From Metallococcus carri (GTDB lineage: Bacteria; Actinomycetota; Actinomycetes; Actinomycetales; Dermatophilaceae), in contig NZ_JAAOIV010000012.1 of assembly GCF_011440275.1 (NCBI RefSeq), positions 1-64,000 of the forward strand: a stretch of DNA of 64,000 bases, in the 5' to 3' direction. Made by a program: the position numbers and the translations under genes. Position 1 is the first letter of the stretch. The number at the start of each line of letters is the position of its first letter. The notes below the pieces were generated by a model. That model was not told the origin of the DNA. It saw only the letters and a program-made list of their open reading frames with translations, and did not search any database. Positions 1 through 64,000 of the stretch are shown here, piece by piece.

Positions 1-110
1 GGCAAAGACACCGACCACACGGGCCGGGTCAGCTGGTTGATGAGACAGACCACGCGAGAGCCAACACCTACCCTGCCAGCCAGCCCCAGGCCAGCCACCC
101 ACACACTTAC

Positions 111-161
111 AGCTGGTTGAGCAAGCGGAGGAGCGCAGCGACGACGCGCGTCGAAACCACC
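111..161 (+). repeat. GGTTGAGC...GTCGAAACC interspersed repeat, copy 1
   Basis: The stretch begins CTGGTTGAGCAAGCGGAGGA and ends GTCGAAACCACC. The same signature recurs near 533-706 (mostly inverted), 11703-11784, 14787-14858, 51009-51104 and 51303-51345. This copy ends a few bases beyond the stop codon of the GIY-YIG gene on the other strand. The first 110 bases of the window hold no gene that I can support. Confidence 0.75.
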
Positions 162-167
162 CGCGAC

Positions 168-458
168 TCAGGATCGGTCGCGTCTGTGGTTCCGGGACAA
201 CGCCGGCAATCGCTCATAGTCGCCGGCGATCAACGCCTCGCGCTTCGCCCTGCTCCACCCTTGGATGCGCTTCTCCATGCAGTACGCATCGCCCACGTTG
301 TCGTATTCGATGCACCACACGAGTTCCACGGGAAGCCGAGTAGAGGTGTATCGCGAGCCGAGCCCGCTGCTGTGCTGATCGAGGCGCTGCTCGAGGTTGC
401 GCGTGCTACCGACGTAGTAGCTTCCGTCACCGCAGCGCAGCATGTAGGTCCAAGGCAT
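168..458 (-). CDS. GIY-YIG nuclease superfamily protein (URI/YhbQ type)
   Basis: A 96-residue single-domain protein. The N-terminus WTYMLRCGDGSYYVGSTRN carries the GIY-YIG core in the YML...YVG form, followed by the conserved Arg and His of the NLEQRLDQH helix and by EKRIQGWSR with a Glu in the place of the metal-binding Glu. Stand-alone proteins of this size (YhbQ/UPF0213) are widespread and mostly uncharacterised, and a DNA-repair or nuclease role is only inferred from the fold. There is no operon partner, and both ends are bordered by GGTTGAGC-type repeats. The family is secure and the substrate is unknown. Confidence 0.85.
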   Translation of the reverse strand: MPWTYMLRCGDGSYYVGSTRNLEQRLDQHSSGLGSRYTSTRLPVELVWCIEYDNVGDAYCMEKRIQGWSRAKREALIAGDYERLPALSRNHRRDRS

Positions 459-532
459 CGATCAAGCATCGCGTGGGGTGGGATCGCGTGCTGACGGCCG
501 CGGCTCGCGTTGTGGATAACGCGTTCGTCCGC

Positions 533-706
533 GTGGTTTCGACGCGCTCCTCCGCTGCGCTCCTCCGCTTGCCCTTCGACACGCGCTCCTCCGTCGCGCT
601 GCTCAGGACGGCGCTCAACCAACGATTGAAGGGCGCTCAACCAGCGGGCATCGAGAGGGTGGTTTCGACGCGGCGCTCGCAAGCTCGCGCCTTGCTCAAC
701 CAACGA
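533..706 (-). repeat. GGTTGAGC-family repeat cluster, inverted and nested
   Basis: This stretch reads GTGGTTTCGACGCGCTCCTC... through GCTCAACCAACGA, the reverse complement of copy 1, and contains at least two nested units, each opening with GTGGTTTCGACGCG. It fills the whole gap between the GIY-YIG gene and the next gene, and I see no gene here. Confidence 0.75.
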
Positions 707-717
707 TGAGGGGACGC

Positions 718-1611
718 TTAGTCGGAAGGGGAGGTTGCGGTGTCGTATGCCGATTGCGCGCGTTCCAGCCGATCCTGTGCTAACGCTCGGGTCGCCTCGG
801 CGTCCTTGAGGGTGGCGCGTGCCCGCGCGACGGCAGCCTCGGCCCGGTCGAGGTCGGCCTGAGCCCGTTGCACCGCCTGGGCAGCGAGTTGCTCGACGCG
901 CTGGCGTTCCCTCTCCTGCGCAACCCTCGCCGGACTCGGCTTCTTCGCTGCACGCCCGGCCGACGTCGCGGAAGGCTGGGCCGATGCCGATTTTGCTGAC
1001 GTCGATCGTGGCGATCGCTTCTTCTTGTCGGATCCGGAGCCAGAGGTCTTCTCGGAGGCTGAGCCCGACGTCTTGCCTGAACTTGAGCTCGACGTCGACG
1101 GTGGACGTTCCGGCAAGGTAGCGGCAACCGCTCCGTCGAGGTCGACCTCACCAAAACCGCTGTAGGACAACGGGTTCACCAGTTGCCCGCTCGTCACGGC
1201 CTGCTGCGCTGCCGGGTCGGCGATGGCCGCGGTGAAGGTCTGCACCAACTGCTCACGAACGTTGCCGGTGACACTGCCGAGGTCCGCAGCCTCACGCAGG
1301 AGCTGGTCGATGACTCGCTGGCGCTGAGCGGCGAACTGCTTCATCGCCGGGGCGTCGAGGGAGTGCTGGGCCGAGCGCAAACCCTCCCCGACCTCGGTGA
1401 GGTTGGCCAGCCCGGGTGGGTCGGTCCGGCGGGCGAGCATGTTCACCAGATGCGCCGCAGTGCTCGGCCGCCGCAATGCCAAGACCTCCTTGGCCAGCTC
1501 CCGGTCCCCGTCGGACCGTGCCTGCGCAGCCAACTCCTTGCGGGTCGCGACGAACTCCTCGGGAGCACCGGCATACAACCGGTCGACCGCATCGGCGAGG
1601 GTGAGCGACAT
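718..1611 (-). CDS. Hypothetical protein with Ser-rich linker and C-terminal coiled coil
   Basis: A 297-residue protein without signal peptide or membrane segment. Residues 1 to about 165 form a helical domain opening MSLTLADAVDRLYAGAPEEF. A low-complexity Ser/Lys/Gly linker covers about 170-225. The rest is an Arg/Glu/Ala-rich helix with a heptad-like pattern that should form a coiled coil. I recognise the layout from uncharacterised actinobacterial proteins but know no function. The gene stands alone and is divergent from the FAD dehydrogenase across about 80 bp. The Lys/Arg-rich tail could bind nucleic acid, but that is a guess. Confidence 0.7.
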   Translation of the reverse strand: MSLTLADAVDRLYAGAPEEFVATRKELAAQARSDGDRELAKEVLALRRPSTAAHLVNMLARRTDPPGLANLTEVGEGLRSAQHSLDAPAMKQFAAQRQRVIDQLLREAADLGSVTGNVREQLVQTFTAAIADPAAQQAVTSGQLVNPLSYSGFGEVDLDGAVAATLPERPPSTSSSSSGKTSGSASEKTSGSGSDKKKRSPRSTSAKSASAQPSATSAGRAAKKPSPARVAQERERQRVEQLAAQAVQRAQADLDRAEAAVARARATLKDAEATRALAQDRLERAQSAYDTATSPSD

Positions 1612-1694
1612 ACGGCCATCCTGTCCGACCGAAAGGGCGCTCGCACAGCGCCCGTCACCGTAGGTTGGTGCGCAATGCCGACGAAGGAGTGCGC

Positions 1695-3374
1695 GTGGAC
1701 GCCGATGTGATCGTGGTCGGAGCCGGGCTGGCCGGGCTGGTGGCGACCTCCGAGCTGGTCGCCAAGGGCTACCGGGTGGCCGTCGTGGACCAGGAGAACG
1801 CCGCCAATCTTGGCGGTCAGGCCTGGTGGAGCTTCGGTGGAATGTTCCTGGTCAACAGCCCCGAGCAGCGCCGGATGGGCATCAAGGACTCGATCGAACT
1901 CGCCTGGCAGGACTGGCAGGGCAGCGCGCAATGGGACCGACTCGACGGCGAGGGCGACCAGGACCACTGGGCCAAGCGCTGGGGTCGGGCGTATGTCGAG
2001 TGGGCGGCCGGCGAAAAGCGAAACTACCTGCGCGACAAGGGAATTCGCTTCACACCGCTGGTGGGCTGGGCGGAGCGCGGTGACGGACGAGCCACTGGAC
2101 ACGGCAACTCGGTGCCGCGCTTCCATGTGTCGTGGGGGACCGGCACCGGCGTCATCGGACCCTTTGTCGACATCGCGCTCGAGGCAGCCCAACGCAGGCT
2201 GGTCCGCTTCTACCACCGCCACCGCGTTGACGAACTCGTCGTGACCAACGGTGCGGTCACCGGAGTGCGCGGCTCGGTCCTTGCGCCGGACGAGTCCGAA
2301 CGAGGCGTGGCGAGCAGCCGTGAGGTCGTCGGTGACTTCGAGCTGTCCGCGCAGGCTGTCGTCGTCGCTGCCGGAGGCATCGGCGGCAACCACGAGATCG
2401 TTCGCGAGTTCTGGCCCGAGCGTCTCGGCCGGCCGCCGCGGCAGATGATCACCGGGGTCCCGGCGTATGTCGACGGCCGCATGCTGGGCATCACCGAGCA
2501 GGCCGGCGCCCGGCTGGTCAACCGCGATCGCATGTGGCATTACGTCGAAGGCATCCGCAACTGGGATCCCGTCTGGCCCGACCACGCGATCCGCATCCTG
2601 TCCGCGCCCTCGCCCATGTGGCTCGATGCGCTCGGCCGACCCCTGCCGGCGCCCTACCTGCCGTCATACGACACCCTCGGCACCTTGCGCTACCTGCGCA
2701 CGAAGCCCGAGCTCGCGGCATACGACCACTCCTGGTTCGTGCTCACGACCACGATGGCCGCCAAGGAGTTCGCGCTGTCGGGCTCGGAGCAGAACCCGGA
2801 CATCACCGACCGGGACATGAAGCTCACCCTCAAACAGCGGATCAGCAAGGGGCCGACCGCCCCGGTGCAGGCGTTCATCGACCACGGCGCCGACTTCGTC
2901 ACCGCGGCCACGATCGGTGAACTTGTCGCCAAGATGAACGACCTGACCGAGGCACCGCTGCTCGACGCCGGCGAGGTCGAGCGGGTGATCCGTGCACGGG
3001 ACCGGGAGATCGACAACCCCTTCACCAAGGACGCGTCGGTGCAAGCGATCCACAACGCGCGGCGCTACCGCGGTGACCGGCTCGCTCGCGTGACCGCACC
3101 GCACCGGATCCTCGACCCCGATCACGGCCCGCTGATCGGCGTCATGTTGCACACGCTCACCCGCAAGACACTCGGCGGTGTGCAGACCGACCTCGCCTCC
3201 CGCGCGCTCGACGGATCGGGTGCTCCGATCCCCGGGCTGTATGCCGCCGGCGAGACCGCCGGGTTCGGTGGCGGCGGCGTGCACGGCTACAACGCGCTCG
3301 AAGGGACCTTCCTCGGCGGGTGCATCTTCTCCGGACGTGCTGCCGGACGCTCGCTCGCGGCAGACTTGGGGTGA
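1695..3374 (+). CDS. FAD-binding dehydrogenase (fumarate reductase/3-ketosteroid dehydrogenase-like)
   Basis: A 559-residue flavoprotein. The N-terminus has the dinucleotide-binding motif DVIVVGAGLAGLVATSEL, and FAD contacts continue at NLGGQAWWSFGG. The C-terminus keeps the GETAGFGGGGVHGYNALEG segment that closes over FAD in this FAD_binding_2 family. The family dehydrogenates or reduces C-C bonds, but the substrate cannot be read from sequence. I chose GTG 1695 because GAAGGAG lies 5 nt upstream, whereas in-frame starts at 1665 and 1668 lack a ribosome site. The stop overlaps the ATG of the AI-2E exporter, so the two are co-transcribed with the NUDIX gene behind. Confidence 0.85.
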   Translation: MDADVIVVGAGLAGLVATSELVAKGYRVAVVDQENAANLGGQAWWSFGGMFLVNSPEQRRMGIKDSIELAWQDWQGSAQWDRLDGEGDQDHWAKRWGRAYVEWAAGEKRNYLRDKGIRFTPLVGWAERGDGRATGHGNSVPRFHVSWGTGTGVIGPFVDIALEAAQRRLVRFYHRHRVDELVVTNGAVTGVRGSVLAPDESERGVASSREVVGDFELSAQAVVVAAGGIGGNHEIVREFWPERLGRPPRQMITGVPAYVDGRMLGITEQAGARLVNRDRMWHYVEGIRNWDPVWPDHAIRILSAPSPMWLDALGRPLPAPYLPSYDTLGTLRYLRTKPELAAYDHSWFVLTTTMAAKEFALSGSEQNPDITDRDMKLTLKQRISKGPTAPVQAFIDHGADFVTAATIGELVAKMNDLTEAPLLDAGEVERVIRARDREIDNPFTKDASVQAIHNARRYRGDRLARVTAPHRILDPDHGPLIGVMLHTLTRKTLGGVQTDLASRALDGSGAPIPGLYAAGETAGFGGGGVHGYNALEGTFLGGCIFSGRAAGRSLAADLG

Positions 3375-4549
3375 TGAAAGCCCGATCCGCCGCCGCCCGC
3401 CTGAGCGGACTGCGACCTCGACCGACTCCGCCACCGGACGATCCGGCGCCTTCGGAGGACCTGCCCGCATGGGGCGACCGGCCCGAAGGCGACCACGCGC
3501 TCGATCACGTGAGCTTCGGGGTGCAGGTCGCCGCCTGGTGGTCGCTGTGCCTGATGCTCGTCGTCGGTGGGCTGTGGACGATCGTGGTGCTGCTCAGCCG
3601 GATCGGCCTGGTCACCGTGACGATCACCATCGCGGTGATGATCTGCGCTCTGCTGCAACCGATGGTGGCGCTGCTGCAACGGGTCGGGCTGCCGCGGCCG
3701 CCGGCGGTGCTGATCGTCTTCATCGGCGGCATCGGGGTGATCGGTTACCTGAGCTGGTTCGTTATCTCTCAGATCGCCTATGCCAAGGATTCGCTCACCG
3801 GTCAGCTGCAGGGCGCGGCCGACGAGATCCGCAACTGGCTGATCAACGGTCCGCTGCGGATGACGCCCAAGCAGGCCGACCGCTTCAGCGTCGATCTGGT
3901 GCAGACCCTCAGCGAGCACCAGCACCAGATCATCACCGGCGCCTTCCAGGCGGCGACCTCGGCGATCGGCATCCTGTCCGGGGTGATCCTGTGCGTCTTC
4001 GCGACGCTGTTCCTGATGCTGGACAACGGGTCGATCTGGCGCTGGTTCGTGCGTTTTCTGCCGCGCCCGACCCACGCGCACGCGATGGAGGCAGGTCAGG
4101 TCGCCTGGCGCACGCTCACGGCATACACGCGCTCGCTCGTGCTGCTCGCGGCGATCAACGCCCTGGCCATGGTGCCCGCGATGATGATTGCGGGGTTGCC
4201 GCTGGTGGTGCCGCTCGCCGTGCTGCTCTTCCTCGGGTCGTTGGTGCCGCTCGTCGGGGTGCTGATCGCCGGGGCGGTGGTGTGCCTGGTCGCGTTCATC
4301 ACCCAGGGGCTGACGACCGCGATCGTGCTGGCGATCGTGCTCGTGGTGGTGGTGCAGCTCTTCGGCAACCTGCTCAACCCGATCATCCTGGGCAAGGCCG
4401 TCGATATCCACCCGCTGGCGATCCTGGTGTGTGTGACCGCGGGGACGATCCTGGCGGGAGCCTTCGGCGCGTTCGTCGCGGTGCCGTTGGCGGCCGTGGT
4501 CAACAACGCCATCCGGGCCGTGCGCAGTCACCAGCAGGCGAGGACCTGA
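3374..4549 (+). CDS. AI-2E family transporter (PF01594)
   Basis: A 391-residue integral membrane protein. A Pro-rich cytoplasmic N-terminus of about 50 residues precedes paired helices near 55-105, a soluble insert with the typical amphipathic stretch (about 130-200), then a cluster of four to five helices to the end. The segment FGNLLNPIILGKAVDIHPLA is the family signature. Members export small molecules; autoinducer-2 export by TqsA is the named example, while others act in Na+/H+ exchange, so the substrate here is open. Start and stop overlap their neighbours by ATGA, which marks a translationally coupled three-gene operon. Confidence 0.88.
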   Translation: MKARSAAARLSGLRPRPTPPPDDPAPSEDLPAWGDRPEGDHALDHVSFGVQVAAWWSLCLMLVVGGLWTIVVLLSRIGLVTVTITIAVMICALLQPMVALLQRVGLPRPPAVLIVFIGGIGVIGYLSWFVISQIAYAKDSLTGQLQGAADEIRNWLINGPLRMTPKQADRFSVDLVQTLSEHQHQIITGAFQAATSAIGILSGVILCVFATLFLMLDNGSIWRWFVRFLPRPTHAHAMEAGQVAWRTLTAYTRSLVLLAAINALAMVPAMMIAGLPLVVPLAVLLFLGSLVPLVGVLIAGAVVCLVAFITQGLTTAIVLAIVLVVVVQLFGNLLNPIILGKAVDIHPLAILVCVTAGTILAGAFGAFVAVPLAAVVNNAIRAVRSHQQART

Positions 4550-5049
4550 TGTCGGCATCACAGCCCGGGCCGGTGCGGCGGGCCGCGATGCGCGCCTACC
4601 GTCGGTTGCCCGCGCGGCCGAGTCAGCAGATCGTGCGGCTGGTCGCGCCGACCTACACCTTGGGCGCGATCGCGCTGATCGAGCACGGCCCGACGCTGCT
4701 GGCGCTGCGGCAGACGCATCGCAAGGGGTGGTCGCTGCCGGGCGGTCTGGTCGACGCGGGGGAACAGCCGGTCGAGGCCGTGGCCCGGGAGGTGCTCGAG
4801 GAGACCGGGCTGCGCATCGATCCCGGCGGCATCTGGACAACGGCCTTCGACACCCGGCTGCGGCATTGCGACATCGTCTTCCGGGTGGTGTGCGACAACC
4901 GGCCGGTGGTGCGGCTGGCGAGCGAGGCCACGTCATACGACTGGCTGCCGATCTCGCACTTCGACGACATCGACGGTGCGACCAGCCGGATCCTGCGGGC
5001 GGTGCAGGCCACCCAGTGCCCGCCGCCGGTGGGGCGGGTGCTCGGCTGA
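4549..5049 (+). CDS. NUDIX hydrolase
   Basis: A 166-residue single-domain protein. The Nudix box begins at GGLVDAGEQPVEAVAREVLEE followed by TG, fitting the Gx5Ex7REUxEExGU pattern, with the REVLEE glutamates as metal ligands. The segment RKGWSLPGG ahead of the box is typical of enzymes that hydrolyse nucleoside diphosphates linked to another moiety. A basic 35-residue N-terminus precedes the domain. It is translationally coupled to the AI-2E exporter (TGATG overlap). The substrate is undetermined. Confidence 0.88.
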   Translation: MSASQPGPVRRAAMRAYRRLPARPSQQIVRLVAPTYTLGAIALIEHGPTLLALRQTHRKGWSLPGGLVDAGEQPVEAVAREVLEETGLRIDPGGIWTTAFDTRLRHCDIVFRVVCDNRPVVRLASEATSYDWLPISHFDDIDGATSRILRAVQATQCPPPVGRVLG

Positions 5050-5161
5050 CCCCTGGCCCGCTCCCGCGCTCACCTCGAACGCCGAAGGCTTTGACCAATC
5101 CTGACCGGAGCCTTGCCCGATGTTCACCCGCCGCTTCGCTGGCGCGCCTACGTTGCTCGGC

Positions 5162-6598
5162 ATGCCATCGACCAAACTCCTCGCGGGCCTCACCTCGCTC
5201 GCACTCACCGCCGGCGTCACCGTCATCGTCGCCGTCCCGGCGCCGCACGCTCAGGCCGCCACGCAAAAGCGTGTGCTCTTCGACAACACCAAGGCCGAGA
5301 CCGCCGGCAACGCCGACTGGATCATCTCGACCTCGCAGCCGGATCCGTTGCAGCAGAACGCGAATCCCACCTCCGAGACCAGCTGGACCGGTGCCATCTC
5401 CGCGTGGGGCGTCGCCCTGCAGAAGACCGGCAACTACGCGCTCAACACCTTGCCGAGCAGCGGGCGGATCACGTATGGCGACGCGTCCAACGCCCAGGAC
5501 CTTTCGAAGTATGACGAGTTCGTGCTGCCCGAGCCCAACATCGCGTTCACCGCGACCGAGAAGACCGCGATCATGACGTTCGTCAAGAACGGCGGTGGCT
5601 TGTTCATGGTCAGCGATCACGACCAGTCCGACCGCAACAACGACGGCATCGACTCGGTCGGTGTGCTCAACGACCTGATGACCAACAACTCGGTCGACTC
5701 CACCAACCCCTTCGGCTTCTCGATCGACGTGCTCAACATCAGCAACGAAAACCCGAACGTCATCGGCGCCAAGGCCGCTGGCGACCCGATCATCGCCGGG
5801 CCGTTCGGAGCGGTGAAGAGCACGATCATCCGCAATGGCACCACCGCGACGCTCAGCCCATCGAGCAACGCAGCCGTGCGTGGCGAGCTCTTCCGTGCCG
5901 GCTATTCGGCGAGCGGCACGACCGGCGCGGCCTTCGTGACCAGCACCTTCGGCAGCGGGCGGGTGGCCTTCTGGGGCGACAGCTCACCGATCGACGACGG
6001 CACCGGCCAGTCGGGCAACACCCTCTACGACGGCTGGAACGACCCGGCGGGCACCGACGCGGCGCTCGCGCTCAACGCCACCGACTGGCTGGCGGGGACC
6101 GGTTCGACCTCGACGTCGACCTCGTCTTCGTCTTCGACCTCGTCCTCGTCGAGCGCACCGTCGGGCGCCGAGCGGATCGTCAACGGCAGCTTCGAAAACA
6201 ACGCGTCCTACTGGAGTCTCGGCAGCGGCGCCGCAATCAGCACCACCCACGCCTCCGCGGGCACGAAGTCACTCACCCTCGGCGGCACGGTCTCGACCAC
6301 CCAGTCGGCGACCCAGCAGGTGACGATCCCCGCCGGGGTGACCTCGGCCCCGCTGACCTTCAAGACCTATGTGACGAGCAATGCCTCGACCACGACCGTC
6401 TATGACCGGCTCAACGTGCAGGTCAACGGCACCACGCTCACCAGCCTGTCGAACACCTCGCCGCGCGGCGCGTTCTTCAGCACCACGGTCGACCTGTCCG
6501 CCTACGCCGGGCAGACGGTGACGCTGAAGTTCCAGGGCGTCAACGATGCGAGCAACCCGACCCAGTTCTGGGTGGACGAGGTCTCGCTCAAGGCCTGA
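5162..6598 (+). CDS. Secreted protein with GATase1-like domain, Ser/Thr linker and C-terminal jelly-roll-like module
   Basis: A 478-residue exported protein. A Sec signal peptide occupies about residues 1-36 with a predicted cut after PHAQA. The first domain (about 38-320) has alternating strands and helices and a FVKNGGGLFMVSDHD motif that resembles ThuA/DUF4350-type glutamine-amidotransferase-like folds. A linker made almost only of Ser and Thr (about 322-340) leads to a terminal domain of about 140 residues opening ERIVNGSFENN, the usual start of carbohydrate-binding-like jelly rolls. An ATG at 5120 would add 14 residues; I prefer 5162 for the signal peptide. The function is unknown; binding or processing of extracellular glycans is a guess. 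Confidence 0.72.
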   Translation: MPSTKLLAGLTSLALTAGVTVIVAVPAPHAQAATQKRVLFDNTKAETAGNADWIISTSQPDPLQQNANPTSETSWTGAISAWGVALQKTGNYALNTLPSSGRITYGDASNAQDLSKYDEFVLPEPNIAFTATEKTAIMTFVKNGGGLFMVSDHDQSDRNNDGIDSVGVLNDLMTNNSVDSTNPFGFSIDVLNISNENPNVIGAKAAGDPIIAGPFGAVKSTIIRNGTTATLSPSSNAAVRGELFRAGYSASGTTGAAFVTSTFGSGRVAFWGDSSPIDDGTGQSGNTLYDGWNDPAGTDAALALNATDWLAGTGSTSTSTSSSSSTSSSSSAPSGAERIVNGSFENNASYWSLGSGAAISTTHASAGTKSLTLGGTVSTTQSATQQVTIPAGVTSAPLTFKTYVTSNASTTTVYDRLNVQVNGTTLTSLSNTSPRGAFFSTTVDLSAYAGQTVTLKFQGVNDASNPTQFWVDEVSLKA

Positions 6599-6621
6599 AT
6601 CACCTTCTGCCGCAAGACTTT

Positions 6622-7173
6622 TCACAGGCCGAGCCGGCCGACCGCCTCCCGCATCCACGGGTCGAAGCGGTCGGCCGGCTCGGCCTCGAGTTGCGCGCGG
6701 GACCACCACCGCACGCCGTCGAACTCGCGGGGGTCGGGCGTCACCGGGTCGTTCTCCCCGAGCGCGATCGAGAACCACAAGCTCACGTCGGTATGCCGGG
6801 TGCTCGCGTCGCCGACCGTCTCGGTCATCGTCAGGAAGAACGGCCGGTCACCGTCGAGCCGGGCCTCGACGCCTAGCTCCTCCACGGTCTCTCGACGCAC
6901 GGTGTCGACCGGGTGTTCGCCAGGCTCGACGTGGCCGCCAGGAGGCAGCCGCAGACCAGAGAGCCGATGGTCGGCGAGCAGCACCCGCCCCGTCATACGG
7001 TCGACGGGGACCACATAGGCGACCAGGTGCGGGTCGGGCGTGCGGGGCTTCTCGCGCCGCCAGATGTCGTCGGTGCTCGCCAACCAGTCCAGCGCCGCCG
7101 AGTGGTGATGTATGTCGGCGGGAAGGCCGCGGACGAGGTCGGCGATCTGGCGGTGGATGCTCACCTGCCGCAT
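6622..7173 (-). CDS. NUDIX hydrolase
   Basis: A 183-residue protein. The Nudix box starts GGHVEPGEHPVDTVRRETVEE followed by LG and is complete. An extended N-terminal helix region of about 45 residues precedes the core, and FDGVRWWSRAQLE near the C-terminus is the common NUDIX closing strand. I place the start at ATG 7173; a GTG at 7194 is possible and would run closer to the repeat array. The gene is divergent from the DUF4037 gene, and a two-unit palindromic array sits between them. The substrate is unknown. Confidence 0.85.
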   Translation of the reverse strand: MRQVSIHRQIADLVRGLPADIHHHSAALDWLASTDDIWRREKPRTPDPHLVAYVVPVDRMTGRVLLADHRLSGLRLPPGGHVEPGEHPVDTVRRETVEELGVEARLDGDRPFFLTMTETVGDASTRHTDVSLWFSIALGENDPVTPDPREFDGVRWWSRAQLEAEPADRFDPWMREAVGRLGL

Positions 7174-7209
7174 CCTGCCGCGGCCCACCGACACAGGGCA
7201 GCCCGCCCG

Positions 7210-7286
7210 CGCAAAACGCCCAACTGGGCGATCGGTGTGGCGGTTGGGCTGGGGTGCCAGCGCAAAACGCCCAACTGGGCGATCGG
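7210..7286. repeat. 51-bp-period palindromic array A, two units
   Basis: Two copies of the core GCAAAACGCCCAACTGGGCG followed by ATCGG begin at 7211 and 7262, exactly 51 bases apart. Inside the core, CGCCCA and TGGGCG are inverted repeats. Read on the minus strand the hairpin is followed by TTTTGC, so it resembles an intrinsic terminator. It lies between two divergent genes, where a terminator is not expected. Confidence 0.85.
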
Positions 7287-7331
7287 CGCTGCATCGTTAT
7301 CCGCGCGACGGCGGCACCGAATGCTGACACG

Positions 7332-8360
7332 ATGCTGCAGGTGCAGACCGGTGCTGAGCTGTCACAGGCGTACTACGACCAGGTGGTCCGCCCACTGCTG
7401 GATGATCGCTGGCCGGGTCTGCCGCACGCTGCCGCCCGGCTCGGCTCGGGGTCGGATGTTCTCGGTACCGACGATGAGATGTCGCAGGATCACGATTTTG
7501 GTCTTCGGCTGAATCTCCTTGTTCCACAGGCACTTACCGCTGAGATCGACGCCGAGATGCAAGCACGGTTGCCGGAGACGTTCGCCGGGCGTCCCGTACG
7601 CTTCCCCGTCACCTGGGATCAGCGCGAGTGGCACCACGCGGACGTCGACACGGTTGCGGCGTTCACTCGGTCGCGACTCGGCATCGACGCCACGCGCGAG
7701 CTGGCACTCGCCGACTGGCTCTCGCTCACCGGTCAGGCTGTCCTCGAGATCATTGCTGGTCCGGTCTTCGCCGACAGCGACGGCGAGCTGACGCAGATGC
7801 GGCGTCGCCTCGCGTGGTACCCCGACGACATCTGGCGGTATGCCGTCGCGACCGACTGGGCGCGTCTCGCTCAAGAGTTGCCCTTCGTCGGGCGGACGGG
7901 CCAGCGCGGCGACGACCTCGGATCACGAGTGATCGCAACGCGATTGGCGCACATTGCGATGCATCTGGCGCACCTGCTGGAGCGGCGGTGGCCGCCCTAT
8001 GCCAAGTGGCTCGGCACCATCCTCGCGACCTTGCCGCACGGCAGCGCTGTTATCGAATCACTGACGAATGCCCTGCGCTCGCCGGAGTGGCGAGACCGGG
8101 AAGCTGGCCTGGTCGAGGCCCTCCGCGTCCTGCACCAGAGGCAGGCTGAGGTCGGGCTCCCCACGGTCGATGACCCGATAGAACCCTTCTGGGACAGGCC
8201 CTTTCAGTCGATCCGGTCAGAAGTGGTCGAGGTGCTGCACCGATCGATCACCGATCCTCAGGTCCGCGCGCTGCCCCGGGGTGTCGGCACCGCCGAGCAG
8301 CGCAGCGACAACGTGGACGTGCTCGTGCACGCGGACCGGCGGCGGGCGGCATACGGCTGA
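7332..8360 (+). CDS. DUF4037 domain nucleotidyltransferase-like protein
   Basis: A 342-residue cytoplasmic protein. The N-terminal motif LGSGSDVLGTDDEMSQDHDFG is a minimal nucleotidyltransferase signature: GSxSD-type Ser and Gly followed by a D-H-D pair that would coordinate metal. The remainder is helical and matches the DUF4037 layout, with RLAHIAMHLAHLLERRWPPY near 220-240 typical of it. The family is thought to transfer nucleotides to small molecules or act as an orphan toxin or resistance enzyme, but none of that is shown. I used ATG 7332. Palindromic arrays sit on both sides of the gene. Confidence 0.75.
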   Translation: MLQVQTGAELSQAYYDQVVRPLLDDRWPGLPHAAARLGSGSDVLGTDDEMSQDHDFGLRLNLLVPQALTAEIDAEMQARLPETFAGRPVRFPVTWDQREWHHADVDTVAAFTRSRLGIDATRELALADWLSLTGQAVLEIIAGPVFADSDGELTQMRRRLAWYPDDIWRYAVATDWARLAQELPFVGRTGQRGDDLGSRVIATRLAHIAMHLAHLLERRWPPYAKWLGTILATLPHGSAVIESLTNALRSPEWRDREAGLVEALRVLHQRQAEVGLPTVDDPIEPFWDRPFQSIRSEVVEVLHRSITDPQVRALPRGVGTAEQRSDNVDVLVHADRRRAAYG

Positions 8361-8395
8361 GGGCGGCGCCCAGGAGGTGAGCAGCACCCGACCCG

Positions 8396-8524
8396 CGCAA
8401 AACGCCCAACTGGGCGATCGGTGGGGCGCCCGGGCCGGCATACCCACACAAAACGCCCAACTGGGCGATCGGTGCGGCACCTGGTCCGGCATACCCACAC
8501 AAAACGCCCAAGTGGGCGATCAGC
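8396..8524. repeat. 51-bp-period palindromic array B, three units
   Basis: Three copies of the array-A core start near 8397, 8448 and 8499, again 51 bases apart. The third reads CCCAAGTGGG in the centre, so the outer arms are conserved while the loop varies. The connecting 24-base segments are alike within this array (ending CCGGCATACCCACA) but differ from those of arrays A and C. The array lies between converging genes, where bidirectional termination would be useful. Confidence 0.88.
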
Positions 8525-8543
8525 GCACCCCGAGGCCGGACGA

Positions 8544-9599
8544 TCAGTGCTGGTGACCGCGCATCTCGCCCTCCGGCACGGGCGCAACCCGGTCGGACAG
8601 CAGCGGCTGGGCGGGATCCCAACGGGTGCCATGGGCCTCGTCGTAGCGACGGCGAGCGATCGCGCTGAGCGCTTCGAGGACGACCCGATTGGCAAGTGCC
8701 GCAGTGATATCCGCGTGGTCGTAGGGCGGCGCGACCTCGACGATGTCGAAACCGACGACCGGCTGCTCGAGGCAGATCCGGCGCACCGAGTCGAGCAGCT
8801 GACGCGCCGACAACCCGCCCGGCTCGGGGGTGCCGGTGCCCGGCGCGTGTCCTGGGTCGCACACGTCGATGTCGACCGACAAGAAGATGCCGTCGGTGTC
8901 GTCATTGGCGATGTCGAAGGCTTCGGTGAGGCAGGTCTCGAGCCCGCGGTGACCGACCTCGGTCATCTCGTAGGAGCGCATCTGCTGCCCGGCCATCCAG
9001 TCGAGGGTCTCCGGCCCGGGCCAGTAGCCGCGCAGGCCGATCTGCAGGAAGCGGTCACCGCGCACCGCGCCGGACTCGATCAGCCGGCGCATCGGCTGGC
9101 CATGGCCCCACAGCGAGCCGAACTCGACGTCTCCGGTGTCGGCGTGAGCATCGAAGTGGATCAACGAGATTCGGCCCTGACCGAGCACGTCGGCGACGCC
9201 GGATGCATCGGAATAGGTGACCGAGTGGTCGCCACCCAGCACGAGCGGCAGCGCCCCCGACTCGGTGATCGCAGCGACGGCGGCGCGGATCTGGCCGAGC
9301 GACTTCTCGATGTCGCCGGAGTACAGCTCCAAGTCACCGACGTCGACGACCTTCAGATCGCGCAGACCGTCGGTGCGCAAGGCGAGCGAGGGCCGCGAAC
9401 CGTCGTGCGGCAGGTAGTCGGTCGCCCGGATCGCCTGCGGACCGAAGCGCGCGCCCGACCGATAGCTCGTGCCGCCGTCGAAGGGCGCACCGAGGATCAC
9501 CACATCGGCGCCCGCGTAGCTCTCCGGGTCCTCCAAGTCCGCCTTCGGCACCCCGAGGAAGGTGAAGTCGGGCCCATACAGGTTGCCGATCCGGCTCAT
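8544..9599 (-). CDS. speB: Ureohydrolase, agmatinase/guanidinobutyrase-like
   Basis: A 351-residue Mn-dependent ureohydrolase that releases urea from a guanidino substrate. The three metal motifs are present: GGDHS, DAHADTG (FDAHAD) and SVDIDVCDPGHAPGTGTPEPGG. The last includes the GTGTPEPGG loop of agmatinases rather than the arginase form. The close relatives agmatinase, guanidinobutyrase and guanidinopropionase cannot be separated with confidence here, so the symbol is tentative. I set the start at ATG 9599 because AAGGAG lies 5 nt before it; a TTG just upstream is less likely. No polyamine or guanidine genes are adjacent. Confidence 0.85.
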   Translation of the reverse strand: MSRIGNLYGPDFTFLGVPKADLEDPESYAGADVVILGAPFDGGTSYRSGARFGPQAIRATDYLPHDGSRPSLALRTDGLRDLKVVDVGDLELYSGDIEKSLGQIRAAVAAITESGALPLVLGGDHSVTYSDASGVADVLGQGRISLIHFDAHADTGDVEFGSLWGHGQPMRRLIESGAVRGDRFLQIGLRGYWPGPETLDWMAGQQMRSYEMTEVGHRGLETCLTEAFDIANDDTDGIFLSVDIDVCDPGHAPGTGTPEPGGLSARQLLDSVRRICLEQPVVGFDIVEVAPPYDHADITAALANRVVLEALSAIARRRYDEAHGTRWDPAQPLLSDRVAPVPEGEMRGHQH

Positions 9600-9803
9600 C
9601 AATGCTCCTTGTTGGTATGGCGTCCGCTCGCCTCAGTCCATCATGCAGCCTCGGCGAGGGGCCGCCTGGTCGGCCGGTCCAGGTGCCCGGTCGACCGCGA
9701 GAACGTGACAGTAATCAGATCGTGACGCTGCACGAGGGCTTTGCGCTTGGGCGGGCGACAGCCCCGTTTTAGGGTGAAACGCGTGGGACATGGGGGACAT
9801 TTT

Positions 9804-10772
9804 GTGGGCACAATGATCTCGCGCCGGACGGCGATCAGCGCGGCTGGAGTTCTCGGACTCGCTGCCTGTTCGTCGCAACCCGGGGACGGTCGGGGGACTT
9901 CCACCGGCCCGGCGCGCAGCGGGAGGAGCTCGTCCAGCGGAACGAGCTCCTCCCGCACCTCATCCGTCCCACAAGCCACGCTGCCCGGCGGCGGCCGGAC
10001 GATCTTTCCCGAGCACCGGCTGGTCGGCTACTGCGGGCTGCCGGGCGCGCCGGCCCTCGGCCAACTCGGCGTCGGCAACCTGTCCGACGAGGTCGCCGGG
10101 ATGCTCAGCAAAATCAAGGCGTATGCCGAGCCGGCTCGCCCGGTCCTGCCCGTCATGGAGCTCATCGCCTGCGTGGTGCAGCCCAAGCCCGGGGTCGACG
10201 GCATGTGGCGCGCCCGGGTGGCGGACTCGATCGTCGAGGAATGGAACGCCAAGGCCAAGGAGGTCGGCGCGCTGTTGCTGCTGAACATCCAACCCGGCCG
10301 GTCCACCTTCCTGGAGGAGGCCAAGAAGTTCGAGAAATGGCTGCTCGAACCGCATGTCGGCCTGGCGCTGGACCCGGAGTGGGCCATTGGCCCGGGGCAG
10401 GTGCCGGGTCGGGAGTTCGGCACCACGACAGGCGCCGCCGTGGACGAGGTCGCGGCATACCTGTCAGGATTGGTGACGGCGAACGACCTGCCGCAGAAAG
10501 CCCTCGTGGTGCACGTGCTGCGCCGGTCGATCCTCACTGGCGAGCAAGACCTGCGCGAGCGCACCGGCGTCGCGCTGGTGAAGAGCGTCGACGGCATCGG
10601 CCAGATGAAGGACAAGATCAAGGCCTACGACATCGTGATGGCGGGGACGCCGTCGTTCGTCCGGCCGGGCTTCAAGTTGTTCTATGACGAAGACCAGCGG
10701 GTGGCGCCGCTGATGACGCCGGCGCAGGTGCTCGCGCTGACGCCGCCGCCGGACTACGTGCTCTACGAGTGA
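9804..10772 (+). CDS. Predicted lipoprotein of unknown function
   Basis: About 322 residues. The N-terminus SRRTAISAAGVLGLAACSS holds a twin-arginine-like pair, a hydrophobic core and a lipobox with the Cys of LAAC, so the product should be a lipid-anchored surface protein. A Ser/Thr/Gly linker of about 35 residues separates it from a folded domain (about 85-322). Alternating segments such as ALLLLNIQPG and LALDPEWAI look like strands of an alpha/beta barrel, but I recognise no catalytic family. I prefer GTG 9804 (GGGGGA 6 nt upstream); ATG 9813 is the alternative and changes nothing past the signal. Both flanks are unrelated genes. Confidence 0.7.
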   Translation: MGTMISRRTAISAAGVLGLAACSSQPGDGRGTSTGPARSGRSSSSGTSSSRTSSVPQATLPGGGRTIFPEHRLVGYCGLPGAPALGQLGVGNLSDEVAGMLSKIKAYAEPARPVLPVMELIACVVQPKPGVDGMWRARVADSIVEEWNAKAKEVGALLLLNIQPGRSTFLEEAKKFEKWLLEPHVGLALDPEWAIGPGQVPGREFGTTTGAAVDEVAAYLSGLVTANDLPQKALVVHVLRRSILTGEQDLRERTGVALVKSVDGIGQMKDKIKAYDIVMAGTPSFVRPGFKLFYDEDQRVAPLMTPAQVLALTPPPDYVLYE

Positions 10773-10773
10773 C

Positions 10774-11322
10774 CTAGAGGTACTGACCGGTCGGGCCCTG
10801 CGGCGGTTCCTCACCGGTCGGTGCCTGTCCGCTCGGCAGCCCGCGGCGCATCGCCTGCAGTTGCGATTGCGCTGCCATCTGCTGGGCGACGATCGCGGTC
10901 TGGATGCCGTGGAACAGCCCCTCCAGCCAGCCGACGAGTTGAGCCTGGGCGATCCGCAATTCGGCGTCCGACGGCGCTTCCTCACCGAAGGGCAACACGA
11001 TCCGGTCGAGCTCCTCGGCGAGCTCGGGCGCCAGCCCGTCCTTGAGCTCGGCGATCGAGCGAGCGTGGATATCGGCGAGGCGCTTGCGGCCGCCCTCGTC
11101 GAGCCCGGCCTCGCGCACCTCCTCCAGGAGCTGCTTGATCATCGAGCCGATCCGCATCACCTTGGCGGGCTGCTCGACGAGCTCGGTGGGGCGCTCGAGC
11201 TTCTTGCCCGAGCCCTCGTCGTCGCCGTTGGGCACCGCGCCCATGCCGTCCTGGGTGATGACGACGAAGCGGCCGTCGTCGGGCTCGTCTTGCGGCTGCT
11301 GCGGTCCGTCAGTGCTCGGCAT
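10774..11322 (-). CDS. bpa: Bacterial proteasome activator Bpa/PafE
   Basis: A 182-residue protein that matches the actinobacterial ATP-independent proteasome activator. Bpa forms a dodecameric ring on the 20S core and lets unfolded or damaged proteins enter without ATP. The C-terminus PTGQYL ends in the GQYL motif that docks into the 20S alpha ring. The helical core (about 55-160) forms the four-helix bundle of the family, and the N-terminus is disordered and acidic. ATG 11322 is used; ATG 11331 would add three residues. The proteasome genes themselves are not in this window, and the gene is divergent from the MobA-like gene. Confidence 0.9.
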   Translation of the reverse strand: MPSTDGPQQPQDEPDDGRFVVITQDGMGAVPNGDDEGSGKKLERPTELVEQPAKVMRIGSMIKQLLEEVREAGLDEGGRKRLADIHARSIAELKDGLAPELAEELDRIVLPFGEEAPSDAELRIAQAQLVGWLEGLFHGIQTAIVAQQMAAQSQLQAMRRGLPSGQAPTGEEPPQGPTGQYL

Positions 11323-11385
11323 ACGCTCCATTCTGCCCGGTGGATAGGCGTACCGCAGGGCCGGAGCCTCAAGCACACTGGGCGA

Positions 11386-12006
11386 ATGGTGACGGCGATC
11401 GTGCTCTGCGGCGGCCGGGCCAGGCGGTTCGGCGCCGACAAGCTCGCGGCACGGCTGCCCGGCGGCCGCACCGTGCTGGATGCAACGCTCGCCGGCGTGC
11501 CGGCGTCGTGGCCGGTCGTCTGCGTCGGGGCGGAGCGTCCGGTGCAGCGTGCGGTGCGGTGGGTGGAGGAAGCCGAGCCGTTCGGTGGCCCGCTCGCCGG
11601 GCTCGCGGCCGGACTCGCGGTCGTCGAGGACCCGGTCTGCGTCGTGCTCGGGGGAGATATGCCGTATGCCGGCCGCGCCCTCCCCGTCCTCGTCGCCCCC
11701 TTGTCGCTGGTTGAGGACCACCCACCTGTCGCTGGTCGAGCGCGTCCTTCGCTGGTTGAGCGAGCGCAGCGAGTCGAAACCACCCCCAACTCGCCCAATG
11801 CCGCCATCGCGGTGACCGACCGCCGGCAACCGCTGCTCGCCGCCTACCGCACCGACGCCCTCCGCCGCGCGCTGCCGAGCGAAGTCTCCGGAGCGCCGAT
11901 GCGCCGCCTCTGGGACGCGCTGGACCTGGTCGAAGTCACCGTGGACGAGCGGGCGGCATACGACATCGACACCGTCGGTGACCTGCGCGCGTTCCCGGCT
12001 GATTAG
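11386..12006 (+). CDS. mobA: MobA-like NTP transferase with an in-frame repeat insertion
   Basis: A 206-residue member of the molybdenum cofactor guanylyltransferase/MobA-like family, which adds a nucleotide to molybdopterin. The N-terminal loop LCGGRARRFGADK is the nucleotide-binding signature with its invariant Lys. GGPLAGLAAGL and VLGGDMP (Asp for metal) follow in the usual order. Between about residues 107 and 133 sits a segment reading SLVE...PSLVERAQRVETTP that relatives should lack: it is a translated copy of the GGTTGAGC repeat. The reading frame stays open, so the protein may still fold. A functional link to the xanthine dehydrogenase 30 kb away, a molybdenum enzyme, is possible. Confidence 0.78.
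   Translation: MVTAIVLCGGRARRFGADKLAARLPGGRTVLDATLAGVPASWPVVCVGAERPVQRAVRWVEEAEPFGGPLAGLAAGLAVVEDPVCVVLGGDMPYAGRALPVLVAPLSLVEDHPPVAGRARPSLVERAQRVETTPNSPNAAIAVTDRRQPLLAAYRTDALRRALPSEVSGAPMRRLWDALDLVEVTVDERAAYDIDTVGDLRAFPAD
11703..11784 (+). repeat. GGTTGAGC-family repeat inside a coding region
   Basis: Three GCTGGT(T/C)GAG units are spaced over about 80 bases and end with CGCAGCGAGTCGAAACCACC, the hallmark of the intergenic family. The insert preserves the frame of the MobA-like gene and carries no stop codon in that frame. Confidence 0.85.
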
Positions 12007-12015
12007 CGTGGAGGC

Positions 12016-12993
12016 ATGCGTGCGATCACGATCCCGGAGTTCGGTGACGAATCGGTGCTGACCCTCGCCGAGGTGCCCGATCCGCCTGTGGCAGAAGGAG
12101 AAGTCCTCGTTGATGTCGCCGCGGCGGGTGTCAATCGGGCCGATCTGATGCAACGGCAGGGCTTCTATCCGCCACCGAAGGGCGCCTCGGAGCTGCCCGG
12201 ACTGGAGGTCAGCGGCCGCATCGCCGAAGTCGGCGACGGCGTGACCGGCTGGTCGATCGGCGACGAGGTGTGTGCCGTCCTCGCCGGCGGTGGGTATGCC
12301 GAGCGGGTCGCCGTGCCGGCCGGGCAGCTGCTGCCGATCCCGAGCGGAGTGTCGCTCGTCGAGGCGGCCGGTCTGCCGGAGGTGGCCTGCACCGTGTGGT
12401 CCAACATCGTGATGACGGCCCGTTTCACCGGTGGCGACACGGTGCTGCTGCACGGGGGTTCGAGCGGCATCGGCACGATGGCGATTCAGGTGGTCAAGGC
12501 GCTCGGTGGTCGGGTGGCGGTGACGGCGGGTTCGGCCGAAAAGCTGGAGCGGTGCCGCCAGCTCGGCGCGGACATCCTGATCAACTACCGCGAGCAGGAT
12601 TTCGTCGAGGAGATCAAGGCCGCAACGGACGGTCGCGGAGCCGACATCATCCTGGATGTCATCGGGGCAAAGTACTTGTCCCGCAACGTTTCTGCGCTTG
12701 CGTCCGATGGCCGGCTGGTCATCATCGGGCTGCAGGGTGGCCGGGAGGGCGAGCTCAACATCGGTGAGCTGCTCGCCAAGCGCGGCTCGGTGATCGCGAC
12801 ATCACTGCGTGGCCGCGACCTGGCTGACAAGGCACGCATCGTGTCGCAGGTGCGCGAGCGGCTGTGGCCGCTGATCGCCTCCGGTGCGGTGCGGCCGGTC
12901 ATCGACCAGACCCTGCCGCTCGCCGACGCCGCCGAGGCGCACCGCATCCTCAACGCCTCCCAGCACATCGGCAAGGTGCTCCTCACGGTCTGA
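12016..12993 (+). CDS. NAD(P)H quinone oxidoreductase, MDR family
   Basis: A 325-residue zinc-free medium-chain dehydrogenase of the QOR/PIG3 type, which reduces quinones with NADPH. The GroES-like N-terminal half carries AAGVNRADLMQRQGFYPPP, which is diagnostic for this branch. The Rossmann half opens VLLHGGSSGIGTMAIQVVKA with the NADPH-binding AxxGxxG variant. The last residues HIGKVLLTV are the typical end. GTGGAGGC precedes the ATG at good spacing. It follows the MobA-like gene by 9 bp, so the two probably share a transcript. Confidence 0.9.
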   Translation: MRAITIPEFGDESVLTLAEVPDPPVAEGEVLVDVAAAGVNRADLMQRQGFYPPPKGASELPGLEVSGRIAEVGDGVTGWSIGDEVCAVLAGGGYAERVAVPAGQLLPIPSGVSLVEAAGLPEVACTVWSNIVMTARFTGGDTVLLHGGSSGIGTMAIQVVKALGGRVAVTAGSAEKLERCRQLGADILINYREQDFVEEIKAATDGRGADIILDVIGAKYLSRNVSALASDGRLVIIGLQGGREGELNIGELLAKRGSVIATSLRGRDLADKARIVSQVRERLWPLIASGAVRPVIDQTLPLADAAEAHRILNASQHIGKVLLTV

Positions 12994-13039
12994 CGCCTCG
13001 CCCAGGGGTGGCTCGGGTCCGGCGGGGGGGGGGGTGCTC

Positions 13040-13174
13040 CACTCGCATGCGTTGTGGTGACTCGCATGCTCCAGCGTCACTGGCATGCCGTGATCACGGC
13101 CTGCAGGTGCGGCGGTCGCATGCAAGTGGTGTGGCCGCATGCAAGTGGTGCGGTCGCATGCGTGCCAGACGTGC
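13040..13174. repeat. GCATGC-rich repeat element, left copy
   Basis: The stretch starts CACTCGCATGCGTTGTGGTG and contains several GCATGC palindromes set in ACTCGCATGC, TCGCATGCAAGTGG and related contexts. A homologous stretch in the same orientation occurs at 14691-14786. Together they flank the SDR/MarR gene pair. I see no gene in the 12994-13223 gap, and it begins with a run of twelve G bases. Confidence 0.8.
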
Positions 13175-13223
13175 GCTCCCGTGCCAGACGCGATCGCTGG
13201 TGATGACCGCGGCTTCGGACCGG

Positions 13224-14048
13224 TCAGAAGCGGGTGTCGGCGCCTCTCGGTGCCCACGCCTCCAGATCGGCGAGCTGGCCGGTGAGCTTGGTGCGGATGC
13301 GGTCGATCGCCTCTGGCCCCAACGGGATTCGCAGCGGTGTGTTGGGGTCGGCGACGGCTTCGAGGATCAAAGCCGCAGCGCGCTCGGGGTCGTTGGGCTG
13401 CACGCCGTTCTGGTCACGGAAGCGCGCCCGCAACGCCCCAGCCGGCGTCGTCGCGTAGTCCTCGATCGGGTCGGCGAAACTCATCGACCGTCCGGCGAAC
13501 TCGGTGCGGAATGGTCCCGGCTCCACGATCAGCACCCTGATGCCGAGCGGGCCGACCTCGCCGGCGAGGGCTTCCGACATACCTTCGAGCGCGAACTTCG
13601 AGGTCGCGTAGATGGCGTGACCGGGGTTGGCGATCACGCCACCGACCGACGACAGCTGCACGATCGTGCCGGACCGCTGGGCGCGCATCGTCGGCAGCAC
13701 GGCCCGCGTCACCCGCATCACGCCGCGCAGGTTGACCGCGAGGACGTCGTCGATCTGCTTCTCGGAGAGTTCTTCGAGCGCGCCGACCAGTCCGTGCCCG
13801 GCGTTGTTGACGAGCACGTCGATGCGCCCGAACCGCTCGATGGCGGCTGCGACGGCCGCCTCGATGCTCTCCGGGTCGGTGACGTCGAGATGCAGGGCGA
13901 GGATGTTGTCGTCGCTGAGTTGGATGGTTTCGGGCCGCCGTGCGGTCGCGACGACGCGTGCTCCCGAGGCGAGCGCAGCGCGAGCGATCGCGTCGCCGAA
14001 GCCGGTATTGGATCCAGTGATGAACCAGACGGGTGTGGAGTCGCTCAT
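13224..14048 (-). CDS. Short-chain dehydrogenase/reductase
   Basis: A 274-residue classical SDR. The cofactor motif TGSNTGFGDAIA (TGxxxGxG) is at residues 11-22, NNAG is at about 86-89, the catalytic Ser lies in VQLSSVGGVIANPG and the YATSK motif gives the catalytic Tyr and Lys. The Arg-rich ARVVATARRPE after the second strand favours NADP(H). The substrate is unknown; related proteins are often annotated as oxidoreductases of small ketones. It is divergent from a marR gene 48 bp away, with a palindrome between them, so it is probably controlled by that repressor. Confidence 0.88.
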   Translation of the reverse strand: MSDSTPVWFITGSNTGFGDAIARAALASGARVVATARRPETIQLSDDNILALHLDVTDPESIEAAVAAAIERFGRIDVLVNNAGHGLVGALEELSEKQIDDVLAVNLRGVMRVTRAVLPTMRAQRSGTIVQLSSVGGVIANPGHAIYATSKFALEGMSEALAGEVGPLGIRVLIVEPGPFRTEFAGRSMSFADPIEDYATTPAGALRARFRDQNGVQPNDPERAAALILEAVADPNTPLRIPLGPEAIDRIRTKLTGQLADLEAWAPRGADTRF

Positions 14049-14060
14049 GGTTCAGGTATA

Positions 14061-14075
14061 TCTTGAGACTCAAGA
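14061..14075. promoter_or_regulatory. Perfect palindrome between SDR and marR, likely MarR operator
   Basis: TCTTGAGACTCAAGA is a 15-base perfect inverted repeat centred 20 bases upstream of the SDR start and about 30 bases upstream of the marR ATG. A further partial copy, CAAGAGATAACAAGAG, overlaps it to the right. The size and the placement in a divergent promoter are what MarR repressors use. Confidence 0.75.
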
Positions 14076-14096
14076 GATAACAAGAGAGGACCCCGT

Positions 14097-14651
14097 ATGA
14101 CGTCGTCGCGCGACTCGCTGTCGGCCGAGTTGGACGAATGGCTGGCCGCCATTCCGGGGGAGGTCGATGCCCGAGTCGAGGCGGTGCGTCAGCGCATCGG
14201 CCGCATCGCCCGGCAGTTCGATCGGGTGCTCGCGGTGGTCGCGGCCGAGCACGATCTGAGCATCGGCGACTGGGAGGCCCTGTCCGCGCTCGCGCGCGCC
14301 GGCGCGGCGGATGGGCTGACCCCCGGCCAGATCGGCGAGCGACTTGCGCTGACCTCGGGCACGGTCAGCGTGCGGCTGGAGCGATTGCGCTCGGCCGGAC
14401 TGGTGGAGGACGTGCCGGGTGCCGACGGACGCCAGCGACCGGTGCGGCTCACCCCGACCGGGATGCAGCGGTGGGGCGCAGCGACGCTGGCCCGCACCCA
14501 GGTGGAGAGCCGGCTCTTCGGTGACGCGCTGACCCCCGATCAACTGGGACGCCTGGACGGATTGCTCGCGCGGCTGCTGGCCGGCCTCGAGGACGAGTTC
14601 GGCCCGGCGCCGCGCCACGACATGACCCGCGGCCGTAGATCTGCTCCCTGA
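14097..14651 (+). CDS. MarR family transcriptional regulator
   Basis: A 184-residue protein with a winged helix-turn-helix in the middle (about 58-125): DWEALSALARAGAADGLTPG, then IGERLALTSGTVSVRLERL as the recognition helix, and a wing at DGRQRPVRLTPTG. N- and C-terminal helices supply the dimer interface. GAGAGGA sits 6 nt before the ATG. The divergent SDR gene and the palindrome between them suggest that it represses both itself and the SDR. The inducer is unknown. Confidence 0.88.
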   Translation: MTSSRDSLSAELDEWLAAIPGEVDARVEAVRQRIGRIARQFDRVLAVVAAEHDLSIGDWEALSALARAGAADGLTPGQIGERLALTSGTVSVRLERLRSAGLVEDVPGADGRQRPVRLTPTGMQRWGAATLARTQVESRLFGDALTPDQLGRLDGLLARLLAGLEDEFGPAPRHDMTRGRRSAP

Positions 14652-14690
14652 ACCGCCGACTGGGCGCGGCGCCTACCTACCCGGCAGCCA

Positions 14691-14786
14691 CACTCGCATG
14701 CACCGTGGCCACTTGCATGCTGCCGCGTCACTCGCATGCGGTGACCACGGTCTGCATGCGCCGCAGCCGCATGCAAGTGGCGTGGC
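14691..14786. repeat. GCATGC-rich repeat element, right copy
   Basis: This stretch aligns over about 95 bases with 13040-13134, sharing CACTCGCATGC, the central GTGA(T/C)CACGG(C/T)CTGCA block and the end GCATGCAAGTGG(T/C)GTGG. Orientation is the same as in the left copy. Confidence 0.82.
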
Positions 14787-14858
14787 GGTTGAGCAGCGGA
14801 AGAGAGCCTCGGTGGTTGAGCAGCGGAGGAGCGAAGCGGGGGAGCGTGTCGAAACCAC
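14787..14858 (+). repeat. GGTTGAGC-family repeat
   Basis: Two GGTTGAGCAGCGGA(G/A)GAG units are followed by GGGGGAGCGTGTCGAAACCA. The repeat abuts the stop codon of the drug exporter directly and follows the GCATGC element without a gap. Confidence 0.85.
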
Positions 14859-16106
14859 TCACCCAGGCTGCACAGCTGCCACGATCCGACGCGAACGGCG
14901 CACCGCGGTCACATGCCAGGCCCACAACGCCGAGCCGACAACGACATACGCGAGGGCTGCCCAGGCCATCGTCGCGAGCGAGCGGGTGAAGAAGGGCGCC
15001 AACAAACCGGCGCCGATTGCGTTGAGGATCAGCGTGATGAAGGCCGCGCCCGACGCCGCAGCCCCGCGGTGCCGGGGGAACATGTCGAGCACAGCGAGTT
15101 GCATGGACGGATAGACCGAGCCGATGCCGAGGCCGAGCAGGGAGGGACCGATCACGGCATACGGCAGGGTGGCCGTCGCCGGCACGGACGCGAGGATCAC
15201 GTTGACGACGGCCGCAACGAAGGCGACGCCGAGGCCGCCGGTGACCAGGCGCAGCATCGAGATCCGGCCGGCGGCGCGGCCGCTGATGAAGGACCCGCAG
15301 ACCATCCCGGCGATCATCGGTACGAAAAGCATCCAGAAGTCCGTCGCGCCACGATGCAAGAGGTCGACCACGACGATCGCCGCAGCACCGATGTAGAGGA
15401 AGTAACCACCGAACGCGACACTACCGGCGAAGGCCACCCGGTGGAAGGCTCCCGACTTCGACACCTCGGCCAGTCCACCAAGAATTTCCTTGACCTGCAA
15501 CGGAGTTCGGCGCTCAACGGGGTGCGACTCGGGCAGCACCAGCACCACCAGAGCGATGAGCAGCGCGGCGATCGCGACAAGCATCCAGAAGATCGCCCGC
15601 CACGACCCGAAGGTCACCAGCCAGCCGCCGACGACCGGAGCGATGGCCGGGGCGAGCCCGAAGATCATCACGATCCGCGACATCAGCCGTTGCGCCTCGG
15701 CACCGTCATAGAGATCGCGCACCACCGCACGGCTGACGATGACGCCGCCGCCCGCGGCCAGCCCTTGCAGCACCCGGCAGACGAGCAGCAGCGCGAAGGA
15801 GGGCGCGAGCGCGGCGCCGGCCGACGCGACGGCATACACCACGAGGCCGCCGATCATCACCGTGCGGCGGCCGAGCGCGTCCGACAGCGGACCGTGGAAA
15901 ATGCTCATCACCGCGAACGCGATCATGTAGGTCGACACCAGCTGCTGGGTCGCCTCCTGTCCCACGCCGAACTCGTGCTGGATCAAGGCAAAGGCCGGGA
16001 ACGGCGTGTCGATCGAGAACGGCCCAAGCATTGCCAGGCCGGCGAGGATCAGCGGTATGACGGATGAGTCGGGCGCGCGCTTCACCGCACCACCGTAGGT
16101 GGTCAC
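14859..16106 (-). CDS. Bcr/CflA family multidrug efflux MFS transporter
   Basis: A 415-residue MFS antiporter with 12 predicted membrane helices. The N-terminal helix segment GPFSIDTPFPAF is close to the Bcr/CflA signature, and GPLSDALGRRTVMIGG between helices 2 and 3 is the MFS motif A. CRVLQGLAAGGGVIVSRAVVRD is the typical DHA1-12 helix-4/5 region. Members export bicyclomycin, chloramphenicol or other small compounds; the substrate here is unknown. Its start overlaps the stop of the upstream IclR gene by 4 bp, so both are on one transcript. Confidence 0.87.
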   Translation of the reverse strand: MTTYGGAVKRAPDSSVIPLILAGLAMLGPFSIDTPFPAFALIQHEFGVGQEATQQLVSTYMIAFAVMSIFHGPLSDALGRRTVMIGGLVVYAVASAGAALAPSFALLLVCRVLQGLAAGGGVIVSRAVVRDLYDGAEAQRLMSRIVMIFGLAPAIAPVVGGWLVTFGSWRAIFWMLVAIAALLIALVVLVLPESHPVERRTPLQVKEILGGLAEVSKSGAFHRVAFAGSVAFGGYFLYIGAAAIVVVDLLHRGATDFWMLFVPMIAGMVCGSFISGRAAGRISMLRLVTGGLGVAFVAAVVNVILASVPATATLPYAVIGPSLLGLGIGSVYPSMQLAVLDMFPRHRGAAASGAAFITLILNAIGAGLLAPFFTRSLATMAWAALAYVVVGSALWAWHVTAVRRSRRIVAAVQPG

Positions 16107-16855
16107 CCCCGGTGCCCGAGCCGCCGTCCGATCTCGGCCGCGGTGGCGGCAACCTCGCCGACGAGCGCCGTCCGTTCGGAGGCTGAGACGGTGTCGGTGG
16201 GGAAGGTGCAGGCGACGGCCGCGGCGGGCTGACCGGTGTGGTCGAAGGCGGCGACCGCGACCGAGGCGAGTCCAGGCGTGACCGAGCCGTCCTCGGTCGC
16301 GTGGCCGCGCTGCCGCACGCGTGCCAGCTCCGACCGCAGCGCGGTCAGCGACGACGGGCCAACCCCATGTCGCACAACGAAATCCGCGCGGGAGGGATAT
16401 AGCGCCCGCACCTGTGCCACGGGCAATTGCGCGAGCATCGCCAGCCCGCTCGCGGTCAGCGTCGCGGGGAGCCGCACGCCGACGTCGGTGACGAGCAGCG
16501 GTCGGCCCGGCGCGCGCTCCTCGATGACATAGAGCACGTCGCGTCCGTGCAGCACCGCGAGGTGCGCGCTGTGCCCCGTCCGGTCGACCAGCCGGGTGAG
16601 CGGTGGCCGGGCGATCCGTTGCAATGGCGCCTGCCGCGTGTAGGCCGAACCGAGCTCGTATGCCGCGACCCCCAGCCCCCAGCGCCGGTCATCGGCGTCG
16701 TGGGTGACGAAGCCGGCGTCGCGCAGCACTGCCAACAGCCGATAGGTGGACGAGCGCGGCAGGCCGAGGTCACGGGCGATCACTGCTCCCGGCTGCGGCG
16801 ACCCGCGGCGGGCTAGCAGCTGCAGCAGATTCACCGTATGCCGCGCGCTCGTCAT
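16103..16855 (-). CDS. IclR family transcriptional regulator, candidate hut/exporter regulator
   Basis: A 250-residue IclR protein. The N-terminal winged helix (about 5-65) reads SARHTVNLLQLLARRGSP and LPRSSTYRLLAVLRDAGFV. The effector domain (about 80-245) has the usual GHSAHLAVLHGRDVLYV and PGLASVAVAAFD segments. It is divergent from hutH with only 79 bp between, in which a clear palindrome lies. The likely roles are control of the hut operon by a histidine-pathway compound and autoregulation with the coupled exporter gene. Both are inferred from position. Confidence 0.85.
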   Translation of the reverse strand: MTSARHTVNLLQLLARRGSPQPGAVIARDLGLPRSSTYRLLAVLRDAGFVTHDADDRRWGLGVAAYELGSAYTRQAPLQRIARPPLTRLVDRTGHSAHLAVLHGRDVLYVIEERAPGRPLLVTDVGVRLPATLTASGLAMLAQLPVAQVRALYPSRADFVVRHGVGPSSLTALRSELARVRQRGHATEDGSVTPGLASVAVAAFDHTGQPAAAVACTFPTDTVSASERTALVGEVAATAAEIGRRLGHRG

Positions 16856-16863
16856 ACCGGCAC

Positions 16864-16881
16864 TGTCTCAAATATGAGACA
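16864..16881. promoter_or_regulatory. Palindromic operator between iclR and hutH
   Basis: TGTCTCAAATATGAGACA has 7-base perfect arms (TGTCTCA/TGAGACA) around AATA. It lies 9 bases before the IclR start and about 54 bases before hutH, a position where bound protein would control both promoters. I found no second copy in the window. Confidence 0.75.
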
Positions 16882-16934
16882 AAACCAGCACCCCGGGGCT
16901 GGGCGGGCGACCGCTGGAGCGCTCTGATGGAGGG

Positions 16935-18470
16935 ATGAGCACGCAGAGCGCTGTCATCGTCGGCGTGGGCCCGGTGTCGATCGAGGACGTCGTCGCCGTG
17001 GCCCGGCACGGTGCGCCGATCGAGTTGTCGGCCGAGTCCCGCGCAGAGGTCGCGCGGTCGCGCCGCATCATCGAGGAGCTGGCGAACGACCCGGTGCCGC
17101 ACTACGGCATCTCCACCGGCTTCGGCGCCCTCGCCACCAAGCACATCCCGACCGACAAGCGCCGCCGGCTGCAGCACGGCCTGGTCGCCTCGCATGCCGC
17201 CGGCTCGGGTGACGCCGTCGAGCGTGAGGTCGTGCGCGCGCTGATGCTGTTGCGCATCTCCACGCTCGCCACCGGCCGCACCGGCATCCGTCCCGAGACC
17301 CTCGACGCCTATGTCGCGATGCTCAACGCGGGCATCACGCCCTGCGTGCGCGAATACGGATCCCTCGGCTGCTCAGGCGATCTCGCACCCCTCGCGCACT
17401 GCGCGCTCGCCCTGATGGGCGAGGGCGAGGTGTATGACGGCGACGGCGCCCAGGTGCCCGCCGCCCAGGCTCTGGCCGCCGCTGGGATCACGCCCGTCGT
17501 GCTGGAGGAGAAGGAGGGCCTGGCGCTCATCAACGGCACCGACGGCATGCTCGGGATGCTGTGCCTGGCGATCCATGACCTGCGCATGCTGCTCGCCACC
17601 GCGGACGTGACCGCGGCGATGAGCGTCGACGGGCTGCTCGGCACCGACGATGTCTTCGCCGCTGACCTGCACCGGCTGCGCCCTCACCCCGGCCAGGCGA
17701 CCAGCGCCGCCAACCTGCGAAAGCTGTTGGCCGACAGCGGTATTCGCGAGAGCCACCGTGATCCGTCGGCGTGCACCCGGGTGCAGGACGCCTACTCGCT
17801 GCGTTGCTCGCCCCAGGTCCACGGCGCCGCCCGCGACACACTCGCGCACGCCACGGCTGTCGCCGAGCGCGAGCTCGCCGCTGCGATCGACAACCCGGTG
17901 GTCACCCTCGACGGGCGGGTCGAGTCCAATGGCAACTTCCATGGCGCACCGGTCGCCTACGTGCTCGACTTCCTGGCCATCGCCATCGCCGATGTCGCCT
18001 CGATCAGCGAGCGGCGCACCGACCGCTTCCTCGATGTCGCGCGCAGCAACGGCCTGCCGCCCTTCCTCGCCGACGACCCGGGCGTCGACTCCGGCCACAT
18101 GATCGCGCAGTACACCGCAGCCGGAATCGTCAGTGAGCTCAAGCGACTCGCGGCTCCGGCGAGCGTCGACTCGATCCCGTCGAGCGCGATGCAGGAGGAC
18201 CACGTGTCGATGGGCTGGGCCGCCGGCCGCAAGCTGCGCCGCGCCGTCGACGGGCTGCAGCGCGTGCTCGCGATCGAGTTGCTGACCGCCGCCCGTGGCA
18301 TCCGGTTGCGCGCCCCGCTCCAGCCGTCCGCGCCCATCGCCTCGGTCCTCCAATCCCTCGACGCCGGGCGCCCCGGCCCGGACCGTTATCTCGCGCCCGA
18401 GATCGAGCGCGCCTACGACCTCATCACCGACGGCGGCGTGCTTGCCGCCACCGGCATCCCCCTCGACTAG
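16935..18470 (+). CDS. hutH: Histidine ammonia-lyase
   Basis: A 511-residue enzyme that converts L-histidine to trans-urocanate and ammonia, the first step of histidine degradation. The prosthetic MIO group forms from a tripeptide; here the segment is [14 protein letters not shown], so the tripeptide is Cys146-Ser147-Gly148 rather than the textbook Ala-Ser-Gly. Other family signatures are present: [11 protein letters not shown] near 57, and the C-terminal [13 protein letters not shown]. It is the first gene of the hut operon. A purine-rich GGAGGG touches the ATG closely, so translation may be modest. Confidence 0.95.
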
Positions 18471-18525
18471 TTCCACGAGCCCGCGTGAGGCGGGCGAATC
18501 GGCATACGGCACAAGGAGATTCGAC

Positions 18526-20181
18526 ATGGACGGCGCTCGACCGGTCCGCGCACCGCGCGGCACCCAGCTCACCGCCCGCAGCTGGACCACGGAGGCCCCA
18601 CTGCGGATGCTGATGAACAACCTCGACCCCGAAGTCGCCGAGCGACCCGACGATCTGGTCGTGTATGGCGGCACCGGGCGCGCCGCGCGCGACTGGCGGT
18701 CGTTCGACGCGATGGTGCGCACGCTCACCACCCTCGCTCCGGACGAGACGATGCTCGTGCAGTCCGGCCGGCCGGTCGGGGTGATGCAGACCCACGAGTG
18801 GGCGCCACGGGTGCTGCTCGCCAACTCCAACCTGGTGCCGGACTGGGCCACCTGGCCGGAGTTCCGCCGACTCGAGCAACTCGGCCTCACGATGTACGGC
18901 CAGATGACCGCCGGCTCCTGGATCTACATCGGCACCCAGGGCATCCTGCAGGGCACCTACGAGTGCTTCGCCGCGATCGCCGAGCGCAAGTTCGGCGGCA
19001 CGCTGGCCGGCACCCTCACCCTGACCGGAGGCTGCGGCGGCATGGGCGGCGCCCAGCCGCTCGCGGTCACCCTCAACGACGGCGTCTGCCTCATCGTCGA
19101 CGTCGACGGCCAGCGGCTGCGTCGCCGGGTCGACCACGGTTATCTCGACGTCGTCGCGGACGATCTCGACAAGGGCGTCGAGCTCGCGCTGCAGGCCAAG
19201 CGGGACAAGAAGCCGCTGTCGATCGGCGTCGTCGGCAATGCCGCCGAGGTCTTCCCGGAGTTGCTGCGCCGGGAGGTGCCGATCGACATCGTCACCGACC
19301 AGACCAGCGCCCACGATCCGCTCAGCTATCTGCCGATCGGCATCGACGTGGACGAGTGGTTCGAGTACGCCGAGAAGAAGCCGGAGGAGTTCACCGACCG
19401 CGCGCAGGCCTCGATGGCTCAGCATGTCGAGGCGATGGTCGGCTTCCAGGACAAGGGCGTCGAGGTCTTCGACTACGGCAACTCGATCCGCGACGAGGCC
19501 CGCAAGGGCGGCTTCGATCGGGCCTTCGACTTCGAGGGTTTCGTCCCGAAGTACATCCGGCCGCTCTTCTGCGAGGGCAAGGGCCCGTTCCGCTGGGTCG
19601 CGCTCTCCGGTGACGAGAAGGACATCTATCGCACCGACCAGGCCGTGCTCGACCTCTTCCCCGACAACGAGCGGCTGCATCGCTGGATCAAGGGTGCCCG
19701 GGAGAAGGTGCACTTCGAGGGCCTGCCCGCGCGCATCTGCTGGCTCGGTTACGGCGAGCGGGACAAGGCCGGCCTCGCCTTCAACGACCTGGTCGCCCGC
19801 GGCGAGGTCAGCGCCCCGATCGTCATCGGCCGCGACCACCTCGACTGCGGCTCGGTCGCCTCGCCCTACCGCGAGACCGAGGCGATGGCCGACGGCTCGG
19901 ACGCCATCGCCGACTGGCCGCTGCTCAACGCCCTGGTCAACACCTCCTCGGGCGCGTCCTGGGTGTCGATCCACCACGGCGGCGGGGTCGGCATCGGCCG
20001 GTCCATTCACGCCGGCCAGGTGAGCCTCGCCGACGGCACCGAACTTGCCGCGCAGAAGCTCGCCCGCGTGCTCACCAATGACCCGGGCATGGGTGTCATC
20101 CGCCACGTCGACGCCGGTTACGACCGGGCCGACGAGGTCGCCCGTGACCGCGACGTCCAGATTCCGATGCGCCATGTCTAA
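18526..20181 (+). CDS. hutU: Urocanate hydratase
   Basis: A 551-residue urocanase that adds water to urocanate to give imidazolonepropionate, using tightly bound NAD+ as an electrophile. The NAD-binding segment [20 protein letters not shown] is present, and the catalytic region contains [16 protein letters not shown] and [27 protein letters not shown] lies 7 nt before the ATG. The length is that of the bacterial family. It follows hutH by 55 bp and overlaps the next gene by 8 bp. Confidence 0.95.
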
Positions 20182-21568
20182 GGCACAGGTGGAGCGGCGG
20201 AGCATCGACTTCATCCCGCCGAGCGAACGACACGGCCGCCCGAGCAGCCAGTTCACCCTGTGGTTCGGGGCCAACCTGCAGATCACCGCGGTCGTCGATG
20301 GCGCACTCGCCGTCATCTTCGGCGCGGACGCGTTGTGGGCCATCATCGGGCTGCTGATCGGCAACCTTGCCGGCGGCGCCGTGATGGCGCTGCACTCGGC
20401 ACAAGGCCCGAAACTCGGTCTGCCACAGATGATTTCGAGCCGCGCTCAGTTCGGTGTCGTCGGTGCGGCACTGCTGCTGGTCATGGTCGTGCTGATGTAC
20501 CTCGGGTTCGCGGCCACCGGCACCGTGCTGTCCGGGCAGGCGATCAACCGCATCCTGCAGGTCGATGCGACCTGGGTCGGCATCGTCATCTTCGGTCTTC
20601 TCACGTATGCCGTCGCTGTCTTCGGCTACCGCTGGATCCATCGCCTCGGCCGGGTCGCCTCCATCGTCGGCGCCCTGGGCTTCGGCTGGGTCACCCTGAA
20701 GATCTTCACCGACCACGACGGGGTCGGCCTGCTGTCGCACCCCAGCTTCGAGATCGTGCCCTTCCTGCTCGCGATCTCGCTGGGTGCCGGCTGGCAGTTG
20801 ACCTTCGGTCCGTATGTCGCGGACTACTCGCGTTACCTGCCGGCCGACACCTCGGCCGAGCGCACCTTCCACGCCACCTTGTGGGGCTCGGTGCTGGGGT
20901 CGATGTGGTCGATGGCGATCGGCGCCCTGCTGGCCTCGATCCCGAAATCGACCTTCCTCGACAACCAGGTCGGCTTCGTCGGCGATCTCGCCGGTGGCGG
21001 TCTGCTGGCATTCGTCATCTATGTCGTCATCGTGACCGGCAAGCTGACGGTCAACACCCTCAATGCCTACGGCGGCGCGATGACCATGCTCACCACGGCC
21101 ACCGGTTTCAAGGGACAGGCCGTCGTGCGGCCGGCGTTGCGGGCCGCCTTCGTCTTCGGCTTCCTCACCGCCTCGGTGGTGATCGCCCTGGCCGCGTCCG
21201 CCGACTTCCTGCAGAACTTCAAGAACTTCGTCCTGTTGTTGCTGATGGTGTTCACCCCGTGGAGCGCGATCAACCTGGTCGACTTCTACCTCGTCTCGCG
21301 CGAGCGGGTCGACATTCCGGCGTTGTATGACGTCTCCGGCCGGTACGGCGCGATCAACTCGGCCGGTGTGATCAGCTACCTGATCGGGATTGCGGCGCAG
21401 GTGCCCTTCCTCGCCCAGTCGATGTACACCGGACCGGTGACCAAGGCGCTCGGCGGGGCGGACGTGAGCTGGATCGTCGGGCTGGTGGCCACCGCGCTCA
21501 TCTACTATCCCTGGGCCAAGGCCACCTCCCGGCCGCCGGAGCGCACGATCTATCCGCAGGAAGGCTGA
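20174..21568 (+). CDS. NCS1-family purine/cytosine permease homologue in the hut operon
   Basis: A 464-residue membrane protein with 12 predicted helices of the nucleobase:cation symporter-1 family. The N-terminus [19 protein letters not shown] is the helix-1 substrate and sodium motif, and [12 protein letters not shown] with the loop before helix 7 is also typical. NCS1 proteins carry cytosine, purines, hydantoins or thiamine. Its start lies inside the end of hutU, so it is translationally coupled. Because the operon degrades histidine, I infer that this carrier imports histidine, urocanate or another imidazole. Confidence 0.85.
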
Positions 21569-21581
21569 GCCGATGGTGTCC

Positions 21582-21707
21582 TCACCCCTGCTGGGACACC
21601 TCAGGCAGCACGAGGCGGCCGACCTCGCCGGGATTCCAGCAGACCTCCCACCGAAAGCCGTCCGGGTCGGCGACGGCCAGGGTCACAAAGCTCACGCGGG
21701 CGTCCAT
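21582..21707 (-). pseudogene. Internally deleted VOC/glyoxalase-family gene remnant
   Basis: A 41-codon reading frame on the strand opposite to the hut operon. It starts MDARVSFVTLAVAD, the normal first strand of a vicinal-oxygen-chelate protein, and jumps at once to DPDGFRWEVCWNPG, the normal last strand with the metal-ligand Glu. About 90 central residues are missing, and the join falls where both halves share an AD-type junction, so the deletion was probably in frame between short repeats. The product cannot form a VOC fold. It fills the only gap in the operon. Confidence 0.72.
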
Positions 21708-21760
21708 ACCAGCCAGTAGAGCGCACGATTGAGGATGAGTCGATGGGCAAGGAGGATCCG

Positions 21761-22969
21761 GTGAGCAGCGCGCACTTCGATCGCATGTGGGAGGAGTTGC
21801 TGCCCGTCGGCCGCGATGCGCACAGCGGCGGCTACCGGCGGTTTGCCTGGACCGACACCGACCACACGTTGCGCGAGTGGTTCGCCGGCGAATGCGCTGC
21901 GCTCGGGCTCGACCTGGTGGAGGACCGCGCCGGCAACCAGTGGGCCTGGTGGGGAGACCCGGACTCCGCGCCGGGCCTGGCGATCGGATCACACCTCGAC
22001 TCGGTCCCGGACGGCGGTGCGTATGACGGACCGCTTGGCGTCGTCTCGTCGTTGACAGCAGTGAAACGCTTGCGGGACAGCGGTTTTCATCCGCAACGCC
22101 CGATCGGAGTGGTCAACTTCGGTGACGAGGAGGGCGCCCGTTTCGGCATCGCCTGCGCGGGCTCGCGGATCATCACCGGCGCACTGGAGGCCGACCGGGC
22201 TCGCGGTCTCAAAGATGCCGACGGCCTCTCACTCGCCGAGGCCTGGCAGCGCGCCGGACGCAATCCCGCCGAACTGGGCCCCGACCACGAAGCCCTCGCC
22301 CGCGTCGCGGTCTTCGTCGAGCTGCACGTCGAGCAGGGCAAGGCACTCGCCAACCTCGACGCGGCGACGAGTGCGGTGGCCGTCGGCACCGACATTTGGC
22401 CGCATGGCCGCTGGCGGGCCGATTTCGCCGGTCGCGCCGACCACGCCGGCACGACGGCGCTGGTCGATCGGGAGGACGCGATGCTCAAGGCAGCCGCCTT
22501 TGCCCTGGCGGCGCGTGAAGAAGCGGAGGCGAGAGACGGCGAAGACCGTTGTGTCGCAACGGTCGGCAAACTGCAGGTCACACCGGGCGGGGTCAATGCC
22601 ATTCCCTCCCGAGTCTCGGCCTGGCTGGACGCTCGCAGCAGCGACGAACGACTGGTGCGCGACCTGGTCACCGCGCTGCACGAGCGTTTCCCCGGCACCC
22701 TCCGCGAGGAATCATGGACCGGCACCACGCGTTTCGACCAGGCCCTGTGCACCCGACTGCGCGACCTGCTCGGCCCGCAGACGCCGATGCTCGGCACCGG
22801 CGCCGGTCACGATGCCGGCATCCTGGCGGCCGCCGGTGTCCCGACCGCGATGCTCTTCGTGCGCAACCCCACTGGCACCTCCCACTCGCCGGACGAATTC
22901 GCCGAGCAGGACGACTGTCATGCCGGAGTCGACGCGCTCACCACGGTCGTGCGAGAGCTGGCCTCGTGA
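21761..22969 (+). CDS. M20 family amidohydrolase (allantoate amidohydrolase-like) of the hut operon
   Basis: A 402-residue dinuclear metallopeptidase-type amidase of the allantoate amidohydrolase/N-carbamoyl-amino-acid hydrolase group. Metal ligands are visible in order: GSHLDSVPDGGAYDGPLG (His and Asp), NFGDEEGARFG (catalytic Glu pair), ELHVEQG (His and Glu) and the C-terminal GTSHSPDEF (His). GTG 21761 is chosen because AAGGAGG lies 5 nt upstream. Its place between hutU and hutF, with no hutG in the window, suggests that it removes the formyl group from N-formylglutamate. A second role on allantoate cannot be excluded. Confidence 0.85.
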   Translation: MSSAHFDRMWEELLPVGRDAHSGGYRRFAWTDTDHTLREWFAGECAALGLDLVEDRAGNQWAWWGDPDSAPGLAIGSHLDSVPDGGAYDGPLGVVSSLTAVKRLRDSGFHPQRPIGVVNFGDEEGARFGIACAGSRIITGALEADRARGLKDADGLSLAEAWQRAGRNPAELGPDHEALARVAVFVELHVEQGKALANLDAATSAVAVGTDIWPHGRWRADFAGRADHAGTTALVDREDAMLKAAAFALAAREEAEARDGEDRCVATVGKLQVTPGGVNAIPSRVSAWLDARSSDERLVRDLVTALHERFPGTLREESWTGTTRFDQALCTRLRDLLGPQTPMLGTGAGHDAGILAAAGVPTAMLFVRNPTGTSHSPDEFAEQDDCHAGVDALTTVVRELAS

Positions 22970-24282
22970 CCTACTGGTGCGAATTCGCCTGGCTGCCAAC
23001 GGGTGTCGCGCGCAATGTGCGGATCGACATCGAGGACGGCCGGGTGACCGACGTGCGGCCGGACCAGCCGGCCGGGTCGTCGACACCCTTGCGCGGGATC
23101 ACCGTGCCCGGCTTCGCCAATACGCACAGCCATGCCTTCCACCGCGCGCTGCGGGGCCGCACGCACAGCGACGGCGGCACCTTCTGGACCTGGCGAGAGC
23201 GGATGTATCACGTTGCCGCCCAACTCAATCCGGACAACTACCTCGCCCTCGCCCGTGCCACCTATGCCGAGATGGCGCTGGCCGGGGTCACCTCGGTCGG
23301 CGAATTCCACTATGTCCACCACCAGCCCGACGGCACGCCCTATGCCGACCCCAACGCGATGGGCCGCGCGTTGCAGCAAGCGGCGCGCGAGGCCGGCATA
23401 CGGCTGACGCTGCTGGACACCTGCTATCTCGCCGGCGGATTGACCGCGGACGGCCACCAGCCGCTCGGCCCACAGCAACGCAGGTTCGGTGACGGCGATG
23501 TCGACGGCTGGATCGCGCGCGCCGGGCAGCTGCGACCGGACGAGGGTTTCCGCGTGGGTGCGGCCCTGCACTCGGTGCGGGCCGTGCCGGCTGAGCAGTT
23601 GCGGCGTGCCGCCGAGGTGATCGACCCGACCTGGCCGGTGCACGCCCATGTCTCCGAGCAGCCGGCCGAAAACACCGCCAGCCTCGCGTTCTACGACCGC
23701 ACACCCGTCGAGCTTCTGCACCAGACGGGCCTGCTCACCGAGCGCTTCACCGCGGTGCACGCCACCCATCTCACGAGCAGGGACATCGCTCTGCTCGCTC
23801 AGGCCGATGCTGTCGCGAGCTTCTGCCCCACCACCGAGCGGGATCTCGCGGACGGCATCGGACCAGCAAAAGCGCTGTACGACAACGGAGTTCGCATCTC
23901 CCTCGGCAGCGACCAGCATGCCGTCATCGACCTGCTGGAGGATGCTCGCGCCGTCGAGCTGCACGAGCGGCTGACCTCGCACGAACGCGGCCGGTTCGCA
24001 CCCGCCGACCTGATGGCGATGGCGACGCGGCACGCCACCATCGGCTGGCCGGAGGCCGGGGCCATCGCGCCAGGGGCGGCGGCCGACCTGGTCACCATCG
24101 CGCTCGACACGCCCCGCACCGCGGGCGCCGACCCGGCTCAGATCATCACCTGCGCGACCGCCGCCGACATCCGTTCGGTCATCCGCGACGGTGAGCCGGT
24201 GGTGACTGACGGGCGGCATCACCTCGGCGACATCGGCGGCCTGTTGCATGACGCCATCGCACCGTTCTGGGAGGACGTATGA
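22966..24282 (+). CDS. hutF: Formimidoylglutamate deiminase
   Basis: A 438-residue amidohydrolase that converts N-formimidoyl-L-glutamate to N-formyl-L-glutamate and ammonia. The N-terminal metal motif is in [26 protein letters not shown], the His of [10 protein letters not shown] and the Asp of [16 protein letters not shown] complete the site. The Q-H of GSDQH is characteristic of HutF rather than of guanine deaminase. The GTG start overlaps the previous stop. The presence of HutF shows that the five-step route through N-formylglutamate is used, not direct formiminoglutamase cleavage. Confidence 0.92.
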
Positions 24283-25430
24283 CGACCACGCTGGTCACCG
24301 GCATTGCCGAACTGCTGACGAATGACCCCGAGCGCGAGATCGTCGAGGACGCCGCCGTCGTCCTCGCCGGCGACACCATCGGCTGGGTCGGACCGGCCGC
24401 CCAGGCGCCTGCCGCCGACGAGGCGATCGACCTGGGCGGCCGCGCCGTCATCCCCGGTTTTGTGGACAGCCACAGTCACCTGGTGTTCGCCGGTGACCGC
24501 AGCGCCGAGTTCGCCGCGCGGATGACCGGTGAGCCCTATGACGGTGGCGGCATCGCGACGACCGTCGCGGCGACCCGCGCGGCGAGCGACGACGAGTTGC
24601 GGGCCCTGGTCGCGCACCGGGTGGAGGAGATGCACCACCAGGGCACGACGACGGTCGAGATCAAGAGCGGCTACGGCCTCACCATCGACGACGAGGTGCG
24701 CGCTCTGAAGATCGCTCGGGAGTTCACGACCGAGACGACCTATCTCGGAGCCCATGTCGTGCCCAGCGATGCCACTCGTGAGGCGTATGTCGACCTCGTC
24801 GCCGGCCCGATGCTGCGTGCCTGTGCACCGCACGCCCGCTGGATCGATGTCTTCTGCGAGCCGCACAGCCCGCACGCCTTCGACGCCGACGAGACCCGAC
24901 ACATCGTGGCCGCCGGACGGGCAGCGGGACTGCGAATTCGCCTGCACGGCAACCAGATCGGCCACGGTCCGGGCGTGCAGGTGGCGGTTGAGGTCGGCGC
25001 CGCGAGCGTCGACCACTGCACCTATCTGTCCGATGACGACATCGCGGCGCTCGCCGGGTCGGACACCGTCGCCACCCTCCTGCCGGGGGTGGAGTTCTCG
25101 ACCCGCTCGCCCTATCCCTCGGGGCGTCGGCTGCTCGACGCCGGAGTCAGCATCGCGCTGGCGAGCGACTGCAACCCGGGCACCTGCTATTCGTCCTCGA
25201 TGCCGCTGATGATCGCGCTCGCGGTGCGCGAGATGGGGCTCACCCCGCTCGAAGCGGTGCGCGCCGCCACCCTGGGCAGCGCCCGCGCACTGCGGCGCGA
25301 AGACATCGGCGTGATCGCGGTCGGCAAACGGGCCGACCTCACGGTGCTGGACGCACCGTCATACCGGCACCTGGCCTACCGGCCGGGGGTGCCGATCGCC
25401 CGATCGCTGGACGAGGTCAGCCCTTCTTGA
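24279..25430 (+). CDS. hutI: Imidazolonepropionase
   Basis: A 383-residue amidohydrolase opening the ring of 4-imidazolone-5-propionate to N-formimidoylglutamate. Motifs in order: [21 protein letters not shown] (metal HSH and the substrate Arg), [29 protein letters not shown] and the metal Asp in LASDCNPGT. It overlaps hutF by ATGA and is the last hut gene. Its 3' end overlaps the convergent DUF4333 lipoprotein gene by 14 bp. It is slightly shorter than typical enzymes at the C-terminus but complete. Confidence 0.95.
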
Positions 25431-25716
25431 TGGTGTAGTTGACGGTCTTGCCGTTGACCGAGTCCACCACGACCTTGAACTTCTGGGTGGAGCCGCTGAC
25501 CTTGGCGGTGCAGTCGGTGGTTGCGCCCTTCTCGGCCTTGAGGTCTTTCTCGCATTTCACATCGCTCGCCGACACACCCTTCTCGGCGAGCTTGCTCTTG
25601 ATCGTGCTCTGCACGCTGGACTTGCTGACGGCGTTCTGGCCACAGGCAGCCAGGCCGCCGATGAGCAGAGCGCTGCTCGCGATCGCAGCGGCGCCGCGGC
25701 GCAGGGTGACGGTCAT
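25417..25716 (-). CDS. DUF4333 domain lipoprotein
   Basis: A 99-residue exported lipoprotein. The signal segment [20 protein letters not shown] ends with the lipobox Cys. The mature part is a single small DUF4333 domain with two Cys (in DVKCEKDL and TDCTAKVSG) that probably form a disulfide. GGGAGG lies 6 nt upstream of ATG 25716. DUF4333 proteins are common in actinobacteria and have no known function. The gene is convergent with hutI. Confidence 0.85.
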
Positions 25717-25784
25717 GGTGTTCCTCCCGGAGAGACGGTGTCCGACATGCATCCTAGAACCACGTGCATGACCGGGCGACCCGG

Positions 25785-27098
25785 TCACAGTTCTCCCAAC
25801 AGACGCACCGGCGCCTCGATCAGATCCGCGACATAGCGAAGAAATCCTCCCGCCGACCCACCGTCGCAGACGCGGTGGTCGAAGGTGAACGACAGCTGGG
25901 TGATCGTGCGCACGGTGAGCTCGCCGTCGACCACCCAGGGGCGATCGAGCAGGCGACCCACGCCGAGCATCGCGGCCTGGGGGTGGTTGAGGATCGGCGT
26001 GGAGCCGTCGACGCCGAAGACGCCGTAGTTGTTGAGCGTGAAGGTTCCCCCGGTCAGCTCGGCCGGCTGCAGGGTGCCCTCCCGTGCCTTGGCGGTCAAC
26101 TCGGCGAGTTTCGCGCCGAGCTGCGAGGTGGTCAGCTCACCGGCGTTGCGCACCACCGGCACCACCAGCCCGCGCGGGCTCTGCACCGCGAAACCGAGGT
26201 GGATTGCCCGGTGCCGGACGATCTCCTGCGACGCCATGTCGACCTCGGCGTTGAGCTCGGGAAACCGTTGCAGCCCAACGACACTCACCCGGGCGAGCAG
26301 TGCCAGCAGACCGACCTTCTCTACTCCGGCCGCCCGCAGCTCGTCGCGGGTGCGCACCAGCGCGGTGCCGTCGACGTCGACCCAGGTCGTCGCATCCGGG
26401 ATCTCCCGACGCGACTGACTGAGCTTGTCGGCGATCGCGCGCCGCACCCCGGTCAGCGGGATGCGCTCGTCACCGGTGTCGGTCGCGCGGCTGCCCAGCG
26501 CGATGGCGTCGTCGATGTCCTTGCGCCGCAACACTTTCCCGTATGCCGGGGTCAGGCGCGCCAAGTCGAGCCCGTGCTGCTGAGCCAGCTTGCGCACCAG
26601 TGGCGAGATGACGCGCGGCGCTTCCGCCGGGTCCGCGATTGGCTGCGGCGCCGCCTGTTCGACGGGTGCCTCGCTGCGCTGGGCGCGCTCGGCGTCCCGG
26701 CGTGCCCGCGGGCGCCGGGTGCGCTCACCGCCGGTGCCGTAGCCGATCAGGACGTTCCCCGAACCGCCGTCACCCGCGCCCTCACTCCCGGCGTATGCCG
26801 GACCGCGGTCGCCGGCCGTGCTCACCGAATTTCCCTGCGCGGCAGACGCAGCCGCCTCACCGTCGACGGCGATGGTGACGAGCGGCGCGCCCACCGCGAT
26901 CACATCGCCAGGGGCGCCGTGCCGGGTGGCGACGGTGCCGGCATACGGACAAGGCAGTTCGACGGTGGCCTTGGCGGTCTCGACGACCACGACGTGCTGG
27001 TCGACGGTGACCGCGGTGGACTCCTCGACCAGCCATTCAACGATCTCGGCCTCAGTCAGGCCCTCGCCGAGATCGGGCAACGTGAAGACCCGGCTCAT
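25785..27098 (-). CDS. bkdB: Branched-chain/2-oxoacid dehydrogenase E2 dihydrolipoyl acyltransferase
   Basis: A 437-residue E2 subunit. The lipoyl domain (1-80) has PDLGEGLTEAEIVEWLVEE and the lipoylated Lys in VETAKATVELPCPYAG. The peripheral-subunit-binding domain is at about 165-205 (VISPLVRKLAQQHGLDL). The catalytic domain ends with FTFDHRVCDGG, which supplies His and Asp for acyl transfer to CoA. VETAKA instead of the VETDKA of pyruvate E2 fits branched-chain complexes of actinomycetes. Its ATG overlaps the E1 beta stop. No E3 gene is present nearby, so lipoamide dehydrogenase must come from elsewhere. Confidence 0.9.
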   Translation of the reverse strand: MSRVFTLPDLGEGLTEAEIVEWLVEESTAVTVDQHVVVVETAKATVELPCPYAGTVATRHGAPGDVIAVGAPLVTIAVDGEAAASAAQGNSVSTAGDRGPAYAGSEGAGDGGSGNVLIGYGTGGERTRRPRARRDAERAQRSEAPVEQAAPQPIADPAEAPRVISPLVRKLAQQHGLDLARLTPAYGKVLRRKDIDDAIALGSRATDTGDERIPLTGVRRAIADKLSQSRREIPDATTWVDVDGTALVRTRDELRAAGVEKVGLLALLARVSVVGLQRFPELNAEVDMASQEIVRHRAIHLGFAVQSPRGLVVPVVRNAGELTTSQLGAKLAELTAKAREGTLQPAELTGGTFTLNNYGVFGVDGSTPILNHPQAAMLGVGRLLDRPWVVDGELTVRTITQLSFTFDHRVCDGGSAGGFLRYVADLIEAPVRLLGEL

Positions 27099-28102
27099 CG
27101 GGCAGCCACGCTGAAGTCACCGGGGGTGTCCTGCCACTGCAACCGGTCGATCGCATCGAGGATGCGGTCCACGCCCGGCAGGTAGGTGTGCTCGAGCATC
27201 GGTGCCGGATAGGGGATCGGCAGCCCGCTCACTCGCAGCACCGGCGCGGCGAGGGAGTGGAAGGACTGCTCGCTGATGCGTGCCGCCAATTCGCCTGCGA
27301 CACCTGCGAATCCGGAGGCCTCGCTCACCACGACACACCGGCCGGTGCGGGCGACCGACTCCATCACGGTGGCGTCATCCAGCGGCACGAGGGTGCGCAG
27401 GTCGATCACCTCGACGTCATAGCCGTCCTCGGCGGCAGCCTCGGCCGCCTTCAGCGCGACCGGCACGCTCGGCCCGTAGGCGACGAGGGTGACCTCGGTG
27501 CCCGGGCGGCGCACCACCGCCTGGCCGAAGCCGGGTGCCGGCGTGAGCTCACCCTTGGTCCAGTAGCTCACCTTGGGCTCCATGAAGACAACCGGGTCGG
27601 GATCCTCGATCGCTTCGCGCAGCAGGCTGTAGGCGTCGGCCGGCGTGGCCGGGGTGACGACCTTCAGCCCCGCGGTGTGCGCGTAGTAACCCTCGGAGGA
27701 GTCGCAGTGATGCTCGACGCCACCGATGCCCCCGGCATACGGCACCCGGATCACCATCGGTAGGTGGACCGCACCGCTGGTGCGGTTGCGCATCTTGGCG
27801 ACATGCGAGGCGATCTGCTCGAAGGCGGGATAGGCGAAGGCGTCGAACTGCATCTCCACCACCGGGCGAAAACCGGTGAGGCACAAGCCGATCGCAAAGC
27901 CGACGATGCCCGACTCGGCGAGCGGGGTGTCGAAACACCGGTCCTCACCGAACCGCTGCGCCAGGCCGTCGGTGACCCGGAAGACACCACCGAGGGTGCC
28001 GACGTCCTCACCGAAGACCAGCACGTCGTCGTCGGCTGCCATCGAGTCACCAAGTGCGCGGTTGATCGCCGCGGCGAAGGTGACCGTCTCGATCTCGCTC
28101 AT
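27095..28102 (-). CDS. bkdA2: 2-oxoacid dehydrogenase E1 beta subunit
   Basis: A 335-residue thiamine-diphosphate enzyme subunit. The N-terminal region FGEDVGTLGGVFRVTDGL and the interface GIVGFAIGLCLTGFRPVVEMQF are those of branched-chain and pyruvate E1 beta chains. LVAYGPSVPVALKAAE and DLRTLVPLDDATVMESVARTG mark the transketolase C domain. Start and stop overlap E1 alpha and E2 by ATGA. With E1 alpha it decarboxylates the keto acids of Val, Leu and Ile and transfers the acyl group to E2. Confidence 0.92.
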   Translation of the reverse strand: MSEIETVTFAAAINRALGDSMAADDDVLVFGEDVGTLGGVFRVTDGLAQRFGEDRCFDTPLAESGIVGFAIGLCLTGFRPVVEMQFDAFAYPAFEQIASHVAKMRNRTSGAVHLPMVIRVPYAGGIGGVEHHCDSSEGYYAHTAGLKVVTPATPADAYSLLREAIEDPDPVVFMEPKVSYWTKGELTPAPGFGQAVVRRPGTEVTLVAYGPSVPVALKAAEAAAEDGYDVEVIDLRTLVPLDDATVMESVARTGRCVVVSEASGFAGVAGELAARISEQSFHSLAAPVLRVSGLPIPYPAPMLEHTYLPGVDRILDAIDRLQWQDTPGDFSVAAR

Positions 28103-29244
28103 GCCTGCTCACCCGCCTCGGACTCCGCGCGCACCATCGCCTCGGCCGCCCGAACCTGCGGCGTCGGAGTGGCAAAGACGTTGTCGAACAACGACATCGG
28201 CCGCAGGGTCGCGTCGTCGTGCATGCGGTCGCGCAGCGACGCGGCCTGCTCCTCTGCCTCGGCCTGGACGGCCGCGACGGTCTCGTCGTCGATCACGCCG
28301 CGCTCGCGCAACCAGGCTTCGAGGCGGGTCACCGGGTCGCGGGAGATCCAGGTGCTCACCTCCTCGCCGGTGCGATAGCGGGTGGCGTCATCGGCGTTGG
28401 TGTGCGCCTCCATGCGGTAGGTGTGCGCCTCGATGAGGAAGGGGCCGTTGCCCGACCGGCAGTGTGCGAGCGCAACGTCCATCACCGACAGCACCGCCGC
28501 GGCGTCATTGCCGTCGACCTGCTCGCTGCTGATCCCGTAGCCGATTCCCTTGTACGCCAACGATGGCGCCTTGGTCTGCTTCGACAGGGGCACGCTGATC
28601 GCGTAGTTGTTGTTCTGCACGAAGAAGACCACCGGGGCGCCGAAGACGGCCGCGAAATTCAGCCCCTCGTGGAAGTCGCCCTCGCTGGTGCCCCCGTCAC
28701 CGACGAAGGCCAGCGCGACACCGTCCTCGCCCCTGCGCTTCATCCCGTATGCCGCGCCCGCCGCGTGCGGCAATTGCGTTGCGAGGGGAGTGCATTGGGC
28801 AGCGGTGCGGTGTCGCATCGGGTCGTAGCCGCAGTGCCGGTCACCCCGCAGCAGCGACAGCACCTCGACCTCGTCGATGCCGCGGGTGAACAGCGCCATC
28901 GACTCGCGGTAGGTGGGAAAGAGCCAGTCACCCGGCCCGAGCGAGAGCACCGGCGCGACCTGGCAGGCCTCCTGCCCGCGCGCCGACGGATAGACGGCAA
29001 GCCGGCCCTGCTTGGTGAGCGCGGTGGACTGCGCGTCCAGCCGTCGGCCGATCACCATCGCGCGCCAGACCGCCCGCAGCCGCTCAGGCGTAGGCATGAC
29101 GTAGTCACGGCGGGCCGACGACGGGAGGACCTGGGTGCCGTGCTCGTCGAGCAGACGGACCGGTTCGGGCGACGGCAGCAGGTGCTCGACCCCCACCTGC
29201 CTGGCTGTGCTCTGCATCACACCATCGTCGGACGAGAGGCCCAT
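28099..29244 (-). CDS. bkdA1: 2-oxoacid dehydrogenase E1 alpha subunit
   Basis: A 381-residue E1 alpha. The thiamine-diphosphate motif runs from FVGDGGTSEGDFHEGLNFAA to VFFVQNNNYAIS (GDG...NN). YRMEAHTNADDATRYR is the segment of the phosphorylation-loop region that binds TPP phosphates, with the DDATRYR form seen in branched-chain enzymes. I prefer ATG 29244, which has GGAG 9 nt upstream; ATG 29217 is possible. It is the first gene of a three-gene operon and faces an Lrp-type regulator across about 40 bp. Confidence 0.92.
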   Translation of the reverse strand: MGLSSDDGVMQSTARQVGVEHLLPSPEPVRLLDEHGTQVLPSSARRDYVMPTPERLRAVWRAMVIGRRLDAQSTALTKQGRLAVYPSARGQEACQVAPVLSLGPGDWLFPTYRESMALFTRGIDEVEVLSLLRGDRHCGYDPMRHRTAAQCTPLATQLPHAAGAAYGMKRRGEDGVALAFVGDGGTSEGDFHEGLNFAAVFGAPVVFFVQNNNYAISVPLSKQTKAPSLAYKGIGYGISSEQVDGNDAAAVLSVMDVALAHCRSGNGPFLIEAHTYRMEAHTNADDATRYRTGEEVSTWISRDPVTRLEAWLRERGVIDDETVAAVQAEAEEQAASLRDRMHDDATLRPMSLFDNVFATPTPQVRAAEAMVRAESEAGEQA

Positions 29245-29262
29245 CTGGCTCAACTCCGGCGA

Positions 29263-29279
29263 CGATTGCGAGACAATCG
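29263..29279. promoter_or_regulatory. Inverted repeat between bkd operon and Lrp gene
   Basis: CGATTGCGAGACAATCG has perfect 6-base arms around CGAGA. It occupies the middle of the divergent gap, 5 bases from the regulator's ATG. This suits an autoregulated Lrp/AsnC protein that also controls the bkd operon. Confidence 0.65.
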
Positions 29280-29283
29280 GCTC

Positions 29284-29811
29284 ATGCCAAGCACAAAGAG
29301 AGGCCAATCGTCCACGCCGGTCGGCCTGAAGTCCACCTCGGCTGGACGGTCGGCGCTCGACGAGACCGACCGGCGCATCCTCGGCATACTCACCGTCGAT
29401 GCGCGGGTCTCGGTGCGAGCGCTCGCCGAACGGCTGCACCTGTCCCGCGCGAACGCCTACGCCCGGATCGACCGGCTGGTCCAGCGGGGCGTGATCGAGG
29501 GCTTCGGCGCGCGGGTGGCGCCCGGTCCGGCCGGCCTGACGACCACGGCATACGTGGCGATCAATATCGAGCAGAACTCCTGGCGCTCGGTCAGTGCGGC
29601 GCTGCAGCAGTTGCCCTATCTCGACACGATCAGTCTGCTCGCCTCGGAGTTCGACGTGCTCGTGCAGGTGCACGCGCCCGACAACGCGACCTTGCGCACC
29701 ACGGTGCTTGAGCGGATCCAGGCGATCGCCGGGGTGCAGGACACCCGCACCTGGCTGGTGTTCGACGAACAGCGCGGCGCCGGCACCCCGTGGGATGCCG
29801 GCGCCGAGTGA
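29284..29811 (+). CDS. bkdR: Lrp/AsnC family regulator, BkdR-like
   Basis: A 175-residue protein with an N-terminal extension of about 20 residues, then the AsnC helix-turn-helix DETDRRILGILTVDARVSVR and LAERLHLSRANAYARIDRL, and a C-terminal RAM ligand domain with ASEFDVLVQVHAPDN. Being divergent from the E1/E2 genes it is the likely BkdR-type regulator sensing branched-chain amino or keto acids. No Shine-Dalgarno is visible before ATG 29284, so the mRNA may be nearly leaderless. Confidence 0.87.
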   Translation: MPSTKRGQSSTPVGLKSTSAGRSALDETDRRILGILTVDARVSVRALAERLHLSRANAYARIDRLVQRGVIEGFGARVAPGPAGLTTTAYVAINIEQNSWRSVSAALQQLPYLDTISLLASEFDVLVQVHAPDNATLRTTVLERIQAIAGVQDTRTWLVFDEQRGAGTPWDAGAE

Positions 29812-29822
29812 AGCGCCCGCGG

Positions 29823-30113
29823 TCAGGCGGTCTTCTTCTGCTTCTTCTGCACCGGGGGCGGCGGAGCGCCGGCCGATTTGGTGTAGAAGCTCATCGCCTT
29901 GCGCTGGGCGAACAGCCGCACGCCCGCGATGAGCGCGCCGCTGATGATGGTCCAGGCCACCGCCTCACCGGTGGTGACCTTCGGGTCGTGCGGGCTGTCC
30001 GGCGCGCTCTTGCCCGTCGCCACCTGCCAGCCCTTGCGCGACGCGGTCGTCGCGGCCTTGCCGGCCAGCAGGTTCGCGACCAGCGACAGCACCTTCCACA
30101 CCACTGAACCCAT
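29823..30113 (-). CDS. DUF4235 domain small membrane protein
   Basis: A 96-residue protein. Two hydrophobic segments are present, VVWKVLSLVANLLAGKAA at the N-terminus and AVAWTIISGALIAGVRLFA near 52-70, with a Lys-rich tail (KKQKKTA). The spacing and sequence fit DUF4235, an actinobacterial membrane family without known function. It converges with the Lrp gene across 11 bp. Confidence 0.85.
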   Translation of the reverse strand: MGSVVWKVLSLVANLLAGKAATTASRKGWQVATGKSAPDSPHDPKVTTGEAVAWTIISGALIAGVRLFAQRKAMSFYTKSAGAPPPPVQKKQKKTA

Positions 30114-30190
30114 GCTCGATCCTCCTCGAATCGCGGAAATGTCGTTGCCTCGAGCCTGCCACAGCCGCCGGTGCCGCGGCGCTCATCCGG

Positions 30191-30991
30191 TCAGCTCGGG
30201 AACTCGCGCACGGTGAGTTCCTGCTCGGCTCGCCCGAACGCGCCGTCCTCGTCGTTGAGCGTCGTCGAGGTGATCCCCAGGCCGCCGGGGCCGAAGGAGA
30301 CCGCGGTGTCCAGTCCCAGCCAGGGTCCGGCCGGCTGCCGCAGCAGGTGGATCGACAGCTCGACATTGGGGAACATCAGCTCGCTGGGCCGGATGCGGGT
30401 GGCGATCCCGTTCGCGCCGTCCACGAGCATGACGTATGCCGCGAGTCCTGCCGCCGGCTCCTGCTCCAGCAGGGTGCACGCCGAGCGGACCCAGACCTGA
30501 CGGCGGCCAGCGCGTCCGCCCGGCAGCTCCAGGGTGCGCAGGGTGCGGATGAAGCCGCCGGGCCATTCGGAGGTGGTGTCCACCGGTCGACCCGCATCCG
30601 GCGGGTCCATCGCGGGCAGCTCGGACCCGGCATACGCCGTGGTGTCCTGGCGCGAGAGACGCCAGGCGCGCGCCCGGATGACGGGCCGGCCACCGGCGCT
30701 GGCGGTCGCTTCCAGCAGCTCGATGGTGCGGCCGGGGCGCACCGTGGTGACCTCGATCGAGGTCTCGACCGCGGGGATGATCCCGAGGATCTCGAAGGTG
30801 ATCCGCCCGATCTGCATGTCCTCGCGCGGCTCGTGCGTGCACAGCTCGTGGGTGATCAGGCCACTGATCGGCGCCATGTGCTGCTCGGTGTCGCGCCAGG
30901 CTCCTTGGGCGTTGATCGTCGGGGCATAGGTGTGCGGTCCGAGCCGCCGGTAGTAGGCGGAGGAGTCGGGCAAGTCGGTCACGGGCGTCAC
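30191..30991 (-). CDS. Acyl-CoA thioesterase-like, tandem hotdog protein
   Basis: A 266-residue cytoplasmic protein with two hotdog-type halves, the layout of the TesB-like thioesterase superfamily annotated as thioesterase family protein in actinobacteria. The first half ends DMQIGRITFEILGIIPAVET, with the strand pattern of the hotdog sheet. The second contains FPNVELSIHLLRQP and WLGLDTAVSFGPGGLGIT, the usual C-terminal TesB-like segment with Asp/Thr near the active site. The start is GTG 30991. It is not in an operon, and its acyl-CoA substrate is unknown. Confidence 0.8.
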   Translation of the reverse strand: MTPVTDLPDSSAYYRRLGPHTYAPTINAQGAWRDTEQHMAPISGLITHELCTHEPREDMQIGRITFEILGIIPAVETSIEVTTVRPGRTIELLEATASAGGRPVIRARAWRLSRQDTTAYAGSELPAMDPPDAGRPVDTTSEWPGGFIRTLRTLELPGGRAGRRQVWVRSACTLLEQEPAAGLAAYVMLVDGANGIATRIRPSELMFPNVELSIHLLRQPAGPWLGLDTAVSFGPGGLGITSTTLNDEDGAFGRAEQELTVREFPS

Positions 30992-31183
30992 CCTAATGAG
31001 CGCCGGCCGCGCCCGGAGGAGTGGCCGCTGCGGCCCGCGAAGCTGAAGACATCCTGGGAACTCGGCCAGGTTTCGGTCAGGAATCGGTGCGGATACGACA
31101 GGTCTGCCCCACGAGCCTGGATCCGGGTCCACAGTGACGGTCACCGGCGCCACCCCCGACGCCGGAGATGAGGAGCACGATTC

Positions 31184-32374
31184 ATGCGCAAGCTTTCCTT
31201 GTTGACCGCTGCCGCCACCGCGGCGGCGGCCATCGTCGGCGCGATGCCGGTGTCCACCGCGGCAGCGGCGGGTGTCGGCGTGCAGCACCACCGGGTCTGC
31301 GGCACGGCCGCGCCGGGCACCGCCGCGTGTAATGCGGTGCGGCTGCAGAGCAGCACCGGAGCCGCGGTCAACCCGCACGGCAAGCCGATCACTCCGTCGG
31401 CGATCTCCGGCAAGACGCCGAACGACATCCAGAGCGCGTACAAGCTCGCCGGCCTGTCCGCGGGCGGCCGCACCGTCGCCATCGTCGACGCCTACGGCTA
31501 CCCCAACGCCGAGCGTGACCTCGGCGTCTACCGCAACCAGTGGGGCCTGTCCTCCTGCACCCAGGCCAACGGCTGCCTGAAGATCATGGACCAGAACGGT
31601 GGCACCAACCTGCCGCGCACCGACGTCGGCTGGGCGCAGGAGCAGGCGCTCGACCTGGACGCCGTCTCGGCCGCCTGCCCGAGCTGCAAGATCATGCTGG
31701 TGCAGGCCAAGTCGGCCTCCTTCGCCGACCTCGGGACCGCGGTGCAGACCGCGGCCAAGCAGGCCGGTGTCGTCGCGATCTCCAACAGCTACGGCGGTGG
31801 CGACGCAGCCGACTCGACCTACGGCAAGTACTACAACCACCCCGGCATCGCGGTGACCGCCTCGACCGGTGACAACGGCTACCAGGGCGGCAGCTACCCG
31901 GCCTCGTCCGGTTATGTCACCGCCGTCGGTGGCACCTCGCTCTACTCGGCGTCCAACACCCGTGGCTGGACCGAGTCGGCCTGGTCCGGCGCCGGCTCCG
32001 GGTGCACCACGCTGAACCAGCCGCCGGCTGGTCAGACCACGGCGATGACCAACTGCTCCGGCCGCGCGATGGCGGATGTCTCCGCAGTCGCCGACCCGAA
32101 CACCGGTCTCGCGGTCTACGCCCCGACGAGCTCCACCCAGTCGGCGTGGGCGCAGTATGGCGGCACCTCGCTGTCCTCGCCGCTCGTCGCGTCGGTGTAC
32201 GCACTGTCGGGCAACACCGCCGGCTACGCGAACTCGATTCCGTACTCCAACCAGGGCGGCCTGTTCGATGTGACCAGCGGCAGCAATGGCACGTGCGCCA
32301 GCTGGTGCACCGCCAAGACCGGCTGGGACGGCCCGACCGGTCTGGGCACGCCGAACGGCACCAGCGCGTTCTGA
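31184..32374 (+). CDS. Secreted S53 (sedolisin-type) serine peptidase
   Basis: A 396-residue exported protease. A signal peptide covers about 1-28 (cut near TAAAA). The catalytic Glu153 and Asp157 lie in WAQEQALDLD, the oxyanion-hole Asp230 in STGDNGY, and the nucleophile Ser329 in GGTSLSSP, matching the E-D-D-S set of sedolisins. The pro-region that sedolisins usually need for folding is very short here, about 50 residues, so this belongs to the short actinobacterial branch. The C-terminal TGLGTPNGTSAF fits the calcium-site end, though the usual Asp-rich loop is not clear. GAGGAG precedes the ATG, and a strong terminator follows. Confidence 0.83.
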   Translation: MRKLSLLTAAATAAAAIVGAMPVSTAAAAGVGVQHHRVCGTAAPGTAACNAVRLQSSTGAAVNPHGKPITPSAISGKTPNDIQSAYKLAGLSAGGRTVAIVDAYGYPNAERDLGVYRNQWGLSSCTQANGCLKIMDQNGGTNLPRTDVGWAQEQALDLDAVSAACPSCKIMLVQAKSASFADLGTAVQTAAKQAGVVAISNSYGGGDAADSTYGKYYNHPGIAVTASTGDNGYQGGSYPASSGYVTAVGGTSLYSASNTRGWTESAWSGAGSGCTTLNQPPAGQTTAMTNCSGRAMADVSAVADPNTGLAVYAPTSSTQSAWAQYGGTSLSSPLVASVYALSGNTAGYANSIPYSNQGGLFDVTSGSNGTCASWCTAKTGWDGPTGLGTPNGTSAF

Positions 32375-32401
32375 TCGGCTCGTTCGACCCGCAGAACCAG
32401 C

Positions 32402-32442
32402 GGTCCCGGCCCCTCGTGAAGGGGGCCGGGACCGACGGTTTT
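32402..32442 (+). terminator. Intrinsic terminator after the S53 peptidase gene
   Basis: GGTCCCGGCCCC (32402-32413) pairs perfectly with GGGGCCGGGACC (32422-32433), a 12-base stem with an 8-base loop. It is followed within a few bases by TTTT (32439-32442). It lies 28 bases beyond the stop codon. Confidence 0.88.
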
Positions 32443-32588
32443 CGGCCGCCTCACAGCGACTTTTCTCTCCACCCCTCGGGAGGGAATTTTCACCCTTAAG
32501 TATGGATTGCGGTCGTAGCCGAACTGTTACGTTCGCGTAGGTTTCCCCCGACCGCGGGGGCCGCTGCGTCACTCAGGAGGGGATCACA

Positions 32589-33194
32589 GTGACAGCTTTG
32601 GAAACGCCTCGTGGGGTCAGCCGCCGGACGGTAGCTGCCGGCATCGCCTGGTCGGCACCGTTCCTGGTCGCCGGCAGCGCCGCGCAGGCCGCGACCTGTT
32701 CGGTGACCGACCGCAACTACTACTCGACCGATCTGAAGATCACCTCGACCACCACGACCAATGGCACCAACGGTCATACGGTCGGCACCTTCACCTTGCA
32801 GATCTGCAACAACGGCACCCTGCCGATCCCGGCCGGCACGAGCTACACCATCGTGCTCACGGCCTTGAAGGCGCCCGGCAACACCTCGGGCGACAAGGAC
32901 ATCGTCATCACGCCCGCGCCCCCGGCCGGCTACGTGCTCGACCCGGCGACCGGGACGACGCTCAACCCCACCGGCACCAATACCTCGGTGACCTACACGG
33001 CCACGACCACGACACCGATCGCGCCGAACTCCTGCACGAATGTCGTGTTCAACATCGACACCGCCACCGGCATCGGCGCGACCAAGCTGCAGATGGACGC
33101 CACGCTCAAGCAGTGGGGCGGCGGCACCTGCAGCTATTCGGCGCCGGGATCGCAGGATTCCCTCACCGGCCTCTGGGGCAAGGACGCCACCTGA
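32589..33194 (+). CDS. Secreted protein of unknown function with Tat-like signal
   Basis: A 201-residue protein. The N-terminus GVSRRTVAAGIAWSAPFLVA carries a twin Arg, a hydrophobic stretch and a cut near SAAQA, a form often seen on actinobacterial surface proteins. The mature part is Thr-rich with beta-sheet character and three Cys (ATCSV, QICNN, NSCTN) plus one near the end. It looks like an immunoglobulin-like or DUF11-type module, but the family is uncertain. AGGAGG stands 8 nt before GTG 32589. Confidence 0.72.
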   Translation: MTALETPRGVSRRTVAAGIAWSAPFLVAGSAAQAATCSVTDRNYYSTDLKITSTTTTNGTNGHTVGTFTLQICNNGTLPIPAGTSYTIVLTALKAPGNTSGDKDIVITPAPPAGYVLDPATGTTLNPTGTNTSVTYTATTTTPIAPNSCTNVVFNIDTATGIGATKLQMDATLKQWGGGTCSYSAPGSQDSLTGLWGKDAT

Positions 33195-33252
33195 GGCGCA
33201 GCCGCTTCGGCGCCAAGTCACCGCAACATCGGCGGTAATCGCGCAATCCCTC

Positions 33253-33280
33253 TTGATCGTTCAACGGGGGTGGCTAGGCT
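33253..33280 (+). promoter_or_regulatory. Sigma70-like promoter upstream of small membrane protein gene
   Basis: TTGATC (33253-33258) and TAGGCT (33275-33280) are separated by 16 bases, close to actinobacterial housekeeping promoters. The ATG is 90 bases downstream, so the leader would be of moderate length. This is a prediction from sequence only. Confidence 0.5.
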
Positions 33281-33370
33281 GACCACAGAATCCTCATAAG
33301 AGGGTTCGGCCTGCACACACCCGGACGATCCCGCTGCGTCAGCATCGGGAGGGTAGGAGCACCCGAACCG

Positions 33371-33649
33371 ATGCCGTCATCCCTGACCGACACACTCCGT
33401 GGTGCCCCAGCGGGCACCGACGGCAGGGGAGCACGACTGCGCAGTTTGGGAGCAGGAACCCTCACCGGCGTCATTGTGCTGTCGCCGGTGCTCTTCCTTT
33501 CCTTCCTCGGTTATCTCCTCTGGGCGATGGTCGGCCGTCCCGCACCGAGCGCCGCGCCGGTCTTGACCGTCTTCGCCAGCGGGTATGCCGTGGCGCTGGT
33601 CGCCGGGGTCGTCCTGCTCGCCATCGGCCGGCGGATGCGCGGCCGCTGA
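33371..33649 (+). CDS. Small two-helix membrane protein, hypothetical
   Basis: A 92-residue protein with a charged 25-residue N-terminus and two hydrophobic segments, TLTGVIVLSPVLFLSFLGYL (about 31-50) and VLTVFASGYAVALVAGVVLL (about 64-83), then a basic RRMRGR tail. AGGAG precedes the ATG. I do not recognise a family. The layout is that of small inner-membrane proteins, and the gene stands alone between a secreted protein and a convergent nucleotidyltransferase. Confidence 0.65.
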   Translation: MPSSLTDTLRGAPAGTDGRGARLRSLGAGTLTGVIVLSPVLFLSFLGYLLWAMVGRPAPSAAPVLTVFASGYAVALVAGVVLLAIGRRMRGR

Positions 33650-33671
33650 CGTCCAGCGCGTCCCCGCAGCC

Positions 33672-34466
33672 CTAGCAGTGATCGGGCTCCGGCGTGATGT
33701 CGTAGGCCGCGAGCACGTCATACATCAGGTCGGCGACCGCGACGGCGCGAGCGCTCGGCTCCAGTCGCTCCTGGCCCGCTTCGCGCCAGGCCAGTGCATC
33801 CTCGATGACCGGTCGATGGCGCCGGTCGAGGTGGTTGAGCGCCCACCGTCCAGCACCTGACTTCGAGGTCAGGCTGCCCTCGCGGATCAGGTGGTCGAGC
33901 CGGGTGATGCCCAGGACACACCACGCACCTACGGCCGGTGACAGGTCGGGCTCGGCCGCCACGCGGGCTGCCGCAGATGCCCAGTAGGTTTGCAGGTTGT
34001 CCCGCGAAAACGCTTGCAGCACAGGCAGATTGGTGAAGATGTCGAGTTCGCTCGCCGGCTTGCCCGCGACGGTGATGCCGCGTTCGGCCAGTTCGTGCCA
34101 GGTCACCAGGCTCGCGTCGCCGTGGTGGGCGACCGCGAAATCGCCGGCCAGCACCCCCGGCTGCACCGAGATCGTGGTCGGGTCGAGCGCCAGATCGGAC
34201 TCCAGGACATAGAACCCGTCGTATGCCGGCGTTGCCTCGTCCGTGCCCACAGCGAGTTCGTCGTGGATCGTGCGGAGCGTGGCGATTTCGGCCTCGCCGG
34301 GGCGACGGGAGGTGGTGGCGACGAAGTCGATGTCGCTGCCGGGGAAGAACTCACCCCAGCACAGCGAGCCGTGCAGGTAGAGACCGGTGAGATAACCGGG
34401 CAGCCGTTGCTCGAGCATGGCCAGGTGGGCCGTGGTGCGATCGGTGACGGCAGCAGGCAAGTCCAC
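33672..34466 (-). CDS. Aminoglycoside adenylyltransferase-like nucleotidyltransferase (AadA/DUF4111 type)
   Basis: A 264-residue protein. The nucleotidyltransferase motif LYLHGSLCWGEFFPGSDIDF (GSx9-11DID) is at about 27-49. The helical C-terminal domain contains WCVLGITRLDHLIREGSLTS and KSGAGRWALNHL, the AadA-like C-terminal signature where the catalytic base is carried. AadA enzymes adenylylate streptomycin and spectinomycin, but many chromosomal actinobacterial homologues have no shown resistance role. GTG 34466 is used as start. I do not claim resistance. Confidence 0.82.
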   Translation of the reverse strand: MDLPAAVTDRTTAHLAMLEQRLPGYLTGLYLHGSLCWGEFFPGSDIDFVATTSRRPGEAEIATLRTIHDELAVGTDEATPAYDGFYVLESDLALDPTTISVQPGVLAGDFAVAHHGDASLVTWHELAERGITVAGKPASELDIFTNLPVLQAFSRDNLQTYWASAAARVAAEPDLSPAVGAWCVLGITRLDHLIREGSLTSKSGAGRWALNHLDRRHRPVIEDALAWREAGQERLEPSARAVAVADLMYDVLAAYDITPEPDHC

Positions 34467-34486
34467 CCGTCGATGCTGTCACACGC

Positions 34487-35623
34487 TCAGTCGTCCTCGG
34501 CCGCCGCGTGGCGGCCGTCGGCTGTCGCGTGGCGAGCACCGCCGGAGCGGGCCGGGATGAGGTCGGGCCGTCGGAAGCCCCAGTAGGTGTTGTTGGCGGC
34601 CGCGAGGAAGAGCAACAGGCCGAGGGCCAGCCACCAGGCGAGCACGAGGTAGTGGAAGCCGAGGCCTTCCCCGTCGAGATAGACGATGCTGCGCACCGCG
34701 TCGACGCCCGCTCCGTTGGGCAGCCACTGCCCGATGAACCGCCACGGCTGCGGCAGCAGGCCGTAGTTGAACGCGCCGCCGGCCGAGGGATTGCCGAGCA
34801 CGACGAACAGCAGGATCGACACGCCGACGCCGATCACGCCGAAGACCGCGGACAAGCCCATCGTCACGATCGAGGCGGTCATCGACACGACGGCGCCGAG
34901 CAGCGCCAGCTGCCAGAAGTGACCGGTCAGCGCGCCCAGCCAGGTGTCCACGATGAGCGCTCCGAGCAGGCCCGAGACCACCCCGTAGCCGGCGCACAGC
35001 ACCAGCCGCCACAGCATCCGTCGCCAGTTGCGCGCGCGGCCGCCGCGGATCACCCCGACCATCGAGGCCATCAGGTAACCGCCGACCAGCCAGCCGACGA
35101 CGAGATAGAAGCCGGTCAGCCCACGGTTGTCACCGGCTTGCACGGGCGCGACATCCTGCACGACCAGCTGGCGGTCCTTGTCGGCGGCGACCTTGGTGAA
35201 GATCAGCTCGATGGCGGCGGCATTGGAGGATCCCGTCGAGGTGGCGATCAGCAGCTTGTCGGTGTCGCCCTGCGGGTCGAAGACGTAGACGCCCTGCCGC
35301 TTGCCGGACTTCAGGTCCTGGGTCGCGGTGGTCTCGTTGGACTCGGCATACGCCCAGACCGGTTGCCCGGAGATCTTGTTCAGCTGGTTGGCGACGTACT
35401 CCTGCCAGTTGTGGTTGGAGATGACGGTCACCTGCAGCTGCTGCGGGCGCGGGTCGTGGAAGGCCCCGACATACGAGGCGATGAACCCAAGCTGCACGAG
35501 CAGGATCGCCAGGATCAGCGACAGCCAGCGGATCCCGAAGATGTCGCGCAGGCGCGCGGCCAGTGATTCGTCGCGGCTGCGGTCGTAGCCCGGCTTCGGG
35601 CCCTGGGGGACGACGGTGGACAA
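34487..35623 (-). CDS. ABC-2/YhgE-like membrane protein (DUF3533 type)
   Basis: A 378-residue membrane protein. One helix near 32-53 (WLSLILAILLVQLGFIASYV) is followed by a soluble extracytoplasmic domain of about 130 residues, then five or six helices from about 175 to 350. This one-plus-five arrangement is that of the YhgE/Pip N-terminal and ABC-2 permease-like group, including DUF3533 proteins. The start is TTG 35623, supported by GGAGG 5 nt upstream. No ATP-binding subunit is next to it. The substrate is unknown; related proteins act in export or phage reception. Confidence 0.75.
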   Translation of the reverse strand: MSTVVPQGPKPGYDRSRDESLAARLRDIFGIRWLSLILAILLVQLGFIASYVGAFHDPRPQQLQVTVISNHNWQEYVANQLNKISGQPVWAYAESNETTATQDLKSGKRQGVYVFDPQGDTDKLLIATSTGSSNAAAIELIFTKVAADKDRQLVVQDVAPVQAGDNRGLTGFYLVVGWLVGGYLMASMVGVIRGGRARNWRRMLWRLVLCAGYGVVSGLLGALIVDTWLGALTGHFWQLALLGAVVSMTASIVTMGLSAVFGVIGVGVSILLFVVLGNPSAGGAFNYGLLPQPWRFIGQWLPNGAGVDAVRSIVYLDGEGLGFHYLVLAWWLALGLLLFLAAANNTYWGFRRPDLIPARSGGARHATADGRHAAAEDD

Positions 35624-35653
35624 CAGGGCCTCCGGCTCTTTTCAGGTGCTGTC

Positions 35654-36310
35654 CTAGCCGGCCAGGCCCACCACGAGGTTGATCGTGCTCGCGATGATGA
35701 CCGTGCCGAACAGATAGGCCAACAAGGTGTGCTGCAGGACGAGGCGCCGCACCGCCGGTGTCTTCAGGTTAGTGTCGCTGACCTGGTAGGTCATCCCGAG
35801 GGTGAAGGACAGGTAGGCGAAGTCCGACATCATCGGCGGGTCGTCGGTGTTGAAATCGATGCATCCGGGCTGGGCGTTGAACCACTGCTTGGCGTAGCGC
35901 AGCGCATAGGTCGTGTGCAGCATCAGCCAGGCGCCGGCGACCGAGATCACCGCGAGCAAGGCCTCGCTGGTGGCGCCGATCGACGCGCTCTTGGCCTTGC
36001 TCTGCGCGAGCATCAGCCCGATCGCTCCGAGTGCCACGAAGGACACGACCAGCACGACGACGTCGATCTCGGTGCGGGTCGGGTCGAGGCCGGTGATCTT
36101 TTCGCGGGTCTCGGTGGCGTCCAGGTGAACCATCCACCACAGCAGCGGCAAGCAGAAGACGAGGGTGGCGAGCACGAACCCGGCCAGGCCGCGGAAGACC
36201 GGGCCGCCCGCGTCGGGTGGGGTGGGCGTGAGCAGCCCGAAAATCAGCCCGCAGACAGCGGCGATCGCCATCCGGATCTGCAGATGACGATGGACGGCGA
36301 GGTGGTTCAT
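35654..36310 (-). CDS. DUF1345 family membrane protein
   Basis: A 218-residue protein with five to six membrane helices. The stretch LLAVISVAGAWLMLHTTYAL and the motif MMSDFAYLSFTLGMTYQVSD are the DUF1345 signature. The family is widespread and has no known function. Start ATG 36310 is divergent from the purine permease, with 138 bp between, containing the IclR-type palindrome, so its expression could respond to the same regulator. Confidence 0.87.
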   Translation of the reverse strand: MNHLAVHRHLQIRMAIAAVCGLIFGLLTPTPPDAGGPVFRGLAGFVLATLVFCLPLLWWMVHLDATETREKITGLDPTRTEIDVVVLVVSFVALGAIGLMLAQSKAKSASIGATSEALLAVISVAGAWLMLHTTYALRYAKQWFNAQPGCIDFNTDDPPMMSDFAYLSFTLGMTYQVSDTNLKTPAVRRLVLQHTLLAYLFGTVIIASTINLVVGLAG

Positions 36311-36406
36311 GGGCGGCAATGTAGCGAGGCGCGCTGCGAAGTCGATGGACGCAAACGGTTGACCGGGGCCTGTGACCTGGGTCATGATTCCGCGATAGCA
36401 GAACAG

Positions 36407-36425
36407 CATTCCATAATACGGAATG
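36407..36425. promoter_or_regulatory. Operator 1 of the purine island (ATTCC-N7-GGAAT)
   Basis: CATTCCATAATACGGAATG has 6-base perfect arms around a 7-base centre. It ends 23 bases before the ATG of the permease gene. The same ATTCC-N7-GGAAT frame occurs upstream of xdhA at 41946-41962. IclR regulators bind palindromes of this kind, and an iclR gene ends the island. Confidence 0.78.
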
Positions 36426-36448
36426 CGCCGAAGCGAAGGATGGCCCCC

Positions 36449-38374
36449 ATGACCGCATCTGCCGTTGCGCCGAGGAAGTCCCGGCACCCGGTCGACGAGG
36501 TGCTGCCCGCGCCGAAGCTGCTCGCCTACGGCTTCCAGCACGTGCTGGCGTTCTATGCCGGCGCGGTCGTCGTGCCGATCCTGCTCGCCAACGCGCTCAA
36601 GCTGTCACCGACCCAATTGGTCCACCTGATCAACGCCGACCTGTTCACCTGCGGCATCGCCTCGATCCTGCAGTCGGTCGGTATCTGGAAGATCGGCGTG
36701 CGGCTGCCGCTGCTGCAGGGCGTGACCTTCACCGCGGTGTCGCCGATGATCGCGATCGGCACGGCCGCCGCGTCCGGGACCGAGGGGCTCACCACCATCT
36801 ACGGCGCGGTGATCGTCGCCGGTCTGTTCACCTTCCTGGTGGCGCCCTACTTCAGCAAGCTCATCCGCTTCTTCCCGCCGGTGGTCACCGGCTCGGTCAT
36901 CAGCATCATCGGTCTGGCGCTGCTGCCGGTCGCCGCTGGCGACGCCGTCGGTGGCGCCGGGCCGGCCGGTCGTCCGGAGAGCTGGCGCAATATGGCGTAT
37001 GCGCTCGGCACCCTCGCGCTGATCGTCGCCATCCAGCGCATCTTCAAGGGCTTCATGGCGACCGTCGCGGTGCTGGCCGGCCTGGTCATCGGCACCGCGG
37101 TCGCCTGGGCCTTCGGCGACGCCCAGTTCAGCGAGGTGTCGCAGTCCTCCTGGGTCGGGGTGACCACGCCGTTCTACTTCGGCTGGCCGCAGTTCTCCAT
37201 CGCCGCGATCATCTCGATGATCGTCGTCATGATCATCACCGCGGTCGAGACCACCGGCGACGTCTTCGCCACCGGTGAGATCGTCGAGAAGCGGGTGGGC
37301 CGCACCGACATCGCCCGCGCCTTGCGCGCCGACGGTGCGGCCACGGCCCTCGGTGGCGTCTTCAACTCCTTCCCCTACACCTGCTTCGCCGAGAACGTCG
37401 GCCTGGTGCGGCTGACCCGGGTCAAGAGCCGGTGGGTCGTGGCGACCGCCGGTGCGCTGATGATCGTCATCGGCATGCTGCCCAAGGCGGGGGCGATCGT
37501 GGCCGGCATACCGCATCCGGTGCTCGGTGGCGCGGCGCTCGCGATGTTCGCCACGGTCGCCGTCGTCGGTTTCCAGACCCTGTCGCGCGTGGACTTCCAC
37601 GACCACCGCAATGTCGTCATCGTCGGCACCTCGGTCGGCCTGGCGATGTATGTCACCGCCCAGCCCGATGTGGCCAAGGCGGTGCCGAGCTGGGCGGAGA
37701 TTATCTTCGGCTCCGGCATCACGCTGGGCAGCCTCACCGCGATCATCCTCAACCTGGTCTTCCATCACATCGGCACCAACCGTGGCCCGGCCGTCGCGGG
37801 TGCTCCGGGTGGCCAGGTGCGCCTCAGCGAGGTCAACGCGATGTCGCGCGAGCAGTTCGTGGACACCTTCGGCGGGTTGTTCCAGGGTTCCGCCTGGGCG
37901 GTCGAGCGGGCCTACGACCTGCGGCCCTTCGAGGACACCCTCGATCTGCGCCGGGCGTTCCAGGAGGCATTGTTCGCCGGCTCGCAGGACGAGCAGCGGC
38001 AGCTGATCGAGTCCTATCCCGATCTCGGCGCGGACAGTGTCACCGAGGCCGGGGAGGACAGCGAGTCCTATCGCGACCAGTCGGTCGCGGGGCTCACCCG
38101 GCTGGACCAGCAGGATCACGACGAGCTGGCCGACCTCACCACGCAATACCGTGACCGGTTCGGCTTCCCGCTGGTCACCTGCGTGCGCGACCGCGATTCC
38201 TTCTCGCAGGTGCTGCGGCACGGCTGGCAGCGGTTGGCGAATTCCCCGGCCCAGGAGCACGCGACCGCCCTCATCGAGATCGGCGAGATTGCCGGCCACC
38301 GGTTCGACAACCTGGTCGCCGACGCCAACCCCATCGCCAGCGCCCGGTTCTCGATGGGAGGCTTGGACGCATGA
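36449..38374 (+). CDS. NCS2 uric acid/xanthine permease fused to an OHCU-decarboxylase-like domain
   Basis: A 641-residue fusion. Residues 1 to about 455 are an NCS2 nucleobase permease with 14 helices: FQHVLAFYAGAVVVPILLAN at the start, and the substrate segment ETTGDVFATGEIV. From about 465 a full OHCU-decarboxylase (UraD) domain follows, opening VRLSEVNAMSREQFVDTFGG. Its catalytic His is Tyr523 (SYPDLG) and its catalytic Glu is Asp543 (YRDQS). The 20-residue spacing equals that of active enzymes, so these are substitutions in the exact active-site positions. The domain is therefore probably not an active decarboxylase. A stand-alone uraD follows with a 4-bp overlap. Confidence 0.9.
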   Translation: MTASAVAPRKSRHPVDEVLPAPKLLAYGFQHVLAFYAGAVVVPILLANALKLSPTQLVHLINADLFTCGIASILQSVGIWKIGVRLPLLQGVTFTAVSPMIAIGTAAASGTEGLTTIYGAVIVAGLFTFLVAPYFSKLIRFFPPVVTGSVISIIGLALLPVAAGDAVGGAGPAGRPESWRNMAYALGTLALIVAIQRIFKGFMATVAVLAGLVIGTAVAWAFGDAQFSEVSQSSWVGVTTPFYFGWPQFSIAAIISMIVVMIITAVETTGDVFATGEIVEKRVGRTDIARALRADGAATALGGVFNSFPYTCFAENVGLVRLTRVKSRWVVATAGALMIVIGMLPKAGAIVAGIPHPVLGGAALAMFATVAVVGFQTLSRVDFHDHRNVVIVGTSVGLAMYVTAQPDVAKAVPSWAEIIFGSGITLGSLTAIILNLVFHHIGTNRGPAVAGAPGGQVRLSEVNAMSREQFVDTFGGLFQGSAWAVERAYDLRPFEDTLDLRRAFQEALFAGSQDEQRQLIESYPDLGADSVTEAGEDSESYRDQSVAGLTRLDQQDHDELADLTTQYRDRFGFPLVTCVRDRDSFSQVLRHGWQRLANSPAQEHATALIEIGEIAGHRFDNLVADANPIASARFSMGGLDA

Positions 38375-38859
38375 CCCTCCCGTTCGACACACTGCCCGAC
38401 GGGGAGGTGCGCGCCCGGCTGGCCGCGTGCCTGCCGGTCGCGCGGTGGGTCGATCAGGTCGCCTCCGGCCGGCCGTATGGCGACCGCTCGGCTCTCCTTG
38501 CGGCGGCCGGTGGCGCTGCCGAGCGGTTGAGCGACGAGGAGCTGGACCAGGCGCTCGCCGGCCACCCGCGGATCGGCGAACGCGCCACCTCGCCGCACCA
38601 CCAGGCGGAGCACTCAGCGCGCGAGCAGGCCGGCGTCGATGCGTCCGACGATGGGGTGACGTCGGCACTCGCGCGCGGCAATGCGGCATACGAGCAAAGG
38701 TTCGGGCGGGTGTTCATCATCCGTGCTGCCGGGCGCACGGCCCCGGAGATCCTCGGGGAGCTGCACCGCCGCCTCGACAGCGACGACGCGACCGAACGCG
38801 CCGAGACCGTCGCCCAGCTGCGTGAGATCGCGCTGTTGCGACTGGAAGGGATGCTCTGA
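38371..38859 (+). CDS. uraD: 2-oxo-4-hydroxy-4-carboxy-5-ureidoimidazoline decarboxylase
   Basis: A 162-residue helical enzyme that decarboxylates OHCU to S-allantoin, the last step of urate oxidation. His65 (AGHPRIGE) and Glu85 (SAREQAG) are the catalytic pair, 20 residues apart as in characterised enzymes. NAAYEQRFGRVFIIRAAGR and the closing LREIALLRLE are family segments. Overlap with the permease fusion by ATGA shows translational coupling. This copy is intact, in contrast to the fused domain upstream. Confidence 0.92.
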   Translation: MTLPFDTLPDGEVRARLAACLPVARWVDQVASGRPYGDRSALLAAAGGAAERLSDEELDQALAGHPRIGERATSPHHQAEHSAREQAGVDASDDGVTSALARGNAAYEQRFGRVFIIRAAGRTAPEILGELHRRLDSDDATERAETVAQLREIALLRLEGML

Positions 38860-38860
38860 C

Positions 38861-39187
38861 ATGGGGACGCTCAGCACGCACATTCTCGACACTTCGCGCG
38901 GTCGGCCGGCGCCAGGCGTGACCATCACACTGGAGGACGCAGCGGGTTCGGTTGTGGGACAAGGGGTTACCGACGCCGACGGCCGGGTAGGCACGATCGG
39001 GCCGGAGGTGTTGGAGGCGGGCGACTACCGGTTGCGGTTTGCCGCGAAGGCGTATTTCGACGGGCTCGGTGTCGAGTCGTTCTATCCGGAGGTGGTGGTG
39101 GTCTTCACCATCGCCGACCCCGCTCAGCACTATCACGTGCCGGTGTTGCTCAACCCGTTCGGCTATTCGACCTATCGGGGCAGCTGA
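38861..39187 (+). CDS. uraH: 5-hydroxyisourate hydrolase
   Basis: A 108-residue transthyretin-like protein that opens 5-hydroxyisourate to OHCU. The conserved N-terminal STHILDTSRGRPAPGV supplies the His, the central RLRFAAKAYFD the Arg and the C-terminal YHVPVLLNPFGYSTYRGS the His and the YRGS end that distinguishes the enzyme from transthyretin. It starts one base after the uraD stop. UraH acts before UraD, and the two are usually encoded with a urate oxidase, which is missing here. Confidence 0.95.
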   Translation: MGTLSTHILDTSRGRPAPGVTITLEDAAGSVVGQGVTDADGRVGTIGPEVLEAGDYRLRFAAKAYFDGLGVESFYPEVVVVFTIADPAQHYHVPVLLNPFGYSTYRGS

Positions 39188-39196
39188 GGTGTGGCC

Positions 39197-39340
39197 GTGA
39201 GCGCCGACCGGAGCGAGGACCCGAACGCAGTGAGGCCCGGAGCGATGGCCAGAGGCGCGACGAGGGGCGTGAGCGCCGACCGGAGCGAGGACCCGAACGC
39301 AGTGAGGCCCGGAGCGATGGCCAGAGGCGCGACGAGGGGC
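39197..39340 (+). repeat. 72-bp tandem duplication before glycerate kinase
   Basis: Two identical 72-base copies (39197-39268 and 39269-39340), each opening GTGAGCGCCGACCGGAGCGA and closing GCGCGACGAGGGGC. The unit is 24 codons, so the frame continues into glycerate kinase. The last part of the second copy supplies GAGGGG, the apparent ribosome site of that gene. Confidence 0.92.
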
Positions 39341-39349
39341 GTGGGAACG

Positions 39350-40474
39350 GTGCTGCTGGCCCCCGACAAGTTCAAGGGCACGTTGACCGCGGTCGAGGTG
39401 GCCGCAGCGGTCAGTGCGGGGATCGCCTCGGTCGATGCGTCGGTGCGCCTGGTGACGGTGCCGGTGGCCGACGGTGGCGACGGCACGGTCGCGGCTGCGG
39501 TGGCGGCCGGCTTCGAGCAGGTCACCACCGAGGTCACCGGGCCGGTCGGTGCGCCGGTGACGGCGACCTGGGCGCGTCGCGGCGACGAGGCGGTGGTCGA
39601 GCTCGCGGAGGCATCGGGGATTGCCTTGCTGGGTGATGCGCTGGACCCGATGGGTGCGACCTCGCGGGGCACCGGCGAGTTGATCGCGGCAGCCCTCGAC
39701 GCCGGTTGTCGCCGCATCGTGGTCGGGATCGGCGGCAGCGCCTGCACCGACGGGGGCCTCGGTCTGGTGCAAGCGCTCGGGGCAAAAGCGTTGTCGGACA
39801 ACGGATCTGATGCGTCCTTTGGTGGGGCTGCGCTCAGGTCAGTGGCAACGCTCGACCTCGCTGATCTGCATCCGGGGCTGGCCCGCGCCGAGATCATCGT
39901 CGCCAGTGACGTCGACAACCCGCTGCTCGGCGAGCGCGGGGCGGCGGCGGTCTATGGCCCGCAGAAGGGCGCATCAGCCGACCAGGTCCGCGAGCTGGAC
40001 AGCGGTCTCGCACATTGGGCGGACGTCGTGGCTGGTGCGACGGGAGCCGACCATCGCGACGACGCCGGCGCGGGTGCTGCCGGCGGTGCGGGGTTCGGGC
40101 TGATCGCGGTGCTCGGTGCCTCGACCGCCCCGGGAGCGCCGATGCTCTTCGAGCTCACCGGCTTTGCGGCCGCGCTCGCCGAAGCCGATCTCGTCGTGAC
40201 CGGTGAGGGCAAACTCGACCGGCAGACTCTGCACGGCAAGGCACCGGCCGCAGTGGCCGCGGCTGCTCGCGACGCAGAAGTCCCGGTGATCGCGGTGTGC
40301 GGCACCGTCGACCTGCCCGAGCGGGAGTGGCGGGCGGCCGGCATACGGGATGTTTATGCGCTCCTGGACCAGACCACGGATCCGGACGAGGCGATGACCC
40401 GACCGGCTCCGCTCCTGCGCCGCATCGGCGCGGCGATCGCTCGAGATCACTTGTCGCAGAAGGGAATCCGATGA
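39350..40474 (+). CDS. glxK: Glycerate 2-kinase (GarK/GlxK family)
   Basis: A 374-residue kinase that phosphorylates D-glycerate, the end product of the glyoxylate branch fed by ureidoglycolate. The N-terminus VLLAPDKFKGTLTAVEVA and the central GGSACTDGGLGLVQALGAK are family signatures; VTGEGKLDRQTLHGKAP is the C-terminal nucleotide motif. I use GTG 39350 with GAGGGG 10 nt upstream. The frame stays open back to 39191 through the tandem repeat, and an extended protein with a repeat-derived N-terminus cannot be excluded. Confidence 0.9.
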   Translation: MLLAPDKFKGTLTAVEVAAAVSAGIASVDASVRLVTVPVADGGDGTVAAAVAAGFEQVTTEVTGPVGAPVTATWARRGDEAVVELAEASGIALLGDALDPMGATSRGTGELIAAALDAGCRRIVVGIGGSACTDGGLGLVQALGAKALSDNGSDASFGGAALRSVATLDLADLHPGLARAEIIVASDVDNPLLGERGAAAVYGPQKGASADQVRELDSGLAHWADVVAGATGADHRDDAGAGAAGGAGFGLIAVLGASTAPGAPMLFELTGFAAALAEADLVVTGEGKLDRQTLHGKAPAAVAAAARDAEVPVIAVCGTVDLPEREWRAAGIRDVYALLDQTTDPDEAMTRPAPLLRRIGAAIARDHLSQKGIR

Positions 40475-41298
40475 ACCAGTATTACGTGCCGCGCGGCGGC
40501 CTTCCGCCCCAGACCGAGCTGACGACCGACCGGTCGATGTTCACCGAGGCGTATGCCGTGATCCCGCGGCGCACGCTGTCGGATATCACCACCTCGCTGC
40601 TGCCCTTCTGGGACGAGACGCGGCTGTGGGTGATTGCTCGCCCGCTGTCCGGCTTCGCCGAGACCTTCAGCCACTACATCGTGGAGGTGTCACCGGGCGG
40701 AGGCTCGGACCGCCCGGAGACCGACCCGGGCGCCGAGGCGGTGCTCTTCGTCGTCGACGGCGGCCTCACCCTGACCCTGGACGGGGCGGCGCACGAGCTC
40801 GAGCCCGGCAGCTATGCCTTCCTGCCGCCGGGTGCGCAGTGGACGCTGCGCAATGGCACCGGCGCGAAGGCATCATTCCACTGGATCCGCAAGGCCTATC
40901 AGCAGATCGACGGCATCGAAGTGCCCCCGGCATTCGTGACTCACGAGCGTGATGTCGAGCTGGGCGCCATGCCGGACACCGATGGCAAGTGGTGCACCCA
41001 GCGGTTCACCGACCCGGCCGACATCCGGCACGACATGCACGTCAACATCGTGACCTTCGAGCCGGGCGGCGCGATCACCTTCCCCGAGACGCATGTGATG
41101 GAGCACGGGCTCTACGTGCTGGAGGGCAAGGCGGTCTACTTGCTCAACACCGACTGGGTCGAAGTGCAGGAGGGCGACTACATGTGGCTGCGGGCCTTCT
41201 GCCCGCAGGCCTGTTATGCCGGTGGGCCGGGCCGCTTCCGCTATCTGCTCTACAAGGACGTCAACCGGCATATGACGTTGTCGCGCCAGTTCGTCTGA
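40471..41298 (+). CDS. allE: (S)-ureidoglycine aminohydrolase, bicupin
   Basis: A 275-residue bicupin that releases ammonia from S-ureidoglycine to give S-ureidoglycolate. The N-terminus NQYYVPRGGLPPQTELTTDR and the YAVIPRRTLSDITTSLLPFWD segment are characteristic. The C-terminal cupin carries the metal set in TFPETHVMEHGLYVLEGKAVY (Glu, His, His) with a Gln late in the domain. It overlaps glycerate kinase by ATGA. It presupposes allantoate amidohydrolase activity, which could be supplied by the M20 gene at 21.8 kb or from elsewhere. Confidence 0.9.
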   Translation: MNQYYVPRGGLPPQTELTTDRSMFTEAYAVIPRRTLSDITTSLLPFWDETRLWVIARPLSGFAETFSHYIVEVSPGGGSDRPETDPGAEAVLFVVDGGLTLTLDGAAHELEPGSYAFLPPGAQWTLRNGTGAKASFHWIRKAYQQIDGIEVPPAFVTHERDVELGAMPDTDGKWCTQRFTDPADIRHDMHVNIVTFEPGGAITFPETHVMEHGLYVLEGKAVYLLNTDWVEVQEGDYMWLRAFCPQACYAGGPGRFRYLLYKDVNRHMTLSRQFV

Positions 41299-41324
41299 CG
41301 GGTCGGCTGGGCCGGGTGCGTCGG

Positions 41325-41505
41325 GCGCCTCGCGACCGGCGCAAAACGCCCAAGTGGGCGATTGGTGCGCCTGGGGCGCCTCGCGACCGGCGCAAAACGC
41401 CCACGTGGGCGATTGGTGCGCCTGGGGCGCCTCGCGACCGGCGCAAAACGCCCATTGGTGCACCCGGAGCGCCTCGCGACCTGCGCAAAACGCCCACGTG
41501 GGCGG
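41325..41505. repeat. 51-bp-period palindromic array C, four units
   Basis: Four units of GCGCCTCGCGACCGGCGCAA plus AACGCCCA...TGGGCG start at 41325, 41376, 41427 and 41469. The first two steps are 51 bases and the third is 42, because unit three has lost 9 bases of the palindrome. The core is that of arrays A and B with loops AG, CG and CG. The array fills the gap between allE and the antitoxin gene, and I see no gene in it. Confidence 0.88.
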
Positions 41506-41552
41506 GTGGCGCACCGGGTGTTGTCGGCTGCATCTGATGCCATGATGTTGCG

Positions 41553-41801
41553 ATGCGTACGACGCTCGATCTCGACGACAAGGTGCTGGCGGCGGCCCGA
41601 TCATTGGCACGCTCGCAGGGCACCTCGCTCGGTCGTGCGGTGTCCGACCTGGCGTTGCGAGGGCTCGCCGGCGGCGGGTCATCGGACGGCCGCGCACTCG
41701 TCAATGTCAGCTACGCCAGCTCTCCGGTTCTCGTCGGCGATCCTGCAACTGTCGTGACCGACGAGGACGTCGCTGCGCACCGCGATCCGACGTGTCGGTG
41801 A
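41553..41801 (+). CDS. VapB-like ribbon-helix-helix antitoxin
   Basis: An 82-residue protein. Residues 1-40 are a ribbon-helix-helix DNA-binding domain: MRTTLDLDDKVLAAARSLAR as strand plus helix, then GTSLGRAVSDLALRGLAG. The C-terminal 40 residues should bind a PIN toxin. The stop overlaps the start of the toxin remnant by 3 bases in the usual vapBC manner. Since the toxin is truncated, the antitoxin is an orphan, although it may still bind DNA. Confidence 0.8.
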   Translation: MRTTLDLDDKVLAAARSLARSQGTSLGRAVSDLALRGLAGGGSSDGRALVNVSYASSPVLVGDPATVVTDEDVAAHRDPTCR

Positions 41802-41956
41802 CGATCGGTCACCAACTCGTCACCGACTTCCACCTCGTCAACTGCGCCGCTCGGCATGGATTTCGGCTGGCAACCTTCGATGCGGCACTTGTCGGTGCGG
41901 TGGCGCCAGGGGATCGGGCGAACATCATCCTGTGGGGAACCCGAGATTCCACATAG
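41798..41956 (+). pseudogene. Truncated VapC PIN-domain toxin remnant
   Basis: A 52-codon frame from GTG 41798 that reads GHQLVTDFHLVNCAARHGFR and then LATFDAALVG, the C-terminal third of a PIN domain with the TD-x-L and TFD acidic motifs. The N-terminal two thirds with the first catalytic Asp are absent, so no ribonuclease activity is expected. Its stop codon lies inside the second purine-island palindrome. Confidence 0.78.
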
Positions 41957-41962
41957 AGGAAT
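41946..41962. promoter_or_regulatory. Operator 2 of the purine island (ATTCC-N7-GGAAT), upstream of xdhA
   Basis: ATTCCACATAGAGGAAT has 5-base perfect arms and the same geometry as the palindrome at 36407-36425. TTCCATT at 41968-41974 adds a further half-site. It lies about 167 bases before the xdhA start. Confidence 0.72.
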
Positions 41963-42055
41963 AAGGGTTCCATTAGCGGCCATCGCCGGTTAGTGTGGTC
42001 GGCGTCACGTGGTGTTCTGCATGGATAACCGGCACGTGATCTCACCCGCAACCAT

Positions 42056-42082
42056 GCTTCCACCCGGCCTTCGGGTGGGTGC
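42056..42082 (+). promoter_or_regulatory. Hairpin in the xdhA leader
   Basis: CCACCCG (42060-42066) pairs with CGGGTGG (42072-42078) around GCCTT, and GC/GC pairs extend it. It ends 47 bases before the xdhA start and lacks a T-run. Upstream, TCACGTGG (42005-42012) and GGCACGTGA (42031-42039) form a spaced inverted pair. Together they may be regulatory; I found no known riboswitch pattern. Confidence 0.45.
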
Positions 42083-42128
42083 AGCATGAAGGATGCGCTC
42101 CGTCGTGGGGCGTGGCGCGAGGAGGGAC

Positions 42129-43568
42129 ATGACCGACAGCCCAACGGTCTCGGTGAACGGGACCAGCTACAGCCTGCACGGCACACCACCGTGGATGTCC
42201 CTGCTCGATTTTGTCCGCTCCCAAGGCCTGACCGGCGCGAAAGAGGGATGCGCCGAAGGCGAGTGCGGTGCCTGCTCAGTGCTCGTGGTCCGGCCCGACG
42301 GTGACCAGGCCAGCCGGTGGACCGCGCTCAACGCCTGCCTCACCCCGGCGGTCGCCTTCGCCAGCCAGGAGGTCGTCACCTCCGAGGGCCTGGGTGAGCC
42401 GGACGCGCTGCACCCCGTGCAGCATGAGATGGCCGTGCGTGGTGGCTCCCAATGTGGTTACTGCACACCGGGATTCATCTGCAGTATGGCGTCCGAGTAC
42501 TACCGCCCCGGTCGCGAAGGGCATGGCGAGGGCGATGCCGAGCACGGTGCCAACGGTTTCGACATCCACTCCCTCTCGGGCAACCTGTGCCGCTGCACCG
42601 GATATCGGCCGATCCGGGACGCAGCCTTCGCCCTGGGGTCGCCGGAGACCGACGACCGGTTCGCAGCGCGGTGTGCCGCGCCGGCCCCTGCTCACCCGAC
42701 TGCTGAAGTCACGGTCGACGGTGCGACCTTCCTGCGCCCCGGCACGCTCGATGAGGCACTGGCTGCGCTGAGCGCCCACCCCGACGCGGTGCTGGTCGCC
42801 GGCTCGACCGACTGGGGAGTGGAGGCCAACCTGCGCGGGTCGCGCGCGGCATACCTCATCGGGATCGACCGGCTCGACGAACTGCGCGAGCTCACCATCG
42901 GCGAGGACGCCATCCAGATCGGTGCTGCGCTGACGTTGTCGGAGATCGAACGCCAGCTTGAGGGTCGAATCCCGTTGCTGGACAAGCTGTTTCCGCAGTT
43001 CGCGTCCCGGTTGATCCGCAATGGCGCAACCATCGGCGGCAACCTCGGCACCGGTTCGCCGATCGGTGACACTCCACCGGCCCTGCTCGCGCTCGAAGCA
43101 TCGCTGGTGCTCGCCGGGCCAGGTGGTGAGCGCACCGTGCCCCTGGCCGACTACTTCACCGGTTATCGACAGACCGTGTGCGCGCCGGACGAACTCATCA
43201 AGGCCGCGCGGATCCCGTTGCCGCTCAGCCCGATCACCGCCTTCCACAAGATCGCCAAGCGACGCTTCGACGACATCTCGAGCGTCGCGGTCGGCCTCGC
43301 GCTTGAGACAGAGGCCGGCGTCATCAGCAAGGCCCGAATCGGCCTCGGCGGAGTCGCCGCCACGCCCATCCGCGCCCTAGCCACTGAGGCCGCGCTCGAA
43401 GGATCACCGTGGTCCCGGGAGACCTTCGTGCGGGCGGCGGGCGTCCTGCGCGAGGAAGGCACGCCGATGGACGACCACCGCGCCAGCTCGGCATACCGCA
43501 AGGCGATGCTCGGCACCGCTCTGCTGCGGTTGCACCGCGACGAAAGCCCCCAGGAGGCCACCGCATGA
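42129..43568 (+). CDS. xdhA: Xanthine dehydrogenase small subunit (2Fe-2S and FAD)
   Basis: A 479-residue protein joining two modules. The ferredoxin part (about 1-80) has C41, C46 and C49 in CAEGECGAC; the second cluster domain has QCGYCTPGF and NLCRCTGYRPI. From about 200 the FAD domain follows with VLVAGSTDWG and the FAD-binding NGATIGGNLGTGSPIGD. It passes electrons from the molybdenum site to NAD+ during oxidation of hypoxanthine and xanthine to urate. GGAGGG lies just upstream of ATG 42129. It is the first gene of a six-gene operon. Confidence 0.95.
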   Translation: MTDSPTVSVNGTSYSLHGTPPWMSLLDFVRSQGLTGAKEGCAEGECGACSVLVVRPDGDQASRWTALNACLTPAVAFASQEVVTSEGLGEPDALHPVQHEMAVRGGSQCGYCTPGFICSMASEYYRPGREGHGEGDAEHGANGFDIHSLSGNLCRCTGYRPIRDAAFALGSPETDDRFAARCAAPAPAHPTAEVTVDGATFLRPGTLDEALAALSAHPDAVLVAGSTDWGVEANLRGSRAAYLIGIDRLDELRELTIGEDAIQIGAALTLSEIERQLEGRIPLLDKLFPQFASRLIRNGATIGGNLGTGSPIGDTPPALLALEASLVLAGPGGERTVPLADYFTGYRQTVCAPDELIKAARIPLPLSPITAFHKIAKRRFDDISSVAVGLALETEAGVISKARIGLGGVAATPIRALATEAALEGSPWSRETFVRAAGVLREEGTPMDDHRASSAYRKAMLGTALLRLHRDESPQEATA

Positions 43569-45982
43569 GCTCCCTGTCTGAACGTCCGAGCAAACCCGTT
43601 GTCGGACAAGAGATTCCACACGAGGCCGCCAGCCAGCATGTGACCGGGCGCGCGCTCTACACGGACGACCTGGTCGTGCGGCACCCCGGCATACTGCACG
43701 CGCATCCGGTGCAGTCAACCGTCGCGCACGCGAAGGTGACCCGGCTCGACGTCGAGCCCGCGCTGCGCGTGCCCGGGGTGGTCCGGGTGCTCACCGCCGC
43801 CGATGTCCCGGGGGTCAACGACGCCGGGATCAAGCACGACGAGCCGCTCTTCCCCGACGAGGTGATGTTCCACGGCCACGCGATCTGCTGGGTGCTCGGC
43901 GAAACCCTGGAAGCGGCCCGGCTCGGCGCGGCGGCGGTCGAGGTCGATTACGAGCCACTGCCAGCCCTGATGACCGTGCCCGAAGCCATTGCGGCAGAAA
44001 GCTTTCAGGGCGCTCAGCCCCTCATGGAGCGCGGTGATGTGTCCGCGGGATTTGCCCGGGCGACGCGCGTCTTCAGCGGGGAGTTCGAGTTCGCCGGTCA
44101 GGAGCACTTCTATCTCGAGACGCACTGCTCGCTCGCGGTGGTCGACGAGAACGGCCAGATCTTCATCCAGAGCAGCACCCAACACCCCAGTGAGACCCAG
44201 GACATCGTGTCGCACGTCCTCGGTGTGCCGGGTCACGCGGTGACCGTGCAATGCCTGCGGATGGGCGGCGGTTTCGGCGGCAAGGAGATGCAGCCGCACG
44301 GTTTCGCCGCCATCGCGGCGCTTGGTGCGACCCTCACCGGTCGGCCAGTTCGGTTGCGGCTCAACCGAACTCAAGACATGACCATGTCCGGCAAGCGGCA
44401 TGGGTTCCACGCCACCTGGCGCGTCGGCTTCGACGACGAGGGCCGAGTGCAGGCGCTGGACACGACCATCACCGCCGACGGTGGCTGGAGTCTCGACCTG
44501 TCCGAGCCGGTGCTCGCGCGGGCGCTGTGTCATCTGGACAACGCCTATTGGATCCCCGAATTCCGCGCCCTCGGGCGGATTGCCAAGACCCACAAGACCT
44601 CCCAGACCGCCTTCCGCGGTTTCGGCGGTCCGCAGGGGATGCTCGTCTTCGAGGACATCCTCGGGCGCTGCGCCCCCGCGCTCGGCATACCGGCACACGA
44701 GCTGCGTCGGCGCAATTTCTACACCGACGGCCAGTCCACGCCATACGGCCAGCCGGTCCGGCATGCCTCCCGGGCCGCGACCTGTTGGGAGCAGGTATGG
44801 CGCGACGGCGACCTGGAGACGCGACTCGCCGAGGTCCAGCGCTTCAACGACAGCCACGAAGACATCAAGCGCGGCCTGGCGATCACGCCGGTGAAATTCG
44901 GGATCTCCTTCAACCTCACCGCGTTCAACCAGGGTGGGGCGCTCGTGCTCGTCTACAAGGACGGGTCGGTGCTGATCAACCACGGCGGCACCGAGATGGG
45001 TCAGGGCCTGCACACCAAGATGCTGCAGGTCGCCGCCACCGCGCTCGGGCTGCCGCTGTCGAAGGTGCGGCTCGCGCCGACCCGAACCGACAAGGTGCCT
45101 AACACCTCGGCCACCGCCGCATCCTCAGGTGCCGACCTCAACGGCGGGGCGGTGAAGAACGCGTGCGAGCAGATCATCGAGCGGTTGCGAGTGGTGGCAA
45201 GCGGCAAGCTCGGCGTGCCCGCGGCGGACATCCGGTTCGCCGACGGCGTGGTCAGCGGGCTCGGCACCAAGGCGACGATCGAGTGGGACGAACTGGTGAA
45301 AGCCGCCTATTTCCAACGGGTTCAGCTGTCAGCGGCCGGTTACTACCGCACCGAGGGGCTGCACTGGGACTCCTCGGTGATGCAGGGCTCGCCGTTCAAA
45401 TACTTCGCCTATGGCGTGGCTGCGACCGAGGTCGAGGTCGACGGCCTCACCGGTGCCTACACGACCCGGCGGGTGGACATCGTGCACGACGTGGGCGACT
45501 CGCTGTCGCCGCTGGTGGACATCGGCCAGGTTGAGGGCGGCTTCGTGCAGGGCGCGGGCTGGCTGACCCTGGAGGACCTGCGGTGGGACACCTCCGACCG
45601 GCCAACCCGTGGTCGCCTTGCCACCCAGGCCGCCTCGACCTACAAGCTGCCGAGCTTCTCGGAGGTGCCGGCCGAGTTCAACGTCCGGCTGCTCGAGGAT
45701 GCGCACGAGGACGGCGCGGTCTACGGCTCCAAGGCGGTCGGCGAGCCCCCGCTGATGCTGGCCTTCTCGGTGCGCGAGGCACTCCGCCAGGCCGCCGCGG
45801 CCTTCGGCGCTCCTGGGGTGTGCGTCGACCTCGCCTCGCCGGCGACCCCCGAAGCCGTCTATTGGGCGATCGAGTCCGCGCGCGCCGGTGGGTGGACGCC
45901 CGACGACGATGTTGCGGTCGATCACGCGCGCACCGCGGGCGACCGGCACCCGGACTCCGAGCGCGAAACTGTCGGAGTCTGA
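43565..45982 (+). CDS. xdhB: Xanthine dehydrogenase molybdopterin-binding subunit
   Basis: An 805-residue catalytic subunit. The Moco-binding loop RMGGGFGGKEMQ is at about 230-241. TAFRGFGGPQGM carries the Arg that orients purines. The segment GSKAVGEPPLMLAFSVREAL includes the active-site Glu that starts hydroxylation. The N-terminus IPHEAASQHVTGRALYTDD is that of XdhB. Start overlaps xdhA by ATGA. The length is normal for two-subunit bacterial enzymes. Confidence 0.95.
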   Translation: MSSLSERPSKPVVGQEIPHEAASQHVTGRALYTDDLVVRHPGILHAHPVQSTVAHAKVTRLDVEPALRVPGVVRVLTAADVPGVNDAGIKHDEPLFPDEVMFHGHAICWVLGETLEAARLGAAAVEVDYEPLPALMTVPEAIAAESFQGAQPLMERGDVSAGFARATRVFSGEFEFAGQEHFYLETHCSLAVVDENGQIFIQSSTQHPSETQDIVSHVLGVPGHAVTVQCLRMGGGFGGKEMQPHGFAAIAALGATLTGRPVRLRLNRTQDMTMSGKRHGFHATWRVGFDDEGRVQALDTTITADGGWSLDLSEPVLARALCHLDNAYWIPEFRALGRIAKTHKTSQTAFRGFGGPQGMLVFEDILGRCAPALGIPAHELRRRNFYTDGQSTPYGQPVRHASRAATCWEQVWRDGDLETRLAEVQRFNDSHEDIKRGLAITPVKFGISFNLTAFNQGGALVLVYKDGSVLINHGGTEMGQGLHTKMLQVAATALGLPLSKVRLAPTRTDKVPNTSATAASSGADLNGGAVKNACEQIIERLRVVASGKLGVPAADIRFADGVVSGLGTKATIEWDELVKAAYFQRVQLSAAGYYRTEGLHWDSSVMQGSPFKYFAYGVAATEVEVDGLTGAYTTRRVDIVHDVGDSLSPLVDIGQVEGGFVQGAGWLTLEDLRWDTSDRPTRGRLATQAASTYKLPSFSEVPAEFNVRLLEDAHEDGAVYGSKAVGEPPLMLAFSVREALRQAAAAFGAPGVCVDLASPATPEAVYWAIESARAGGWTPDDDVAVDHARTAGDRHPDSERETVGV

Positions 45983-45983
45983 G

Positions 45984-46790
45984 ATGGATTGGTATGCCGC
46001 GCTCGGTCACCTGCGGTCCGCGCGTCGCCCCGCAGTGCTGGTCACGCTGACGGCCGTGCGGGGCCATGCGCCTCGGGCGGCGGGCGCCAAGATGGTGGTC
46101 GGCACCGACGAGACCTGGGACTCGATCGGCGGCGGCAACCTCGAGCAGGTGGCGATCAGCCGCGCCCGCGAACTCATCACCGGCGGCTCGGTGGACCCCC
46201 AGACCCTGACGATTCCGTTGTCGGACAAGGCATCTGGCGAGTTCGGACAGCAGTGCTGCGGGGGAGAGGTGTCGATCCTGCTCGAGCCGGTGCCGGTCCG
46301 GCCGTCGATTGCGATCTTCGGCATGGGCCATGTCGGGCTGGAGCTCGCCCACATCTTGGCCCGGCATCCGGTGGAACTGCACCTGGTCGACTCGCGACCG
46401 CACGCGGCGGCAGCTTTCGCGGTCACCGACGCGATCGCGCAGGTGGTGACCCACGACTCGCCGGTCCCCGAGCTGGTGCTCGGCGAAGTTCCGCCCGGCA
46501 CCCACGTGCTCGTGCTCACCCACGACCACGCCGAAGACGCCGCCATCTGTGACGCTGCGCTCAGGTGCGAGCACCTGGCATCCGTCGGGCTGATCGGATC
46601 CCGGGCGAAGTGGTCACGCTTCCGCAAGGCGTTGCTCGAGCAGGGACACGACGAGGCGCGCGTGGACGGCATACGGACTCCGATCGGTGACCCGGCGATC
46701 GGCGGCAAGGCGCCGGCGATGATCGCACTGAGCGTGGCGGCCGAGCTCACAGCCGCGCTGTGGCCGCAGGCCGAGCGGGTCCAGCGATGA
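45984..46790 (+). CDS. xdhC: Xanthine dehydrogenase accessory protein XdhC
   Basis: A 268-residue chaperone that binds molybdenum cofactor and promotes its sulfuration and insertion into XdhB. The N-terminal XdhC_CoxI part has VRGHAPRAAGAKMVV and the EFGQQCCGGEVSILLE segment, whose two Cys are conserved in the family. The Rossmann part reads IFGMGHVGLELAHIL. GIRTPIGDPAIGGKAPAMIALSVAAEL closes the protein. It starts one base after the xdhB stop. Confidence 0.93.
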   Translation: MDWYAALGHLRSARRPAVLVTLTAVRGHAPRAAGAKMVVGTDETWDSIGGGNLEQVAISRARELITGGSVDPQTLTIPLSDKASGEFGQQCCGGEVSILLEPVPVRPSIAIFGMGHVGLELAHILARHPVELHLVDSRPHAAAAFAVTDAIAQVVTHDSPVPELVLGEVPPGTHVLVLTHDHAEDAAICDAALRCEHLASVGLIGSRAKWSRFRKALLEQGHDEARVDGIRTPIGDPAIGGKAPAMIALSVAAELTAALWPQAERVQR

Positions 46791-48082
46791 GGATCTTCCG
46801 TGCGACCGTTCTGGACACTCCGGACGACCCGTTCACGGGAGGTGCGCTGCGCGTCGATCATGATGGCGGGATTGCCGTTGAGCACGACGGAATCGTTTGT
46901 GCGAGAGGCGGATTCGCTGACGTCGTTCGGGACTATCCCGACGCCGAGGTCGTCGACCTGCGCCCTGGACTGCTGCTGCCGGGCTTCGTCGACACCCACG
47001 TGCACCTGCCTCAGGTGCGGGTCATCGGCGCGCTCGGGATGCCGTTGCTGGACTGGCTCGACAAGTGCGCCCTCCCCGAGGAGGCGCGGATGGCCGACCC
47101 GGCATACGCCCGGGCCGTCGGCGCGGAGATCCTGCGCGGGCTGGTCGCCGCGGGCACGACGAGCGCGCTGGTCTTCGGGGCGCACTTCCGCCCGGCGATG
47201 GAGGCTTTCGCCGACGCAGTGCACGAGAGCGGGTTGCGGATCACGACGGGTCTCGTGGTCGCCGATCGTGTGCTGCCCGAGTCGCTGCTGACCACTCCGC
47301 AGCGGGCGTATGACGATGCCGTCGCCCTCGCCGACGCCTGGGCTGACACGGGTCTGCGGTATGCCGTGACGCCGCGCTTCTCGCTGTCGTCGTCATCGGA
47401 GCTGCTGGACGCCTGCGGTGCGGTCGCCTATGCCCGGCCGGATGTTTTCGTGACCTCGCATGTCAACGAGAACCCGGTCGAGGTGGAGCGGGTGCGGGAA
47501 CTGCATGGCACGGACTACGTGTCGACCTACGAGAAGTACGGATTGCTCGGTGGCTCAACGGTGCTCGCGCACAACGTGCACCCCAGTGACGACGAGCTGC
47601 GGTTGCTCGCGGCGCGCCGCACCAGCGTGGCGCACTGCCCGACGAGCAATAGCGCGCTGGGCAGCGGACTGTTCCCGCTGCGCCGGCACCGGCTGGCCGG
47701 CGTGCGGGTGGCGCTCGGCAGCGATGTCGGTGCCGGGACCGGGCTGTCGCTGTTGAAGGAGGGCTTGCAGGCCTACTTCATGCAGCAGCTGCTCGGCAAC
47801 CAGGGTGAACCGCTGACCGCGGCCCACCTGCTGCACCTGGCCACCGCCGCGGGTGCCGACGCACTCGGGCTGCACCAGGTCGGCGACCTGTCGGTGGGCA
47901 AGGAATTCGACGCGGTCTGGGTGTCGCCGCGGAGCGATGGTGTGCTGGCCGGTGCGCTGGAGCACGCCAAGGACGCCGAGGACGCGCTGGCCAAGGTCTT
48001 CGCACTCGGCACCGACGCCGACCTGGGGGGAGTCTGGATCGGCGGTCAGGTGCCGCTGGCCCGGCATACACTCGTTCCGTGA
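46787..48082 (+). CDS. guaD: Guanine deaminase
   Basis: A 431-residue amidohydrolase converting guanine to xanthine, the substrate of the dehydrogenase encoded just upstream. PGFVDTHVHLPQVRVIG holds the first two metal His. TSHVNENPVEVERVRELHG, LAHNVHPSDDEL and GSDVGAGTGLSLL complete the zinc site and the purine pocket. It overlaps xdhC and the following iclR by ATGA/GTGA. The context leaves little doubt about the substrate. Confidence 0.94.
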   Translation: MRIFRATVLDTPDDPFTGGALRVDHDGGIAVEHDGIVCARGGFADVVRDYPDAEVVDLRPGLLLPGFVDTHVHLPQVRVIGALGMPLLDWLDKCALPEEARMADPAYARAVGAEILRGLVAAGTTSALVFGAHFRPAMEAFADAVHESGLRITTGLVVADRVLPESLLTTPQRAYDDAVALADAWADTGLRYAVTPRFSLSSSSELLDACGAVAYARPDVFVTSHVNENPVEVERVRELHGTDYVSTYEKYGLLGGSTVLAHNVHPSDDELRLLAARRTSVAHCPTSNSALGSGLFPLRRHRLAGVRVALGSDVGAGTGLSLLKEGLQAYFMQQLLGNQGEPLTAAHLLHLATAAGADALGLHQVGDLSVGKEFDAVWVSPRSDGVLAGALEHAKDAEDALAKVFALGTDADLGGVWIGGQVPLARHTLVP

Positions 48083-48852
48083 CGCAAGAGCAGACTTCCG
48101 CGGCGCGAGAGACCCGCAGCAAGGGCGTGCAGTCGCTCGGGCGCGCGTTCGTCGTGCTGGAGACCATGGCCGACGCCGGCGGGGTGGTGGGGCTCTCGCA
48201 GCTGGCGACCATGGCGCAGATGCCGCTGCCGACCATCCACCGGATCGTGCGCACGCTCGTCGACCTCGGCTATGTCCGGCAGGAGGCGAACCGGGAATAT
48301 TCGTTGGGGCCCAAGCTGATTCGCCTCGGTGACGTCACCTCGCAGATGGTCGGACGGTGGGCCCGGCCGCAGCTGGAGGAGGTCGTGCGCCGGCTCGGGG
48401 AGTCGGCCAATGTCGCTCAACTCGACGGCGACCGAGTCGTCTACATCGGTCAGGTCATGCCCTCGCACAACTCGATGCGGATGTTCACCGAGGTCGGGCG
48501 GGCGGTGCTGCCGCACGCCACGGGCGTCGGCAAGGCGATCATGGCGACGATGACCGCGGACGAGGTCGATGCGCTGCTCGACCGCACCGGTATGCCGTCC
48601 CGCACCGAGCACACCATCACCGACCGGGACGCCTTCCACGCCGAGCTCGACGCGACCCGTGAGCGGGGTTATGCGCTCGACGAGCAGGAGCAGGAGCTTG
48701 GGGTGCGCTGCGTCGCGGTGTCGGTGCCGGCCCCGGGTCGGCGGCTCGCGCTGTCGGTCTCTGGCCCGCTCACCCGGATGACTGATGCGGTCGTCAGCGA
48801 GGCGCTCGCGCCCTTGCACGAAGCCGCCGAGCGGATCGCCCACCAGTTGTGA
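48079..48852 (+). CDS. IclR family regulator of the purine island
   Basis: A 257-residue IclR protein, 257 residues from GTG 48079. The winged helix spans about 15-80: SLGRAFVVLETMADAGGVVG, then LPTIHRIVRTLVDLGYV as the recognition helix. The effector domain follows with LGESANVAQLDGDRVVYIG and the end LGVRCVAVSVPAP. It is embedded in the xdh operon, and two similar palindromes precede the two arms of the island. I infer that it is an AllR-like repressor responding to a urate or allantoin-pathway metabolite such as glyoxylate. Confidence 0.87.
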   Translation: MTQEQTSAARETRSKGVQSLGRAFVVLETMADAGGVVGLSQLATMAQMPLPTIHRIVRTLVDLGYVRQEANREYSLGPKLIRLGDVTSQMVGRWARPQLEEVVRRLGESANVAQLDGDRVVYIGQVMPSHNSMRMFTEVGRAVLPHATGVGKAIMATMTADEVDALLDRTGMPSRTEHTITDRDAFHAELDATRERGYALDEQEQELGVRCVAVSVPAPGRRLALSVSGPLTRMTDAVVSEALAPLHEAAERIAHQL

Positions 48853-50144
48853 GTCCGAGCCCGCTCGCCGAGGTGCTGTCCGCTGCGGGCGATCGGCACG
48901 GTGTGCCGGGCGCCGTGCTCGGCATCGCCCGCGGTGATTCGCTGGAGGTGCACACGCACGGCGTGCTCAACACCGCGACCGGCGCTGCGGTGCAACGGGA
49001 TTCGATGTTTCACGCCGGATCCATCACCAAGCCGTGGACCGCCACCCAGGTGCTGCAACTGGCCGGGGAAGGGGGGTTGGATCTCGACCAATCGATCCGC
49101 GAGCTCGTGCCCGATGCCCCGATCGACGACCGCATCACCGTGCGGCAGCTGTTGAACCACACCAGTGGCCTCGACGGCGACCGCTTCGACGACACCGGGC
49201 GAGGCGACGATGCCCTGGCGCGCTATGTCGCCACCCTGGCTGGCGCCGAGCAGATCACGGCGCCAGGCACGGGTTATTCGTATTGCAATGCGGGCTTCGC
49301 GCTGCTCGGGCATCTGGTCGCCACGCTCGACGGCACGACCTGGGAGGAGACGGTGCGCCGCCGGTTCACCGAACCCCTCGGGCTGGAACACACCTTCACC
49401 CTCCCGGAGGACGCGATCCTGCACTCGGCCGCCGTCGGCCACACCGGCACGCCGCCGCGCCCGGTTCACACCTGGCAGCTGCCGCGCAGCATGGGCCCGG
49501 CCGGGCTGCTCTGCCTGAGTGCGCAGGACCTGGTGCGGTTCGCGCTCGAGGTGGGTCGGGCTCCGGCATACGCCTCTATGCTCGAGCCGCAGGTGCCGAT
49601 CCCGGTGACCAGCGACGGCTCGACCGACGTCGGTCTCGGCTGGCGGATCTACGCGATCGGCGGGCGCGAGTTCTTCGGCCACGACGGCATGACGATCGGG
49701 CAATGCGCCTTCCTGCGGGTGGCCGCCGACGCGCCCGAGGCGGTGTGTCTCTTCATAAATCTCGACACCTCCGCCGCGGCGGCGCGCGAGGTGCTCGACG
49801 CGGCATACGAGCAGATATGGCGGGTAAAGGCGCCGGATCTGCCTGCGCCACAAGGCGATTCGTACGATCGGGGCGTGCTCGGTCACTACGAACGAGCCGG
49901 ACTCTCCTTCGATCTTGTCGAACGGGGCGACGGTCTCGTGCTCGAGCTGCGGGCCACGGGAGCGCGGCTGGCGATCGCCGAACGGCCTTACGAAGAATAC
50001 GAGGTCCGACCGAGCGGTGAGCAATTCGTCGCGAGATCGGGACCGGAGCAGAACTGGCAGCCGCTGAGCTTCGGCCGGCTGCCCGACGGACGGGGCTATC
50101 TCTTCTCGGGTGGGCGGCTGACGCCGCGCGTGCCCCCGGGGTGA
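48849..50144 (+). CDS. Serine hydrolase of the beta-lactamase/class C family
   Basis: A 431-residue protein with the class C penicillin-binding fold. The SxxK motif is HAGSITKPWT (Ser and Lys), the second motif is GYSYCNAGF in YxN form, and FFGHDGMTIG gives the third HxG motif. A C-terminal domain of about 100 residues follows. There is no signal peptide, so it acts in the cytoplasm, which argues against cell-wall action and fits an esterase or amidase. It is coupled to the purine iclR by GTGA overlap, yet no purine step needs such an enzyme. Confidence 0.82.
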   Translation: MSPSPLAEVLSAAGDRHGVPGAVLGIARGDSLEVHTHGVLNTATGAAVQRDSMFHAGSITKPWTATQVLQLAGEGGLDLDQSIRELVPDAPIDDRITVRQLLNHTSGLDGDRFDDTGRGDDALARYVATLAGAEQITAPGTGYSYCNAGFALLGHLVATLDGTTWEETVRRRFTEPLGLEHTFTLPEDAILHSAAVGHTGTPPRPVHTWQLPRSMGPAGLLCLSAQDLVRFALEVGRAPAYASMLEPQVPIPVTSDGSTDVGLGWRIYAIGGREFFGHDGMTIGQCAFLRVAADAPEAVCLFINLDTSAAAAREVLDAAYEQIWRVKAPDLPAPQGDSYDRGVLGHYERAGLSFDLVERGDGLVLELRATGARLAIAERPYEEYEVRPSGEQFVARSGPEQNWQPLSFGRLPDGRGYLFSGGRLTPRVPPG

Positions 50145-50158
50145 GGCAGGCTGGAGAC

Positions 50159-50995
50159 ATGAGTTTGCCGACCTACACCCTCAATGACGGAACGACGCTG
50201 CCCGCGATCGGCTTCGGCACCTATCCACTCAAGGGCGACGACGGCATCGCCGCGATGGTGAGCGCGCTCGAGGTCGGGTATCGACTGCTCGACTCCGCCG
50301 TCAACTACGAGAACGAACGCGAGGTCGGGGAGGCACTGCGCCGCTCCGGGCTGCCGCGCGACGAGGTGCGCCTGACGACCAAGATCCCAGGCCGCTTCCA
50401 CGCCTACGACCTGGCCCGGCAGTCGCTGCGCGACTCCGCGACGGCGTTCGGCGTCGACGTGCTGGACCTGGCGCTGATCCACTGGCCGAACCCGAGCCGC
50501 GGACTGTATGGCGAAGCCTGGCGCGCGCTCGTCGACGCCCAGCAGCGCGGACAGGTGCGCACCATCGGCGTCAGCAATTTCACCGCCGAGCACCTGCAAC
50601 GCATCATCGACGAGACCGGTGTCACGCCCGCCGTGAACCAGATCGAGTTGCACCCCTACTTCCCGCAGACGCAGATGCTGCAGGTCCACCGCGACCTCGG
50701 CATCCAGACTGAGGCGTGGAGCCCGCTCGGCAAGCGGGACAAGCCGTATGAGGAGCCGGTGGTCGCGAAAATCGCTGAGGCGCATGGGGTTTCGCCGGCT
50801 CAGGTGGTGCTGCGGTGGCATGTGGAGATCGGCTCGCTGCCGCTGCCGAAGTCCTCGACGCCGGAGCGGCAGCGCGAGAACCTCGACGTCGGTGGTTTCT
50901 CGTTGAGCGCCGACGAGGTCGCGGCGATCACCGCGCTCGGCAAGGACGATGGACGCCTCTTCGGCGGCGACCCCGACACTCACGAAGAGCTCTAG
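50159..50995 (+). CDS. Aldo/keto reductase, 2,5-diketo-gluconate reductase type
   Basis: A 278-residue NADPH-dependent reductase with the AKR barrel. The catalytic tetrad is visible: Asp and Tyr in LLDSAVNYENE, Lys in LTTKIPG and His in LALIHWPNP. The cofactor loop SLPLPKSSTPERQRENLDV is complete. ATG 50159 with GGAG nearby is preferred to GTG 50141, though the latter would overlap the upstream stop. It is the last gene of the long purine transcript; the substrate is unknown. Confidence 0.9.
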   Translation: MSLPTYTLNDGTTLPAIGFGTYPLKGDDGIAAMVSALEVGYRLLDSAVNYENEREVGEALRRSGLPRDEVRLTTKIPGRFHAYDLARQSLRDSATAFGVDVLDLALIHWPNPSRGLYGEAWRALVDAQQRGQVRTIGVSNFTAEHLQRIIDETGVTPAVNQIELHPYFPQTQMLQVHRDLGIQTEAWSPLGKRDKPYEEPVVAKIAEAHGVSPAQVVLRWHVEIGSLPLPKSSTPERQRENLDVGGFSLSADEVAAITALGKDDGRLFGGDPDTHEEL

Positions 50996-51008
50996 CCCGC
51001 CCAACTTC

Positions 51009-51345
51009 GTTGGTTGAGCAAGGCCCCCTCCCGCCGGTTGAGCAGACCCCTCCCTCGCTGGTTGAGCAAGCGGAGGAGCGAAGCGGGGGAGCGCGTCGAA
51101 ACCATGCTGGCGGGGCTGGGTGGCGGGAGCGGCGGCCCACTTCGGGATGCGCCCCAACGGGAGCGGCGCCTTCGGCGCGTGCGGCGCCGCCGCCCAGCGC
51201 CCGCCGGAGCATCCCTCCAGCGGGCCGCCTACCTCCCGCCATCTGGCCGAACTGGTGGCCTGAGCGCGCAATCGGCAAGAGGGTGCGGCTCTCCCTGGTG
51301 CACCGGGTTTCGAGGCGGCCTCGTCCCTCGGCCTTCCTCAACCGG
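51009..51345. repeat. GGTTGAGC-family repeats in the 50996-51337 gap
   Basis: From 51009 to 51104, four GGTTGAGC starts are followed by a complete unit ending GCGCGTCGAAACCA. At 51303-51345 a shorter inverted unit, GGGTTTCGAGGCGGCC...CCTCAACCGG, supplies the stop codon of the GH13 gene on the minus strand. The part between (51105-51302) holds no gene that I can support. Confidence 0.75.
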
Positions 51346-52585
51346 CGGGAGGGGTGAGGACGGCCCAGTTGCCGGGGGCGACCTCGAACTGGTCGCCACG
51401 CTGAGCAGCATTGCCGCACAACAGCTCACCACCGCTCACCGTGATCGGATCGTCGCCGATGGACAGCGCGACGATCAACGACTCGTTCTCGCCGACGGCG
51501 CGATAGGCGAAGGTCGTGTTCGCCAGCGAGAGCTGCTCCACCCGCGCCCGGTGCAGCCAGGGGTGGCGGCGGCGCAGCCCGATCAGCTCCTGGTGCAACC
51601 GATACATCCACTCACCTTCGGCCGCGAGTTCGCCTGGGGCAGAAGGGAACTGCGGGCGTATGGCGTCGTCCCCGCCTTCGCGCTCCTCCTTGAGCCCGCG
51701 GAAGGCCTGCTCGTCGCCGTAGTAGATCGCCGGGGTGCCGCCGACCGTCATCAGCACGACGAGTGCGTGCGGCAGCAGCGCGTCGCCGTCGAGCTGGGTG
51801 GCCAGCCGGGTGACGTCGTGGTTGCCGGTGAAGGTCCACGGCACGAAGGTGTCCAGGAAGGTGTTGTGTCGCTGCAGGGCGTGCGCGAGTTCGAAGAGGT
51901 TCTGGTCGCGCAGCCCGCTCCAGATCGCCTTCCACAGCTCGTACTGCGTCACGCTGTCCATCCCTGACGACGAGACGATCGCCGGATAGTCGCCGTGGAT
52001 GACCTCGCCCATCACGTAGGCGTCGGGATGCTGCTCGCGCACGGCCGGCAGCACCTGCGACCAGAAGGCGGGCGGCACGGCATACGCCGCATCGAGTCGC
52101 CAACTGTCGGCTCCGCGCGCGAGCCAGTGCACCATCACGTCCTGGACGAGCCGGACGACGTCCGGTGAGGAGTGGTCCAGCTCGGCGAGCCGGTCGTGCC
52201 CCTCGAAGGAGGACCCAGTGGTGAGCCCCCCGGCATCGGGGTGGTCGGCGGCGATGTGGTTGAAGACCCCGTCGAGCTGGATCCGCAGCCCACGCTCGCG
52301 GCAGGCGGCGACGAGGGCCGCGAAGTCCTCCTCGGACCCCAGCCGCGAGTCGATCCGGAAGTAGTCGCGGGTGTCATAGCCGTGGGTCGCCGACTCGAAG
52401 ATCGGCCCGAGCGCGATCCCGTTGAGGCCCAGGGCCTGCACGTAGTCCAGCCACGGGATCAGGTCGCGCAGGGTCCGGGAGCCGGACCGGACCGCCCCGG
52501 TCGTGTCGGCGCCGAGGAAGCCCAACGGATAGACGTGCCACCACAGGGCGTGTTCGACCCACTCGGGTTCGCGATGTGCAGCCAC
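51338..52585 (-). CDS. GH13 alpha-amylase family glycosidase
   Basis: A 415-residue enzyme with a complete GH13 barrel. GADSWRLDAAYAVP holds the nucleophile Asp, YVMGEVIHGDYP the general acid Glu and FTGNHDVTRLATQL the third acidic residue. LQLDGVFNH-type region I (RIQLDGVFNH) is intact. The protein is short for the family and has only a small C-terminal sheet. It is cytoplasmic, so an oligosaccharide hydrolase or a transglycosylase on maltose or trehalose-type sugars is likely. The start is GTG 52585. The stop codon comes from a flanking repeat, so the last residues may have been altered. Confidence 0.87.
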   Translation of the reverse strand: MAAHREPEWVEHALWWHVYPLGFLGADTTGAVRSGSRTLRDLIPWLDYVQALGLNGIALGPIFESATHGYDTRDYFRIDSRLGSEEDFAALVAACRERGLRIQLDGVFNHIAADHPDAGGLTTGSSFEGHDRLAELDHSSPDVVRLVQDVMVHWLARGADSWRLDAAYAVPPAFWSQVLPAVREQHPDAYVMGEVIHGDYPAIVSSSGMDSVTQYELWKAIWSGLRDQNLFELAHALQRHNTFLDTFVPWTFTGNHDVTRLATQLDGDALLPHALVVLMTVGGTPAIYYGDEQAFRGLKEEREGGDDAIRPQFPSAPGELAAEGEWMYRLHQELIGLRRRHPWLHRARVEQLSLANTTFAYRAVGENESLIVALSIGDDPITVSGGELLCGNAAQRGDQFEVAPGNWAVLTPPAG

Positions 52586-52694
52586 GCCCGCCAGGGTGAC
52601 ACAGGGCGGCAATCGGTATGGCGGGGGAGCAGGGTTCGTGCAGGTCGGCGCGGTAGCTTGTCCGGGCCCGAGCCGCTCTGCGACAGGACCGTCC

Positions 52695-53579
52695 GTGAAC
52701 TACACCGCCGTCATCGGCTTCGCCACGGCGTCGATGATGCTCGCGGCGCTGTCCACGGCCCTCAAGCATCGCAGCGCGGGCGACGCCCCGGAGGTGTCCT
52801 TCTCACTGAGGCGGATCGGGGCGTTCCTCAAGGCCACCGTCCGCCACCCGCTGTGGCTCGGCGGCATTCTGTCCGACATCGGCGCGCTCGCGATGCAGGT
52901 GATCGCCCTGCACTACGGCGCCCTGTCGGTCGTGCAGCCGATGCTCGCGGTGACCGTGCTGTTCGCGCTGATCTTCGCCCACTTCATCTCGGGCACGCCG
53001 CTCACCTGGCGCGAGGGCGGCGTCGGCATCGTGCTGGTCGCCTCGGTGATCAGCTTTCTCGTCGTCTCCGGCGCGACCAGCGCGCCCAATCCGGTCTCGC
53101 CGGCGCACCACATCCGGGCGTTCATCGCCGGGGCGATCCTCGTGCTTGCCGTGCTCGGGTGCCTGTGGTGGTCGCGGCACGCCGACCGCGGTCGCCGCGG
53201 CGCCCTGCTCGGCTGTGCCGTCGGGCTGCTGTATGCCGCGACCGCTGTCCTCATCAAGGCCTGTTCGGACCGGCTGCAGCAAGGCCCGATCCACCTCATC
53301 CTGAGCTGGGAGCTCTACGCCTGGATCGCGTGCGGTGCGTGCGCCCTCTTCCTCGCCCAGGCCGCGCTGCAACGCGGGGCCCTGTCCGCCGTCGTGGGCG
53401 GGACCGCGGCCGTCGACCCGCTCGCGAGCGTCGCGCTCGGTGTCGCGGTGTATGACGAGGAGTTGCGCTCGACTCCGATCGCGCTGTTCGGCGAGGTCAC
53501 GAGCCTCGCCGTGCTGGCGATCTCGGTCGTCGCGCTCGCCAGGATGGCGGCCGCGCGGGAACGGTTCGACCCGGTCTGA
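52695..53579 (+). CDS. DMT-superfamily transporter (EamA-like)
   Basis: A 294-residue membrane protein of nine to ten helices in two repeats. YGALSVVQPMLAVTVLFALI is the first-repeat end, and QRGALSAVVGGTAAVDPLAS the second. These are features of the actinobacterial DMT group rather than of classic EamA. The substrate is unknown. GTG 52695 has AGGA upstream. It is divergent from the GH13 gene and convergent with the VWA gene. Confidence 0.8.
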   Translation: MNYTAVIGFATASMMLAALSTALKHRSAGDAPEVSFSLRRIGAFLKATVRHPLWLGGILSDIGALAMQVIALHYGALSVVQPMLAVTVLFALIFAHFISGTPLTWREGGVGIVLVASVISFLVVSGATSAPNPVSPAHHIRAFIAGAILVLAVLGCLWWSRHADRGRRGALLGCAVGLLYAATAVLIKACSDRLQQGPIHLILSWELYAWIACGACALFLAQAALQRGALSAVVGGTAAVDPLASVALGVAVYDEELRSTPIALFGEVTSLAVLAISVVALARMAAARERFDPV

Positions 53580-53600
53580 GCAACCCAAGCCGCGGCCGGG

Positions 53601-55619
53601 TTAGGACCCGGACCAGAAGCCGCGGCCGCCATACCAATCGGACCAGCCGAGGTCCGGCTCGTCGCCGAACCGCGTGCGCGACCCGAGATAGGAACCCACG
53701 ACCGCGGACCCCAGGTCGTCCAAGTCCGGCGTGACCACGCGGCCCTCGACCCGGCGGGCAAGGTCCTGCAGGAAGCGCCCCAGGCCGGGGTCGTCGCCCA
53801 ACTGGAAGAAGGTCGTCTGGGCTCCCAACCGACCGGCCGCCTCCAGCTCGCGCACGGTGAGCGCGATCGTCATCGGGTGGGGCGGGTAGTCGAAGAAGGA
53901 GTTGCCGTCCCGCTCGAGGTGAGCGGTGGGTTCACCGTCGGTGACGATGAGCAGCACCGGCTGCGCCGACGGGTGCTTGCGGAAGTGCCGGTTCGCGAGG
54001 AGTAGGCCGTGGTGCAGGTTGGTGCCCTTGAAGTGCATGCCCTCCAGCGCGGTGAGCTCCTCGATGTCCATCACCTCGGCATGCCGGCCGAAGCCGATGA
54101 GCTGCAGGTGATCGCCGCGGAAGCGGGTCGAGATCAGCTGGTGCAGAGCGAGCGCGGTGCGCTTCATCGGCACCCACCGGTCCGCGCGGATCATCGAGTA
54201 TGACGTGTCGACCAGCAGCGCGACCGCGGCCTGGGTGCGGGCCTCGGTCTCGGTGACCTCGACGTCACGGATGTCCAGCCGCAGCCAGCGCGGGTCGCCA
54301 CCGTCGGCGACCGTGCGCTGCACCGCGTTGGTGATCGTGCGGGTCACATCCCACGGTTCGGTGTCGCCGAACTGCCACTCCCGACTGGCGCCGGTGCGCT
54401 CGCCGGCGGCTCCCGCCCGGCGCAGATCCCGCTGGCCGGTGCGCGAGGACATCTGCTTGGCGACGTCGCGCAGCAGAGCCTTGCCGAGTTGACGCATCGC
54501 CTTGGGGGACAAGCGAAGTGAGCCGTCCGAGCCGCGCTTGAGGTAGCCGCTCTCGCGCAGCGCGCGCTCCAACTCCTGCAGGGTGCGCGCGTCGACCGCG
54601 GCCTCCTCGCCAAGCATCCGGTTGATCGCGTCCACATCGATGTCGTCCAGCCGCGCACCCGAGCGCTGCTGGTCGAGCTGCTCGGACAGCCGGTCCAGGT
54701 CGGCGATGTCCTGCAGCGCGCCGGTGCCGTCGCCGAGCCCGAGGCCCTGCTCACCCTCGAACTGCTCCGACCCGCCCCAGTCCTCGCCGGGGCGCAGCAT
54801 CTGCAGGTTGGCGTCCAGCTGGCTCAACTGGTCCATTAGCTCGGGGGAGCCGAACGCCTGCTGCGACAGTTGCATCAACTCCTCGCGCTGCTCGGGCGTC
54901 ATCGAGTTGAGCATCCGCTGGGCCGCGGCCGCGCGCTGTGCCATGGCGTCGAGCAGCTCGTCGAGGTTGCTCGGGTTCTCCGGGAAGAACTCGCCGTGCT
55001 TGTCCATGAACTCGGCGAAGTCGGCGTCGGTGTCCTCGCCGAGCGACCGCTTCTCCAGCAACTCGTTGAGGTCGCGCAGCATCTCGCCGACCCGCTCGCG
55101 GTCGGCGTCGGTGGCGTTCTCCAGCGCCTGCTTCATGCCCGCGAACCGCTGGTCGAGCAGCTCGCGCCCGAGCAGGTCCTTGATCTGCTCGAACTTCTCG
55201 CGCGCGTCCGAGGACCGCCACTGGTAGTCCGACAGTTCGCTCACCGCGGCGGCCGGCGAGGACGGCAGGTTCTCCATCCGCATCTCGGCGAACCGCGCGT
55301 CGTCGTCCAGGTCACGCGCGAGCTGCTTGCGCTCGTCCAGCACCGCCTCGTCGAGCAGCTGCTTGATCTGCTCCAGGGTGCCGTTCAGGTTGTGCTTGGC
55401 GAGCATCTCGGCGCGCTTCTCCTGCACCTGGCGCATCAGGTCGTCGAGGCCGCGCTGCTTGTCGCTGCCCCGCTGCAGGTATTCGCGCATCGCCTGCTCC
55501 GGCGAGTACCCCGCCATCACCTCCTCGCCGATCGCGTCGAGCGCGTCGGCGAGGTCCACCGGTGGGGCGAGGGGATCGGGCCCCCCGGCATACCGGCCGT
55601 ATGTCGATCGTGGACTCAT
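53601..55619 (-). CDS. VWA domain protein partner of a MoxR-type ATPase
   Basis: A 672-residue protein. The first 400 residues are strongly helical and charged, rich in Gln, Glu and Leu, with likely coiled coils. The C-terminal third is a von Willebrand A domain whose MIDAS motif is VDTSYSM (DxSxS), followed by FKGTNLHHGL and LIVTDGEPTAH for the metal Thr and Asp. Such proteins pair with MoxR/ChlI ATPases as metal-chelatase-like chaperones; the client is unknown. GAGGAGG precedes the ATG. The gene lies 14 bp after the ATPase gene and is co-transcribed with it. Confidence 0.88.
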   Translation of the reverse strand: MSPRSTYGRYAGGPDPLAPPVDLADALDAIGEEVMAGYSPEQAMREYLQRGSDKQRGLDDLMRQVQEKRAEMLAKHNLNGTLEQIKQLLDEAVLDERKQLARDLDDDARFAEMRMENLPSSPAAAVSELSDYQWRSSDAREKFEQIKDLLGRELLDQRFAGMKQALENATDADRERVGEMLRDLNELLEKRSLGEDTDADFAEFMDKHGEFFPENPSNLDELLDAMAQRAAAAQRMLNSMTPEQREELMQLSQQAFGSPELMDQLSQLDANLQMLRPGEDWGGSEQFEGEQGLGLGDGTGALQDIADLDRLSEQLDQQRSGARLDDIDVDAINRMLGEEAAVDARTLQELERALRESGYLKRGSDGSLRLSPKAMRQLGKALLRDVAKQMSSRTGQRDLRRAGAAGERTGASREWQFGDTEPWDVTRTITNAVQRTVADGGDPRWLRLDIRDVEVTETEARTQAAVALLVDTSYSMIRADRWVPMKRTALALHQLISTRFRGDHLQLIGFGRHAEVMDIEELTALEGMHFKGTNLHHGLLLANRHFRKHPSAQPVLLIVTDGEPTAHLERDGNSFFDYPPHPMTIALTVRELEAAGRLGAQTTFFQLGDDPGLGRFLQDLARRVEGRVVTPDLDDLGSAVVGSYLGSRTRFGDEPDLGWSDWYGGRGFWSGS

Positions 55620-55633
55620 GCTGCGAATCCTCC

Positions 55634-57022
55634 TCAGCCGTAAACGGTTTCGCCGTTCCCGCTGTCCTTGCTGATCTTGCGGATCAGGTAGAGACCCTCG
55701 AGGGCGAGCTCGATCGCGCAGGCGCGTTCGCCGTCGTTGCGAGCCCCGATGCGCTCGGCGATCTCGTCATACAGATCCGAGCCGCCGAGCGAGGGGAGAC
55801 CGGACAGGAAGTCCTTGGCGCTGACCTGCGAGCCGGTCGTGACCAGGGTGCTGCCGTCGAACGCGGCGACCAGGGGAGCCAGGTCGAGACCGCGGAAGAG
55901 CTCGCGCACGGTGTCGGCGGTCGCGGTGCGCAGCAGGTGCTCCAGCACCGCCCGCTCGCGGCCCTCCTCGCCGACCTCGAACTCGATCTTGCCGCCGAGC
56001 ACGTCGACGGCCGTCTCGAGGTCGACGACCCGGGCGACGGCCTCGGGCTCGTGCTCCCGGGTCGCGCGGTGCAGCGCGGCAGCGGCCACCGTCTCGGCGC
56101 CGGCGATCGAGAACCGCGCGGACACGCCCGAGCGCTGGTCGACCGAGTTGGACTCGCGCAGTCCACGGGTGAACCGGGCCAGGATCTGCACGATCGGGTC
56201 GGGCACCTCGGCGACCAGGTCGGCCTCCTGGCGGATGACCGCGACCTCGTCGTCGAGTTCGACCGGGTAGTGGGTGCGGATCTCCGCGCCGAAGCGGTCC
56301 TTCAGCGGGGTGATGATGCGCCCACGGTTGGTGTAATCCTCCGGGTTGGCGCTCGCCACAACCAGCACGTCGAGCGGCAGCCGCAGCACGTAGCCGCGAA
56401 TCTGGATGTCGCGCTCCTCCATCACGTTGAGCATCGCGACCTGGATGCGTTCGGCCAGGTCGGGCAGCTCGTTGATGGCCACGATGCCGCGGTGCGAGCG
56501 CGGAATCAGGCCGAAGTGGATGGTCTCCGGGTCGCCCAGGCTGCGGCCCTCGGCGACCTTCATCGGGTCGACATCGCCGACGAGGTCGGCCACCGAGGTG
56601 TCCGGGGTGGCGAGCTTCTCGGCATACCGCTCGTCACGGTGCCGCCAGGTGATCGGCAGGTCGTCGCCGAGTTCGGCGGCCCGGCGCTGGCTGGCGTGGG
56701 TGACCGGGTCATAGGGGTGCTCGCCGATCTCGGAGCCCTCGATGATCGGCGTCCATTCGTCCAGCAGACCCACCAGGGTGCGCAGGATGCGGGTCTTGCC
56801 CTGGCCGCGCTCGCCGAGAAGGACGATGTCGTGGCCGGCGAGCAGCGCCCGCTCCAGCTGCGGGATGACGGTGTCGTCGAAGCCGTGCAGGCCCGGCCAG
56901 GGGTCGCGCCCTTCGGAGAGGGCGGCCAGCAGGTTGTCACGAATCTCGGCGGGCAGGTGCTTCTGCTCGTGCCCGGACGCACGCAGCTCGCCGACGGTGC
57001 GGGGAGTGGGGGAAGTCGTCAC
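55634..57022 (-). CDS. MoxR/ChlI-type AAA+ ATPase
   Basis: A 462-residue AAA+ protein. The Walker A motif is GERGQGKT (about 70-77), the Walker B region GIVAINELPDL with Asn in the place of the usual Asp, and a sensor-1 VVASANPEDYTN. The C-terminal part has no chelatase subunit. Together with the VWA gene behind it, it forms the magnesium-chelatase-like pair common in actinobacteria, probably remodelling or inserting a metal cofactor in an unknown client. GTG 57022 is used; AAGGA abuts it. Confidence 0.87.
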   Translation of the reverse strand: MTTSPTPRTVGELRASGHEQKHLPAEIRDNLLAALSEGRDPWPGLHGFDDTVIPQLERALLAGHDIVLLGERGQGKTRILRTLVGLLDEWTPIIEGSEIGEHPYDPVTHASQRRAAELGDDLPITWRHRDERYAEKLATPDTSVADLVGDVDPMKVAEGRSLGDPETIHFGLIPRSHRGIVAINELPDLAERIQVAMLNVMEERDIQIRGYVLRLPLDVLVVASANPEDYTNRGRIITPLKDRFGAEIRTHYPVELDDEVAVIRQEADLVAEVPDPIVQILARFTRGLRESNSVDQRSGVSARFSIAGAETVAAAALHRATREHEPEAVARVVDLETAVDVLGGKIEFEVGEEGRERAVLEHLLRTATADTVRELFRGLDLAPLVAAFDGSTLVTTGSQVSAKDFLSGLPSLGGSDLYDEIAERIGARNDGERACAIELALEGLYLIRKISKDSGNGETVYG

Positions 57023-57044
57023 TCCTTCACGCTACGCCTCGGGT

Positions 57045-59153
57045 TCAGGCCCTGTGTGCGGTCGGGTCGAAGCGGCGCAGTCGCAGGCTGTTGCCGACCA
57101 CGAAAACCGACGAGAACGCCATCGCGGCGCCGGCGATCATCGGGTCGAGCAGCCCCAGAGCGGCGAGCGGGATCGCCGCGATGTTGTAGGCGAAGGCCCA
57201 GAAGAGATTGCTCTTGATGATGCGTAACACCTTGCGGGACAACGAAATCGCATCGGCGGCCACCCTCAGGTCTCCACGCACAAGGGTGAGATCGGAGGCC
57301 TCGATCGCGGCATCGGTGCCGGTGCCCATCGCGATGCCGAGGTCGGCCTGCGCGAGTGCTGCGGCGTCGTTGACGCCGTCGCCGACCATCGCGACGACCT
57401 TGCCCTTCGCCTGCAGGTCGCGCACTGCGGCGACCTTGTCCTCGGGCATCACCTCCGCGATCACCTGAGGTATGCCGACCTGCTCGGCGACCGTCTCGGC
57501 GACCTGCCGCTGGTCTCCGGTGAGCAGGATCGGGTCGAGGCCAAGGGTCTTGAGCTCGCCGATCGCTGCCGCGCTGGTGGGCTTGACCGCGTCGGCGACG
57601 GTGAGGGTGCCGATCGTGCTGCCGTCACGGGTGACGGTCACGGTGGTGCCGGGGGTGCTGGACGTGGCCGTGCCCCGGGACCGGCCGACGGTGATTTGGT
57701 GACCCTCGACCTCGCCACTGACGCCGACGCCGCGGGTGTTGCGGAAGTCCGTGACCGGTGGGAGCGCGCCGAGCTCGCGAGCAGCGGCCGAGATCGCTTG
57801 TGCGACAGGGTGTTCCGAGGCGTCCTCAACGGCTCCGGCCAGGCGCAGGAGTTCTTCGCGGGTGACGCCGGCGGCCGGTTGGGCGGCGGCCAGCGCCATC
57901 GTGCCGGTCGTCACCGTGCCGGTCTTGTCGAGCACGATGGTGTCGACCTTGCGGGTCGACTCCAGCACCTGAGGGCCGCCGATCAGGATGCCGAGTTGCG
58001 CGCCACGCCCGGTGCCGACCATGAGCGCGGTCGGCGTGGCGAGGCCGAGCGCGCACGGGCAGGCGACGATGAGCACCGCGACGGCGGCGGTGAAGGCGGC
58101 GGACGCGCCGTGGCCGAGCAGCAGCCAGGTGATCAGGGTGAGCGCGGCGATGACCAGCACGACGGGCACGAAGATGCCCGAGGTCCGGTCGGCCAGCCGT
58201 TGCACCGGCGCGGTGCCGTTCTGGGCGTCCTGCACGAGGCGGGCGATGCGGGCCAGCTGGGTGTCCGCACCGACCCGGGTGGCCTCGACGACCAGCCGGC
58301 CGTCGGTGTTGAGCGTGGCGCCGGTGACGCTGTCACCAGGACCGACGTCGACCGGCACCGATTCGCCGGTCAGCAGGGATGCGTCGACGGCCGACGCCCC
58401 GTCGACGACCCGGCCGTCGGTCGCGATCTTCTCGCCCGGCCGCACGACGAACCGGTCGCCGACGGCCAGCGAGGCGACCGGCATACGGACCTCGGCACCG
58501 TCGCGCAGGACCGCGACGTCCTTGGCGCCCAGGTCGAGCAGCGCGTGCAGCGCGGACCCGGCGCGCTTTTTGGCGCGGGCCTCGAACCAGCGGCCGGCGA
58601 GCAGGAAGGTGGTGATCACCGCGGCCGACTCGAAGTAGAGATGGCCGCCGCCGATGAGCGCCCACACCGACCAGGCGAAGGCCGCGACGGTGCCGAGGGA
58701 GACGAGGGTGTCCATCGTGGTCGCGCCGTGGCGCAGGTTGACCAGGGTCGCGCGGTGGAACGGCAACCCGCCCCAAAAGACGACGGGCGCGGTGAGGGCC
58801 AGCGACACCCACCCCCAGCCGGGGAACTGCAGCGCCATGACCATCCCCATCAGCACGACCGGCACGGTGAGCGCGGCGCTGACGACGAACCGGCGGCGCA
58901 GGCCGGTGACATGGTCGGTGTCGTCCTCGGTCGAGGTGTCGGGCAGCGCGGCGTCGTAACCGGCCGACCGCACCACCTCGATGAGTTGGTCGGTGGTGAC
59001 CGGCGCGGCATACGACACGCTCGCCCGCTCGGTCGCGTAGTTGACCGTCGCGGTGACGCCGTCGACCTTGTTGAGCTTGCGCTGGATCCGGTTGGCGCAG
59101 GAGGCGCAGGTCATGCCGGTGAGGTCCAACTCGACGTCGTGCGTGGTGGTCAT
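57045..59153 (-). CDS. copA: Copper-translocating P1B-type ATPase
   Basis: A 702-residue exporter of Cu(I). An N-terminal heavy-metal domain has GMTCASC at 13-19. The transmembrane metal site is [11 protein letters not shown] (CPC), the phosphorylation site DKTGTVTTG and the hinge [20 protein letters not shown]. Helix 8 ends with the Met-Ser region [14 protein letters not shown] CsoR-like palindrome lies directly upstream, but neither csoR nor copZ is present within the window. The ATG at 59153 is used; one at 59165 would lie in the palindrome. Confidence 0.93.
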
Positions 59154-59163
59154 GCTGTCAACC

Positions 59164-59180
59164 ATACCCCTAGGGGGTAT
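59164..59180. promoter_or_regulatory. CsoR-like copper operator
   Basis: ATACCCCTAGGGGGTAT starts 11 bases before the copA ATG and is a near-perfect palindrome with G/C-rich arms, the form known for CsoR operators (TACCCC...GGGGTA). It should be released when Cu(I) binds the repressor. The repressor gene is not in the window. Confidence 0.78.
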
Positions 59181-59201
59181 TCAGGACGAAACGTGCAAGG
59201 G

Positions 59202-59873
59202 CTAGGACTCCGCCGGCCGGTAGCGGATCTCGGGGCGGCCGGGGCCGCCATACCGAGCACTGCGCACGAGCACCCCGCTGTCGGCGAGATATTCGAGATA
59301 GCGCCGCGCGGTGACCCGGGAAGCGCCGATGAGCTCGGCGACCTCGGCCGCCGAACGCGGCCCATCACTCGCCTCGAGCGCCGCCGAAACCTCCTGCAAT
59401 GTCTCGGTGCTCATGCCTTTCGGTGGCGGAGCGGTGGTCGGCCGCAGCGCGCCGAGCAACCGGTCCACGTCACCCTGGCCGATGCTGTCGGATACGCCGG
59501 CCAGCTGGCGGTGGTAGTCGGCATACTGCTCGAGCTTGGCCCGGAAGCTGGCGAAGGTGAACGGTTTGAGCAGATAACCCACGACGCCCTGGCTCACCGC
59601 CGAGCGCACCACCGAGGCCTCTCTGGCGGCCGTCACCGCGATGACGTCGCATTGCGAGCCGGAGGCCCGAATCCGTTGCAGCACAGTCAATCCGTGCTCG
59701 TCGGGCAGGTTCATGTCGAGCAGAATCAGGTCGGCACCAGGCAGCAACCGCAACGCCTCGCTCGCCGTGCGCGCGACGCCGTGCAACGAGAAGCCGGGCA
59801 CGCGGCCGACATGCGACGCGTGTGCTTGCGCGGCGAGCTCGTCGTCCTCGACGACGAGCACGGCAACCGTCAT
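59202..59873 (-). CDS. Response regulator of the DcuR/CitB type
   Basis: A 223-residue regulator. The receiver (1-120) carries the acidic pair in VVEDDE, the phosphorylatable Asp in LILLDMNLPDEHG and the Lys in GYLLKPF. The C-terminal part is a helix-turn-helix, SAAEVAELIGASRVTARRYL, with YGGPGRPEIRYRP as the wing typical of CitB/DcuR regulators. The stop of the kinase overlaps its start by ATGA. It presumably activates the divergent dctA. Confidence 0.88.
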   Translation of the reverse strand: MTVAVLVVEDDELAAQAHASHVGRVPGFSLHGVARTASEALRLLPGADLILLDMNLPDEHGLTVLQRIRASGSQCDVIAVTAAREASVVRSAVSQGVVGYLLKPFTFASFRAKLEQYADYHRQLAGVSDSIGQGDVDRLLGALRPTTAPPPKGMSTETLQEVSAALEASDGPRSAAEVAELIGASRVTARRYLEYLADSGVLVRSARYGGPGRPEIRYRPAES

Positions 59874-61438
59874 CGCCCACCTCGCAGTGTCACCACGAGC
59901 CGGACGCCACCCAGCGCGGATCGCTCGATCGCCACCTCGCCGTCATGCCGGGTCGCCACCTGCGCGACGAGCGCCAGCCCGATGCCGCGGCTGCCGGGCG
60001 GGCCGGCCTTGGTCGACCAGCCGCGCTGTAGCACCCGCTGCACATCCTGCGCAGGTATGCCGGGGCCGTCGTCCTCGACCGTGATCGTGAGATCCGTTGC
60101 GTCCCAGTCGATTTGGGCTGCCACCTGGGTGCGAGCGGCATCGAAGGCATTGTCGATGAGATTGCCCGCGACGGTGATGAGATCGCGACTGTCGATGGCG
60201 CACCGGTCGCTGGTGACATCGGCGTCGAGGTCCAGCATGAGCCCGCGTTCGGCGGCCTCGGCCGACTTGCCCAGCAGCAGCGCCCCGAGCACCGGGTCCT
60301 GCACCGCGTCGACCATCTCGTCGGCGAGCAACTGGGCGGCCTGCAAGTCCTCGGTGGCGAGGTCGACCGCGTCCTGCGGCCGGCCCATCTCGATCAGCGA
60401 CACCACGGTGTGCAACCGGTTGGCGGACTCGTGGTTGCGGGCGCGCAGGGCGTCGGTGAGGCTGCGCACGACGTCGAGCTCCCCGCTGACCGTCTGCAGT
60501 TCGGTGCGATCGCGCAAGGTGACCACCGAGCCCACCTCCTCTCCTTGCCAGTGCGCGGGACTCGAGGACACGACCAGGGCCGCGCCGCCGAGCACGTAGA
60601 CATCGTCCTCCCCGGTCTGGCCGCCGATGACCGCCTGGACCAGCGCGGGAGGCAGGCCGAGCTCGGCGACCGGGCGGCCGACCACATCCTCGGGCAGGGC
60701 GAGCAGCTTGCGGGCCTCGTCGTTGGCGAGCTGCACGCGGTGCTGGGGGTCGACGAGCAGCAGGCCCTCGCGCACCGCGTGCAGCACGGCCTGGTGGAAT
60801 TCATACATCTGGCTCAGCTCACCCCGGCTCAGGCCGTGCGTCTGCCGGCGCAACCGCCGGGCCGCCAGGATCGTCGCGGTCACGCCGAGCGCGAGCACGA
60901 TCGCACCCGCGGCGAGGATGCCAAGCACGCTCGGCCAGATCTGCCGGTCGATTGCCTCGATGGTGATGCCGACCGCGACCATCGCGACGACCTTGCCCCC
61001 GGCGAAGACCGGCACCACCGCGCGCATCGACGGGCCAAGGGTGCCGGTGTATTCCTGGGCGAAGGCGCGGCCCTGCGGGGCGCTGCCCACGTCGCCGAGG
61101 AACCGGCCGCCGATCTGAGCGGGGTCCGGATGCGTGAAGCGCTTGTGTTGCAGGTCCATCACCACGACGAAGTCGACGTGGGTGTCACGCCGCACGCGTT
61201 CGGCATACGGCTGGAGGATCGCGCTGGGATCGGAACTCGACAGCGCACTGGCGGTGAGCGGGGAGTCGGCCACGCTGACCGCGACGGCGAGCGCACGCTC
61301 GGTCGCGCGGGACCGGGCGTTGCTGCGGGCGTTGAGCACGGCCAGGGTCAGCCCGGCCGCGACCATCAGCACGACGATGACCACCTGCACCGCCAGGAAC
61401 TGACGGGCGAGGGAGCGCTGCGGACCGGGCGATGCCAT
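59870..61438 (-). CDS. CitA/DcuS-type sensor histidine kinase
   Basis: A 522-residue membrane kinase. Helix 1 (about 14-36) and helix 2 (about 185-205) enclose an extracytoplasmic PAS-like sensor domain with VDFVVVMDLQHKRFTHPD. A cytoplasmic PAS domain is at about 225-330. The His box RARNHESANRLHTVVSLIEMG is that of the DcuS/CitA family. The ATPase has NLIDNAFDA and the G box VEDDGPGIPAQD. It senses C4-dicarboxylates or citrate in relatives and sits beside a C4-dicarboxylate symporter. Confidence 0.9.
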   Translation of the reverse strand: MASPGPQRSLARQFLAVQVVIVVLMVAAGLTLAVLNARSNARSRATERALAVAVSVADSPLTASALSSSDPSAILQPYAERVRRDTHVDFVVVMDLQHKRFTHPDPAQIGGRFLGDVGSAPQGRAFAQEYTGTLGPSMRAVVPVFAGGKVVAMVAVGITIEAIDRQIWPSVLGILAAGAIVLALGVTATILAARRLRRQTHGLSRGELSQMYEFHQAVLHAVREGLLLVDPQHRVQLANDEARKLLALPEDVVGRPVAELGLPPALVQAVIGGQTGEDDVYVLGGAALVVSSSPAHWQGEEVGSVVTLRDRTELQTVSGELDVVRSLTDALRARNHESANRLHTVVSLIEMGRPQDAVDLATEDLQAAQLLADEMVDAVQDPVLGALLLGKSAEAAERGLMLDLDADVTSDRCAIDSRDLITVAGNLIDNAFDAARTQVAAQIDWDATDLTITVEDDGPGIPAQDVQRVLQRGWSTKAGPPGSRGIGLALVAQVATRHDGEVAIERSALGGVRLVVTLRGGR

Positions 61439-61527
61439 GGCGTGAACTCTACGAACGAAACGGTGACGGACCTCACACGCCGCCGCCATAGTGGTCGGCG
61501 CAACCCCGTCAGAAAGTGAAGTCGACC

Positions 61528-62883
61528 ATGTCCGCAACGGCAGTCACCCCCGCGGCGCCGCGCCGCGATCGCACGCACTTCCTCTACATCGCCGTGATCG
61601 TCGCGGTGATCCTCGGTGTCATCGTGGGCCTCGTCGCCCCCGATTTCGCCAAGGAGCTCAAGCCGCTCGGCACCGGCTTCGTCAACCTGATCAAGATGAT
61701 GATCCAGCCGGTGATCTTCTGCACGATCGTGCTCGGCATCGGCAGCCTGCGCAGCGCCGCCAAGGTCGGCAAGGTCGGCGGTCTCGCGCTCGGCTACTTC
61801 CTGGTCATGTCGACCTTCGCCCTCGCGATCGGTCTGGTCGTGGGCAACCTGTTGCAGCCCGGTTCCAACCTGCACCTGACCGCGGAGGCGGCCAAGAAGG
61901 GCGCCGCGCAGGCGGGTGAGGGCAACAGCACCACCGACTTCCTGCTCGGGATCATCCCGGACTCGCTCTTCTCCGGCCTCACTTCGGGCGAGGTGCTCCA
62001 AGCCCTGCTGGTCGCGCTGCTCGCGGGCTTCGCGGTGCAGGCCATGGGCCGCTCCGGCGAGCCGATCCTGCGCGGCATCGGTCACCTGCAGCGGCTGGTC
62101 TTCCGCATTCTGTCGATGATCATGTGGCTCGCGCCGATCGGTGCGTTCGGCGCGATGGCCGCGGTCGTCGGCGCGACCGGGCTGGACGCGCTGAAGAGCC
62201 TGGCGGTGCTGATCATCGGCTTCTATGTCACCTCGTTCCTGTTCGTCTTCGTGGTCCTCGGCACCGTGCTCAAGGTCGTGACCGGTGTGAACGTCTGGTC
62301 GCTGCTGAAATACCTCGGCCGCGAGTTCCTGTTGATCCTGTCGACCTCGTCCTCGGAGTCGGCGCTGCCGCGCCTCATCGCCAAGATGGAGCACGCCGGT
62401 GTGGACAAGCCGACCGTGGGCGTCGTCGTGCCGACCGGCTACTCCTTCAACCTGGACGGCACCGCGATCTACCTGACGATGGCCTCGATCTTCATCGCCG
62501 ACGCGCTGGGCAAGCCGCTGTCGATCGGCGCGCAGATCTCGTTGCTGCTGTTCATGATCATCGCGTCCAAGGGCGCGGCGGGCGTGACGGGAGCCGGTAT
62601 GGCGACCCTCGCCGGCGGCCTGCAGGCGCACCGTCCGGAGTTGCTCGACGGCGTCGGCCTGATCGTCGGCATCGACCGGTTCATGTCCGAATGCCGTGCG
62701 CTCACCAACTTCGCCGGCAACGCCGTCGCGACGGTGGTCGTGGGTGCCTGGACCGGAGGCCTCGACAGGGGCCGGATGGCCGAGGTGCTCGGCGGACGGT
62801 TGCCCTTCGACGAGACCACGATGCTCGACGACGACCATGGCCCGGCCCGGACCGACGAGGAGAAGGTCGCCTCGCCGGCCTAG
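61528..62883 (+). CDS. dctA: C4-dicarboxylate:cation symporter
   Basis: A 451-residue DAACS-family carrier taking up succinate, fumarate and malate. The hairpin motifs are intact: [18 protein letters not shown] (Ser-rich HP1), [19 protein letters not shown] (helix 7 with the NLDGT binding motif) and [19 protein letters not shown] (HP2). The DCT signature [20 protein letters not shown] is also present. ATG 61528 is chosen; a GTG at 61516 lies upstream in frame. It is divergent from the sensor kinase gene across 89 bp and convergent with the NarL-type regulator. Confidence 0.94.
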
Positions 62884-63518
62884 CGCTCACCCGCCAGTCC
62901 CGCCTCCCAGATGCGCGCCGCGATCTCGACGCGATTGCGCACTCCGAGGCGGGACTGGATGTTGCCAAGGTGGGTCTTGACGGTGCCGAGCGAGATGAAC
63001 AGTTCGCTTGCGATCTCGGCATTGGTGCGCCCGCGCGCGACCAGGCGGGCGACGTCGAGCTCACGATCGGTGAGGTCGGCCACGCCCGGCACCGTCGTCG
63101 CCGAGCCGGAGCGGCGGGTGCGCTCCAGCAGCCGCACGGTGAGTTCGGGACTGATCAGCGCGTCGCCGGCCGCGGCTGCGCGCACCGCGGCCACCAGCAG
63201 CGCCGGGCCGGAGTCCTTCAGCAGGAAGCCGGTGGCGCCATTCGCGAGCGCCGCGTCGACATAGTCGTCGTGGTCGAAGGTCGTCACGATCACCACCCGG
63301 GTCAGCTCGGCGACCTGGGTGGTGACGGCCAGCCCGTCCAGCTTCGGCATCCGGATGTCGAGCAACGACACATCGGGTCGCAGCCGGCGAATCGCCTCGA
63401 CCGCCTCGGCCCCGTCGCTGCACTGGGCGACGACCTCGATGCCGCCGGCCCGGTCCAGGATCATCGCGAACCCCATCCGGACCATCTCCTGGTCATCAGC
63501 GAGCAGCACCCGGATCAT
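62880..63518 (-). CDS. NarL/LuxR-type response regulator
   Basis: A 212-residue regulator. The receiver has [11 protein letters not shown], the Asp in [11 protein letters not shown] and the Lys in GFLLKDS. The LuxR helix-turn-helix is [20 protein letters not shown] followed by [20 protein letters not shown]. The start overlaps the kinase stop by ATGA, so it pairs with the following truncated sensor kinase. The 3' end overlaps dctA by 4 bases. The target is unknown. Confidence 0.9.
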
Positions 63519-64000
63519 GCCGGCACCTGCGCGGTGAGCAGCCAGCCGTCGTCACCGTCCGGTCCGGCGTGCACGCTGCCGCCGACGAGGGCCAGCCGTT
63601 CGCGCAGGCCGACGAGCCCGAACCCGCTGCCGTCGCCCAGCCCGCCGGTGCCGGTGCCGTCGTTGCGCACCCGGATGCGCACCTGCCCTCCCGTATGCCG
63701 GACGCTCACCTCGACCTGTCGCGCGCCGGCCGCGTGCCGGCGGATATTGGTCAGCGCCTCGGCGACAACGCGTTGCACGGTGGCATCGACGGCGGGTTCG
63801 ACAGTCAGCTCATCCGGCAGGTCGGTCACGACGCGGGCAGTCGATTGTGCGGCGAAATCCGTTGTGAGAGAACGCAACCCAGCGACCCCGCTGCCCGTCG
63901 GTCGCAACTCCAGCTCGCCGGCGTCGGCGCGCAGGGTGCGGACCATCGAGCGGACCTGCCCAAGGGCGGTCTGGCCGGAGCGCTCGATCCGTCGCAACAC
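63515..64000 (-). CDS. Sensor histidine kinase of the NarX/DesK type, partial (N-terminus outside the window)
   Basis: At least 161 C-terminal residues. The segment [20 protein letters not shown] is the DHp/HisKA_3 end, and the ATPase contains [20 protein letters not shown] (N box) and [15 protein letters not shown] (G2 box). The gene runs off the right edge, so its sensor region is unseen. It is translationally coupled to the NarL-type regulator. Confidence 0.88.

Follow-up and report, generated by a model that had tools for sequence, protein, structure and literature searches.

A UraD-fold domain without the catalytic histidine on an NCS2 permease of Metallococcus carri: a candidate pseudoenzyme shared by related fusions

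Why would an importer of the xanthine/urate type carry at its C-terminus the fold of a soluble enzyme of urate breakdown, with the catalytic residues replaced, when an intact copy of that enzyme is encoded by the next gene? The question is raised by a locus of Metallococcus carri, analysed here within a window of 64,000 nucleotides (positions 1 to 64,000 of contig NZ_JAAOIV010000012.1, assembly GCF_011440275.1). A single open reading frame of 641 aa (36449..38374, on the forward strand, as are all the features given below) joins an NCS2 (xanthine/urate-type) permease to a C-terminal UraD-fold domain, with matches to PF00860 and PF09349 and with TIGR03173 and TIGR03164 above their cut-offs. The stand-alone OHCU decarboxylase gene, uraD (38371..38859; TIGR03180, 168 bits, cut-off 139), overlaps the fused gene by 4 bases and is intact, with His65 at 38563-38565 and Glu85 at 38623-38625. 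The arrangement claimed in the preliminary description, an NCS2 permease fused to a UraD-like domain next to an intact uraD, is thus borne out by reading frame, profiles and fold alike.

The genes downstream belong to the same surroundings: uraH, encoding hydroxyisourate hydrolase (38861..39187; TIGR02962, 127 bits, cut-off 87), a glycerate kinase gene (39191..40474; TIGR00045, 372 bits from residue 54) and a gene for (S)-ureidoglycine aminohydrolase (40471..41298; NF008376, 514 bits, cut-off 338). The glycerate kinase frame begins with a tandem repeat (39196-39343), and its real start is therefore probably located further downstream. The xanthine dehydrogenase genes (42093..46790) encode the small subunit (TIGR02963, 407 bits, below the cut-off of 467), the molybdopterin subunit (TIGR02965, 920 bits, cut-off 849.5) and the XdhC accessory protein (TIGR02964, 245 bits, cut-off 161.6). 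They are followed by profile matches to a guanine deaminase and then an IclR-type regulator (46760..48852); the former scores 437 bits with NF006679 (cut-off 351) and 358 bits with TIGR02967 (below its cut-off of 375), while all regulator models remain below their cut-offs for the latter.

The permease part (approximately residues 1-445; 36449..37783) has the characteristics of an NCS2 carrier. TIGR03173 covers residues 27-439 with 524 bits (cut-off 414) and TIGR00801 residues 20-437 with 370 bits (cut-off 292), and the full-length predicted model has the UapA/UraA fold, its best match being UapA (5i6c; Z 48.8, rmsd 2.6, 427 aligned residues), with UraA at Z 43.9. The NAT signature comprises the motif [QE]-N-x-G-x4-T together with a Glu in TM8. 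In the window it reads ENVGLVRLTR (residues 315-324) and, among 38 aligned fusions, position 315 is Glu in 36 and Gln in 2, while N316, G318, T323 and E267 are each invariant. Judging by subfamily and gene neighbours, the cargo would be urate or xanthine. A short linker, of 13-21 aa in the 38 fusions, connects the permease to the domain, and no UraD domain was observed inside the permease open frame in the 24 unfused NCS2 rows compared.

The degenerate domain itself (37835..38305; PF09349, 140.5 bits on the genome) is recognised on the fusion protein by PF09349 (residues 463-619, 136 bits, cut-off 24) and TIGR03164 (residues 465-621, 112.7 bits, cut-off 96.25). Its predicted model (pLDDT 89.6) was matched by Foldseek to zebrafish UraD, 2o70, at an rmsd of 1.6 Å, with a TM score of 0.93 by target length and 0.82 by query length. 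Profile, structure and family evidence rule out a chance alignment with UraD. In zebrafish UraD, His67, in an HP motif, and Glu87, in SxxEQ, are presumably the catalytic residues, and Arg161 presumably contacts the ligand. The alignment to 2o70 places Tyr523 (codon 38015..38017) in the column of the HP-motif His, Asp543 (38075..38077) in that of the SxxEQ Glu and Arg618 (38300..38302) in that of Arg161. The two replacements first reported are therefore confirmed, although by alignment to the zebrafish protein rather than by spacing: the spacing of 20 put forward as a position-exact match is indeed common to the window domain, the adjacent UraD and 2o70, but it is weak proof on its own because loop length differs among fused domains.

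A wider survey indicates that the change in the window is not particular to this genome. Whether the loss of His is conserved across fusions or represents a lone decay event had been set beforehand as the refuting test. Across 85 distinct permease-fused domains, the column of the catalytic His is occupied by Tyr (59) or Phe (26) and never by His, which rules out lone decay; where Phe is present, there is no substitute acid/base at that site. The Glu column contains Asp in 78 and Glu in the other 7, and both positions are changed in 78/85. The loss of both catalytic residues is consequently true of the window copy but cannot be generalised to all fusions, and the defining change is that of His, since Glu to Asp is conservative and some copies keep Glu. 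By contrast, His is present in 144 of 155 unfused domains, the 11 exceptions being divergent paralogs, and in a smaller set it was found in 0/82 fused versus 105/105 unfused domains. Arg161 is kept in 85/85 and Pro68 in 79/85 fused domains, and further pocket residues are kept as well, while Asn108 has become Ala or Thr in 72/85 and copies of the Rhodococcus/Gordonia/Mycobacterium type have a shortened loop following His67. The tally is restricted to UraD matches of at least 40 bits and 120 aa, counting rows with identical last 70 residues once.

Sampling comprised Actinomycetota genomes and one plasmid collection. Eighty loci were found with peptide patterns that exclude the His position; as these patterns came from close fused relatives, remoter fusions are under-sampled. 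A stand-alone UraD lies inside 64 of the 81 loci (window counted), and tests of the fusion genomes behind 34 of the 80 loci found an unfused UraD in every one. Among the 17 loci without a scored stand-alone UraD, 14 have xanthine dehydrogenase matches; one (L043) has a UraD match broken into two parts, and L054 and L094 have no query gene. A class-wide UraD search (ORFs longer than 500 aa) revealed no His-bearing permease fusion in 20 loci of the approximately 46 rows listed; none of these 20, drawn from at least about 46 rows, is permease-fused, and HP is kept in all of them. In the plasmid collection, 39/601 records cover at least 80% of the full-length query in one place, and the best 15 of these 39 include two true fusions that lack His, those of R. 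qingshengii and R. radiotolerans, as well as three abutting permease/uraD gene pairs. No description of a permease-UraD fusion was found in the titles and abstract openings of the papers listed by searches of open-licence PMC text.

With regard to its origin, the fused domain is of the TIGR03164 type and scores only 44 bits with TIGR03180, the type of the stand-alone UraD (168 bits). Since the two belong to different types and are far apart in the tree, a recent duplication of the adjacent uraD is ruled out. A tree of 103 of 222 sequences, retained after thinning at 75% identity, and 3 references groups the fused domains in a single clade (support 100/93) among intact UraDs, mostly of a Rubrobacter-containing family. 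A single fusion event is nevertheless unproved because, in the permease tree (LG+G4, with some long branches), the fused label requires 3 changes, so that two fusions, domain swapping or losses are possible. Two permeases of a Streptomyces-like family (f35) lie within the main fused group without the domain, which must therefore be dispensable somewhere. In two Deinococcus plasmids and one Priestia plasmid, the permease and uraD genes are separate but abutting, with intact catalytic residues. A plausible evolutionary route would lead from neighbouring genes to fusion, catalytic death and retention.

Retention is accompanied by purifying selection. For the same 60 pairs, dN/dS (NG86) was 0.126 for the permease, 0.192 for the fused domain and 0.242 for the stand-alone UraD, and mean identity over 2016 pairs was 0.719, 0.628 and 0.581, respectively (for the 64 of 81 loci with a scored stand-alone UraD). 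The fused domain is therefore under purifying selection and tighter constraint than the stand-alone enzyme. The constraint is, additionally, differently distributed. Of the positions that 17 intact relatives conserve, the fused domains retain 4/22 inside zebrafish 66-108 and 18/34 outside (Fisher p 0.012, with a boundary picked after the data were seen); newly conserved positions number 0 inside and 9 outside; and mean entropy in fused versus intact rows is 1.95 versus 0.76 inside and 1.33 versus 1.21 outside, although taxon coverage is broader among the 30 fused than among the 17 intact rows. An Ala-Asn-Pro C-terminal extension is present in 25-26/30 fused rows. Conservation has shifted from the active-site stretch to the remainder of the domain. 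The original proposal of a sensor, substrate trap or scaffold is partly supported: the absence of His from all fused copies surveyed and the purifying selection speak against a lone decay event, while a sensor or substrate trap built on the old OHCU pocket is less supported, because zebrafish 66-108 lost conservation while new conserved positions arose elsewhere.

As His is missing in all copies surveyed and yet the domain is conserved, in many actinobacteria, beside a normal enzyme copy, the sequences suggest that the transporter has probably given it a new role in structure, docking or regulation. Our main reading, to which we assign a probability of roughly one half, is that it would be an ancient, selected pseudoenzyme that no longer decarboxylates OHCU and instead provides an importer of urate or xanthine with a structural or docking module in the cytosol. 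The sequences show a TIGR03164-type UraD attached to an NCS2 permease, with Tyr or Phe in place of the catalytic His in all fused copies surveyed and an unfused UraD in each fusion genome tested; decarboxylation of OHCU would have been lost. The tail could then stabilise the importer, as UraD forms homodimers and NCS2 carriers are dimeric too, or, alternatively, tether soluble UraD/UraH to the membrane, where urate, once imported, would be processed close to its point of entry. A more tentative extension holds that this dead enzyme copy, spread across Actinomycetota and fixed before the split between Rubrobacter-type bacteria and Actinomycetes (or exchanged between them), might form mixed assemblies with the live enzyme and couple urate uptake to breakdown, as a transporter-anchored metabolon or as a feedback gate answering to OHCU. 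The domain may act as a scaffold for UraD/UraH. Distances of the fused domain correlate with those of UraD (partial correlation 0.76 given the permease; 34/64 loci after thinning), but within two groups the correlations are 0.27 and 0.55 with UraD and 0.36 and 0.65 with UraH, so the signal is not UraD-specific.

Part of the probability given to the main reading belongs to a narrower version, itself rather doubtful, in which the domain would only assist folding or stability of the permease, as a homodimer clamp with no pathway partner. The short linker and the conservation spread across the domain body are consistent with it, as are the SLC26 carriers, whose membrane part has a similar fold (Z up to 35.7) and which have a cytosolic C-terminal STAS domain; it leaves unexplained why the fold of a urate-pathway enzyme was chosen, though gene adjacency before fusion could account for this. 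Roughly as doubtful is a ligand sensor, in which the dead pocket would bind OHCU, allantoin or urate and gate the importer by feedback. The invariant Arg161, an acidic residue at Glu87 and an aromatic one at His67 (85/85 each), together with Pro68 and the other kept pocket residues, are what such a sensor would need, and a precedent is offered by human TRPM2, which is activated by ADP-ribose and whose NUDT9-H domain has lost catalysis (PMC6461439, PMC4974056). Nevertheless, the fused domains are least conserved in the active-site stretch, and the change of Asn108 in most copies and the shortened loop in some also speak against a sensor.

Two further explanations appear much weaker. The domain might still be a decarboxylase, acting through other residues as a membrane-bound UraD, as it exceeds the NCBI TIGR03164 equivalog cut-off and the record of Rubrobacter radiotolerans names its copy uraD. 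OHCU also decays without the enzyme, with a half-life of 9.6 min according to PMC4562309, and even weak help might for this reason be selected. We consider it very unlikely, given the change of His in every fused copy and of both positions in most, and the further UraD available in every genome tested. A neutral, tolerated remnant of an operon fusion is strongly disfavoured and the least probable of all: lost catalysis and the two f35 permeases without the domain would fit, but a dN/dS of 0.19, below that of stand-alone UraD, the newly conserved positions, the C-terminal extension and the retention of the domain from the Rubrobacter-containing family to the class of the window speak against it.

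Comparison with known systems helps to delimit what is new. The fused domain resembles UraD (PF09349, TIGR03164; 2o70, 2o8i, 3o7h) in fold, family scores above cut-off and Arg161, and differs in lacking the catalytic His in all copies, in having mostly Asp for Glu, in an unconserved active-site stretch and in its location on a transporter. Likewise, the permease matches NCS2/NAT transporters (UapA, UraA, PbuX) in profiles, fold and signature, the UraD tail being the difference. The similarity to SLC26 is one of position and not of homology, as the tail folds as UraD and not as STAS. Catalytically dead, glycosidase-like subunits also serve transporters in 4F2hc/rBAT (SLC3), but these are separate extracellular subunits with a fold unrelated to the tail. 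Other multidomain urate-pathway proteins contain UraD, such as the plant UraD-UraH fusion mentioned in PMC2834698 and the putative UraD-uricase fusion suggested, in Deinococcus plasmids, by UraD matches under features named pucL; these, however, join enzymes of one pathway, while here the partner is a transporter and His is missing. A further parallel is vertebrate TRPM2, a membrane protein whose C-terminal domain, homologous to a soluble enzyme, has been kept while losing catalysis. The proteins are unrelated, the permease fusion has an eroded active-site stretch and its ligand gating is only putative; moreover, invertebrate TRPM2 is still active (PMC6461439), whereas no intact-His copy was seen among the permease fusions surveyed.

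If the main reading is correct, these fusions would parallel, in bacteria, the catalytically dead domains that some animal transporters and channels carry, the intact sister enzyme (the stand-alone UraD) serving as a built-in control. They are also open to mislabelling, as illustrated by the R. radiotolerans record and by the window copy, which passes the NCBI decarboxylase cut-off. PMC4617892 reports that msmeg_1293-1296 of M. smegmatis are up 3.5- to 4-fold in nitrogen- versus carbon-limited culture. By annotation alone, the order of these genes is that of the R. qingshengii plasmid (permease fusion, uraD, uraH, uricase), and M. smegmatis, a laboratory strain, may thus allow a direct test if msmeg_1293 is itself such a fusion.

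The permease–UraD fusion of the window (36449-38374) is a single open frame of 641 codons. Profile matches identify its first two thirds as a pbuX-type NCS2 permease and its final third as an OHCU-decarboxylase domain. In this domain Tyr523 and Asp543, the two substitutions named in the preliminary description, occupy the alignment columns of the catalytic His67 and Glu87 of the zebrafish enzyme (2o70, whose numbering is used below). The intact uraD that it placed beside the fusion was also recovered: it follows directly, with a 4-base overlap, and His65 and Glu85 are both present. Downstream of uraD lie uraH, glycerate kinase, (S)-ureidoglycine aminohydrolase, xanthine dehydrogenase genes, guanine deaminase and an IclR-type regulator; this genome has a uricase on another contig. 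The glycerate kinase ORF begins with a perfect 72-bp tandem repeat (2.1 copies, 39196-39343). Other sites of the genome contain related copies (13 matches in total, including arrays on contigs C1 and C20), so the element looks like a dispersed repeat.

Genome contigs were scanned with the fused-domain alignment, which confirmed 121 stretches. In all of the best 80, the domain shares one open frame with an NCS2 permease. With the window added, these loci have Tyr (54) or Phe (27) and never His in the His column, and Asp (80) or Glu (1) in the Glu column; the scan's two peptide patterns leave the His position out. The tally was then enlarged with loci from relatives, the class, the phylum and two plasmids. 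Among the resulting 85 distinct fused domains, the His column holds Tyr in 59 and Phe in 26, and His is absent from all, as compared with its presence in 144 of 155 unfused domains. Lone decay in the window copy is consequently ruled out. Loss of both residues, as proposed for the window copy, extends to the whole family only for His, since Glu is kept in seven of the 85 and replaced by Asp in 78. Leu at the Phe119 position and Arg at 161 are each found in all 85. The remaining unfused rows comprise nine with "Glu", which are divergent paralogs of the Streptomyces-like family f35 whose His column is not truly aligned, and two with Tyr from another divergent stand-alone paralog; before these paralogs joined, His was kept in 0/82 fused and 105/105 unfused domains. 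Close fused-domain relatives, with at least 54% identity, occur in 13 of 58 genomes of the window's relatives, its own included.

The f35 paralog, of about 200 aa (L165, L166, L168, L171-L176, L178), lacks the HP..SxxEQ catalytic stretch but keeps the remainder, and is possibly another dead UraD. The other, from family f22 (L169:1465-2592(-) and L167:1219-1710(+)), has Tyr at the catalytic His, within QAYPDIG in L169, and apparently lost His independently, on a long branch.

Each of the 34 fusion genomes that were tested, drawn from the 80 loci, has at least one further UraD match outside the permease frame; these are counted as matches, catalytic residues having been read only for the unfused domains that entered the 155-row tally. 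By comparison, a UraD of any kind is present in 150 of the 296 genomes sampled from the class. Within the locus itself, a stand-alone UraD is present in 64 of 81 cases, window included; of the other 17, 14 have xanthine dehydrogenase matches and two have none of the query genes.

In a tree of 106 rows, the fused domains fall into one clade (support 100/93), nested in a stand-alone UraD group that is mostly of family f63 and to which 2o70 and Atu2327 also belong. Its closest stand-alone neighbours are L213 (f104) and L191 (f63). A long, fully supported branch separates this group from the other 54 stand-alone rows, including the window's own UraD. The one f63 row checked (L200) is of the TIGR03164 type (184.5 bits). 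Rubrobacter radiotolerans probably belongs to f63, as the UraD regions of its plasmid fusion (L218) and of L222 (genome G423) are identical. That fusion (L218:5603-7600) is recorded as uraD, OHCU decarboxylase, but is actually a permease fusion of 665 aa in which Tyr replaces His. In f63 genomes, an intact uraD follows the fused gene in four cases that were read (L225-L228). In two Deinococcus strains and Priestia filamentosa, plasmids carry a separate NCS2 permease gene that abuts uraD, with a 4-base overlap or a 3-base gap, followed by uraH and, in Deinococcus, uricase. These UraDs keep both His and Glu, and the arrangement suggests a route from operon to fusion, catalytic death and retention. 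In P. filamentosa (L229:2992-4818) the two genes are in the same frame, 3 bases apart, a near-fusion. The permease tree, however, mixes fused and unfused rows, which leaves room for loss or swapping of the domain or for a second fusion event. One group holds 33 fused and two unfused rows (L234 and L247, both from the f35 genome G210), which have no UraD domain and in which domain loss is possible, and two f63 fusions group with unfused Deinococcus permeases. A named Streptomyces plasmid record has a 61%-identical permease, the match being limited to residues 8-445.

Over 60 randomly drawn locus pairs (permease identity 0.80-0.96), NG86 dN/dS values for permease, fused domain and stand-alone UraD are 0.126, 0.192 and 0.242, and mean identities over 2016 pairs are 0.719, 0.628 and 0.581 in the same order. 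Therefore, the fused domain is under tighter constraint than the neighbouring UraD. Modelled alone (pLDDT 89.6), it matches 2o70 with an rmsd of 1.6 A, followed by Atu2327, Klebsiella UraD and others. In the full-length model (pLDDT 86.5, pTM 0.72), the membrane part resembles UapA with xanthine (Z 48.8) and UraA, SLC26 carriers being more distant, and 13-21 residues link the last helix to the UraD domain. NCS2 carriers have a cytoplasmic C-terminus.

In animals, SLC3 subunits are dead enzyme domains associated with transporters. The channel TRPM2 carries such a domain, NUDT9-H (PMC6461439). The principle is thus known in animals. No description of a permease–UraD fusion was found in the open-licence literature searched, although Pfam curators may already know the architecture.

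It is established that loss of the catalytic His is conserved, that another UraD accompanies the fusion in the genomes tested, and that the domain is under purifying selection with a shift in constraint. The main rival explanation is that the fused domain gates the permease in response to a ligand. When 30 thinned fused rows were compared with 17 intact relatives of f63, conserved positions of the latter were kept at 4/22 within residues 66-108 and 18/34 outside (Fisher p 0.012, for a boundary picked after inspection of the data). Mean column entropy rises from 0.76 in intact to 1.95 in fused domains within this region and from 1.21 to 1.33 outside, where all nine newly conserved positions also lie. 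This pattern argues for a role of the body or surface rather than the reading of OHCU in the old pocket, which may nonetheless occur. Evolution of the fused domain and UraD is correlated (partial r 0.76 over 34 loci), but not specifically within groups, so docking to UraD is only a hypothesis; a clamp without partners would be a narrower form of the reading preferred here. We prefer the view that the domain, having presumably lost decarboxylation, would be a cytosolic structural or docking tail of a permease that may carry urate or xanthine.
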